Positions 1 to 37,030 of a DNA stretch of 37,030 nt are shown in pieces. The notes beneath the pieces are model-generated. The model did not search any database, was not told where the DNA came from, and saw nothing but the letters and a program-made list of their open reading frames with translations. The DNA comes from a virus, in IMG/VR virus record IMGVR_UViG_3300008107_000159, positions 1-37,030 of that record. One strand, written 5' to 3'. Every line of letters begins with the position of its first letter. The first letter of the stretch is position 1. Both the position numbers and the translations under genes were made by a program.

Positions 1-114
1 CGGCGGGTTTTTCTTTATTTGACTAAGCGAACAGCGGCCGGAACCGGTACCTGTTCGACCATGCGCCTAAGTTCTGATTTCGGCGTGTCGGCGAGCTCTG
101 GCGCGCAGAATATG
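1..114. repeat. Terminal direct repeat, left copy (contig circularisation overlap)
   Basis: Bases 1-114 are identical to 36917-37030. The repeat starts inside the terminator hairpin and runs into the 3' end of the primase-helicase gene, so it has no natural boundary. This is what an assembler leaves when it walks around a circular or circularly permuted molecule. The non-redundant genome is 36,916 bp. Headful packaging, as in P22, would produce such a map; I do not read this as a physical terminal repeat. Confidence 0.93.
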
Positions 115-2333
115 TGCTTTTTGGCGTCATACTCGCGTGACTTCAAGCGCCCCATGTCGACCCAGCCCGCCTCTTTGAGCGCGTGCAAGAGCGCCGCTTG
201 CGGTATCTTCACCCCTGATGGCGCGCCATGCACAATACGCTCACAAAGCGCGTAGAAGGGCGAAGCAACTACGCCGGTTGAGAACTCACCCAAGCGCGCG
301 CGCATCATGTCGACCAGATAAGACTCGGCAGTCGAGCGCCCCTGCTCGACCATGATCATTTTCGCCTCGGTCAACGGCGGCGCAGCGCCTGGATTAAATC
401 GGCTCACGTCACGCTGATAGAGCCATCCTGCGGCCGTGGCCACGCCACCGGCGGCGTACCAGTCCCATATCGCCTGCGCGTCACGCTCGGCCATCCTCGG
501 CGCGTCTGAGTACGTTACAAACCAGCGCCGATCGTCCGATGGCAACGACAGCGGCACGCGCTCATTAGAGAACGCTAGAACGAAAATGCGGTTCAGCGCC
601 TGATATGGGTGCAGGCCCTTGCGGTTCACTTGCAGGAACTCGGGCGGCGCTGCAATGATGGGCTTTAGATGGTTCTCAAGCGCGCGTCGATCTTTCGCTT
701 CCGCTTGGCGCAGCTCTTCGAATACCATCACTTCCGACTCGAGCGCGTAGCCCCACTGCGACATAATTTCTTCGTTACGCACAATCGACACGTTCGCGAG
801 CGACTCGCCACCGATGCCCCATAGCAGCGGTTGCCACATAGTGTCTTTGCCCGACCCTGGGTTACCGATATGCAGCACCGCATGGTTAATCTTTTTGTTC
901 GGGTTCTGCAGCTTGTAGGCCATCACGTTTAGCACATGCTCGCGCTCAGACACGTCCGGGATCATCCGCTCGACATGCTCGAGCCAGACGCGCGGGTTAC
1001 CAGTAGCCGCCGCCGGTCGGTGATCAATCCAGCGGTTACCGTACACCTGCCCCTCGCGCGCCACCTGAACGCTCTCGCCTGCCGCGTAGGTGATCCCGGC
1101 CAACGTCAAGGCGCCCAGCTTCTGGCGGTTCTCATCAAAACAGACTGACGCTTCAATCCGGCGCTTGTAACGGCTCGGGTGAATCGAGAAACAGGTCACA
1201 TGCCGGTAGAGCGCATTGAAGGTGCTGCGCGCGACTTCCCGGCGGTCGTGCAGGTCGAAGTACGCGTCCTCGGACTCGATATACGCGTAGCGGGTGTACC
1301 AGTCGGCCTTTTCGACTCGGTCGCGCTGCTTTTTCTCGACATCGGCAATTATCTCGGCCGCGGTATCGGGAAATGCTTCGGTCGGGGTCAGTTGCGACAG
1401 CGTATGGCTCATCGTCTGCGCCAGCAGCTCGTCACGCAGCCCAGGCGCGTGCTTGGGGCCGCCATTGGCCGCGACCCAATCCAAGAACACGTTGGAGTCT
1501 AAGTCGATGCAGTGGCTGTGCAGGCAGCAGTAGGAACGCGTAGCAGGGCTATAGCGCCCTTCCGGGTTGCCATCGGTATGCTCGGCACTGTTCGGGCAGA
1601 TGACGCCCGCCCAGCCTGCAGGATTCGGTAGCGACAGCAGTAGCCCTTGGCCCGAGAGCCACGCCATGACGTCGTCCGCCCCATCATCCGACAAGCGGAT
1701 CGGACGCACGCCGAGCGATTCGGCAGGCGCAGGTGTCACGCCAAGCGCGTCGCATATCTCGGTCAGACTGTACTCGCGCTCGGGGTGAAACTCGACCAGC
1801 TGTGCAGCGAACCGGTCGCGCCCGGGCTTTAGATTGATCGACCCCGGCAGGCGGAAGTTGCGCACCGCATTGCAGGCGCCCGGGTCGGTGTAGCCTGCGT
1901 CAGCGATCGCTTTGATGGCTGCAGCGTACTCGGCCTTGGTCGGCTGATCGTCTAGGCTGAACGTGTAGCCCCATTGGAACGATCCGGCGGACGTCTCGAT
2001 AATCCATGTCGGTGGCAGCTGCGGTGTCTTCGGCGCCTTGATCGGGTCGCCCACGTCGTCCAGCACCATGACGAGGACGTACTCGCAATTCGCGGCACTC
2101 GCTGACGGTTTGCCATCGGTAAAGCGGTCGACGATAAACGACGCCGTGTTGCCGTACCATGCCTGATCGGCCTTGATCTTGCGGGCGTCGGGTAGCGCAG
2201 CAGGCCAAGTGCATTTGATCGCACCATCGGCGTGGAACTGCAGCTCACCGTCTTTTAGTTGTGGCTTTTGGCGCACAATCAGCGCCGTCTCGCCTTCAGG
2301 TGCGAGTTTTGTGTAATAATCAAGAAATTCCAA
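15..2333 (-). CDS. Primase-helicase (AEP-like primase fused to SF3/DUF5906-type helicase)
   Basis: 772 aa, last gene of the leftward replication operon. The N-terminal part (about 80-200) resembles an archaeo-eukaryotic-type/RepB-like primase: a VLVMVLDD strand near 86-93 and the motif RNFRLPGSINLKPG at 158-171. Cys/His residues follow (C246, H252, C269, C270, H272, H274, C275) and may bind zinc. The C-terminal part is an ATPase: Walker A GNPGSGKDT at 490-498, Walker B VMVFEE at 535-540, and the SNERVPL...DRRW segment at 589-604 typical of phage DUF5906 primase-helicases. It would prime and unwind DNA at the phage fork. The start codon is TTG; a strong GGAGGGG Shine-Dalgarno lies a few bases upstream and no better ATG precedes it. 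The metal ligands and primase activity are inferred. Confidence 0.9.
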   Translation of the reverse strand: MEFLDYYTKLAPEGETALIVRQKPQLKDGELQFHADGAIKCTWPAALPDARKIKADQAWYGNTASFIVDRFTDGKPSASAANCEYVLVMVLDDVGDPIKAPKTPQLPPTWIIETSAGSFQWGYTFSLDDQPTKAEYAAAIKAIADAGYTDPGACNAVRNFRLPGSINLKPGRDRFAAQLVEFHPEREYSLTEICDALGVTPAPAESLGVRPIRLSDDGADDVMAWLSGQGLLLSLPNPAGWAGVICPNSAEHTDGNPEGRYSPATRSYCCLHSHCIDLDSNVFLDWVAANGGPKHAPGLRDELLAQTMSHTLSQLTPTEAFPDTAAEIIADVEKKQRDRVEKADWYTRYAYIESEDAYFDLHDRREVARSTFNALYRHVTCFSIHPSRYKRRIEASVCFDENRQKLGALTLAGITYAAGESVQVAREGQVYGNRWIDHRPAAATGNPRVWLEHVERMIPDVSEREHVLNVMAYKLQNPNKKINHAVLHIGNPGSGKDTMWQPLLWGIGGESLANVSIVRNEEIMSQWGYALESEVMVFEELRQAEAKDRRALENHLKPIIAAPPEFLQVNRKGLHPYQALNRIFVLAFSNERVPLSLPSDDRRWFVTYSDAPRMAERDAQAIWDWYAAGGVATAAGWLYQRDVSRFNPGAAPPLTEAKMIMVEQGRSTAESYLVDMMRARLGEFSTGVVASPFYALCERIVHGAPSGVKIPQAALLHALKEAGWVDMGRLKSREYDAKKHIFCAPELADTPKSELRRMVEQVPVPAAVRLVK

Positions 2334-2354
2334 GTGACCCCTCCATTTGGTTGA

Positions 2355-2378
2355 GCCGCCCCGCCAGGCGGCTTTTTT
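2355..2378 (+). terminator. Intrinsic terminator, rightward, inside the leftward operon
   Basis: GCCGCC (2355-2360) pairs with GGCGGC (2367-2372) across a 6-base loop. Six T's (2373-2378) and then ATTTT follow on the + strand. On the - strand the hairpin is followed by CTCAACC, with no U-tract. It sits in the 43-bp gap between the polymerase stop (2377) and the primase start. It would stop rightward antisense transcription, for example read-through past the terminator at 36908, rather than the operon's own transcript. Confidence 0.7.
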
Positions 2379-4335
2379 ATTTTCCGTACCGCTCCATTAC
2401 TTTGACGCCAGCCTTCAAGGGCAACCCTTGCGCCCATGCAGGCGCCGTGCACATGACCTCGACTAGCCGCTGCTTGGATGCTTCAGGGTTAGCGGCCTCG
2501 AGGACGATCTCATCGTGAACGTGTAGGACTGTTTCGGGAAGTTGGCGTAAAGAATGCCGCAGCAAGTCGTGCGCGATTGCCTGCGTTATATTCTCACAGG
2601 CCAGCCCCCGCCACAAGCGCGCGCGCGGCCATTCCTTCGCATCCGCTGCAGGCTTCCATGCCGCCTTGACGTACGTGATCTCATCACCCTCGAACTTAGC
2701 AAATGGATAGCATAGGATCCGACCCGAGGGCAGCGCGTACCATAGGTGCTGGCCGTCATACATGTAGGTGATGCGCCCGACCGAGAACTCGCGCCCTGGG
2801 TTGCGTAGCGCACGCGTGTACGCCTCTTCGAGCTTGCTCCAGTAGCGCACTGCCCACGGATTAGCGCGACGCCATGCGTCAACGATCCGGCGGGAGTCGG
2901 ACTCGGGCAGCACAATGCCGTAGTTGCGACCCATCGCCGAGAACGCGCCGACCGAGCCACCGAAACCGAGCGACAGGATCGCGACCTTGCCGATCTGGCG
3001 CTCTTCGGACTCGTCGCCGATGTCCTCTTCGGGCATACGGTAGATGCCTGCGGCCTCACGCTTGTAGATGTCGCGCCCCTGTCGGAACACGTCCAGCACC
3101 GACTCGGCCTGCGGGTCAGCGGACGCCCACGGTGTGACGCGTGCCTCGATGGCTGACCAGTCGGCAACGACGAAGGAGTGTCCGGGCGCAGGAATCAGTG
3201 CGGGCCGGAGCATTCCCCGGAGAACATCTGTAATGCGTTTTCCAAATCTTGGGGTGACGCTGTGGCCTCGCACCATAGCGTGGCGTACTGCGTCGGGTTC
3301 CTTGGCGCACTTACGAGTGAAGTTGTGAAATTGAGCGCCGTAGGAGCTGGCGCGTCCGGTGGCGGATCCACCAGCGAAAACGAATGCGCCCCGTACGCGA
3401 TGGTCTTCAACATCCGCGAGAGCTGCAAGGCGACTAAACTTCGCGACCGAAGACGCCCAGATGTCACTCGCACATTGAATGACGTCCGCAACATTGGCCG
3501 GAATCTCATCGGGGTTTTCCTCTGCAAAGTTAAGCAAATTAGCGCGTACGGCCTTATCGATACTGTACTTCTTTTCGCCGTCTTTGTAGACCACCATCAT
3601 CTCTTTCGCCTGCGGCCCAACACGCTCCAACACCCACTCACGCATACGCGGGCTGCGCACGGACTTGATCTCGCCCTCGGTCACTTCGGCGACGATCCGC
3701 TCGATGTCGTCCGTCTCCTGCGACGCGTAGCTGACCGCGGCCTGCGCGAGCGGCAGGTCAAGCAGCACGCCCCGATCGTTGATGCGCTCATTGACGTGGT
3801 AATCGAGCAGCTCGTCATCCGACAGGTCGCGCATGGCCTTACTGATGGCACGCATGGCACGGACGTCCTGCTCGCAGTATTGGATCATCTCGGCCATCAA
3901 GGCCGGGTCGTCGTTAAAGCTGCCATCTGCCCGTGCAATTGATAAAGCTCGGATAAGCTGGCTACCTCGATGATCCTTACGCATGTTGCTGCTGATGGCG
4001 CGTCCGACGTCTTCAAGGCTGCCCGGTAGGCAGTTAGCACGCGCTTGAGTAGCGGTGCAGTAGAACTGCTCGAGTTGAAAGTCACACTGTAAAACGTACC
4101 AGAATATGAGTCGCTCGAACGCCGCATTGTGAGCGCGTATCTGCCCCGTGTGCTGGCGTACAGCATCGGGAAATGGCATGTCGGGAGTCCAGGTGACAAC
4201 CTCGTCATCGTCAAACGCGTAGGACATGCAAAGTACATCGGTGGTTCCGTCTTGCGCATAGTTATAGACTCCCCGTGCGGTGAGGTCGCAGCGACTGCGC
4301 GTCTCGAAGTCAATCCAGAGAATAGACATAGTCAT
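2377..4335 (-). CDS. Family A DNA polymerase with 3'-5' exonuclease domain
   Basis: 652 aa, phage-sized PolA without a 5'-3' nuclease domain. The DnaQ-type proofreading domain shows ExoI DFET (D9, E11), ExoII HNAAFE (69-74) and ExoIII YCEQD (Y153, D157). The polymerase domain shows motif A VVADWSAIEAR (D392), O-helix motif B RQIGK...LGFGG (446-460, K450) and motif C HVHDEIV (H607, D608, E609). Aligning K450 with E. coli Pol I K758 puts L454 at the F762 position, a residue that affects nucleotide selection and speed. It lies downstream of DUF2800 and the 214-aa gene and upstream of the primase-helicase, so it is the replicative polymerase. Start: ATG at 4335; a second ATG two codons in is possible and the Shine-Dalgarno is weak (GGAG about 13 nt upstream). 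Confidence 0.96.
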   Translation of the reverse strand: MTMSILWIDFETRSRCDLTARGVYNYAQDGTTDVLCMSYAFDDDEVVTWTPDMPFPDAVRQHTGQIRAHNAAFERLIFWYVLQCDFQLEQFYCTATQARANCLPGSLEDVGRAISSNMRKDHRGSQLIRALSIARADGSFNDDPALMAEMIQYCEQDVRAMRAISKAMRDLSDDELLDYHVNERINDRGVLLDLPLAQAAVSYASQETDDIERIVAEVTEGEIKSVRSPRMREWVLERVGPQAKEMMVVYKDGEKKYSIDKAVRANLLNFAEENPDEIPANVADVIQCASDIWASSVAKFSRLAALADVEDHRVRGAFVFAGGSATGRASSYGAQFHNFTRKCAKEPDAVRHAMVRGHSVTPRFGKRITDVLRGMLRPALIPAPGHSFVVADWSAIEARVTPWASADPQAESVLDVFRQGRDIYKREAAGIYRMPEEDIGDESEERQIGKVAILSLGFGGSVGAFSAMGRNYGIVLPESDSRRIVDAWRRANPWAVRYWSKLEEAYTRALRNPGREFSVGRITYMYDGQHLWYALPSGRILCYPFAKFEGDEITYVKAAWKPAADAKEWPRARLWRGLACENITQAIAHDLLRHSLRQLPETVLHVHDEIVLEAANPEASKQRLVEVMCTAPAWAQGLPLKAGVKVMERYGK

Positions 4336-4353
4336 GAGAGAGGGTGGCTCCAG

Positions 4354-4455
4354 TCATTCGACCGTTGTCAGGCAGATCCGACCAAGGGTACCTAACATCA
4401 AAATGACCAGAGCCATAGAAAGGGTGGGCCTACTCGCTGCGTCCGGCTTTCTCAT
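4354..4455 (-). CDS. Possible 33-aa single-span membrane protein
   Basis: An ATG-to-TGA reading frame in the 168-bp gap between the 214-aa gene and the polymerase. The start MRKPDAASRPTL is followed by a hydrophobic stretch SMALVILMLGTLG that could span the membrane. No convincing Shine-Dalgarno precedes it. It lies in operon orientation and ends 18 bp before the polymerase start. It could simply be a leader region; support is weak. Confidence 0.3.
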   Translation of the reverse strand: MRKPDAASRPTLSMALVILMLGTLGRICLTTVE

Positions 4456-4503
4456 GCTGGTGGTGCGTTCCAGCTTCCGGCATCCGCTTTGGGCCCGTGT
4501 TAC

Positions 4504-5148
4504 TTAACCGCGACGACGACGTGCTGGTGCAGCCTCGGCAGCAGGCGCTGCTTCTTCTGCAGGCGCTTCGTCGCGCTCGCCGTCCATGCCGACCCACGTC
4601 ACCAGCTCGAACACTGGCGTGTAGATGCGACCGTACGACTTGTGCTGGTAGTGGTCTTTCTTCAGACGCACGACCGGCACCGGCTTGCTTTGGTCTTTCT
4701 CAACCTGTTCGGCAATCGCAACCGCTAACGATTGAACCGCACGCTTACCGCCGACAGACGTGACGGTGTAACGCGCTTCCATGTCCTTGTCAGCGCCTTC
4801 GACGCATTTTAGTGACATGCCGACTTGTGGCTCCCAACCCCGCTTAGCGTTGGGCGGTGCTGCTTCCATCTCTGGTAGCGGCTCGGTGACCGGCACCATC
4901 TTCTCGCCCAAGACTTCACCCTCACCCCATGCAATAAAGCCATGCACGAACGAGAAAGGATTGATCGCCCACAGTGCGTCGTCTTCGACTTCGGTTTGGT
5001 CTGCACCAAACACCCAATGGCCGGTCTTATCCATTTTCAGGATGACCGCGCCAGCCGGGCCGACTTCAGTCTCAAGCGCACGCAGCGCGGTGGAGAGGGT
5101 AGATACTGCAGGCAGGTTAGCGCCTTTGAAGGTTACGATATTGGACAT
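4504..5148 (-). CDS. Conserved phage replication-region protein, function unknown
   Basis: 214 aa from ATG at 5148. A GTG directly before it could also start, but AAGGAG lies 7 nt before the ATG. That Shine-Dalgarno overlaps the TAA of the upstream nuclease gene, implying translational coupling. The body contains DKTGHWVFGADQTEVED and WAINPFSFVHGFIAWG, a pattern I associate with an uncharacterised protein found beside DUF2800 and polA in other phages. The tail is Ala/Glu/Pro-rich (about 190-205) and ends in basic ARRRRG, unlike the acidic tip of bacterial SSB. Its place between the nuclease and polymerase suggests a DNA-binding or accessory replication role, for example an SSB substitute. That is inference. 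Confidence 0.8.
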   Translation of the reverse strand: MSNIVTFKGANLPAVSTLSTALRALETEVGPAGAVILKMDKTGHWVFGADQTEVEDDALWAINPFSFVHGFIAWGEGEVLGEKMVPVTEPLPEMEAAPPNAKRGWEPQVGMSLKCVEGADKDMEARYTVTSVGGKRAVQSLAVAIAEQVEKDQSKPVPVVRLKKDHYQHKSYGRIYTPVFELVTWVGMDGERDEAPAEEAAPAAEAAPARRRRG

Positions 5149-5159
5149 CACTGTACTCC

Positions 5160-6284
5160 TTATTGAAGTTTAGAGAGGGCTGCAGTTAACTGCTTCCCGA
5201 TTTGCAAAACCGCTGGCCTCGGATCAGAGTCCGGTGCCAACGTATCGCCCGAAGAGATAGCAACGACCATCTCAGCGGGAAATTCGATTTTAGCCTTTTT
5301 CAGCGTCTTCTCGAGCTGTGCAGGCGACTTTATTTTTACCGGTTCGTACGCGTCCTTGATATTGTTCGCGTCGACCCATGCTTCGATCTTTGCTTCGTCT
5401 ACCCACTGCCGCGTCGCACGTTTGGCGACCAGTTTGTAACCTGGCACCGGCTGACCATTCTCAAGCATCTGAAACGCTAACGCACGCAGGTCACGCAGAT
5501 AATCCTCGATCGCGTCCGCCTGCTGTAGCTGCTGGCTGATCTGCTCAGCAGGCAGGTTCACCAGTTGCAGCTTCAACGCGCGCTCAACAGCGCCAGTCAT
5601 CTGCGGGCAGATCGGCTTGGCGGCACACCAGCGGCAATGATCACCCGTCTGCATCGGTGGCTCTGGCCAGGAAGACAGGTTAACCGCGTAGCGCAGCTCT
5701 TGCTCGAACTCACGCACACGCTCGAACGTCGTCACCCAACGACGGATCATCGGGGGTTGCACGATGATGCACTCGATCTCGTCAGCGCCTTCGAACACCC
5801 ACTTGGCCGCTTCGGTGCGCATGGCAGCGGCTGCGTAGAACAGCAACTGCGGATTCTCAACGGCGTCAACCACTACCCCGTCGCCAAACTTCCAGTCGAT
5901 AACGAATGCACGGTTATCACGGCGGCCAAGCAGATCAGTGCTGCCGAAAACATCAGGTAGAAAATCACCAAAGCCAACGCGAGTCTCAACCATGTACTCC
6001 ATTCGCTTGTCCGGATCAATTTCATCGAGGGCCGCGAGAGCGGGAATAATTTTCTCATCGATTAGCTCCTGTGTAAGTACCTGATCTTTGTATGTGGCGC
6101 CGATGCACTGCTCGGGCTTCTTGTCGAACTCCAGCAGCTCGGCAATCACATTGTGCAGGAGCGTGCCACGATCGGCGTGTTCGTTAGATGGCTTGGGTGG
6201 CATCTTGGCGCACAAGGCGACCGACGCCGGACAGTTGATGACGCGCTTGGCGGTGCTGCCGCCGACGATATTAGAGTGATTCAT
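5160..6284 (-). CDS. DUF2800 RecB/Cas4-like PD-(D/E)XK nuclease
   Basis: 374 aa. The nuclease core is visible: H44 in a GTLLHNVIAEL helix, D117 in GSTDLLG, then VIDWKFGDG (D130, K132) and NPQLLFYA (Q146, Y150). One N-terminal cysteine (C18, VINCPAS) and three C-terminal ones (C217-x2-C220-x5-C226) match the four-cysteine [4Fe-4S] arrangement of Cas4/AddB-type exonucleases. It probably processes DNA ends in phage recombination or replication. The ATG at 6284 has GGAGG about 6 nt upstream, located inside the preceding 58-aa gene, whose end it overlaps by 14 bp. The nuclease assignment is firm; the Fe-S cluster is inferred from spacing. Confidence 0.9.
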   Translation of the reverse strand: MNHSNIVGGSTAKRVINCPASVALCAKMPPKPSNEHADRGTLLHNVIAELLEFDKKPEQCIGATYKDQVLTQELIDEKIIPALAALDEIDPDKRMEYMVETRVGFGDFLPDVFGSTDLLGRRDNRAFVIDWKFGDGVVVDAVENPQLLFYAAAAMRTEAAKWVFEGADEIECIIVQPPMIRRWVTTFERVREFEQELRYAVNLSSWPEPPMQTGDHCRWCAAKPICPQMTGAVERALKLQLVNLPAEQISQQLQQADAIEDYLRDLRALAFQMLENGQPVPGYKLVAKRATRQWVDEAKIEAWVDANNIKDAYEPVKIKSPAQLEKTLKKAKIEFPAEMVVAISSGDTLAPDSDPRPAVLQIGKQLTAALSKLQ

Positions 6285-6447
6285 TGCGTGCCTCCATCAT
6301 GGCATCTGCCACCTCATAAGCTCTTTTGACAAACTCATCTAAAGGCGCGTGAACGCTGGACGCTAACAAACCTTGCATAGCCTTGGCCGCCAGGTAATCA
6401 CGTAAATCCATGCCGGTCTGGCCGCTTACTGTTGGAAACGCTTTCAT
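6271..6447 (-). CDS. Small conserved phage protein (58 aa), first gene of leftward early operon
   Basis: Reads MKAFPTVSGQTGMDLRDYLA onward and contains LRDYLAAKAMQGLLA plus a later AYEVADAMMEAR helix, a signature I know from many uncharacterised phage proteins. GGAGG lies 8 nt before the ATG. The 3' end overlaps the DUF2800 gene by 14 bp and carries that gene's Shine-Dalgarno, so the two are probably coupled. The leader from the divergent promoter would be about 27 nt. Mostly helical, with no recognisable catalytic motif. Confidence 0.85.
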   Translation of the reverse strand: MKAFPTVSGQTGMDLRDYLAAKAMQGLLASSVHAPLDEFVKRAYEVADAMMEARNESL

Positions 6448-6480
6448 TGAACTGTACCTCCGTTTAGTGTTTGAGCCTCG

Positions 6481-6509
6481 ACTGTAGTCCGTAAAATAAT
6501 CCTTGTCAA
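6481..6509 (-). promoter_or_regulatory. Leftward early promoter
   Basis: On the - strand, TTGACA (6504-6509) is separated by exactly 17 bp from TACAGT (6481-6486). The predicted start near 6474 gives a short leader with a good ribosome site for the 58-aa gene. The -35 box overlaps the rightward promoter's -35 on the other strand through the palindromic core TTGTCAA. A perfect -35, optimal spacer and moderate -10. Confidence 0.72.
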
Positions 6510-6531
6510 ATACTTTTTTAGCCTTTATATT
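6503..6531 (+). promoter_or_regulatory. Rightward early promoter
   Basis: TTGTCA (6503-6508), a 17-bp spacer and TATATT (6526-6531) on the + strand. A start about 7 nt downstream falls at 6538, the first base of the VRR-NUC ATG. It shares its -35 core with the leftward promoter, so RNA polymerase can probably occupy only one side at a time. Confidence 0.72.
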
Positions 6532-6537
6532 TGCGCC

Positions 6538-6810
6538 ATGTTAGAAAAAGAAATCGAGAAGTACTTTGTCTGGGCGGTCGAGCGTGCTGGCGGCAGGACG
6601 TATAAGTTCAAGTCGCCAACGCAGCGCGGTGTGAGTGACCGCGTCGCTTGTCTGCCTGATGGCAGCACATGGTTTGTCGAATTGAAAACCAAAGCCGGAC
6701 GGTTGTCAGAGCTACAAAAGATATTCCGCAACGACGTACTGTTGCTAAAACAAAACTACGCGTGTTTATGGTCGAGGGAGATGGTTGATGAATGGATTAA
6801 ACAGAGATGA
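6538..6810 (+). CDS. VRR-NUC domain nuclease
   Basis: 90 aa, the whole protein being one VRR-NUC (PD-(D/E)XK) domain: N-terminal acidic helix LEKEIEKYF (E3/E5), GVSDRV (D34), FVELKTK (E48, K50) and Q60 in the following helix. Family members cut branched or structured DNA; in phages they often lie next to SNF2 helicases, as here. The ATG has no Shine-Dalgarno, and the predicted transcription start coincides with it, so the gene looks leaderless. The next in-frame Met would remove most of the domain. First gene of the rightward operon. Confidence 0.9.
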   Translation: MLEKEIEKYFVWAVERAGGRTYKFKSPTQRGVSDRVACLPDGSTWFVELKTKAGRLSELQKIFRNDVLLLKQNYACLWSREMVDEWIKQR

Positions 6811-7030
6811 CATTCTGCGCATGGCGCGGGAAGTTGCTGGCGTTACTTACCCGGCTGGGGTGGCCGAGGTAAAGATAGGAATGTCAGAAGAACATCTTGA
6901 ACGCTTTGCCGCTCTAGTCGCAGCAGCAGAACGCGAGGCGTGCGCGAAGGTGTGTGAATCAGCAGGGCCTAGTGCAGGGCAAATATATTGCGCGTTCGCT
7001 ATCCGCGCCAGAGGCAACGATGCAGCTTAG
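6788..7030 (+). CDS. Small conserved phage protein (80 aa)
   Basis: Begins MNGLNRDDILRMAREVAG and contains LERFAALVAAAEREACAKVCES, a helical pattern common in uncharacterised phage and prophage proteins. The ATG at 6788 has GGGAG about 9 nt upstream; a TTG one codon earlier is less likely. The gene overlaps the end of VRR-NUC by 23 bp and the helicase start by 11 bp. The C-terminus AIRARGND is also typical. Function unknown. Confidence 0.78.
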   Translation: MNGLNRDDILRMAREVAGVTYPAGVAEVKIGMSEEHLERFAALVAAAEREACAKVCESAGPSAGQIYCAFAIRARGNDAA

Positions 7031-8357
7031 ACCTTACCAGGAGGAAGCGGCTGACTTCCTGTACGAGCGCGATCGGGCGATGATCTTGGCGCCCGTGGGC
7101 GCAGGCAAGACCGCGATCACGCTGACCGCCATGCAGGCGATGGTGCAGGACGGCTACGCCAGTCGCTTCCTAGTGCTGGCACCCAAGCGCGTGTGTACGG
7201 ACGTCTGGCCGATCGAGGTGCCGAAGTGGTCACCGGGCTTGACTTACCGCGTGGCGGTCGGCAGCCCGAAAGATCGCGCGGCAGCACTGCGCTCGACCAG
7301 CGAGATCGTCATCATCAACTACGACAACATTCAGTGGTTGGCCGAACAGAATCTGTCCGATTTCGACGCTGTGGTGTTCGACGAGCTGACCAAACTCAAG
7401 AACCCCTCCGGCACACGCTTTAAGGCGCTGCACAAGGTCATCGACCAGTTCAAGATTCGTTGGGGTCTGACCGGGTCGTTTACCAGCAACGGGCTCGAGG
7501 ACGTGTTCGGGCAGTGCAAGATCGTCGACGAGAAGCTCTTAGGCCGTGCCAAGGGCGCCTTCTTGCAGCAATACTTTGTCTGTATGAACCGCGACTTCGG
7601 CGAGTGGATGCCACGCCCAGGCGCACTGCAGCAGGTCATGGAGCGCATCAAGCCCGCAACGTACCTGCTGGAGCCGGGCGTCTATAAGGACAAGCTACCG
7701 CCGGGTCACGTCGTCGAGCTGCGGTGTGACCTAGACGACCGCGCACCGTACGAGAAGATGAAGAAGGACTTTGTGGTGCAGTTCCCGACCGCCGAAATAC
7801 TGGCGGCGAACGCCGCGGCTGTTACATCAAAGTTGCAACAGATGGCGTCCGGCTTTGCGTACGACAGTCAGCGCACCGCGTCTGCCGTGCCGGGTCAGTT
7901 TACTTCGAGCAAGACGGCGGTCTGGTTTAGCAGTCACAAGTTTGATCGGTTGGATGAACTACTACAGGAGAACCAGCGTGCGAATACCTTATTGGTCTAT
8001 CAGTTTCAGGAGGAGCTTGCAGAGATCAAGCGTCGCTATCCGCAGGTTCAGACGCTGGATGATGTTGACGCGGTGGCGCGTTGGAATAATGGGCTGGTCG
8101 AGCTTATGGCCATTCACCCGAAAAGCGCGGGACACGGACTCAACCTACAGCACGGAGGGAGCTGCATTGCTTTTATATCCCTACCGTGGAGCCTTGAGCT
8201 GTACGAGCAGACCGTCGGACGTCTGCATCGTTCCGGGCAATTGCGAGAGGTATGGGTGTATATCCTTATGGCACAGAGAACGGTCGACGAGAAAATTTGG
8301 GCCGCCCTGCACGACAAACGAGCCATCTCAGACATCGCATTGGAGGCATTGAAATGA
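7020..8357 (+). CDS. SNF2-type (SF2) DNA helicase/ATPase
   Basis: 445 aa. Motifs in order: LRPYQ (3-7), Walker A PVGAGKT (25-31), DELT (121-124, the DEAx box), LTGS (150-153), SAGHGLNLQ (369-377, motif V) and QTVGRLHRSGQ (397-407, motif VI). A compact SNF2/RapA-like core; family members move along double-stranded DNA using ATP. I start it at the ATG at 7020 (GAGG 5 nt upstream) because LRPYQ directly follows it. A GTG at 6954 would add 22 residues translated from the upstream gene. With VRR-NUC it forms a common phage helicase-nuclease pair, probably for recombination or fork repair. Confidence 0.92.
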   Translation: MQLRPYQEEAADFLYERDRAMILAPVGAGKTAITLTAMQAMVQDGYASRFLVLAPKRVCTDVWPIEVPKWSPGLTYRVAVGSPKDRAAALRSTSEIVIINYDNIQWLAEQNLSDFDAVVFDELTKLKNPSGTRFKALHKVIDQFKIRWGLTGSFTSNGLEDVFGQCKIVDEKLLGRAKGAFLQQYFVCMNRDFGEWMPRPGALQQVMERIKPATYLLEPGVYKDKLPPGHVVELRCDLDDRAPYEKMKKDFVVQFPTAEILAANAAAVTSKLQQMASGFAYDSQRTASAVPGQFTSSKTAVWFSSHKFDRLDELLQENQRANTLLVYQFQEELAEIKRRYPQVQTLDDVDAVARWNNGLVELMAIHPKSAGHGLNLQHGGSCIAFISLPWSLELYEQTVGRLHRSGQLREVWVYILMAQRTVDEKIWAALHDKRAISDIALEALK

Positions 8358-8641
8358 TGGACAAACAACCCGAAGCCCTGCGGCTGGCTGCATGTCTTGA
8401 GGAGCCAGACCACTGCACGATTTTACAGATGCGCCAAGCCGCCGCCGAACTACGCCGCTTGCATGAGGCTCACGACTGGCAATACAAAATGGCTGGAGAT
8501 CGCCTGCGCCGCATCGAGCAGTTGGAGAAAGTAAATGCTGAGTTGCTAGAGGCTATAAAAGCTGCGTTGAGTGATGACCAGCCCTATATCGAAAGATGTA
8601 AAGCCGCACTAGTCAAAGCTACAGGAGAAAACAATGGCTAA
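8354..8641 (+). CDS. Small helical phage protein (95 aa)
   Basis: Starts MMDKQPEALRLAACLEE and contains MRQAAAELRRLHEAHDW followed by a coiled-coil-like stretch RIEQLEKVNAELLEAIKAAL. The ALRLA...AAAELRRLH pattern is widespread in uncharacterised phage early proteins. GGAGG (8342-8346) lies 7 nt before the ATG at 8354, which overlaps the helicase stop as ATGA; the ATG at 8357 is an alternative. Function unknown; the heptads suggest oligomerisation. Confidence 0.8.
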   Translation: MMDKQPEALRLAACLEEPDHCTILQMRQAAAELRRLHEAHDWQYKMAGDRLRRIEQLEKVNAELLEAIKAALSDDQPYIERCKAALVKATGENNG

Positions 8642-8849
8642 GTTACCTTACACAATCACTATTTGCCCAGATGAGCCGAACCCTAAACAGTTCACCGCGA
8701 TGACACCACAGCTAGTCAATGCGCTACGGTTTGGGTACGACATGACCATCAATCAGAATCAATATATCTGGCCTGCTGGCAGTCGAGGCGCAACGCAGAT
8801 AAACACGCACAAAGAAAAAGATGACAAAGCTACAGGAGAACAACAATGA
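8634..8849 (+). CDS. Hypothetical protein (71 aa)
   Basis: Has a good ribosome site (GGAG, 7 nt spacing) and overlaps both neighbours by a few bases (8 upstream, 4 downstream), as do all genes here. The N-terminal half is compact (PYTITICPDEPNPKQFT) and the C-terminal 20 residues are polar. No family recognised. Its place in the rightward early operon suggests an early host-interaction or accessory role, which is inference only. Confidence 0.68.
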   Translation: MAKLPYTITICPDEPNPKQFTAMTPQLVNALRFGYDMTINQNQYIWPAGSRGATQINTHKEKDDKATGEQQ

Positions 8850-9148
8850 AATACCTACTCTTACTACTGTTGGCTGCGCCCGTTGCCGCCGAGCCTGGTT
8901 ACCTGACCTACACCAACGACATTAGTGTCCAGACCGTGCTAACGCAAGACCGCGTTGACGCCTGCCGGGGTCGCTTCTTGATGTTCGACATCGACGGTCG
9001 CCAGCGTGCCTACTACGGCTGTTGGTCTTCCGCGCAAGGGTTTGCGCACATCGAGATGGCCGACGGCAGCCAGCGCATCATGCCGCTAACGCAGTTTAGA
9101 CGTTCAATTTCAATCGCAGTACAACCTACAATGGAGCCAATACGATGA
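8846..9148 (+). CDS. Predicted exported protein (100 aa) with signal peptide
   Basis: The N-terminus MKYLLLLLLAAPVAAEPG is a classical signal peptide with a likely cleavage after VAA. The mature part of about 85 aa has two cysteines (DACRGR and YYGCWS) that could form a disulfide in the periplasm. Start ATG overlaps the previous stop (ATGA) and GGAG lies 8 nt upstream. A secreted product in an early operon could alter the envelope, for example in superinfection exclusion. I recognise no family, so that role is speculative. Confidence 0.75.
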   Translation: MKYLLLLLLAAPVAAEPGYLTYTNDISVQTVLTQDRVDACRGRFLMFDIDGRQRAYYGCWSSAQGFAHIEMADGSQRIMPLTQFRRSISIAVQPTMEPIR

Positions 9149-9291
9149 CTGACTTTACCAAATACGAAACACAGCGCGAGATTCTGATCGACTATCTGCA
9201 CGTCATGATTGCCCGCAGCGACTGGCATGGCGTGTCGGACGTCGCCAACGACCTGCGCGAACTGGAGGCCGAACAACGTGAGAAGAATTGA
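9145..9291 (+). CDS. Small conserved phage protein (48 aa)
   Basis: Reads MTDFTKYETQREILIDYLHV and continues with SDWHGVSDVANDLRELEA, a motif I recognise from short uncharacterised phage proteins (DWHGV-A-DLRE). ATGA overlap with the upstream stop; GGAG about 10 nt upstream. Predicted all-helical. Probably translated by coupling within the rightward early operon. Confidence 0.78.
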   Translation: MTDFTKYETQREILIDYLHVMIARSDWHGVSDVANDLRELEAEQREKN

Positions 9292-9451
9292 CTACTGGAA
9301 GGCTAAGCTGCCTGCTGCACGCGCCGAGGAGCGCGCGCGGCAGCGCGAGCTGAACCAAATGGAGCGCGCATTCCAACGCGCCGTGGACGAAGTAGCACGA
9401 ATTGAAACAAGGATAGAAGATGAAAAAGCTAAGCTGGCGCGCACTAAATGA
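9278..9451 (+). CDS. Short coiled-coil protein (57 aa), GTG start
   Basis: GTG at 9278 with GGAGG about 9 nt upstream, overlapping the previous gene by 14 bp. Reads RRIDYWKAKLPAARAEERAR and continues as a charged amphipathic helix rich in Glu, Arg and Ala, likely a coiled coil. The frame stays open further upstream to an ATG at 9209, but that part would be translated from the neighbour's sequence, so I prefer the GTG. Function unknown. Confidence 0.6.
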   Translation: MRRIDYWKAKLPAARAEERARQRELNQMERAFQRAVDEVARIETRIEDEKAKLARTK

Positions 9452-9614
9452 TCAGCTGCCCAAGCTCTCGGAAGACGAGGTGTTCGCCATGTTGACCGCT
9501 GAGCTCTTGCATGAGAAGCGCAGCTCGATCCTGCAGCGGCTGCACCAGCGCTACTGCGCGCTGCGTGACGCCCGTGAGCGGGTCGAGATACTGAGCCAGG
9601 CGGCCAAACCATGA
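9420..9614 (+). CDS. Small conserved phage protein (64 aa)
   Basis: Starts MKKLSWRALNDQLPKLSEDE and contains RRSSILQRLHQRYCALRDARERVEIL-type helices (about 33-58). The combination of a short N-terminal strand, a LxEDEVxxML helix and ILxRLHQRYCALR is familiar from many phage genomes without known function. Purine-rich AAGGA lies before the ATG. Overlaps the previous gene by 32 bp and the next by 4. Confidence 0.8.
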   Translation: MKKLSWRALNDQLPKLSEDEVFAMLTAELLHEKRSSILQRLHQRYCALRDARERVEILSQAAKP

Positions 9615-9856
9615 AATGTATGACCTGTAACGAACGCACCTACGTCGTCAACGTTATCAAGATGGCAGGCGGCCTGCGGCGCCAACGCAAGTGCAAAGCC
9701 TGCGGGGCGGGCGCCTACAGCGCCGAGGTGTGGCTGCGCGCAACGGCCAATGGGGCTGAACCTGTTTATACTAAAGAAGAGGCAGCGTTAATAAAAAAGA
9801 AAGCGGTTGACGCACGCCGTGCAAATGAAGATAGGAGGAAGAAAAATGCTACGTGA
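9611..9856 (+). CDS. Zinc-ribbon protein (81 aa)
   Basis: Two CxxC knuckles, C3-MT-C6 and C28-KA-C31, spaced like a zinc ribbon, with basic residues RRQRK before the second, recalling the NrdR-type N-terminal ribbon. The C-terminal third is a Lys/Arg/Ala-rich helix. It may bind nucleic acid. ATGA overlap with the upstream gene. The family assignment is structural only; no ATP-cone or other NrdR domain is present. Confidence 0.78.
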   Translation: MKCMTCNERTYVVNVIKMAGGLRRQRKCKACGAGAYSAEVWLRATANGAEPVYTKEEAALIKKKAVDARRANEDRRKKNAT

Positions 9857-10028
9857 TGGATACTTCATCAAGGAAGAGCCGCCGAAGATCGGCGCGCATT
9901 ACACGCCGCAGTTCTATCAGAAACCCACAACGCCTGAAGAGCGCTTTGTGCAAGACGTGATGTTGGGTATGATGCCCTACAAGGAATCACCGCTCACCAA
10001 GTTCTTGGGGAGGCTGCTACGGATATGA
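9846..10028 (+). CDS. Hypothetical protein (60 aa)
   Basis: ATG at 9846 with a strong AGGAGG 8 nt upstream, which decides this start over an in-frame ATG at 9807. Reads MLRDGYFIKEEPPKIGAHYT and later PEERFVQDVMLGM. No family recognised. Overlaps the zinc-ribbon gene by 11 bp and the next gene by 4 (ATGA). Confidence 0.7.
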   Translation: MLRDGYFIKEEPPKIGAHYTPQFYQKPTTPEERFVQDVMLGMMPYKESPLTKFLGRLLRI

Positions 10029-10213
10029 AAGACCTTGTGGTGGTGTACTACGCGGCCATCGCGGTGGCCACGTTTACTTTTCTTGCCATTGGCTTGCCCG
10101 AGCCCAAGGGGCCTACACCGATGGAGTGCACGTCGAAAGACATGACCGTGTGGCAGACCACACGCGACCGTGTCATCTGCCAGCAGTTACGCGAGCATCG
10201 TTACCGCATGTGA
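10025..10213 (+). CDS. Small membrane-anchored protein (62 aa), last rightward early gene
   Basis: One N-terminal membrane segment (about 5-24, VVVYYAAIAVATFTFLAIGL), then a Pro-rich linker and a short domain with two cysteines (MECTSKD, RVICQQL) and a basic end. Architecture only: it could be an inner-membrane effector or a spanin-like subunit. The ATGA junction shows it belongs to the early operon. Its last 27 bp overlap the 3' end of the lysozyme gene on the other strand. Confidence 0.65.
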   Translation: MKDLVVVYYAAIAVATFTFLAIGLPEPKGPTPMECTSKDMTVWQTTRDRVICQQLREHRYRM

Positions 10214-10699
10214 CTTAGCCTCGTCTACTCGACGTAGCCACCCCTTGCCGAAGGTGGCGAACGTCGGGAGCGCCTTGTAGAACAGTTCTTTTTCTACGCT
10301 GAACTTGGCGATCAAATCCGTCGGGTCTGCGTCCTTCAACGCCTGCATTGTCTTCGGGCCGATGACGCCGTCAGGATTTGTTCCGATCGCCTTCTGCATG
10401 GTGCGGATCGCCCGTCCCGGCCCCGCGTTGATCGCAAAGTCGAACATCAGGTAGTCCAGCCCCGACGGCAGCTCGTCGCCCTTGACTGCATCCCAGTACT
10501 TTCTCCTGTACATCGGCGCCACCGTTTCTGGCGTCAACGCCCGCATCTCGCTTTCGCCAACAGGATGACCGACCCATTCTTCCCATACCTTTTTGGTGAC
10601 GCCCAGGTTAGTCATGCCGCCTGGGTCTTTTGGATGGTTAACGAACCCGCCTTCGTGCAACAAAACGGCCTGCAAAGCTTCGCGGAAATTGTCGATCAT
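10187..10699 (-). CDS. Endolysin, glycoside hydrolase family 108 lysozyme
   Basis: 170 aa. The GH108 signature LLHEGGFVNHPKDPGGMTN begins at residue 13, with catalytic Glu at E16. The middle contains PMYRRKYWD and DYLMFDFAINAG, and the C-terminal part NPDGVIGPKTMQAL resembles the PG_binding_3 domain that accompanies GH108. It cleaves peptidoglycan at the end of infection. There is no signal peptide or membrane segment, so release depends on the holin next to it. The start overlaps the holin stop (ATGA). Last gene of the late leftward operon. Confidence 0.93.
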   Translation of the reverse strand: MIDNFREALQAVLLHEGGFVNHPKDPGGMTNLGVTKKVWEEWVGHPVGESEMRALTPETVAPMYRRKYWDAVKGDELPSGLDYLMFDFAINAGPGRAIRTMQKAIGTNPDGVIGPKTMQALKDADPTDLIAKFSVEKELFYKALPTFATFGKGWLRRVDEAKSHAVTMLA

Positions 10700-11100
10700 T
10701 TCTTTGCTCGCATATCAATAATTTTCTCAAGCGTCCTGCCGCCGAAGTAGAAGGACATCACAAGCATACCCCACTGTCCTAGCAACTCTACGAACGAGTC
10801 CGCGATATCCAACGCCGCGGCGTCGAGGATGGCCAGCGCCATGTACGCCACCAGAATGTACACCAGCGTTAGCGGGCGGATGTTCTTCGACAGCCAGCTA
10901 TCGCTGCCCATGTCGGCCTTTAGGCGCTCGGTCAGATTGTTTTGCTCAGTCTTGTACAAGTCGGTTTCGTTGGCCATCTTGGCCAGCTCGCCGTCCTGCG
11001 CCATCTTGGCGAGCTCTAGCTGCGCCTTGGCCTTCTGTTCCGGGTCAGGGATCAGTTTGTCGATCAGCTTGCCGCCGATATTTAATAGAGCATCTAGCAT
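10696..11100 (-). CDS. Holin (3TM / GTA-holin type)
   Basis: 134 aa from ATG at 11100, which has AAGGAGG 5 nt upstream; an extension upstream to 11163 lacks support. Begins MLDALLNIGGKLIDKLIPDP, then a charged helix with repeated ELAKMA, then membrane segments around RPLTLVYILVAYMALAIL and LLGQWGMLVMSFYFGG. This matches the 'Holin of 3TMs' family found beside GH108 lysozymes. It would form inner-membrane holes that release the endolysin, to which its stop is coupled. Confidence 0.88.
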   Translation of the reverse strand: MLDALLNIGGKLIDKLIPDPEQKAKAQLELAKMAQDGELAKMANETDLYKTEQNNLTERLKADMGSDSWLSKNIRPLTLVYILVAYMALAILDAAALDIADSFVELLGQWGMLVMSFYFGGRTLEKIIDMRAKK

Positions 11101-11101
11101 G

Positions 11102-11719
11102 TCAACCTCCTTGTTGAAACATCCACCACATACCCCAGCAGAAGCCCGCCACGATAACGGCAAGAATAACCGCCGTGACTAACATCTCTATATGGGCCAT
11201 GATTTCTTGTTTAGCGCGCCGTTGCTTCATCTCGGCGACTTTGGCCTGCAGGCGCTTCTCTGTCTCTGCCTTGCGCAACGCCTCGGCTTTGGCTTCCCGT
11301 TCGCCTCTGAGCTTACCCATACGCGCCCAGAACTCGTCCCACATGCCTGCTTCTTGGAAGTGGTAGATGAAAATATGTTTGATGTCGTCGTAGTACTGTT
11401 TGATCTGGCGATCAATGATCATCATCTCGATGACGTACTCGGCGTCTGAAATGTATTCCGGCACCGTGTGGCCTTTAGCGACCGCGGCCTCTTGAGCTGC
11501 GCGGGCTTCCTCTAGCTGTGTGCGCTGGGTTTCGTATTTGCCTGCGGCAGAGAAGAACTTAGTGACGCCCGACATGGAGTCGGCCAGCGTCTTGCCGGAC
11601 TCCACCGCGCCGTTGATTTCGTCAAAGGCTTCGCGAGCCAGTGCGGCGGCCTCTTTGACGCCAATAACAACCGCCTTGACGCCCGCAACCGCCAAACCGA
11701 TTGTCACCGGATCGATCAT
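11102..11719 (-). CDS. Structural or lysis-associated protein with C-terminal membrane anchor
   Basis: 205 aa. Starts MIDPVTIGLAVAGVKAVVIG (weakly hydrophobic), then a long charged helical region, a basic coiled-coil stretch (about 140-170) and a C-terminal membrane span LVTAVILAVIVAGFCWGMWW. The gene ends 1 bp before the holin start and overlaps the next upstream gene by 4 bp. Similar proteins of unknown function occur near the lysis genes of podoviruses. It could be a tail-associated or lysis-regulating membrane protein. Confidence 0.72.
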   Translation of the reverse strand: MIDPVTIGLAVAGVKAVVIGVKEAAALAREAFDEINGAVESGKTLADSMSGVTKFFSAAGKYETQRTQLEEARAAQEAAVAKGHTVPEYISDAEYVIEMMIIDRQIKQYYDDIKHIFIYHFQEAGMWDEFWARMGKLRGEREAKAEALRKAETEKRLQAKVAEMKQRRAKQEIMAHIEMLVTAVILAVIVAGFCWGMWWMFQQGG

Positions 11720-11937
11720 TTGTCTTGCTTATGCTCCAGCCTGTCAAAAATCTTACCTAGCATCTCGCGGATATCGCGGATGTCGTCCTTGTAGTCCTCG
11801 CGGGTAACGTAGGTGTGCGGCATGGCACGCACGTCGGTGTCCAGACGGTCGATCGAGCGGTGGATGTTGTTCAGCACCCACCCACCGAAGAAACCCGCGA
11901 TCGCTACTGCGATATTGAATAGCACTTGTGAATCCAT
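11716..11937 (-). CDS. Small protein with N-terminal membrane segment and coiled coil (73 aa)
   Basis: MDSQVLFNIAVAIAGFFGGW provides a single N-terminal span, then NNIHRSIDRLDTD and a C-terminal charged helix REDYKDDIRDIREMLGKI. The ATG at 11937 is chosen because the membrane segment follows directly; 14 extra residues are possible. Familiar as an uncharacterised podovirus protein near holins; it could be an antiholin or second holin. Ends in an ATGA overlap with the downstream gene. Confidence 0.75.
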   Translation of the reverse strand: MDSQVLFNIAVAIAGFFGGWVLNNIHRSIDRLDTDVRAMPHTYVTREDYKDDIRDIREMLGKIFDRLEHKQDK

Positions 11938-11938
11938 C

Positions 11939-12583
11939 TTACGCCCATGTACCAACGCTAGTGTTTGCCCCAGATGCACCGATTGGGTAGATCAGGAAAT
12001 AGCTACCTACTGCTGTGGTGTACGCGCCGCCTGGCGCCGCTGAACAAGTATATTGCGGGATGAATGTGCCACCGACGTTGACAGAGACTGTACCTGTTAT
12101 GCGAAGTGTTCGCGCCAAAGTTGCAGACGTAGATGCGAGTGACGAAGCCGTATTAGACGCTGTCTGTATATAGAACCCGCCTAGGTTACCTGCTGTTCCG
12201 GCATACGCAAATGTTGACTCAGTATCAGAAAAACCCCAATAGCCTATGTTATTAATGGTCGCTGTTCCACCAAACCCTAACCCTACGGTATGTGATGTTG
12301 TGCCAGCAGTTTTGCTTAAGCCATAAAATGCCTCAAACGCATACACCGTACTGGCCGACAGCGTTACACCTACCCCAAGTACGCTCTGTGCTGTGTTGAC
12401 GTTAGTGCCTAATAAGCTGGAATTTAGACGGAAGAACTGCGCGCCGGGAACGACACCGCGCTCTGTGCTTTGCGGCGTGGCGTAAAACACCTTGCCGTCA
12501 TAGTTAAATTCGCCGGGTGCTGCTGTACCTAACGTATCAACGTTAAGAACAAAGTTATCTGTACCGCTAATGACTACTGGCAT
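11939..12583 (-). CDS. Tail fibre / receptor-binding-like protein (214 aa)
   Basis: Beta-rich, Thr/Ser/Gly-rich protein with few charged residues: MPVVISGTDNFVLNVDTLGT, then FYATPQSTERGVVPGAQFF and a region TVYAFEAFYGLSKTAGTTSH resembling small fibre-head domains of environmental phages. GAGGG lies 5-6 nt upstream of the ATG. It is the last of a run of fibre-like genes before lysis. Probably an exposed tail appendage or fibre tip. Confidence 0.7.
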   Translation of the reverse strand: MPVVISGTDNFVLNVDTLGTAAPGEFNYDGKVFYATPQSTERGVVPGAQFFRLNSSLLGTNVNTAQSVLGVGVTLSASTVYAFEAFYGLSKTAGTTSHTVGLGFGGTATINNIGYWGFSDTESTFAYAGTAGNLGGFYIQTASNTASSLASTSATLARTLRITGTVSVNVGGTFIPQYTCSAAPGGAYTTAVGSYFLIYPIGASGANTSVGTWA

Positions 12584-12585
12584 GA

Positions 12586-13203
12586 TCAGCCCTCGTACAA
12601 GATGTTGATGGAGCCAGCGGTAAACGTAGCCGCACCGCCAGATGTGGTTATTCTTATTCTGTCAAGAGTGCCCGATAATGTTCTTGAGCCACCGCAAGTC
12701 TGCACGCCCGTAAAACTTCCTGGCGCTAAACTTGTGCTGCCACTGGCCGCCCATAATCCTGTCGCAGAATCTACAAGACAAATTGACAAAGTGCCGTTGT
12801 ATTTTTGGTCGGCGTTACCCACGGCGGCTCCCATACCAAAGCCATTTGTATAAGACGCAACGGTCATTATGTTTCCGGTGTTAGCTACACCGCCAGCAGT
12901 GCCTGAATACAACGTACTAGCAAAACTCCCCGCACCAATTTGAATAATAATTGGGCTTGTACTGCTGGTGGTCACGCCAGCTAACATCACGGTAACCCGC
13001 CTAACCCACGTTGGCAACCCTGTGAAGTCAACAGAAGTACCACTAGTTGGCGTCACAACGGTGCTTGCTTTTAGCTGGCCATACGCGCCTGTAGACGAGA
13101 CAGTAAGCTGCGTCGTGCCGTTACTTTGCAGCGCTAAGTCGCCGCTGGTGTCCGCCGTCTGTATAAAGCCGGACGAGGTTGATGCATTAAGAGTCACTGC
13201 CAT
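12586..13203 (-). CDS. Tail fibre-like protein A (205 aa), paralogue of 13356-13940
   Basis: Starts MAVTLNASTSSGFIQTADTS and then carries a beta-rich domain: VDFTGLPTWVRRVTVMLAG, later TLSGTLDRIRITT and the end FTAGSINILYEG. The same landmarks, in the same order, occur in the neighbouring 194-aa protein, so the two are diverged duplicates of one receptor-binding domain. GGAG lies 8 nt before the ATG. Confidence 0.75.
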   Translation of the reverse strand: MAVTLNASTSSGFIQTADTSGDLALQSNGTTQLTVSSTGAYGQLKASTVVTPTSGTSVDFTGLPTWVRRVTVMLAGVTTSSTSPIIIQIGAGSFASTLYSGTAGGVANTGNIMTVASYTNGFGMGAAVGNADQKYNGTLSICLVDSATGLWAASGSTSLAPGSFTGVQTCGGSRTLSGTLDRIRITTSGGAATFTAGSINILYEG

Positions 13204-13205
13204 AA

Positions 13206-13346
13206 TTATTGCTCCGCAGGTTGTTCAGGTGCAGGTTCAGCAGGCGGCTGTTCTGCGTTAGCTGCTTCGATCGCCGCAATTTCTTCCGCAGTCAACTCGA
13301 CTTGAGTCACTCGACCCGTTTGTACGTCAACAATGATTCTGTGCAT
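13206..13346 (-). CDS. Small protein (46 aa) between fibre paralogues
   Basis: Reads MHRIIVDVQTGRVTQVELTA, then EEIAAIEAANAEQ and a Pro/Ala/Glu tail. The pattern RIIVDVxTG...V.LT.EE is common in short proteins next to tail fibre genes and may be a fibre chaperone or assembly factor. AAGGAA 7 nt upstream overlaps the upstream gene's TAA, indicating coupling. Confidence 0.8.
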   Translation of the reverse strand: MHRIIVDVQTGRVTQVELTAEEIAAIEAANAEQPPAEPAPEQPAEQ

Positions 13347-13355
13347 GATCGTTCC

Positions 13356-13940
13356 TTACTCGTAGAGGATGTTGATGGTGCCAGCGTCAAAGGTGTTTGT
13401 GCCTGTACGGGTTACGCTAACGCGGTCTAACTGCGCCGAAAGTGTTTTATTACCGCCGCCGCCACTAAATGCGGCTGCGTTTGAAAACCCACCTGAAAAT
13501 GAAGACACCCAAGTGTTGCCTGTTAAGTTAACTATCTGCATAGTTCCAAAAAACACGCCAGATGCGCTGCCTACGGCAATGCCCCACCCTGTCGTAAAAT
13601 TACCTGCTACGGTTGCAGCACCGGATATAGCGTAACCGTTAGCGCCTAAATAGCCAGTTGTTTCTAGGCCTCCAGAATCACCAATCTGAACAAGAACATT
13701 ATCCGATCCACTTAAACTAATATCGGAAAATATAAGCGTAATCCGTTTTACCCAAGAAGGTATTCCAGTAAAGTCAGCTGAAGTCGTAAAGTTTGTGACT
13801 GCTGTTAAGGCTGTACCCGACACAATCGGAGCTAACGTACCTGTGACATTCACCAACGTCTGTGTCGTACTACCCGCTACCGCAGGGGCTGACACCGTAA
13901 TCGAGCCGGATGTATCGCCTGATAGAACTAAAGAAGCCAT
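13356..13940 (-). CDS. Tail fibre-like protein B (194 aa), paralogue of 12586-13203
   Basis: Starts MASLVLSGDTSGSITVSAPA, has ADFTGIPSWVKRITLIFSD, then KTLSAQLDRVSVTR and ends FDAGTINILYE. These align with FTGLPTWVRRVTVMLAG, TLSGTLDRIRITT and FTAGSINILYEG of protein A. Beta-rich, very few Lys/Glu, typical of fibre tips. The N-terminal LVLSGDTSGSITV stretch resembles sequences that start many environmental phage tail proteins. Confidence 0.75.
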   Translation of the reverse strand: MASLVLSGDTSGSITVSAPAVAGSTTQTLVNVTGTLAPIVSGTALTAVTNFTTSADFTGIPSWVKRITLIFSDISLSGSDNVLVQIGDSGGLETTGYLGANGYAISGAATVAGNFTTGWGIAVGSASGVFFGTMQIVNLTGNTWVSSFSGGFSNAAAFSGGGGNKTLSAQLDRVSVTRTGTNTFDAGTINILYE

Positions 13941-13953
13941 GATTAACCCTTTA

Positions 13954-14844
13954 TCAAATCACAACCCAGCGTGAGCCGGTAGAGACGGTGACCACGACTG
14001 GCGCGGTGATCGCGGTCAGCGACACCGACTGCGAGTTATTCACCTCGTACGTACCTTCGCCGCCGGTGCCGGTGCCCAACACCGTGATCGTCGTGTTAGC
14101 GCTAATGCCCGAACCCAAGATCACCGAACCCACACCCACAACCCCCGAGGTGACGCTATCAATCGTCAGCGTCGTGCCTGCGATACTACCGGTGCCAACG
14201 AAGCCGCCACCCAGCGTAATCGGGCCGGTGGTCATGGCATTCTTGGTCGAGGGGATTGTATAGCTGATCGTGACCACCTGGTCGTTCTCGATGAACACCT
14301 CATCAGGCCCACCGCCGGTGGCACCCGCATCGCCGCCTACCTGACCCCAGGCACCATTGATGTAACCCTCGAACAGATCGAGCGTGGTGTTGTAGCGGAA
14401 CATGCCTTCCGATGGCGAGGCAGGCCGGTCAGTCGTTGCCCCCACGGGCATCTGCACGTAGCCGGTGCCGGAGAAGGTGACATCCAGCGTGGCTGAGAGC
14501 GTCGTGAACGCGCCGCTGTTCGGCGCCACGTCGCCAATCGCTGGCGGCGAGCCGAACGACAGGTTGTCCACAGGCACCAGGATGTTGTCGGTGGTGTACT
14601 GCTGGACGTCGTTGCTGTCAGTGACTAAGAACTTGTACGCGATGGTCGGCTGCAACCAGATGTTGGCCATGCCGCGCGAATCCAAGATGATCGGGTTGGT
14701 GTTAGCAGTCGCACCCGTCTGGCTGGTATAGGTCGCAATCGGCGTGGTCGTGCCGCCTGCGTAGGTGTAGACCTTACCAGCGACGAGCGGGTCGCCGTTA
14801 GCGTCGAAGAATTGCTGCTTGGGTGTTGGGGTCAAGGATGCCAT
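13954..14844 (-). CDS. Tail spike/fibre with P22-tailspike-like head-binding domain
   Basis: 296 aa. Residues about 1-90 (QQFFDANGDPLVAGKVYTYA, TPIATYTSQTG, NPIILDSRGMANIWL) match the N-terminal head-binding domain of P22 tailspike, which attaches to the tail hub. No beta-helix endorhamnosidase-type domain follows. Instead come RPASPSEGMFRYNTT-LDLFEGY, a Gly/Thr-rich module with LGTGTGGEGTYEVNNSQ (about 255-272) and an end TVSTGSRWVVI shared with the 495-aa fibre. So it is an adaptor-type short spike. AGGAA precedes the ATG, overlapping the upstream stop. Confidence 0.8.
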   Translation of the reverse strand: MASLTPTPKQQFFDANGDPLVAGKVYTYAGGTTTPIATYTSQTGATANTNPIILDSRGMANIWLQPTIAYKFLVTDSNDVQQYTTDNILVPVDNLSFGSPPAIGDVAPNSGAFTTLSATLDVTFSGTGYVQMPVGATTDRPASPSEGMFRYNTTLDLFEGYINGAWGQVGGDAGATGGGPDEVFIENDQVVTISYTIPSTKNAMTTGPITLGGGFVGTGSIAGTTLTIDSVTSGVVGVGSVILGSGISANTTITVLGTGTGGEGTYEVNNSQSVSLTAITAPVVVTVSTGSRWVVI

Positions 14845-16944
14845 TTAATTCCTCAATTCGTTGCGATTCTGGGGCGCCAACATATTCGACACAGACGCAG
14901 CACCGGTAAGTTGCGCTCGGTTGACCTTCTGCAGCGCATTGTAAACCCTGCCTCGGTCGCCAAACGGCACTTCGTTTAACATGTCCTCAAAGTTTTTGCC
15001 TGACTGAAACCCGCGCTCCAAAATCTGCATGGTTTTGTCATTGATGCGTCCCGACAATTCTTTTAGCACCGCGTTACCGACAGTGGCTTTCAAACCAAAA
15101 AAAGGCAGTCTAAGCGTCGGGGTAGTTTCTTTTACAATGTCTTTTAAGTGAGCAGCGCCAGTTTCTGCCCCAGCTTTTATTTTTCTAGCTTGTTCCAGTT
15201 CATGCGCAACATTGTCTAGCGCTTGGAACTTGCTGCCCATTTCGCGTTTTAGATCAATACGACCGCTACCAAAAATTTCTTCGACCAAATCGGGTCGCTC
15301 ACCACGCACCAACGCGACAAATTCATCGGGGCTTTTCTTGTACAAGTCGCGGGCGGCCTGCGCCATCTTGCGCTGGTTGATGACGTCCATGCCGTGCGAG
15401 AAGGTATCGAGGTAATCTTTCCAACCGGTGCCACCCGCTTTGATAATCGCATCATCAATCAACGGGCGTACTTCACCCAACAATTTAGATGCGTATTTGG
15501 CTGACGTTTTAGGGTCTTTACCTAAACTCTCAACAACTTCAGTAATGGTGCCTTTACGAATTTCGTACAGCGCGCGCGCATCAATAACGCCGCCATTGCG
15601 AGCTGTCCATTCTTTAATTTTGTTGGATACCGCAGACAGTACCTGGCGGTTAATGTCCGACACGCCAATCTTAGGGTCGTTTAGTTTAGCGTTGATGTCA
15701 CGGATGACACCGTCCGTGTCTAGCGGCGACAGCCCTTCCGCTTTTAAGCTATCCGCACGGCGTTGAGCAAAACGAGAACCTTCACCATACAAACGCGATT
15801 CTTCGGCAGCGCGGGTAGCTACGCGTTCTGCCGCATCCTCCATTTCGCCGGTAAATTTCAACCTATCCGCACTAACGTTTGGCGATAAATCGGCCTGAGT
15901 TTTAGCGGCGTTAAGTCGTTGACGCGCAGCCGTAAACCGGCGCACATCATCTACCTTACTAGCCGCTATCTCCCCCAACGTGGTAGCTTGGCGTTCTAGC
16001 CGCTGCTTGTATTTGCCGGTGTTAGCAGCGGCTAATTCAGCCTCACGCATCGGTGTGGTGACGTTCGTCAGCGCATCTTTGGATTTGGCTAGGTTGTTCA
16101 GGATTTCCGTGTTGGTCGCACCACCCGCCAAGTTGTCTAGCGTGGACTGGCGCGTCTGTTCGCGCAGTTTGTTTAACTTGGAATAGAAATTGGTGGTGTC
16201 CTTGGTGCTGGCTAACTCACCTAACGCATGGATTTGATTGCGGTCAAGATCGGCCAACAGTTCTGCAACTGTCAATCCGGTTTTATCTTGATCTAAAATT
16301 GCGCGTATCTTGCTAAGGTCTTCGCCTGCGGCTTTACGTGCAATCGTTGCAGCAGCTTTTTCGGCTTCCGGCACCAATTTGCCGTAGGCGTACTTACCCG
16401 CGCCTGCTATGGGCGTTAGTGGGTTAGTGTAGGTAGCCGCCTTAGTTAATGCGCCTGCCGTTGTCGTTGCGCCTGCTTTACCTGCGACTCCGGCGCCGCC
16501 GCTAAAAATAGTGGATAGGTCACCCAAAAAGCCTACAGGGTCTTCAGCAACGGTTCGCTTAAGATTTTCGTAGCCGCCATATCTATCCGCCATCAAATCC
16601 GCAAACCCGCCGCGAGCTTGTTTTGCTCGTGCCAACGAATCGCCACCATACAGAAAGCTAGGCGTAACCGGCTCCATTACGCCGCCTAAGATGTCACCTA
16701 GCGCGGTTACAGTTTGAACAGGGCTGGTGACGGCGGTGACTAAGTTGGATCCAAATTCAACGGCACTTTTTGGCAGGTTGCGCAAAGCTGCGCCTGGCAC
16801 ATCGCTTAACCCATATTTGCGAGGAGCGGGGATTTCGCTAACCGTCATAGACGTTGGCGTAACCGTAACCTCCGGCAACGACTGCGCCTGTTCTAACTCT
16901 AACCGGCGCCGAAACTCAAACTCTTCTTGTTCGGTCATGGCCAT
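14845..16944 (-). CDS. Putative DNA-ejection (internal virion) protein, P22 gp16 position
   Basis: 699 aa. Long Ala/Lys/Glu-rich helical protein with a hydrophobic, Gly/Ala-rich region at about 145-190 (STIFSGGAGVAGKAGATTTA) that could insert into membrane, and extended coiled coils at about 210-480. Gene order gp7-like, 549 aa, this gene mirrors gp7-gp20-gp16 of P22, whose products leave the capsid and form a conduit for DNA. No lysozyme motif found. Assignment rests on order, size and composition. Confidence 0.68.
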   Translation of the reverse strand: MAMTEQEEFEFRRRLELEQAQSLPEVTVTPTSMTVSEIPAPRKYGLSDVPGAALRNLPKSAVEFGSNLVTAVTSPVQTVTALGDILGGVMEPVTPSFLYGGDSLARAKQARGGFADLMADRYGGYENLKRTVAEDPVGFLGDLSTIFSGGAGVAGKAGATTTAGALTKAATYTNPLTPIAGAGKYAYGKLVPEAEKAAATIARKAAGEDLSKIRAILDQDKTGLTVAELLADLDRNQIHALGELASTKDTTNFYSKLNKLREQTRQSTLDNLAGGATNTEILNNLAKSKDALTNVTTPMREAELAAANTGKYKQRLERQATTLGEIAASKVDDVRRFTAARQRLNAAKTQADLSPNVSADRLKFTGEMEDAAERVATRAAEESRLYGEGSRFAQRRADSLKAEGLSPLDTDGVIRDINAKLNDPKIGVSDINRQVLSAVSNKIKEWTARNGGVIDARALYEIRKGTITEVVESLGKDPKTSAKYASKLLGEVRPLIDDAIIKAGGTGWKDYLDTFSHGMDVINQRKMAQAARDLYKKSPDEFVALVRGERPDLVEEIFGSGRIDLKREMGSKFQALDNVAHELEQARKIKAGAETGAAHLKDIVKETTPTLRLPFFGLKATVGNAVLKELSGRINDKTMQILERGFQSGKNFEDMLNEVPFGDRGRVYNALQKVNRAQLTGAASVSNMLAPQNRNELRN

Positions 16945-16946
16945 GG

Positions 16947-18596
16947 CTATTTAGCCTTTCCTTGGTTAGCTTTCCACTCCTGATACCGACGCTCTTTTTC
17001 TGCGTCGGTATACGGCGCTACTGCGTTTGCAGGCGGTTTAGTTGTACCTCGTATTGCGCCAGTCAACTCAGCTTTTTGTTCGTTAAAGCCCGCCATTCGG
17101 TTTTGCGTTTCTTCCCGCATGGTGTTAAGCACCGCTTGAACATCCTGCGGTGTTTGTGCTGCGTTCAGCAGCTCTTCCATACGTTTAATTTCAGACACTG
17201 CTACCGCTGTGTTGCCCATACTGCCGGACACAATCTTGCCGTATTCGTTTTGTACGGCCTTAATAGCTACAGCCAGCGCAGCCAAATTAGGGTCGCCAGA
17301 TGAGGCTTTCTTGCCGACGTTAATCCATTTCTGCAACAAAGGCACGCCGGTGTTATCCGTTTTTTTGCTTAGTCGATCAACAATGTCGACGTTCTTGACA
17401 AAGTTCTTTTCAAACGCGCCGACCATCGTTTCTTGCTTAGTCAGCTGCGTTAGCGCTGAAGTATTAGCTTTATTGGCAAGCTGAGAGACGCGGTCGGGGT
17501 TGATACCTTTTTCTTTAGCTAAAGCCGCCGCGCGGTCTACGATAGCGTCACGATTAGGTCTGCTAACCGATGGCAACGTACCATCAGTTAAGAAACGATC
17601 AGCCGCCATGTCCAGCGCATCTTTAGATAACGTCGGGGCGGTAACAACCACCGAAGGTTTCCATTCCGTGTCCTTGCGGATGTCTGCTCTGTACTCTTTA
17701 ATGCGCTGTATCAGCTTGGGGTTCTTGGGGTCTTGCGCCAACGCGTCTTCCAGCTTGACCAACTCATCCTGCTTACGCGCCAAATCAGACAAGTGTTCCG
17801 AAGGGTTAACCAGCTTCGAGATACGCGCGTCGTATTGCGTTAGCCGAGGATCGTTAGCATCTTTAGCCGCAATTTCACCGCGCTCACGCTGCAGCCGCGC
17901 TAGGTCGCTTTCGTTTTCGCGTGCCGGTGCACGGAACAATTCTTCGCCGGTAGGCGACACAAGCACACCGCCAGGAGCCACCGATATAGGCTTGTTAGCT
18001 TCACGGCGCTCTTTTATCATGTCGAACAACTCTTTTGGGTTGGCCGCCATTGCCTGCATACGCCAGTTTTCTGGGTCGCGGTAAAACTCTTGCGTGTTAG
18101 ATTCAATCGCGCGCTCAAGCGGCTGAATAGCCTCTAAATACGGTTTTAGGTGAGGGTTGTTATACGCCGCAGTGGTGTACTCAACAACGTCATATTCATT
18201 TCGAATGCTGGGTACTAACGTCTTAAACGAGCTAAACGTGTTCGTAAAGTTTTTAAACTTGTTAGCCTCTATTTTTTCTTCCAACTCTGCGCGCTTTTGC
18301 CCACGCGTCATTACTTCTTCAAGCAAATCAGGCGCTTCTGCTTGCACCCGATTGAGGTATTCTGGCGACCCAATTTGCAGTTTTGGGTCGGCATGAATGC
18401 GCGATAGCGCGTTGCGCTGTTGACTTACGCGCTGCGCGTCCGCCATCTTTATTTGCTGGTCTTGCATCCGCAAGGCATTCAAATTTGACGCTTCTTGCAA
18501 CCCGCGCAGCTCCATAGCGCGCGCCATAGCGTTCATCGGCGGTTCAATCTGAATGCCTTTGAGCTGCCCTGGGATGGTGTAATCGATAGTCGCCAT
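16947..18596 (-). CDS. Putative DNA-ejection protein, P22 gp20 position
   Basis: 549 aa. Starts MATIDYTIPGQLKGIQIEPP, then a strongly helical, Gln/Arg/Glu-rich region MRMQDQQIKMADAQRV-type (about 40-70). This opening, with IQIEPPMNAMARAMELRG, is common in podovirus ejection proteins. The rest is helical, with no enzymatic motif. It lies between the gp7-like and 699-aa genes with gaps of a few bases, so the three are probably co-translated and packaged together. Confidence 0.7.
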   Translation of the reverse strand: MATIDYTIPGQLKGIQIEPPMNAMARAMELRGLQEASNLNALRMQDQQIKMADAQRVSQQRNALSRIHADPKLQIGSPEYLNRVQAEAPDLLEEVMTRGQKRAELEEKIEANKFKNFTNTFSSFKTLVPSIRNEYDVVEYTTAAYNNPHLKPYLEAIQPLERAIESNTQEFYRDPENWRMQAMAANPKELFDMIKERREANKPISVAPGGVLVSPTGEELFRAPARENESDLARLQRERGEIAAKDANDPRLTQYDARISKLVNPSEHLSDLARKQDELVKLEDALAQDPKNPKLIQRIKEYRADIRKDTEWKPSVVVTAPTLSKDALDMAADRFLTDGTLPSVSRPNRDAIVDRAAALAKEKGINPDRVSQLANKANTSALTQLTKQETMVGAFEKNFVKNVDIVDRLSKKTDNTGVPLLQKWINVGKKASSGDPNLAALAVAIKAVQNEYGKIVSGSMGNTAVAVSEIKRMEELLNAAQTPQDVQAVLNTMREETQNRMAGFNEQKAELTGAIRGTTKPPANAVAPYTDAEKERRYQEWKANQGKAK

Positions 18597-18613
18597 AACT
18601 AACCCGTGTCTTT

Positions 18614-19327
18614 CTAGTATTTAGAGTAATCGCTAGTAGAGCTGCCAATTTGCATTAAGCGGGGGTCGGGCGCGCCGTAATTCTGTTGCTTCGGAAAAAA
18701 CCGATCCATCATCTGCTGATTCTGGTAGTAGTTCACGCCTTGGCCTAGCGCGTTAGTCAACGCGTTTGCAGTGTTCACGTAGCCCGACGCGCGGATGTTG
18801 CCCATCGCAACAGCGTTTGCCGCTTGTGCTTGCCCTAATTGACCGGCTTGATTAGCAATATTTTGCGAGGTTGTTTGGCCCATGCCTGCCAAACTTTGCA
18901 GCGGGTTAAGACGTGCGTTACGTTCAGCTTGATAGCGGTTAAATGCGTTAGTGAATTCATCCGATGCAAGCTCTTGGCCAAAACGCGTAGTGCCCCGTAA
19001 AGTAGCGCCGGACTGACCCATACCTCTTGCTAATGCGCTGTTTTCTAGGGCGCGTAGGCCTTCTTTCAACCGAAATCCGTAGCCGGGGTCACGCTGAAAT
19101 TTCTCCATTGTGAAGGGCTCGTAACGAGACGCCGCCACCAGCTCGGGCAGCGCGTTGACGCCTACTTGACGAAACGGCTCTTGCAGCTCAACCTGCCGAT
19201 TGAACATACGCTCTTGCGCGGCTGTGCTTTCACGCGTAGCCGCAGCTTGCGCTTTAGATGCTCTGTTGCTGGCGCTTGCGCCAATAGCCGCGCCGCCTAC
19301 AATTGCTGCTGCTGTCCATCCAGCCAT
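18614..19327 (-). CDS. DNA transfer/ejection protein, P22 gp7-like
   Basis: 237 aa, close to the P22 gp7 size. N-terminal hydrophobic Gly/Ala stretch MAGWTAAAIVGGAAIGASAS, then Gln/Arg/Ala helices, RDPGYGFRLKEGLRALENSA and ALARGMGQSGATLRGTTRFG (about 80-120), the pattern seen in many gp7-like proteins, and a Gln/Asn-rich tail. Ejected into the host envelope ahead of DNA. AAGGAG lies 8 nt before the ATG. The start region overlaps the upstream 175-aa gene by 31 bp. Confidence 0.82.
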   Translation of the reverse strand: MAGWTAAAIVGGAAIGASASNRASKAQAAATRESTAAQERMFNRQVELQEPFRQVGVNALPELVAASRYEPFTMEKFQRDPGYGFRLKEGLRALENSALARGMGQSGATLRGTTRFGQELASDEFTNAFNRYQAERNARLNPLQSLAGMGQTTSQNIANQAGQLGQAQAANAVAMGNIRASGYVNTANALTNALGQGVNYYQNQQMMDRFFPKQQNYGAPDPRLMQIGSSTSDYSKY

Positions 19328-19824
19328 AATACTTCTCCTTCGGTTTCGTTCGTAAGTGCTAGACGTTTGCGGGCGTCACCCAATCCGCACTCCGGCACGA
19401 CGTAAAGCCGTTCTTCAAGTAAATCTAAATCTTGGCAGTCGTCTGGGTTGTCGTATATATCCACCCAAACCACTTCATCTTCAAACACCCGCCCTGCCCG
19501 CTGTTCGCCTGCTTTAGCATCAAACTCGCATGGCGCGTTTAGTATGACGACATCAGTATCAATATTGACCGCAATCTTGCCTTTTTCCAACCGTACGCGG
19601 TAGCCTGTCTTATGCGCTGCGCCTGTCAAAACCGTCCACGGCGGCACCGTAATCTTTCGCTCATACACGCCCGGCAAAAATGTGTGTGTCGTTACAATAT
19701 CTGCTTGCGGCGCCTGCAACAGCTCATCTTGTAGTGCAACAACCTTTTGCCTCATTAACTCCGGCGTAACAAGCTGCGTGCCGTCGGGGTTAAATATCTC
19801 AACCGCGTTCACATCACCACCCAT
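19297..19824 (-). CDS. Hypothetical protein (171-175 aa) between fibre and gp7-like genes
   Basis: Contains TFLPGVYERKITVPPWTVLT and RVRLEKGKIAVNIDTDVVIL, an alternating strand pattern that suggests a small beta-barrel or cupin-like fold, then an acidic WVDIYDNPDDCQDLDLLEER section. I do not recognise a family with confidence. Two starts are possible: ATG at 19824, or GTG at 19812, which overlaps the fibre's TGA as GTGA and has GGTGG upstream. The GTG gives 171 aa. The end overlaps the gp7-like start by 31 bp. Confidence 0.72.
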   Translation of the reverse strand: MGGDVNAVEIFNPDGTQLVTPELMRQKVVALQDELLQAPQADIVTTHTFLPGVYERKITVPPWTVLTGAAHKTGYRVRLEKGKIAVNIDTDVVILNAPCEFDAKAGEQRAGRVFEDEVVWVDIYDNPDDCQDLDLLEERLYVVPECGLGDARKRLALTNETEGEVLWLDGQQQQL

Positions 19825-21296
19825 CGTGAGCCGCTGGCTACTGTCACCGTCGTGCCGCTCGCCACCGTAACCGGCCCAGCTGACATGCCCGACGTACCTG
19901 CTGCAATGGTATAGCTGACATCAATCGTTAGATTATTGACAAATATGCCATTGCCCGCTATGAAATGCTCAGATGTTAATTCACCTGTGCTGGGTTTGTA
20001 CAGATATTTGGCGTTGCTGGTATAGATGGTCGACAACGCGCCGGAGGTGGCTGCCGCAAAGGTCGGGTAGACATTTGTTGCGGTTGTGGTGTCGTTCGTA
20101 ATCGTCGCGCCCGAGCCAGTAGCCAACGCCCAGACAGCCGTCGTGCCATTCGAGGTCAGAACGTAGTTGTTCGCCCCAATCGGCAGGCGGGTCGAGCTGT
20201 TGGCACCGTTGCCAATGATCAGATCGCCCGTGCTGGTGACTGGCGACAAGGCATTAAAGGCTGCGCTGGCAGTTGTCTGGCCTGTACCGCCGTTAGCAAT
20301 CGGCAGCGTACCCGTCACTTGGGTAGTCAGGTCAACCCCAGTCAGCGTGCCACCGAGTGTCAGGCTGCCGCTGGATGTCACCGTGCCCGACAGGCTGATG
20401 CCGTTGACCGTACCGGTGCCAGAGACGCTGGTCACCGTACCGACGTACTGATCATTGGAGGTGATGGTGAAGTTTGGGTACGTGCCGGTAACGCTGGTCG
20501 TACCTGCGCCTGTCAGCGATACGATCTGGTCGGGTGCGGTGTTGGTGACGGTAAAGCTGGGGTATGTGCCTGTCACGCTCATACCCGTGCCAGCCGCTAT
20601 GGAAACGACTTGGTCTGGTGCGGTATTAGTTACGGTAAAGCTGGGGTAAGTGCCTGACGTGCTAATACCTGTGCCACCAGTAAGTGACACCACTTGATCA
20701 GGCGCCGTATTTGTAATGGTAAAGCTAGGGTACGTGCCCGAGGTGCTGATGCCTGTGCCGCCGGTCAGCGACACCACCTGATCTGGCGCCGAATTATCAA
20801 TCGTGACCGCCACCGAGCCGTCATAGGTTGTACCAACGCTGTACGAAATGCCAGTGCCCGCCGTCAACGCATTGGCTACACTGCCTGCTTGGCCGGTTGT
20901 GTTTTGGTTAAGCGTTGGCACGTCGGCAACCTGAATGGCGCTCAAAGCCGCGTTAGTGCCGTTTGAGCGCAGGTAGTAGCCTGACGTTTGCGTGCCTGTT
21001 AGCGCGGTAATGGCGGCGGCTGCCGTAGTCTGGCCTGTGCCACCGTTATCGACATCCAGCGTGCCTGCCAGCGTGATGGTGCCTGATGTTGTGACAGGGC
21101 CGCCTGAAGTCGTCAGGCCTGTCGTGCCGCCGGAGACATTGACCGAAGTGACCGTGCCAGAACCGCCGCCTGTATTGGCTTTGTTCAGCAGGTTTAGGAA
21201 GAACCGGTACCAATCACGCGACACCATCCCCGTCCGGTCGTCGGTGATTGGCGACTGGTTCTTAGGTATCTGCGGTTCGTTATCGGCGTTAGGCAT
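19809..21296 (-). CDS. Tail fibre with four tandem 28-residue repeats (495 aa)
   Basis: The N-terminus has IPKNQSPITDDRTGMVSRDW and YRFFLNLLNK, a short attachment segment common to fibres of environmental podoviruses. Then come Thr/Ser/Gly-rich beta repeats (NGGTGQTTAAAA at about 85, again near 340) and four copies of a 28-aa unit based on APDQVVSLTGGTGIS. The end, SYTIAAGTSGMSAGPVTV to VASGSRWVVM, matches the end of the 296-aa spike. Located next to the gp10-type hub gene, with an 8-bp overlap. Probably a trimeric fibre contacting the host. Confidence 0.82.
   Translation of the reverse strand: MPNADNEPQIPKNQSPITDDRTGMVSRDWYRFFLNLLNKANTGGGSGTVTSVNVSGGTTGLTTSGGPVTTSGTITLAGTLDVDNGGTGQTTAAAAITALTGTQTSGYYLRSNGTNAALSAIQVADVPTLNQNTTGQAGSVANALTAGTGISYSVGTTYDGSVAVTIDNSAPDQVVSLTGGTGISTSGTYPSFTITNTAPDQVVSLTGGTGISTSGTYPSFTVTNTAPDQVVSIAAGTGMSVTGTYPSFTVTNTAPDQIVSLTGAGTTSVTGTYPNFTITSNDQYVGTVTSVSGTGTVNGISLSGTVTSSGSLTLGGTLTGVDLTTQVTGTLPIANGGTGQTTASAAFNALSPVTSTGDLIIGNGANSSTRLPIGANNYVLTSNGTTAVWALATGSGATITNDTTTATNVYPTFAAATSGALSTIYTSNAKYLYKPSTGELTSEHFIAGNGIFVNNLTIDVSYTIAAGTSGMSAGPVTVASGTTVTVASGSRWVVM
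20455..20790. repeat. Four 84-bp tandem repeats inside the fibre gene
   Basis: The segment encoding APDQ recurs at 20529, 20613, 20697 and 20781 (+ strand start of the shared 10-mer), a period of exactly 84 bp or 28 codons. The copies differ mostly at third positions, and the two rightmost are closest. Being in frame, the array can grow or shrink the fibre shaft without breaking the gene. Confidence 0.9.
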
Positions 21297-22722
21297 TGGT
21301 GCCGGTCAACACTAACTCGGCACCCATGATGGCGATCTTGACGGGGTCGGTGCCGGACACCTCGTACACGCGGTCACGCAACTTGTCGGTCATGCCCAGC
21401 CGCCGCCAGAAGGCACGGTAGCCGTAGTTGCCGATCTTGCCCATGCCCGTCCAATGCTCGTTTGACCAGGTGTGGCCACCGTCATCTGACCAGCGCATGA
21501 TGACCTGCGGGTCGTTGCCTTGGCCGGTGATCAGACCGACACCTGTCTCGCACTCGAGCTGCAGCGTGTGCTGAGCGGTACGCTTTAGGTTGTTCTGGCC
21601 GGTGGGCAGTGCCCGCCACGACCGCAGCCACTTCTGTGGCAGGTTGTCGTCAGCAAACACGTCCAAGTCGTACGCGTAAATCTTGCCGTTCTGGAAGTCC
21701 CCAACGACGACCTCGTTGTTGTAGAACATCTGGCAGTTGGCACGGTGGCGAATAAAGTCACCGTTGGCAAAGCCTGCACGCTCATGCCATGCGCCGGTAG
21801 CTACGTCAAACACCCAAGTGCGTTGGGCGCTTGGAAAGCTCAGCACGTAAAAGGCATGGCCGTCTTGCTGATAGGTAAAACCAATGGCGTCCGAGATGGA
21901 GCCGTAGCTCTGGATAGCGAATTCGACCGCATGGGTCGAGACACGCTGGCCTGTATAGCCTTGAGCACGGAACACCACGCCTTGACCACGGGCGTCAGAC
22001 CCAAGCCAAAACAGCGAGTTGTCCATCTTGGCAACCGAGTAAGTAGCTGCGCAGCCTAGCTCGTTGACGGCACCTTGGATGCGAGCCAACGGGAAGGGTG
22101 AGGTGCCTGCGTTGTACCAGACCTCAACCGACTGGGTGCCAAACAGCCACACCTCGCGGTGGTCGACAAACAGCGACACCAAGTTGTCCGGCATACCTTC
22201 GGCGCTGGCAAAGCTCAGCGGGTCAAGCTGCGTGCCATCCAGCAGCTCAGACACCCAAAACTTCTGGGAGTTAGGCTCTTGGAAGATAAAGTAGCCATCC
22301 AAATAGCCGACTGTTACCGCGCCGGGAAAGTCTACGTCCGTGATCTCGGCGTACTCTTCGGTTGACGCGTCGTAGATAAACCCTTCAGGGTTTGCCGCGA
22401 TGAAGAGCTGCGTGCCGTTGTCAACCATCGACACAGGCCCAGTGCCCGACACGCCGCCGATCTGGGTAACCGTCCAGTTGGTGTCAACCCGATACAGCCG
22501 AGAGCCCGACACCACGTAGCCATAGCCGCCGTACGACCACAGGCCACGGATTGGGCCCGTACCGACGGTGGCCAATCGGCGCAAGCCTGGCGCGCGGTTC
22601 AGGTACGCAGGCTCGTTGCCTTCTGGCGACGGGGTAATTTCTGGGTACAGGTTGACCATACGCGCCGCCGCAGCGTTCAAGCTGCGCGCGACGTACGATT
22701 GGCCTAAGATGGGCGTCTTCAC
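21289..22722 (-). CDS. P22 gp10-like tail hub / packaged DNA stabilisation protein
   Basis: 477 aa, near the size of P22 gp10. Starts with the typical ILGQSYVARSLNAAAARMVN and LYPEI, then APGLRRLATVGTGPIRGLWS and beta-strand repeats. Pairs of blades such as GYLDGYFIFQEPNSQKFWVS and VDHREVWLFGTQSVEVWYN match the family. It forms the hexameric hub that plugs the portal channel and carries spikes. The start codon is GTG, overlapping the upstream gene's TGA (GTGA). Confidence 0.9.
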   Translation of the reverse strand: MKTPILGQSYVARSLNAAAARMVNLYPEITPSPEGNEPAYLNRAPGLRRLATVGTGPIRGLWSYGGYGYVVSGSRLYRVDTNWTVTQIGGVSGTGPVSMVDNGTQLFIAANPEGFIYDASTEEYAEITDVDFPGAVTVGYLDGYFIFQEPNSQKFWVSELLDGTQLDPLSFASAEGMPDNLVSLFVDHREVWLFGTQSVEVWYNAGTSPFPLARIQGAVNELGCAATYSVAKMDNSLFWLGSDARGQGVVFRAQGYTGQRVSTHAVEFAIQSYGSISDAIGFTYQQDGHAFYVLSFPSAQRTWVFDVATGAWHERAGFANGDFIRHRANCQMFYNNEVVVGDFQNGKIYAYDLDVFADDNLPQKWLRSWRALPTGQNNLKRTAQHTLQLECETGVGLITGQGNDPQVIMRWSDDGGHTWSNEHWTGMGKIGNYGYRAFWRRLGMTDKLRDRVYEVSGTDPVKIAIMGAELVLTGTNA

Positions 22723-22880
22723 TCTGCACCTAACTTACGTAAACCTTTGCCAGTAGACCAAAGCCAATCGCCAAACCGGGCGGCTAACTGGGGCGGCAAA
22801 AAGATTTCGAGCGCGGGCGAGTACATGCGTTTAGTGCGCGCGTTGAACTCAAACCAGCGAGAACGAAAAGTAACCTCCAT
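22719..22880 (-). CDS. Small protein between gp4-like and gp10-like genes (53 aa)
   Basis: Reads MEVTFRSRWFEFNARTKRMY, then SPALEIFLPPQLAARFGDWL. The ATG overlaps the gp4-like stop (TGATG) and its TGA overlaps the gp10-like GTG, so it is tightly embedded in the operon. Rich in aromatics and Arg, with no family that I can name. Its place in the tail-machine cluster suggests a virion or assembly role. Confidence 0.72.
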   Translation of the reverse strand: MEVTFRSRWFEFNARTKRMYSPALEIFLPPQLAARFGDWLWSTGKGLRKLGAE

Positions 22881-23590
22881 CAGAAGTTACCTGCGTAGAT
22901 GTTGTAACGCTGGTGGGTTGCAACCAGCGAGTACGGCATGGACATCACGTCATCTGGGTTGTTGATGCGCTTCAGATTCCGCTTAGATGTCATTGCGATC
23001 CGCGTTACCTGCGGCATGGGCTCAACACCAAACTCGTTGGCAATCTCCATCGCCAAGTTGTACTTAAACGCCCGCAGGTAGCCCGGCGGGAAGGATAATA
23101 CGGTGTTGAGCGTAGCTGGCTTATCCAGCTGCTGCACCGACACAAAATGCCATTCCAAAAGCCGCGTAGGCTTTGGATAGATGGTCATCGTGATGTTGGG
23201 GAACGTATTGTTGACGAACATGACCTGCGGATACGTGCTGGTCACGGTCTTAACCGCAATGCCATCGTACTGCTGCTGGTTGATCAGCTTAATGCCGTAC
23301 GAGACGTTGGTCTGCGGGTCACGGAAATACGTCGCATCGTCAATCAGAATCGGACGATTGCCGACAAAGTTGCCGGTCGGCCCTAACGTGCGGGTAATCG
23401 TATCGGTTGGCCAGTTAAACACCTGATCTTCCGTACAGAAGACGGCCAAACGCTCGGTATTCCACGAATCAATCATCTGATTCATGGCGGTCAGCGCATC
23501 TTGCGCTGCTTGCGGGGAAGGCTCTTCACCTTCAGCCAGCTGGCCGATAAGCCGGAGGGCCGCTTTAATCTGGTCGAAGGCGGTTGCCAT
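22880..23590 (-). CDS. P22 gp4-like head-to-tail adaptor
   Basis: 236 aa. The N-terminal helices AALRLIGQLAEGEEPSPQAA and ALTAMNQMIDSWNTERL are the hallmark of gp4-type adaptor proteins, which bind under the portal ring and take up gp10. A beta-rich middle (VMFVNNTFPNITMTIYPKP) and a helical end follow, containing FPPGYLRAFKYNLAMEIANE. Longer than P22 gp4 (about 166 aa), as in many environmental phages. Gene order portal...gp4-gp10 is conserved. I see no clear peptidoglycan hydrolase motif. Confidence 0.82.
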   Translation of the reverse strand: MATAFDQIKAALRLIGQLAEGEEPSPQAAQDALTAMNQMIDSWNTERLAVFCTEDQVFNWPTDTITRTLGPTGNFVGNRPILIDDATYFRDPQTNVSYGIKLINQQQYDGIAVKTVTSTYPQVMFVNNTFPNITMTIYPKPTRLLEWHFVSVQQLDKPATLNTVLSFPPGYLRAFKYNLAMEIANEFGVEPMPQVTRIAMTSKRNLKRINNPDDVMSMPYSLVATHQRYNIYAGNF

Positions 23591-23599
23591 TCAAGCTCC

Positions 23600-23800
23600 T
23601 TATTCTGCCGCTGCTACCTCTACAGGTGGGCGGCTACGACGACGTTTGGGTTCCAGCTCGTTGACTGGCGCCGCTTCTTCGAGAGCCGAAGGCGTGTCGG
23701 GATTATACCGTTCCCATCCGTTTTGTTCATCAAATTCGGCTTCCATCGCCATTGTGGCTACTTTGGATCCGTGAACCGGGTGTCGGAGATAAATTGTCAT
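23600..23800 (-). CDS. Small phage protein (66 aa), MTIYLRHPVHG type
   Basis: Starts MTIYLRHPVHGSKVATMAME and then AEFDEQNGWERYNPDTP, a pattern I know from small proteins in virion gene clusters. The C-terminus is Pro/Arg-rich (PKRRRSRPP). There is no Shine-Dalgarno; the ATG lies only 7 nt after a stable hairpin (23808-23827), so initiation may be coupled or structure-dependent. Function unknown. Confidence 0.78.
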   Translation of the reverse strand: MTIYLRHPVHGSKVATMAMEAEFDEQNGWERYNPDTPSALEEAAPVNELEPKRRRSRPPVEVAAAE

Positions 23801-23807
23801 AGGGTGT

Positions 23808-23827
23808 ATAGGGGCCGAAGCCCCTAT
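23808..23827 (-). terminator. C(UUCG)G hairpin downstream of the 94-aa gene
   Basis: An 8-bp stem (ATAGGGGC with GCCCCTAT) closes a TTCG loop when read on the - strand, the extra-stable cUUCGg tetraloop. On the + strand it is followed by six T's, so it is also a proper rightward terminator. Leftward it lacks a U-tract and may act as an attenuator or mRNA stabiliser. Confidence 0.65.
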
Positions 23828-23830
23828 TTT

Positions 23831-24115
23831 TTAAGCAACAACAGCAAATTGCCACTTCGTGCCGTCAGACACAAACAGCTTGCCAGCGCCTGTTGCGTTG
23901 CTGGTGGTGCCGATTGAACCTTTAGGTGCGGAAGTAGTGGTGGAGTTAGCGGTAATTGCGGTAGTCAGAAAATACAAGCCAGCGGTTGCATTAGCGACGA
24001 CTGCACTTGTGGTAGCAGTAGACGTAATGGTCGGGGCAGTAATTGCACCGGTAACCGATACGCTTTCAAACTCTGGATCTGAGTACGCAACACCAACAGC
24101 TTTAGTGTTAGGCAT
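23831..24115 (-). CDS. Hypothetical virion protein (94 aa)
   Basis: Starts MPNTKAVGVAYSDPEFESVS, then VTGAITAPTITSTATTSAVV and a Thr/Ala/Ser-rich, nearly uncharged region ending GKLFVSDGTKWQFAVVA. The GKLFVSDGTKW end is common in small phage surface proteins. Lying just after the coat gene and bordered by strong hairpins, it may be a head decoration or fibre-like protein made in quantity. Confidence 0.72.
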   Translation of the reverse strand: MPNTKAVGVAYSDPEFESVSVTGAITAPTITSTATTSAVVANATAGLYFLTTAITANSTTTSAPKGSIGTTSNATGAGKLFVSDGTKWQFAVVA

Positions 24116-24133
24116 GATCTATCCTTTAAATAA

Positions 24134-24151
24134 CGGGGGCCGAAGCCCCCG
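24134..24151 (-). terminator. C(UUCG)G hairpin downstream of the 137-aa gene
   Basis: A 7-bp stem CGGGGGC/GCCCCCG with a TTCG loop on the - strand, followed by TTATTT. It starts 6 bp after the stop codon. This is the second of three matching hairpins and the one with the best leftward U-rich tail; it could partly terminate late transcription. Confidence 0.6.
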
Positions 24152-24156
24152 AGGTT

Positions 24157-24570
24157 TTAGCCGATGCGGTACAGAGTCCAAGTACCAACGCCGCTCTTGC
24201 GAGCACGGAAGATTTGCGCCGTGCCAGCAGTTGCAACAACGGTCATCAGACCAACCAGTGTCCAACCAGTGTTGGTTACCAGTGTGATCACACCTGAGCT
24301 GGAGCCGTCAACGTTAACTACCGAGAAGTCAAACGAAACGCCTGGCTTGTCGGAGTTAGGCAGTGCAGCTTCCAGATCAGCTACGGTTGGCAGCGTGTAG
24401 CTGGCAGCCGATGCGCCTGGGCTGCCGAGCAGAATGCCGTTAAGCACTTGCGCTGCGGTCAGCGTTGCGGTTGCAGTAGCCGTTGCCGGTACTGGGATAA
24501 CTTGAAAATTGGTTTCGTTGAGGTTGCCATCACCAATCTGATAGCCGCCTGCGCCGTTAGGAAGAGCCAT
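24157..24570 (-). CDS. Hypothetical virion protein downstream of coat (137 aa)
   Basis: Starts MALPNGAGGYQIGDGNLNET and ends ARKSGVGTWTLYRIG. Contains SASYTLPTVADLEAALPN and FDFSVVNVDGSSSGVITLVT. Ala/Thr/Gly-rich and beta-strand prone, like capsid decoration proteins, and encoded directly after the coat gene. AAGGA lies 7 nt before the ATG. Role inferred from position. Confidence 0.75.
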   Translation of the reverse strand: MALPNGAGGYQIGDGNLNETNFQVIPVPATATATATLTAAQVLNGILLGSPGASAASYTLPTVADLEAALPNSDKPGVSFDFSVVNVDGSSSGVITLVTNTGWTLVGLMTVVATAGTAQIFRARKSGVGTWTLYRIG

Positions 24571-24599
24571 GATGAATTCCTTTCAAATAGAGTCGTCAA

Positions 24600-24617
24600 T
24601 GGGGGCCGAAGCCCCCA
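24600..24617 (-). terminator. C(UUCG)G hairpin directly after the coat gene
   Basis: TGGGGGC/GCCCCCA, a 7-bp stem with a TTCG loop on the - strand, located 7 bp after the coat stop codon. No U-tract follows leftward. It may protect the coat mRNA 3' end from exonucleases or lower downstream expression. Confidence 0.6.
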
Positions 24618-24624
24618 CCAGTGC

Positions 24625-25827
24625 TTAGCCCCAGAGGCGGCAAGCCATTTGTGGACGGATGGTGCTGTAGCCGTACAGAACGTCGATACGGCAAGGCAGA
24701 CGGTCGTTGTTGATGTCGTACTGACGAACAACACGCATCGAAATACCGTTGTGAACTTGGCGAGAAGCCATGTCCACGCCTTGTGGCATCAACAGGTCGG
24801 CGGTTGCGAAGGTGATCGCATCCTTGTGATAGACCAAGTTCTGTGGGTAGGCAGTAGCAGCCGAACCCAACATAGTGACTACAGCGCTTGCTGCAGGCAG
24901 CGTGGTCACGGTAGCCAGTGCTTGGCTTGCCGAGTACAGCGCTGGGAAGATCGACAGGGTTGCAGTCGACGAACCGGTAGCAGCAGCAGTTACGGTGAAC
25001 TGTTGCAGCGAACCAGTCGACTCACGGGTTTGTGGGTTGACAGCAAACACGCCAGCGATGGTGAACACGTCGCCAACGTTCCAAGTCTTGCTCGAGCCGG
25101 TAAAGCTGATTGGCAGAGTGGACTGACCTTCGGTCGTAACAGTTGAAGTCACGGTGATCGAAGTACCCCAGTCACCGTTGGTGTGCTGCTTGATCGACTG
25201 AGACATGTTGACTTCGTCAAAGCCGAGCACGCCCATGCCCATCATGCCGTTCTTGAACTGGCGGCTGATGGTGTCGGTTGGGTTGAACAGACCTTTCATG
25301 CCTTCAACCAGACCAGCGTTAGCGGCTGGGTTAACGGTTGCGTAGCGTGGCGCCATCACAGCAGCGTTTTCGTTCAGCTTCTGCTGAGCTTGCAACAGAA
25401 CGAGCGAAGTTGATGGGGTGGTGCCAGGTGTGCCGACCGAGTTACCGATGTTTTTGTATGCGTTAGCAACGTCAGCATCGATGCTGGAGGCCAGCTGCGA
25501 AATACGAGGCTTCAATACACGCTCTGCAAAGTCATCCAACTGCATGGTGAGTTCAGCGGAGGTGAAGTTCACGCCGATGTGCTTCTGCGAAGCAACAGTC
25601 AGGGTGGTGAACTGTTCGTTGTCGTCCTGCACTTGCAGAGCGGCACCGTCGGTTACCAACGCGCGATCTGGTAAACGGATACGCAGTGTGGAACCAATTT
25701 TTGCGCCTTCAACGGCGAAAGAGTCGTCGTATTGACGGTTAACGTTACGAGTGAGCACCAGGTTGTTCTCGAGGATTTCGAGAGCTTTACGGGTGATCAT
25801 GTCGATGGTAAGAATCGAGTTTGCCAT
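24625..25827 (-). CDS. Major capsid (coat) protein, P22 gp5-like
   Basis: 400 aa, near the P22 coat size (about 430). Starts MANSILTIDMITRKALEILE, then NNLVLTRNVNRQYDDSFA and KIGSTLRIRLPDRALV, the P22-coat family opening. A middle insertion-like beta region (about 225-300) corresponds to the telokin/I-domain position. The end contains GISMRVVRQYDINNDRLPCR and DVLYGYSTIRP, both typical. It assembles the T=7-type shell with the scaffold encoded just upstream. AGGA lies 8 nt before the ATG, and a stable hairpin follows the stop. Confidence 0.94.
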   Translation of the reverse strand: MANSILTIDMITRKALEILENNLVLTRNVNRQYDDSFAVEGAKIGSTLRIRLPDRALVTDGAALQVQDDNEQFTTLTVASQKHIGVNFTSAELTMQLDDFAERVLKPRISQLASSIDADVANAYKNIGNSVGTPGTTPSTSLVLLQAQQKLNENAAVMAPRYATVNPAANAGLVEGMKGLFNPTDTISRQFKNGMMGMGVLGFDEVNMSQSIKQHTNGDWGTSITVTSTVTTEGQSTLPISFTGSSKTWNVGDVFTIAGVFAVNPQTRESTGSLQQFTVTAAATGSSTATLSIFPALYSASQALATVTTLPAASAVVTMLGSAATAYPQNLVYHKDAITFATADLLMPQGVDMASRQVHNGISMRVVRQYDINNDRLPCRIDVLYGYSTIRPQMACRLWG

Positions 25828-25846
25828 GATTTATATCCTAAAAAAG

Positions 25847-26632
25847 TTAGCGATTACGTTGAGCTTCCCACTTCTTCATTTGGCGCTGGCGATCCGCCTC
25901 AATCCACTCAGACGTACTCATGTTTTTAATTGCACGAGGGTCAGTCGTATCATAAGACGGCGATCCAGAGCCTCTACCCGATATGGGCGCGATAGGCGGT
26001 GGGGCGCTTGTCGTTTTCTTCAAAACCGGCTCAGAAGCAATCTTTGCTTCAATTCGGCCAATTTCTTTAGCCTGTAAGATGGGCGAATTCAGTGCGGCAA
26101 TACGCGCGGCTTCTTTCGGATTTGAGCCCAAGTAATACGCAATATCAGGGCCAATATCCGACGCTTGAATCGTCTCAGCCATCGCGTTAGAGATTGGCAG
26201 CTTTGGGTTGTAGGCGACTTGTTCAAAGTCGTCGTACTTACCTCGCGCCTCTTCTTCCCTATCGTGATACGCCTCAAGCAGATCCATTTTCTGCCGTTCG
26301 AGTTCACGCTGAGCCAGCAGCTCTTCAGCTTTGCGCGTTGCTAGTGCATCGGCATACGCATCGACTGAATCAAACTGTTCTGGCGGCGGTAACTCTGCAG
26401 GTGCAGGTGCTGTTTGCACTTTGCGACTCTGCTCGCGTTCCCACTTCCTTTGCTCTCTTGCAAGCCTTTTGCCTACGATGGCATCCAATTCTTCTTGTGT
26501 GAAGGTCTTGGTCTGCTGCTCGTTTGGCTGGTCATTCTCCGGCGCTAGTGTTTCTTCAGCTACAGGCTCTGCCGTCGGTGCCTGTTCTGGCGCGGGTGAA
26601 TCCGCTAACTGATTTTGAAGCTCGTCTGACAT
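25847..26632 (-). CDS. Scaffolding protein, P22 gp8-like position
   Basis: 261 aa, highly charged and Gln/Glu/Ala/Pro-rich. The N-terminal about 45 residues are disordered and acidic; then FTQEELDAIVGKRLAREQRK and a long coiled-coil region (about 100-135); Pro-rich linker SAPPPIAPISG. The C-terminus ADRQRQMKKWEAQRNR is a basic helix like the coat-binding end of P22 scaffold. Lies immediately before the coat gene. It directs procapsid assembly and is then removed. Confidence 0.87.
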   Translation of the reverse strand: MSDELQNQLADSPAPEQAPTAEPVAEETLAPENDQPNEQQTKTFTQEELDAIVGKRLAREQRKWEREQSRKVQTAPAPAELPPPEQFDSVDAYADALATRKAEELLAQRELERQKMDLLEAYHDREEEARGKYDDFEQVAYNPKLPISNAMAETIQASDIGPDIAYYLGSNPKEAARIAALNSPILQAKEIGRIEAKIASEPVLKKTTSAPPPIAPISGRGSGSPSYDTTDPRAIKNMSTSEWIEADRQRQMKKWEAQRNR

Positions 26633-26686
26633 TGTCGATTCCTAAAGAATCCCTAACGTACCGCGTTAGTTCGGTTTGGGGAGAAT

Positions 26687-26953
26687 TTACTCCCAAATTA
26701 CTGTTGCAGCAACTGTTCCGCCAATCGCCACATAAATTCCGTCTCGGGCGTACGCCCCGTCAAGCGGCAACATATACGATGTCGCGGCGGCGGGGGTAAA
26801 CACGCCCAGAATAGTTTTGGTGGTTGTCGCAGCTGCCGAGTCGTAGACCGTGATGGTCGGCGTGCTCGATGCGGCGCTAACGAATATGCCTTTCAGCTTA
26901 CCGGCCATCGGCTTGATGTTGGTAGACGCGGTGATGTAGGTGTAATTTGCCAT
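26687..26953 (-). CDS. Hypothetical virion-region protein (88 aa)
   Basis: Reads MANYTYITASTNIKPMAGKL and then GIFVSAASSTPTITVYDSAA, ending GGTVAATVIWE. A small beta-sandwich-like protein of a kind common among environmental phages. The 54-bp gap to the scaffold gene contains two small inverted repeats (CTAACG/CGTTAG and GATTC/GAATC). Function unknown. Confidence 0.75.
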   Translation of the reverse strand: MANYTYITASTNIKPMAGKLKGIFVSAASSTPTITVYDSAAATTTKTILGVFTPAAATSYMLPLDGAYARDGIYVAIGGTVAATVIWE

Positions 26954-26955
26954 GA

Positions 26956-27735
26956 TTAGTTTGTGGTGTTTTTAACCAAAAGAATAATGAACATGCAAGA
27001 AACGCCATTGTTAGCCGCGCTGCCTACACCGGTAGCTTCAATATCGGTTTTCTCTTCTATCCGCAACGGGTACTCAAACACATAGTCTGCTACACCGTTG
27101 TTGACCGTGGTGACCGCTGCGGTGCGACGGATACCGTCGGTGCCTGCAGTTAACAGCCGCCCGCGAACTTGGGTTGAGCCGGTAACTTGGCCCGCAGAAA
27201 ACAGCCCTTGCGACAGATAGCCGGTGTAGCCTGCCGGAATCGTGTAATGGCCGGTAACGGTGTTATTAAAGTCGTACTTGATAATGTTGTAGGTGGTTGC
27301 CGGTACACCGGAAGTCACCGTGCCGGTGCCAATATAGATGTCACCTGCGGCTGACTCTGTGCTACCTGCGGTCGCTACATAAGCGTAATTGACCCGCAAA
27401 AACGACTTCGACGTCAGCACTTCGGTTAACCCGTTTAGCGTCACCGTGTCCGTTATTTCGGCGTAGTTGGCGTCAAGCCCTTGAATGACGATCGTTCTTG
27501 CGCCAGTGCCTGCCGAGGTGTCGTTGGCGTTGGTCGAACTTACCTTCATCTGCAACGCAGCGTTTGGGTGCGCGATGATGGACGGCAGCGGCCAGACGGT
27601 TACTTCAGTCGTGTCAACATCCGCGTTGTAACCAAACACGGTGACATTACGGTGGTTAGGAATCTCGCTGCGTGAGACTTGTAGCTCAAACGGCTCGTTC
27701 TTACCAAATTTTGTCTGAGAAACCGGTGCGGTCAT
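26956..27735 (-). CDS. Hypothetical structural protein (259 aa)
   Basis: Beta-rich, Thr/Val-rich: FGYNADVDTTEVTVWP, ARTIVIQGLDANYAEITDTV, TLNGLTEVLTSKSFLRVNYA and a C-terminal EYPLRIEEKTDIEATGVGS. This layout resembles uncharacterised virion proteins of aquatic phages, possibly a head spike or vertex protein. Starts overlapping the upstream gene by 4 bp (ATGA) and ends 2 bp before the next ATG. Confidence 0.72.
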   Translation of the reverse strand: MTAPVSQTKFGKNEPFELQVSRSEIPNHRNVTVFGYNADVDTTEVTVWPLPSIIAHPNAALQMKVSSTNANDTSAGTGARTIVIQGLDANYAEITDTVTLNGLTEVLTSKSFLRVNYAYVATAGSTESAAGDIYIGTGTVTSGVPATTYNIIKYDFNNTVTGHYTIPAGYTGYLSQGLFSAGQVTGSTQVRGRLLTAGTDGIRRTAAVTTVNNGVADYVFEYPLRIEEKTDIEATGVGSAANNGVSCMFIILLVKNTTN

Positions 27736-28094
27736 GCCAAGAACCTTAGTTTGTACAGCGTGGACAGGTACAGCCCAACAATTTCATCGATGATGTTTTG
27801 CAGCGGGCTGTCCGACTTATCGACCACCTTGTACCGCATCTCTTCAATTTCTTCAAGCTGGTCTTGCAAGAATTCCACAATGTTGCCTGGCTTTTTGGTT
27901 GACTGCAGCGAAATAGCGCCGATCAGCCCGTGACGGCCTTGGTAGGCTTCCGCAAACTTGTCCGCCAGATCAACAATCTCGTCGTAAAACGTGTTCAGCG
28001 CCATGTGCTTCGAGAAGCTACGGGTGTTCAGATGCACCGAATGAGCCACATCGCGGCCCAAAAACAGGATGCCTACAAAGTTTGCGCAGCTCAT
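27732..28094 (-). CDS. DUF5856-like four-helix protein (120 aa)
   Basis: Contains FVGILFLGRDVAHSVHLNTR, SFSKHMALNTFYDEIVDLAD and KFAEAYQGRHGLIGAI, a His/Asp/Glu-bearing helical pattern that I associate with DUF5856, which looks like a small ferritin/Dps-type helical bundle. The metal-binding potential of H17, H21 and H30 and of the E/D residues is a guess. ATGA overlap with the portal stop. Role in the head cluster unknown. Confidence 0.72.
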   Translation of the reverse strand: MSCANFVGILFLGRDVAHSVHLNTRSFSKHMALNTFYDEIVDLADKFAEAYQGRHGLIGAISLQSTKKPGNIVEFLQDQLEEIEEMRYKVVDKSDSPLQNIIDEIVGLYLSTLYKLRFLA

Positions 28095-30379
28095 AGTCGT
28101 GGTTCCTCAGGCGGCATATTCAGCATTTCAGGTGGCATTTCAGCCGATTCTGGGGGCATCATGCCCATTTCCGGCGGCATTTGTTGCATGTCAGGGGGCA
28201 TCATGCCCATTTCCTCGCCCATCATGGGCATTTCGCCCGGCAGCTCTAGCCCACCTTCGCTCATCGCCAAGTCGCCGGTGCTCATGATGTCGCGCAGGGT
28301 CTGCATGACGACGTCCTGCACCTGATCGGGCGACATAGCGGCGCCAACAGCCGACAGGCGCTGTGTTTCGGCCTGATACGCCTTGATCTCGGCTTCGAAG
28401 TTCTTGCGCTCCATATCCTGCACCTCGACCGACTGGCCGACGTTTTGCAGCATTTGTTGCATTTGCTGCAGTTCTTGGCCCATCGCTTCCATCTGCTGCT
28501 TGGCCATCTGCATCTCGGGCGACTCGTCGCTGCCTTCCATAATCTTCGGATCGATGATCTTGGCAAAGCGTGCTGCCATCTCCTGCGCACCAGGCCAGTC
28601 CATGTTCTTGATGAACAAGTCGCCTGCAACCTGCCAGAGTTGCGGGTTGGATTGCAGGATCATGCCCATTGCGTCCAGTGCTTCCTGACGCTTGGTCAGA
28701 TAGGACGGGCCGGTGGTCACCACCACGTCGTACTTACCGACGCTGGGGTTGTAAATCTTATCGATGACGATGTCGTTCTGGTCACGAATCTCTTTGACCG
28801 CTTCTTGCTGCATCGGGTCGAGCTTGACCATCTCGGTGTCACCATCAACACCGATAATGCGAGCAATGCGTTGGGTGTCGTAAATCTTCGGGATCAGGCC
28901 AACAATTTGACGGGTAACGTGCCTAATAGCCCGCGCCAGATTGTCCACGTAATGATAAGTGCCAGTATCAGACTGACGCTCGCGCGCCAAAATCGCTTTG
29001 CCGGATCGCTCGTTAGACGTTGCGCCCAAGCTCGTATCGTACTGGCCAGTCGTTGACTTGATATCATCAGACGCCCCCATCTTGGCTTGGATCAGCCCTG
29101 TCTGCGGCAGCGGCGGTGCGGCGCGCTGCGGTAGCGGCAGCACGGCACCCGAACCATCCGTTACATCAGGGTTGACCTCCAAATACGGCCAGTTCTGCGT
29201 GTTGGCCGTCTTCCACTGCATCTCATAGCCTTCAAACTGGCCGCCATACCCAATAAACGGTGCCTTGGGCGCCAAGGCCAGCATTTCAGCTTCTTGGCTT
29301 GTCCAGTAGTTGTACATGCGCTGGGCATCCTTGGCGTTACGCACCAGACCCGATATGTACAGCTTACCGTCAACTTCAAATTCGTTACCAATGACACGCA
29401 CCACCGGAATCCAGTGGCCTGCCCAGTCGTTTGACTCGAGCATCTCGTAGCCGTTGGTCTTGCACCACTTGACCCGTTTGGCATTCACCTCGCGAGTGCG
29501 GATAGGCTTGATGCCCATCTGCTTCATCTGCTTGGCCTCGGGCGAACCTTCAAACGCCGTGATGTTGCCGGGGTACAGGTGCAGCGTGGCCTTCTCATAC
29601 TCGATGTAGTAATACTCAGCAATCCTCACGGTATCCTGGTTGATCCAGACCGAGATCGACTGGTCGCCCACGCCTTGCGCCTGTAGCGTCGAGAGCGGGC
29701 TGGCGTCTGGGAACATGCGCTCGTAGTCGGAACGCTGCAAATCTTCGGTGATGAAGCACCATTTAGCATCCGCACCGCATGGGTCTTGAATGGTTGGGTC
29801 CATGTAGACCGAAAAGCTGTTGCGGATGCGTGCGATCTTGATGTCTTGATCGAACGTGTCGTCGTCGCAGTATTCCGTCAGGATGCGGATGTACCCTTCG
29901 CCGTAGCTGACTTGGTTCTCGCAGGCGGTGTCGTAGGCGACGTCGGCGTCCGAGATGTACTCGATGTGCCTGACCATGCCGTTGTAGATTTCGGCAACTT
30001 CAGGGTCGGCGCGGTCGTCAGCGGGTATAACTTTGCCGCTCGGACGGTTTTGTCTTTGGTCATTGGTGACCTGCCGTACGTGCTGGGGCAGCTTGTTGAT
30101 CGTCAGCGTCGGGCGGGCGTTGATGGTCTGCCCTTGCACGGCGCCACGCGTTGCCAACACGTCCGCTGGCCACTGCCAGTGGTTATCAGGTGATCCTGCA
30201 TAGAAGCGCAGGTCGTCTAGTTCGTCTTCTCGGCTCTCAGACAGCGCAGAAATGGCCATAGTCAGCCGCTTGCGCATGGTCGACAACACATCCTGTGTGT
30301 CTTTCTTCATGTCGTCTGATGGCGGGTTTCCGCCAATATCAGCGACTTTTGCTGCCTTATTTATGCCGGTGTAGTCCAT
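28091..30379 (-). CDS. Portal protein, P22 gp1-like
   Basis: 762 aa, close to P22 portal (725). Typical segments: LRFYAGSPDNHWQWP (about 57-71), RPTLTINKLPQHVRQVTNDQ and RQNRPSGKVIPADD (about 88-122), NQVSYGEGYIRI, and a long C-terminal helical barrel with Gln/Met-rich coiled coil (about 615-690). The last ~45 residues are Met/Pro/Glu repeats (MPPE units). It forms the dodecameric DNA channel at one vertex, docking terminase and then gp4. Confidence 0.94.
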   Translation of the reverse strand: MDYTGINKAAKVADIGGNPPSDDMKKDTQDVLSTMRKRLTMAISALSESREDELDDLRFYAGSPDNHWQWPADVLATRGAVQGQTINARPTLTINKLPQHVRQVTNDQRQNRPSGKVIPADDRADPEVAEIYNGMVRHIEYISDADVAYDTACENQVSYGEGYIRILTEYCDDDTFDQDIKIARIRNSFSVYMDPTIQDPCGADAKWCFITEDLQRSDYERMFPDASPLSTLQAQGVGDQSISVWINQDTVRIAEYYYIEYEKATLHLYPGNITAFEGSPEAKQMKQMGIKPIRTREVNAKRVKWCKTNGYEMLESNDWAGHWIPVVRVIGNEFEVDGKLYISGLVRNAKDAQRMYNYWTSQEAEMLALAPKAPFIGYGGQFEGYEMQWKTANTQNWPYLEVNPDVTDGSGAVLPLPQRAAPPLPQTGLIQAKMGASDDIKSTTGQYDTSLGATSNERSGKAILARERQSDTGTYHYVDNLARAIRHVTRQIVGLIPKIYDTQRIARIIGVDGDTEMVKLDPMQQEAVKEIRDQNDIVIDKIYNPSVGKYDVVVTTGPSYLTKRQEALDAMGMILQSNPQLWQVAGDLFIKNMDWPGAQEMAARFAKIIDPKIMEGSDESPEMQMAKQQMEAMGQELQQMQQMLQNVGQSVEVQDMERKNFEAEIKAYQAETQRLSAVGAAMSPDQVQDVVMQTLRDIMSTGDLAMSEGGLELPGEMPMMGEEMGMMPPDMQQMPPEMGMMPPESAEMPPEMLNMPPEEPRL

Positions 30380-30709
30380 TTATTCGGTGGCCTGTTGAGG
30401 TCTTGCGGCGTAATCACGCAAATCCTGCTCCATAATCTGATGCAGGCGTTGTTCAGCAGCTAAGGCTTCCTTAACTGTTTTGTACGTCGGAAATTTTATG
30501 CCGGATTTTATGGCAAATCGCATGGCTTGCGGAATATCTCGCACTTGGCCGTGCCAATATGTCGGCAAAATCATGTGCCCGCCGTCCGCGCCAATCACAG
30601 ACCCTTTAAACGTCGTCATCGACCCGTCAGGGTTGCGAAGCCCTTTACCTTGATACAGGTTCGACCGGTGGTAGTCGATGACTGCTTGTTCGGAGGGCGA
30701 AAGTTCCAT
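30380..30709 (-). CDS. Conserved phage protein (109 aa) upstream of portal
   Basis: Contains DGSMTTFKGSVIGADGGHMI, LPTYWHGQVRDIPQAMRFAI and KSGIKFPTYKTVKEALAAEQ, then a C-terminal helix RLHQIMEQDLRDY. I recognise the pattern as recurring near terminase or within larger virion proteins of phages, but not its function. Ends 1 bp before the portal ATG; strict operon spacing. Confidence 0.78.
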   Translation of the reverse strand: MELSPSEQAVIDYHRSNLYQGKGLRNPDGSMTTFKGSVIGADGGHMILPTYWHGQVRDIPQAMRFAIKSGIKFPTYKTVKEALAAEQRLHQIMEQDLRDYAARPQQATE

Positions 30710-30856
30710 TTATTTCATCTTTTTGGCGGGTTTTGCCGCTGCCCGCTTGGTTGCGTACGCGATTGCGACTGCCTGTTTGACCGGCTTGCCGCTCTTGACC
30801 TCGGTACGGATGTTCTGTTTGAAGGCTTTTTCCGATTTTGACTTCATCAGCGGCAT
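30710..30856 (-). CDS. Basic small protein (48 aa), DUF6496-like
   Basis: MPLMKSKSEKAFKQNIRTEV, then KSGKPVKQAVAIAYATKRAA and a Lys/Ala tail. Matches the short DUF6496 pattern (KSKSKKAF...GKP.KQAVAIAY). Very basic. ATG at 30856 has GGGGAAG about 6 nt upstream; the frame extends further 5' but without support. May bind DNA during packaging. Confidence 0.82.
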   Translation of the reverse strand: MPLMKSKSEKAFKQNIRTEVKSGKPVKQAVAIAYATKRAAAKPAKKMK

Positions 30857-30857
30857 G

Positions 30858-31019
30858 TTACTTCCCCTTCTTCGCCGTTTTGGCCGATTGCTTGAACGCT
30901 TTAGCCGTCGGTGCGCCAGCAGCGCCCGGCTTACGCATCTTTTCGCCGCTTCCGGCCTTGATGCGCTCACGTTTAGCGTGAATGTTTGCGTACAGTCCTG
31001 GGCCGCCTGGCTTTTTCAT
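30858..31019 (-). CDS. Basic small protein (53 aa), LYANIHAKR type
   Basis: MKKPGGPGLYANIHAKRERI then KAGSGEKMRKPGAAGAPTAK and AFKQSAKTAKK. This is a widespread short phage protein encoded beside terminase or portal, of unknown function, with about one-quarter Lys/Arg. TGATG overlap with the DUF6321-like gene upstream. Confidence 0.85.
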   Translation of the reverse strand: MKKPGGPGLYANIHAKRERIKAGSGEKMRKPGAAGAPTAKAFKQSAKTAKKGK

Positions 31020-31276
31020 CAGCATTTCCACCTTTTCAATGACGCTTTGGCACGTTCGCCATCTTTTGCCTTCGCCGCTACGGCACCCATGCGGGCACAG
31101 AACGACTTCTTTCTGCCTTCATCCGCTTTCGTCTTCGGACTCGGCGCAGGCGGCTTCAAATTCGAGCCCGTCTCGCGGTTGTACTTCTCCCGCCCCTTGG
31201 CGGTCAGCCCTGCACCTTTACTGACGGGCAGCTTCTCACCTCGTCCAACGCTTAGCGACACGCCTTTCTTAGCCAT
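31019..31276 (-). CDS. Basic small protein (85 aa), DUF6321-like
   Basis: Contains KGREKYNRETGSNLKPPAP, SFCARMGAVAAKAKDGERAK and ends ASLKRWKC. This combination is the DUF6321 signature as I know it. Strongly basic with two cysteines. Its ATG overlaps the last base of the terminase stop. With the two following small basic genes it forms a conserved cassette between terminase and portal. Confidence 0.83.
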   Translation of the reverse strand: MAKKGVSLSVGRGEKLPVSKGAGLTAKGREKYNRETGSNLKPPAPSPKTKADEGRKKSFCARMGAVAAKAKDGERAKASLKRWKC

Positions 31277-32814
31277 TACGCACCCATCCAGCCGGTCGCG
31301 GCTGCTACGCGGGGCGTGTAGCCATCACTGCGCCGTGCCGCACGCTCGTAACCCGACTCGCGGCTGGCCACCGGGAACGCGAACGTCACCGCGAGGGCGT
31401 CTGCTGCATCCGGCGAGGCGAGGCCGCGTGACTTCATCTCTTTCTTGCCTTCCAAATAGATCGTACCCGACGAGTCGGGCTTCTTCATCGGGCCGGTCAA
31501 GTCCGCTTTTAACTGCCGATCATTCGGGATGCTGGCCGTCTTCAGCCACTCCTTCATCGCGCCCCACATCTCGGCGCGCTTGTTACCCCACATGACCGGC
31601 TTGCTGGACTTCCAGCCGAAGTTCACTCCCCGCACCTTGTATCGCTGTTCTTTTAACCTGTCAAGTATGCCGTAGCCAAGACCACCTTCGTCGATAATTG
31701 TCAGTGCTGGCCGGTACTCTTCAATCGCGTCGATCACCCGTCCGACGGTCGTCATGGTGTCCTCGCCGTGGTAGCGTTTGATCGCTACCAAGTCGCGTCC
31801 TTGCCGGACGACGATGACGGTTGCGTCCGCGCCGCCGCGAGCTGGGTCAACGCCGATAACAATTGGCGCCGTTTCGTCCTTGTAGCGTGGCCGACCGGCG
31901 GCGTCGTCGATAGCACTCGCACCAATAAACTGATCTTCGCCAGCCGATGGAAATTCACCGTAGACTTCAACCCGAGCCTGCGGCGAATCTTCGCCATACT
32001 CCGCAATGATCTGCTCATAGATTTGCTTGTCCGTATCTTCGACTGTGCGTGAGTCGATGTTCTCCGTCTGCCAGAAGTTGCGCTTGGCGTGGAAGCACTC
32101 GTAGAAGTAGCCCTGGTTACGCCGCGGGTTGGAGAACGCAAACCAATACCGGTCTAGGATCGGTTCCGTAAAGAAGCCCGCACCCACCGACCAGATGGCG
32201 TCGGGGATACCCGAGGCCTCATCGAAGATCAGCATCATGCCGTCGTGGTTGTGCACACCCGCGTAGCTGTCGGGATTCTCTTCCGACCAGAGCTTGCCCT
32301 CCGCTGCCCAGTAACGCGTACCCTTCTTCAAGTCGCGCTCGACCAGCTCAGTCAGCCACTTGGCAGGCGTCAGCTTAGTTGCGCTGATCTCCCACCAGTG
32401 GTTGTTGATCACCATCGCCTGCCACTTAGTCAGCTCACCCCAGGTGACTGACCGGAGCTGCGCTTCACTGTTGGCGGACACGATGACGCTCGATCCGATG
32501 CGGGTGGTCAGCATCCATAAGACGAGCCAGCTGACTAGGGCCGACTTGCCGATACCCCGGCCAGACGCGACCGCTGTGCGCAGGGCGTCCATGTCGACTT
32601 GACCTTTGTTGGTCTTGATGTGCGTGGCGATCCTGCGCAGTATCTTGCGCTGCCATGTGCGCGGGCCTTTGAACTTAGCGAGCGGTGTGTTGGGTTGCCC
32701 CCACGGGAAGGCGAACAGCACGAACGCCTCGGGATCATCTGCGAGCTGTGGCGCCCACAGCCGGGTCATCAGTAACTGCTCGCCCTCGGCGTCATAAATG
32801 GGTTGCTGGGCCAT
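31276..32814 (-). CDS. terL: Terminase large subunit
   Basis: 512 aa. ATPase: Walker A VASGRGIGKS (82-91), Walker B MMLIFDEA (193-200, catalytic E199), coupling motif FAFSNPRR (225-232). RNase H-fold nuclease: IGVDPARGGAD (D323), TIIDEGGLG (D375), SPDAADAL (D469 or D472). It cuts concatemers and pumps DNA into the procapsid. The start overlaps the preceding gene's stop by a base. P22-like phages use headful cutting, which agrees with the circular map. Confidence 0.96.
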   Translation of the reverse strand: MAQQPIYDAEGEQLLMTRLWAPQLADDPEAFVLFAFPWGQPNTPLAKFKGPRTWQRKILRRIATHIKTNKGQVDMDALRTAVASGRGIGKSALVSWLVLWMLTTRIGSSVIVSANSEAQLRSVTWGELTKWQAMVINNHWWEISATKLTPAKWLTELVERDLKKGTRYWAAEGKLWSEENPDSYAGVHNHDGMMLIFDEASGIPDAIWSVGAGFFTEPILDRYWFAFSNPRRNQGYFYECFHAKRNFWQTENIDSRTVEDTDKQIYEQIIAEYGEDSPQARVEVYGEFPSAGEDQFIGASAIDDAAGRPRYKDETAPIVIGVDPARGGADATVIVVRQGRDLVAIKRYHGEDTMTTVGRVIDAIEEYRPALTIIDEGGLGYGILDRLKEQRYKVRGVNFGWKSSKPVMWGNKRAEMWGAMKEWLKTASIPNDRQLKADLTGPMKKPDSSGTIYLEGKKEMKSRGLASPDAADALAVTFAFPVASRESGYERAARRSDGYTPRVAAATGWMGA

Positions 32815-33500
32815 TATTTACCTTGCAGTCGCTTCAAGTCTTGCAGGTGGTCGGAGCCTATAAAGTACACACCTTTAGGCTGCGACAGCAGCCAGCGTTG
32901 GCGGTGTTCGTTAGCTTTGTTGGCCATCTGACGTGCGGGCGTGTCGTCAGCATCCCACATCTCTTGCTCACCCCGGTCTAAGAACGCCGCTACGTTTTCT
33001 TTTGACGCCGGGCGCTGGGCTTCTTGCAAAAACTCCGGCCCCATGTTTTGCAGAAAAGTCGCCAAGGTTTTGCTGTCAAACTTGCGGTCTTTGAAATACC
33101 CAAACTTGTCTTGGTTTTCCAAGATGCTGTCAAATATCGTCTTGTCGCTAGGCAGCACGTCTTTTTGCTTGTTTACGTCCGTGTTGGTAAACAGCGTAAA
33201 CAGAAATTCTGACGGGTACCCTTTGACTGCTTTAGCGGCTGCGTCGTCCCACGACCCTTTGTACGCTACGCCCGGCAGCTTGTCGCCGCCCGTGCCTTCG
33301 TAGTACGCGCCGTGTTGCGCAGCTTCTGCTTTGATGCGAGCAGGCAGTGTCATGGGCTCACCATGCACTTGTCCGACAAAGGTTACGCCAGGGCGCGGCG
33401 AAAAGGTTTGTAGCGGCGTGGTGGGTGCGGTGTACGCGTCAGCGCCGACTGCTTGTCGCAGTACGTTAACCGGCGTAGGTGCGAGAGCGTTCTGTGGCAT
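32814..33500 (-). CDS. Unassigned protein (228 aa) between terminase subunits
   Basis: No family recognised with confidence. The first ~40 residues look disordered (Pro/Thr-rich). A compact domain follows: GVTFVGQVHGEPMTLPARIK, HGAYYEGTGGDKLPGVAYKG, FLFTLFTNTDVNKQKDVLPS, FGYFKDRKFDSKTLATFLQN and an end GVYFIGSDHLQDLKRL. The GAYYEGTGGDK and FIGSDH segments could be active-site-like, but that is speculation. The start lies 35 bp inside the terminase small-subunit gene and its stop touches the large-subunit ATG. Such placement suggests a virion or packaging role, or a moron inserted in the operon. Confidence 0.75.
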   Translation of the reverse strand: MPQNALAPTPVNVLRQAVGADAYTAPTTPLQTFSPRPGVTFVGQVHGEPMTLPARIKAEAAQHGAYYEGTGGDKLPGVAYKGSWDDAAAKAVKGYPSEFLFTLFTNTDVNKQKDVLPSDKTIFDSILENQDKFGYFKDRKFDSKTLATFLQNMGPEFLQEAQRPASKENVAAFLDRGEQEMWDADDTPARQMANKANEHRQRWLLSQPKGVYFIGSDHLQDLKRLQGK

Positions 33501-33918
33501 GTTCCAGATACTCCGGTTTCTGTTCCGTGATCAGCCCGTCGATGACGCGGGACTGCGCCTGTTGCAGCGCCTGGGTGATACTGATCTTGTTCGTGACGTC
33601 GACGCTGATCTCCTGACGCGCCGTCCAACCGTGGGCGTGCTGCAGGATCGCTAACGCCGCCTTGGCGTCACCATTACGGGCTGCGTCGTGCAGCAGCGCA
33701 GACGCCTCCAACTCGCCGTCAGCGCGCCCCTTTTGCTCAGCCATCGTCGCCACCGGATCCATCTCGCAGAGGTGCCGGTACTCCTGCGGCAACATGCCTG
33801 CAGCTAACGCCAGTGTGTCGCCCTTCAGTCCGAGCTTAGCTGCGTCGTAGATGGCCTGTAGGCGCGACTCCGTGGCCTCGAGCTTGCGAACCGTCAGCGG
33901 TAACGAATGTATGCCCAT
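33466..33918 (-). CDS. terS: Terminase small subunit
   Basis: 150 aa. The N-terminal helical region RLQAIYDAAKLGLKGDTLAL and AAGMLPQEYRHLCEMDP reads as a helix-turn-helix for packaging-site recognition; then RADGELEASALLHDAARNGD and AAKAALAILQHAHGW, typical of this small-subunit family, and an oligomerisation tail. First gene of the late operon. The ATG at 33918 has no Shine-Dalgarno, only an AT-rich tract upstream. A pac site, if used, may lie inside or near this gene. Confidence 0.87.
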   Translation of the reverse strand: MGIHSLPLTVRKLEATESRLQAIYDAAKLGLKGDTLALAAGMLPQEYRHLCEMDPVATMAEQKGRADGELEASALLHDAARNGDAKAALAILQHAHGWTARQEISVDVTNKISITQALQQAQSRVIDGLITEQKPEYLEHATERSRTYAG

Positions 33919-34012
33919 GGCGGCATGGTAATGGATTTTTTAAAAAAATAAAAAATTTTGTGTAACACCTCCGTGGACGTGACCGCCCGGCCGCGGGCCC
34001 CCCACCCCCCAT

Positions 34013-34128
34013 GTTAGTAAGCACTCACTCTTTTTGTTGTCAGCCTAGTAAGTTAGTAAGCACTCACTAACTTTTGCCAGATTAGTAAGCACTAACTAAC
34101 TTGCCCAGGTTAGTGAGCACTTACTAAC
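34013..34128. repeat. Four 20-bp imperfect palindromes (operator- or iteron-like)
   Basis: Copies begin at 34013, 34052, 34081 and 34109; consensus RTTAGTRAGCACTHACTAAC. Arms GTTAGT and ACTAAC are inverted repeats; the first copy lacks the last three matching bases. Spacing is 39, 29 and 28 bp between starts, the last two close to integral helical turns. The size and dyad symmetry fit binding sites of a dimeric repressor, with TetR-family operators similar in look. No such regulator gene is recognised in the window. Confidence 0.8.
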
Positions 34129-34141
34129 CGATGTTAGCGAT

Positions 34142-34490
34142 TGTGGACCATGCAAATTGTCCACACAAATTAGCGCCAGCGCGAACGTAAAAGTGTTATC
34201 AAAAAAGAATCGAATCTGTGGATAACTTTTTGCCGGACAAAATGTTGCCAAAAAGCTATGTGGACAATGTGGACAATCGTAGAGGCCGTTTTAAATCGCT
34301 GCGCGTGCGAGAGCGTGCGCTCATCCGGACAATCTATTAGCAGTATGATAACATTTTTAAGTTCCTATAGTTCAACAGATTTTATTGTCCACATTGTCCA
34401 CAAATAGCTAAAACCCGCACTGTCCCTCGAATGTGGCGTGGACAATCGCGCCGATTTTCATAGTCCACACTCTTGTCCACGCTGTCCACA
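34142..34490. repeat. Array of DnaA-box-like 9-mers (TTGTCCACA)
   Basis: A perfect DnaA box TGTGGATAA (TTATCCACA on the - strand) is at 34217-34225. TGTGGACAA or its complement TTGTCCACA occurs exactly at 34157-34165, 34259-34267, 34268-34276, 34385-34393 and 34394-34402. One- or two-base variants lie at 34142, 34232, 34324, 34437, 34461, 34473 and 34482. The abutting pairs at 34259-34276 and 34385-34402 form a perfect 18-bp inverted repeat around a 108-bp segment. Such tandem 9-bp spacing suggests cooperative loading of an initiator. Confidence 0.82.
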
Positions 34491-34519
34491 AAAAAGCCGA
34501 AAAAAGTGTAAAATAATCC

Positions 34520-34547
34520 TTGACACTTTTCTTTTCTCTGCTATACT
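34520..34547 (+). promoter_or_regulatory. Strong rightward promoter for the right-arm operon
   Basis: TTGACA (34520-34525), 16-bp spacer, TATACT (34542-34547). The predicted start near 34554 leaves a leader of about 58 nt before the first gene. GTAAAATAATCCTTG immediately upstream and into the -35 is identical to 6491-6505 at the divergent early promoters. Confidence 0.8.
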
Positions 34548-34611
34548 TTGTCTTGCAGCAAAACAATGTAGTGCAAATCAGCTGACTAATTTTTAAGCAA
34601 AGGGGTCGAAA

Positions 34612-34776
34612 ATGTACGCACACATATACAAAGCGCCAAAGAAAACCTGGAAATTAATTATTTCCCGCAGCGCTGAAATTACCGCCGAGCACGTAGTGAT
34701 TGAATATCAGGTAGAAAGCAAAACCGAAGCGAAGCGAATCGCCAAAGCGCACGGCGCCAAACCTTGGAATTACTAA
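34612..34776 (+). CDS. Small conserved phage protein (54 aa), first right-arm gene
   Basis: MYAHIYKAPKKTWKLIISRS, then AEITAEHVVIEYQVESKTEA and KRIAKAHGAKPWNY. A small alpha/beta protein with a basic surface; similar short proteins with a C-terminal aromatic end are found in early regions of other phages. AAGGGG lies about 7 nt before the ATG. Directly downstream of the strong promoter and origin-like array, so it is probably made early and in quantity. Confidence 0.75.
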   Translation: MYAHIYKAPKKTWKLIISRSAEITAEHVVIEYQVESKTEAKRIAKAHGAKPWNY

Positions 34777-34784
34777 ACCAAACC

Positions 34785-34802
34785 GGCCGGCGCAAGCCGG
34801 CC
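34785..34802 (+). terminator. GC-rich hairpin with GCAA tetraloop between the first two right-arm genes
   Basis: GGCCGGC and GCCGGCC (7-bp perfect stem) close a GNRA-type GCAA loop, 8 bp after the 54-aa gene's stop. ATCATTAGG follows, with no U-tract, so it is more likely a partial attenuator or an mRNA stabiliser than a full terminator. Confidence 0.5.
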
Positions 34803-34821
34803 ATCATTAGGGAAAAACATC

Positions 34822-34908
34822 ATGAAACAAACAATTTTCGAAATGTTATTAGGTCTTATCGCTTTTCTGTATTTGTGGGCATTTCTTTTTGTTTTGATGT
34901 CATTCTAA
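34822..34908 (+). CDS. 28-aa single-span membrane protein
   Basis: MKQTIFEMLLGLIAFLYLWA then FLFVLMSF: practically the whole protein is one hydrophobic helix. AGGG lies about 9 nt before the ATG. Small membrane proteins like this in early phage regions can act as toxins, exclusion factors or regulators of host membrane enzymes; none is proven here. Too short for most gene finders. Confidence 0.6.
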   Translation: MKQTIFEMLLGLIAFLYLWAFLFVLMSF

Positions 34909-34932
34909 AAACTTGTTATAGGTGATCCGACC

Positions 34933-35685
34933 ATGCAAAACCCTTTCAAACTGCAGTTAAAACGTGAAAGCCTGGAATACCGGCCGATTCTCGGCGAATC
35001 ATCCGCCAAAACCGTTAAGGGTGAAAAAATCGGCTACTTAACGGCCATTTGCTACCTGGTACCTGATAAAAAGCTTTGCCCGTTCGCAATACAAGCGGGA
35101 TGTTTTGACCCTTGCCTAAACTCGGCCGGACGTGGCGCTTTTAACAGTACACAAAAAGCGCGCGCGGCCAAAACCGCATTTTTCAAAGAAAATCAGCGCG
35201 CTTTCATGCTCTCGCTTTGCGCTGATATCTGGACGCATCAACGCCGAGCCGAAAAGCTCGGCTTGATACCGCTCGTTCGGCCGAACGGTACAAGCGATAT
35301 CCCGTTCGAAAACATCCAAATCGACGGCCGGACGATTTTCCAAATCTTTGCGGACGTTCAATTCTACGATTACACCAAGCACCCGAGCCGAAACTTGGCC
35401 GGAAAAACGGCCGGTAACTATGATTTAACGTACTCATTCAGCGCGATAACGCCGAAACCAATCAGTATCAAGGGTCTGACGAATCCGGCCAATAAACGGA
35501 CGGCCGTCGTATTCCAGCGCCAAGCCGATATTCCGGCCGAGTTTCGCGGATGGCCGGTAGTGGACGGTGACGATACAGATGTTCGACATATTGAGCCCGA
35601 GCGCGTGGTAGTAGCCTTGTATGCAAAAGGCAAGGCCAAGCGCGATACCGGCGGATTCGTTCAAATCAAGGGAAGGGATTACTAA
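34933..35685 (+). CDS. gp88-family phage protein, function unknown
   Basis: 250 aa. Matches the 'Gene product 88' family in outline: GYLTAICYLVPDKKLCPFAI with four cysteines (C40, C49, C57, C61), ARAAKTAFF, VRPNGTSDIPFENI (R116, N118-P124), ADVQFYDYTKHPSR (140-153) and NYDLTYSFSA. The Cys cluster could hold a metal or Fe-S cluster and the NGTSD and FYDYTK motifs look catalytic, but no activity is known to me. The largest gene of the right arm, and so probably the key function of this module. Confidence 0.8.
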   Translation: MQNPFKLQLKRESLEYRPILGESSAKTVKGEKIGYLTAICYLVPDKKLCPFAIQAGCFDPCLNSAGRGAFNSTQKARAAKTAFFKENQRAFMLSLCADIWTHQRRAEKLGLIPLVRPNGTSDIPFENIQIDGRTIFQIFADVQFYDYTKHPSRNLAGKTAGNYDLTYSFSAITPKPISIKGLTNPANKRTAVVFQRQADIPAEFRGWPVVDGDDTDVRHIEPERVVVALYAKGKAKRDTGGFVQIKGRDY

Positions 35686-35686
35686 A

Positions 35687-35962
35687 ATGAAAAACTATTT
35701 TTGGTGCGACGGTTCCGGCCGCGTTGAATTCACAATCACGCAAGCGCAAATTGATAACGTATGCCATACCGGCGCGAATGATGCGGCCGTTGCGGCCGAA
35801 TTAAAACCCGATATCGACCCGGCGCTTTTGAAAAGTATTTTGCGCGAATACGGCGCATGGGATGACGCCGAATTGTCGGATCACGCGGCTAACCTGGATC
35901 GGGTTTTCTGGCTCGCTTGCTGGGATTGTTTCGAGGATCCTGAAACTTATCTAGAGGGTTAA
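35687..35962 (+). CDS. Hypothetical protein (91 aa), acidic
   Basis: Begins MKNYFWCDGSGRVEFTITQA, then AQIDNVCHTGANDAAVAAEL, with an acidic helical end LDRVFWLACWDCFEDPETYL. Purine-rich AAGGG lies upstream and the ATG starts 1 bp after the gp88 stop. An in-frame ATG at 35621 lies inside gp88 and is rejected. Looks like a small protein of early phage regions with three to four Cys and many Trp; function unknown. Confidence 0.75.
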   Translation: MKNYFWCDGSGRVEFTITQAQIDNVCHTGANDAAVAAELKPDIDPALLKSILREYGAWDDAELSDHAANLDRVFWLACWDCFEDPETYLEG

Positions 35963-35964
35963 TT

Positions 35965-36192
35965 ATGAAAACAATTACCGCCAAATATGACGGCTTTTGC
36001 GCGGCCACTGGCGCGCGCATATTGCCCGGGGATGTCATCCAGTGGGAGCGCGGCCGCTCGGTGCTATTGGAGCGCAAAGCGGCCCGTATCGACACTATCA
36101 CGCTAGTGGGTGAACACGGGCCGCGCGATTATTACCGCAACGCGCGCGGCCGCTGCATTGATGCGCCTTGTTGCGGATGTTGCACAATCTAA
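35965..36192 (+). CDS. Small Cys-containing protein (75 aa)
   Basis: MKTITAKYDGFCAATGARIL then PGDVIQWERGRSVLLERK. The FCxxTGxxIxxGDxI opening is known from small phage proteins with a treble-clef-like first knuckle. The C-terminus CIDAPCCGCCTI adds five cysteines and may complete a zinc site. 2 bp after the upstream stop; GAGGG upstream of the ATG. Confidence 0.75.
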   Translation: MKTITAKYDGFCAATGARILPGDVIQWERGRSVLLERKAARIDTITLVGEHGPRDYYRNARGRCIDAPCCGCCTI

Positions 36193-36210
36193 ACTAATGG
36201 AGGGTAAACA

Positions 36211-36556
36211 ATGGGTAAATTAAAAGATGCGCTTATCGGTGCTCAAGAAACGGCCGCGCTCAGTGGCGCGAATGAAGCATTACTTTGGCAAGCGCAAGCG
36301 GCCCTATCGGCCGCGCTCTATAACCTGGGCGAGCCTGACGAAGGCCTGGCAAGCGCCGAGCACGCGCTGCAGCTGCTGGCCGAAAGATATTCGGAAGTTT
36401 CCGACATGGGACCCGGTCATATCGACGGCCGAATATATCAAGCGGTTCGACAATCTAAACAATTTACAGGCGGTTCAATACGCTGGCGCCAGCGCCGAAA
36501 CGGCCGCGCAATATGACCCAACGATCCCATTATGCGAGGTTTTCAATGATGACTAA
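36211..36556 (+). pseudogene. Apparently frameshifted small gene
   Basis: Starts at ATG 36211 with GGAGGG about 9 nt upstream: MGKLKDALIGAQETAALSGA, then helices ending LQLLAERYSEVSDM (52-66). After this the frame reads GGSIRWRQRRNGRAI and stops at 36516, which looks unnatural. The +1 frame from about 36400 reads AEYIKRFDNLNNLQAVQYAG and ends PLCEVFNDD at 36556, overlapping the next gene's start. Removing one G from the GGG at 36408-36410 joins both halves as SDM-DPVISTAEY. So the gene carries a frameshift, a sequencing error, or a programmed shift. Confidence 0.6.
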
Positions 36557-36815
36557 TACCGCTGCAGCGGCCGGTACCAGCGGCCGCCCCTATCCGCACT
36601 ATTTGGAGCGCGTCGACGTGCTACTAGACGATACCTGGTGGTCTATTTGGGTCGATTATGAGCCCGCTGATGCCTCTGTAGGGCTACCGGCCACCGCTTG
36701 GCTAGTCCATGCGCATGTCGCCGAGCATTACGCCGATATCGCGGACTATTTGAGCGAATCGACGATCAAGCGCTTGGAAACGGAAGCGGCCGATTATCTG
36801 TCGGAGGGCCGCTAA
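36546..36815 (+). CDS. Hypothetical protein (89 aa)
   Basis: ATG at 36546 (or 36549) with GAGG 7 nt upstream; the in-frame ATG at 36513 lacks a ribosome site. Reads MMTNTAAAAGTSGRPYPHYL, then ERVDVLLDDTWWSIWVDYEP and an acidic C-terminal helix. Trp/Asp-rich, no family recognised. Contains one of the four clustered NotI sites. Overlaps the preceding frame by 11 bp. Confidence 0.7.
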   Translation: MMTNTAAAAGTSGRPYPHYLERVDVLLDDTWWSIWVDYEPADASVGLPATAWLVHAHVAEHYADIADYLSESTIKRLETEAADYLSEGR

Positions 36816-36874
36816 TGTTTGCGCTCTTAGGATTATTACTTGCGGCCGCACTTGCTATCGTGTTAGGTTTATAG
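36815..36874 (+). CDS. 19-aa hydrophobic membrane microprotein
   Basis: MFALLGLLLAAALAIVLGL: every residue is non-polar, forming one ideal membrane helix. TAATG overlap with the upstream stop and a strong GGAGGG about 7 nt before the ATG argue for real translation. Last gene before the terminator. It may act as a membrane regulator or toxin. Tiny, so a chance frame cannot be excluded, but the signals are good. Confidence 0.55.
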   Translation: MFALLGLLLAAALAIVLGL

Positions 36875-36907
36875 CGCGTCACTCTCCAAGCGCGTTTCAC
36901 CCTTTGA

Positions 36908-36928
36908 CCCGCCCTCCGGCGGGTTTTT
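36908..36928 (+). terminator. Intrinsic terminator of the right-arm operon
   Basis: CCCGCC (36908-36913) pairs with GGCGGG (36918-36923) over a 4-base loop, followed by TTTTTCTTT. It closes the rightward module just before the convergent primase-helicase gene. The window start (base 1) lies inside this hairpin. Leftward there is no U-tract. Confidence 0.88.
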
Positions 36929-37030
36929 CTTTATTTGACTAAGCGAACAGCGGCCGGAACCGGTACCTGTTCGACCATGCGCCTAAGTTCTGATTTCGGC
37001 GTGTCGGCGAGCTCTGGCGCGCAGAATATG
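36917..37030. repeat. Terminal direct repeat, right copy, with 3' fragment of primase-helicase
   Basis: Identical to bases 1-114. The part from 36931 is a second copy of the last 33 codons (with stop) of the leftward primase-helicase gene; it is an assembly overlap and not a second gene. Confidence 0.93.

Follow-up and report, generated by a model that had tools for sequence, protein, structure and literature searches.

The leucine that occupies the equivalent of residue 762 of E. coli DNA polymerase I (Leu762) in the family A polymerase of the virus analysed here is, in all likelihood, an ancestral residue fixed in one phage polymerase lineage, that of the published Leu762 clades, and no sign of temperate growth; the clade to which the virus belongs is P22-like, integrase-free and most likely obligately lytic. 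Throughout, the window denotes the whole stretch of DNA that was analysed, i.e. the 37,030 nucleotides of IMG/VR record IMGVR_UViG_3300008107_000159. The original prediction had seen a paradox in a Leu762 polymerase of a phage devoid of a visible integrase, and had offered two readings, an unusual, plasmid-like type of lysogeny or a failure of the correlation between residue and lifestyle in this group. The observation itself stands, but the paradox is weak, since leucine is fixed family-wide while integrase carriage varies; of the two readings, the failed correlation fits best.

The literature link between Leu762 and temperate phages, on which this prediction drew, is real, but it is graded and clade-specific there. 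In the passages drawn on here, Leu762 is said to occur 'primarily' (PMC6302109) or 'predominantly' (PMC13228545) in temperate phages, and the residue is presented as specific to particular clades (PMC6302109, PMC9069017, PMC13228545). Environmental viruses have nonetheless been classed as 'putative temperate' by this residue (PMC6302109, in the part used here). Virulent Leu762 phages are already known: according to the portion of a 2025 report drawn on here, twelve Bradyrhizobium elkanii phages with Leu762 are considered virulent and are without hallmark lysogeny genes, and the same dilemma between residue and missing genes is discussed for them (PMC12656738).

Genome organization and replication module

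The exact direct repeat that joins both ends of the 37,030-base record indicates a circular assembly (Table 1). In the replication module, the N-terminus of the primase-helicase resembles a RepB-type primase below the cut-off (RepB_primase, 18.3 bits versus 24.3), and the conserved protein adjoining polA is probably ssDNA-binding, judging from its position, as a single-stranded DNA-binding protein (SSB) is annotated in the same slot of phage DSL-LC05. No ribonucleotide reductase (RNR) was recognised among the PHROGs matches of 50 of the 53 listed open reading frames (ORFs). The virion proteins are of P22 type and follow each other in the order portal (phrog_156), scaffold (phrog_8865), coat (phrog_283), Hc3 (phrog_578) and Ad3 (phrog_637), the portal being annotated as P22-like in MW202483; moreover, the window carries endolysin and holin genes. 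Between portal and scaffold lies a 120-aa gene (27732-28094) which matches phrog_858, 'starvation-inducible transcriptional regulator', and DUF5856, and which is conserved at ~70% in MW202483 and DSL-LC05.

Table 1. Positions of the features discussed, numbered from the first base of the window
Feature	Position	Strand	Basis or remark
Exact direct repeat of the last 114 bases, 114 bp	1..114		Sequence
Primase-helicase	15..2333	minus	Pfam DUF5906 9.8e-11 (helicase-type C-terminal half); phrog_1156 DNA primase
polA, family A DNA polymerase, 652 aa	2377-4335	minus	Pfam DNA_pol_A 9.4e-16; phrog_17 'DNA polymerase' 2.4e-88 over residues 1-652
Motif B / O helix, R446-QIG-K450-VAI-L454-SLG-F458 (next residue G)	2962..3000	minus	MAFFT alignments, clade alignment
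L454 codon CTG	2974-2976	minus	Sequence
Conserved replication-module protein adjoining polA	4504..5151	minus	phrog_9528; no Pfam match
RecB/Cas4-like PD-(D/E)XK exonuclease (DUF2800)	5160..6284	minus	Pfam DUF2800 1.6e-56, PDDEXK_1 9.7e-16
SNF2-type superfamily II helicase	6954..8357	plus	Pfam SNF2-rel_dom 3.5e-13; phrog_62 2.2e-119
Four ~21-bp imperfectly palindromic repeats, TTAGTAAGCACTCACTAA type	34014..34130		Repeat family D1
TTGTCCACA-type repeat array, DnaA-box-like	34142..34492	both	One TTATCCACA at 34217
Sigma-70-type early promoter TTGACA-N16-TATACT	34520..34547	plus	Kept in relatives L002 and L003

Fixation of leucine 762

Leucine occupies position 762 in all 81 sequences of the set formed by the window and its 80 IMG/VR relatives, as well as in 25 of 25 diverse reference phages, which were hand-picked for host variety among the matches listed (1615 records match). 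The phylogenetic tree comprises 88 rows, namely 25 from the clade, the 25 references and 38 broader IMG/VR records, and was built without seven of the 45 broader Leu762 records, whose polymerase reading frame is cut, and, by choice, without three of the 28 clade records (L032-L034), which match the polymerase only partially. All 88 rows carry leucine, and a branch with full SH-aLRT support separates the window's clade from the rest. Because the broader IMG/VR rows were retrieved with a motif that already contains the leucine, they inform the test of integrase carriage described below and not that of fixation. At position 766, the family mostly features tyrosine (61 of 88 rows, phenylalanine in the other 27), whereas the clade of the window has phenylalanine.

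A motif scan of the IMG/VR viral contigs with the clade's motif B, leaving any residue at position 762, yielded at least 119 stretches, of which 115 were read and all 115 encode leucine; the corresponding scan for a phenylalanine or tyrosine version returned none. Six different leucine codons occur among the 115 matches read, and this diversity, together with the invariance among the 81 relatives, places the leucine beyond chance. The result agrees with the published monophyly of the Leu762 clades, among which reversions are described as rare or unseen in the parts of the reports used here (PMC13228545; PMC9069017). A correlation with lifestyle needs independent substitutions at the position, and none is apparent in the sequences compared.

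Distribution of integrases and other lysogeny genes

The absence of a visible integrase or repressor, as originally claimed, holds at the level of profile searches. Neither was recovered from 50 of the 53 listed ORFs by PHROGs scans, Pfam and PHROGs scans of the window gave no repressor, and six-frame searches of the record with the hidden Markov models (HMMs) PF00589 (tyrosine integrase), PF00239 (serine recombinase) and the CI/Cro-type HTH_3 were without match; the partition families AAA_31 (ParA) and ParB_N likewise had no match in the window. The same picture emerged for the clade, represented by 51 records (the window, MW202483 and 49 of the 80 IMG/VR relatives, among which longer records predominate, with 31 mostly shorter relatives outside the set): PF00589, PF00239 and AAA_31 each matched in 0 of 51, HTH_3 exceeded its cut-off in 0 of 51 and stayed sub-threshold in three, and among the 28 clade records of at least 30 kb neither ParB_N (0/28) nor rve (0/28) was found. 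Each of these lysogeny-gene searches gave the expected matches in control genomes that are known to carry the genes, although those with PF00589, PF00239, HTH_3 and ParA/B miss highly divergent versions.

Beyond the clade, PF00589 is present in six of the 25 reference phages (Javan135, DSS3-P1, QT1, phi 12, Bob and Stiles) and in 23 of 45 broader Leu762 IMG/VR records, these being the records of at least 30 kb among the 80 listed of 120 matches; these hits serve as a positive control of the search on records of the same kind. Going by name prefixes, 31 of the 45 are presumably metagenomic (14 with integrase) and 14 presumably isolate prophages (nine with integrase). The contrast between 0 of 28 in the clade and 14 of 31 among metagenomic Leu762 records gives a Fisher p of 2.3e-5, a value that ignores kinship and rests on this presumptive classing by name. 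On the 88-row tree, the integrase label requires 11 changes, 10 of which are forced by well-supported branches, as compared with 22.0 on average for shuffled labels; integrase carriage in the Leu762 family is thus clustered but labile. Two pairs of records, L257/L294 and L247/L250, combine near-identical polymerases with opposite integrase labels, which may reflect cut records. In a Tyr762 comparison set of 15 records of at least 25 kb, taken from the 80 listed of 120 matches, PF00589 occurs in four of 15, and in four of eight metagenomic ones of at least 30 kb; hence no contrast in integrase carriage between Leu762 and Tyr762 was seen (p 0.34), although with 15 Tyr762 records the sample has too little weight for a test of the correlation as published.

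Taken together, leucine is invariant over 88 rows against 11 integrase changes, and a clade with integrase in 0 of 51 records stands against 23 of 45 elsewhere, so that the failure of the correlation in this group, one of the two readings offered, is borne out. Since the residue is constant while integrase carriage changes, it is uninformative on lifestyle, a claim that is limited to the Leu762 family and the clade of the window. Consequently, with the residue fixed, the integrase labile and one clade (28 records of at least 30 kb) lacking it altogether, Leu762 should not be used for lifestyle calls on its own.

Repeat arrays and alternative modes of carriage

The iteron array that had been taken to suit a plasmid-like lysogeny does exist, as four 21-bp palindromic repeats followed by repeats of TTGTCCACA type. 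The motif TT[AG]TCCACA occurs six times in the 1014-bp intergenic stretch, against a mean of 0.034 in mononucleotide shuffles, and the arrays lie upstream of the conserved TTGACA/TATACT promoter. Relatives hold repeats of other sequence at the same place (window 34010-34560; L002 16800-17830; L003 10400-11700): the window has ATTGTCCACA, L002 has ATTGCCTACA and ATGACGTGCA, and others have ATTGCCCACA or ATGACCCACA. Among close relatives, the array types are TTGTCCACA, TTGCCTACA with TGACGTGCA, TTGCCCACA and TGACCCACA. An interpretation of the repeats at 34 kb as conserved DnaA boxes was rejected, because three boxes within 500 bp are reached in only one (L022) of the 41 relatives whose records extend for at least 7.5 kb downstream of polA. 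Between the window and L002 the replication genes are 97-98% identical, and 91-98% when several flanking genes are included, but the window block 34612-35962, made up of small ORFs and a gp88-type gene, is without a match in L002 and is replaced there. Joint divergence of arrays and a neighbouring gene block also occurs in immunity regions. The arrays could constitute either an origin whose initiator specificity changes or an operator region whose immunity does.

The foremost alternative to a fixed, uninformative leucine is that the virus is a plasmid-like prophage, in which the repeat arrays at 34.0-34.5 kb set copy number or immunity and Leu762 does mark a temperate phage. The location of the arrays at the early promoter, their divergence between close relatives, the replacement of the gp88-type block and the circular assembly all speak for it. 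Such arrays are, however, equally expected at the origin of a lytic phage, and the partition and repressor families expected of a plasmid prophage gave no hit above cut-off, as set out above (ParA 0/51, ParB 0/28). Moreover, the proposed search for an episome or prophage recognised none: among 72,556 plasmid records there is no close relative, the polymerase being matched by 20 of them at no more than 33% identity (the best match included) and portal and helicase only weakly, and a scan of genome contigs with two degenerate peptides, by which more distant copies are missed, returned 11 loci with the clade polymerase, among which no intact copy with host flanks was recognised. Ten of the 11 contigs are titled metagenome-assembled genome (MAG) and one an uncultured bin, and they are mostly proteobacterial, which points to betaproteobacteria such as Rhodoferax as possible hosts. 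For ten of them, blast found only clade homologues over the tested parts of the contig, the leftover ORFs having been judged by eye in five of the ten. These eleven contigs could stem from free virus that was binned with the bacteria or from episomes that the bacteria carried. Plasmid-like lysogeny, as originally suggested, is therefore unlikely.

In the eleventh contig, L117, Bacteroidota-like chromosomal genes (by eye Lon, LpxB and SurE-like) run into an HTH gene that continues in frame into polA within motif B (9310-10119). Since it is implausible that a prophage should be interrupted within its own polymerase gene, L117 was rejected as a prophage and is read as a probable assembly chimaera joined within the motif.

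A related and very unlikely possibility is that the clade is temperate by way of a carrier state free of both integrase and partition genes, in which the fast-changing arrays and the co-replaced gene block would set immunity or incompatibility. If true, environmental podoviruses of P22 type would possess a novel form of lysogeny, of which the Leu762 polymerase would be a marker. The variable arrays are the best remaining lead toward an unusual lysogeny, yet they are no evidence for it, as other explanations exist.

Integration without an integrase of its own, via host XerCD or transposition, is a route known in other phages and is highly improbable here, given the absence of rve (0/28) and of any host-flanked intact prophage. 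No convincing site for XerCD/dif integration was found in the window, where the best dif-like candidate has 6/22 arm mismatches as compared with 7-8 in six shuffles. Mu-like transposition was likewise discarded: the MuB_C match of ORF 14845-16944 scores 18.3 bits, below the cut-off of 25, and was judged to be due to chance; this ORF sits where virion ejection-type proteins lie.

Assignment of position 762 in the polymerase

The polymerase begins with a region of 3'-5' exonuclease type, in which D9, E11, Y153 and D157 are invariant among 21 aligned clade members, and continues with the polymerase domain, in which the catalytic D705, E710, K758 and D882 of E. coli all have equivalents. The leucine originally placed at position 762 was confirmed by MAFFT alignments of the window polymerase with the real E. 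coli PolA, T7 gp5 and 40 relatives. Each of the four modes sets R754, K758, F762 and Y766 against R446, K450, L454 and F458, the aspartate and glutamate residues D705/E710/D882 against D392/E397/D608, and Y526 of T7 against L454. In the AlphaFold model of the 652-aa protein (pLDDT 89.5, pTM 0.85), the predicted fold is Klenow-like and alignable over its whole length with Klenow-type structures, as judged by VIA comparison with 1kfd (Z 24.2, rmsd 4.0, 480 aligned) and 3ht3 (Z 25.6, rmsd 3.8, 523 aligned), and the O helix is predicted to be unbroken over residues 444-456; this structural check kept the placement of L454.

It is barely credible that F458 is the functional equivalent of residue 762 and the enzyme really of Phe type, for although a pairwise phmmer alignment with Klenow, the sole dissenting result, brings F762 opposite F458 by a 4-residue gap within motif B, and position 458 is phenylalanine in 77 of 81 clade rows, such a gap would interrupt the O helix as predicted and is rejected on that account, while all four multiple alignments are ungapped, with L454 in register with R754, K758 and Y766, and an alignment with the Aquifex polymerase (8jrb), equally ungapped, gives L454.

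The window polymerase thus combines Leu762 with Phe766, the latter provided by F458 (2962-2964). In the polymerase of Salmonella phage SETP3 (L091), an insertion of ~300 residues directly after the motif B lysine occupies an intein-like position.

Proposed role of the Leu762 polymerase

The favoured reading, that of an ancestral leucine without bearing on lifestyle, would entail the following course of events. The podovirus would copy its genome by means of the Leu762 polymerase, the RecB/Cas4-like exonuclease, the SNF2 helicase and the primase-helicase, a replisome module with which the leucine would have been inherited and which would be common to temperate and non-temperate phages. Within the active site, Leu454 would take the place of an aromatic side chain against which the sugar of the incoming nucleotide is otherwise packed; the surrounding residues are presumably co-adapted, e.g. 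F458 in place of Y766, so that the enzyme need not be crippled. Endolysin and holin would finally bring about lysis. Obligately lytic growth is most likely for the clade, as suggested by the lysogeny genes missing from its sequences, which also hold many small genes without assigned function. Leu762 would hence be a lineage marker of an SNF2/RecB-like replisome, in this case that of an apparently virulent podovirus of P22 type.

Comparison with known phages

Jerseyvirus, Kagunavirus, Dhillonvirus, Chivirus, Naesvirus and Whiteheadvirus are virulent, a lifestyle that entered none of the counts. Among the Leu762 reference rows, the polymerases of Naesvirus Bcep781 and of Xanthomonas phage XapPhi4 are placed closest to the clade on the tree (SH-aLRT 86) and belong to genomes without PF00589; their identity to the window polymerase amounts to 31.5% and 28.7%, respectively, on long branches that render the placement unsure.

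With the viral Leu762 PolA clades termed Groups I and II in the parts of the publications drawn on here (PMC6302109; Keown et al. 2022, PMC9069017), the window shares the leucine at position 762. In Group I, 55% have SNF2-like and 70% RecB-like neighbours and no RNR is present, according to the passage used (Nasko et al. 2018, PMC6302109). The window likewise features SNF2-like and RecB-like neighbours and no recognised RNR, a likeness of gene neighbourhood.

The Podoviridae sp. genome ctNMl277 (MW202483.1) has a polymerase of the same lineage (56%) and resembles the window in its primase-helicase (51%), portal (70%), terminase (69%) and coat (79%), but differs by an annotated DnaA-HTH gene and a cytosine methyltransferase on the opposite strand. 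Phage DSL-LC05 (OR003940.1, L232), which was predicted to be virulent by BACPHLIP according to the part of its description used here (PMC10611076), shares coat, portal, terminase and tail-connector proteins (gp10, gp4) with window positions 12000-34000 at 70-76% identity. Its replication block comprises a RecB-like exonuclease and an SNF2 helicase as does that of the window, albeit at only 26% and 30% identity, whereas its polymerase has no match to the window polA and is annotated as family B, with only a sub-cut-off match to the PolB exonuclease. Similar virions with unmatched polymerases argue for an exchange of polymerase type between close virions; hence, the comparison of the window with DSL-LC05 illustrates that the type of polymerase need not follow the lineage of the virus.
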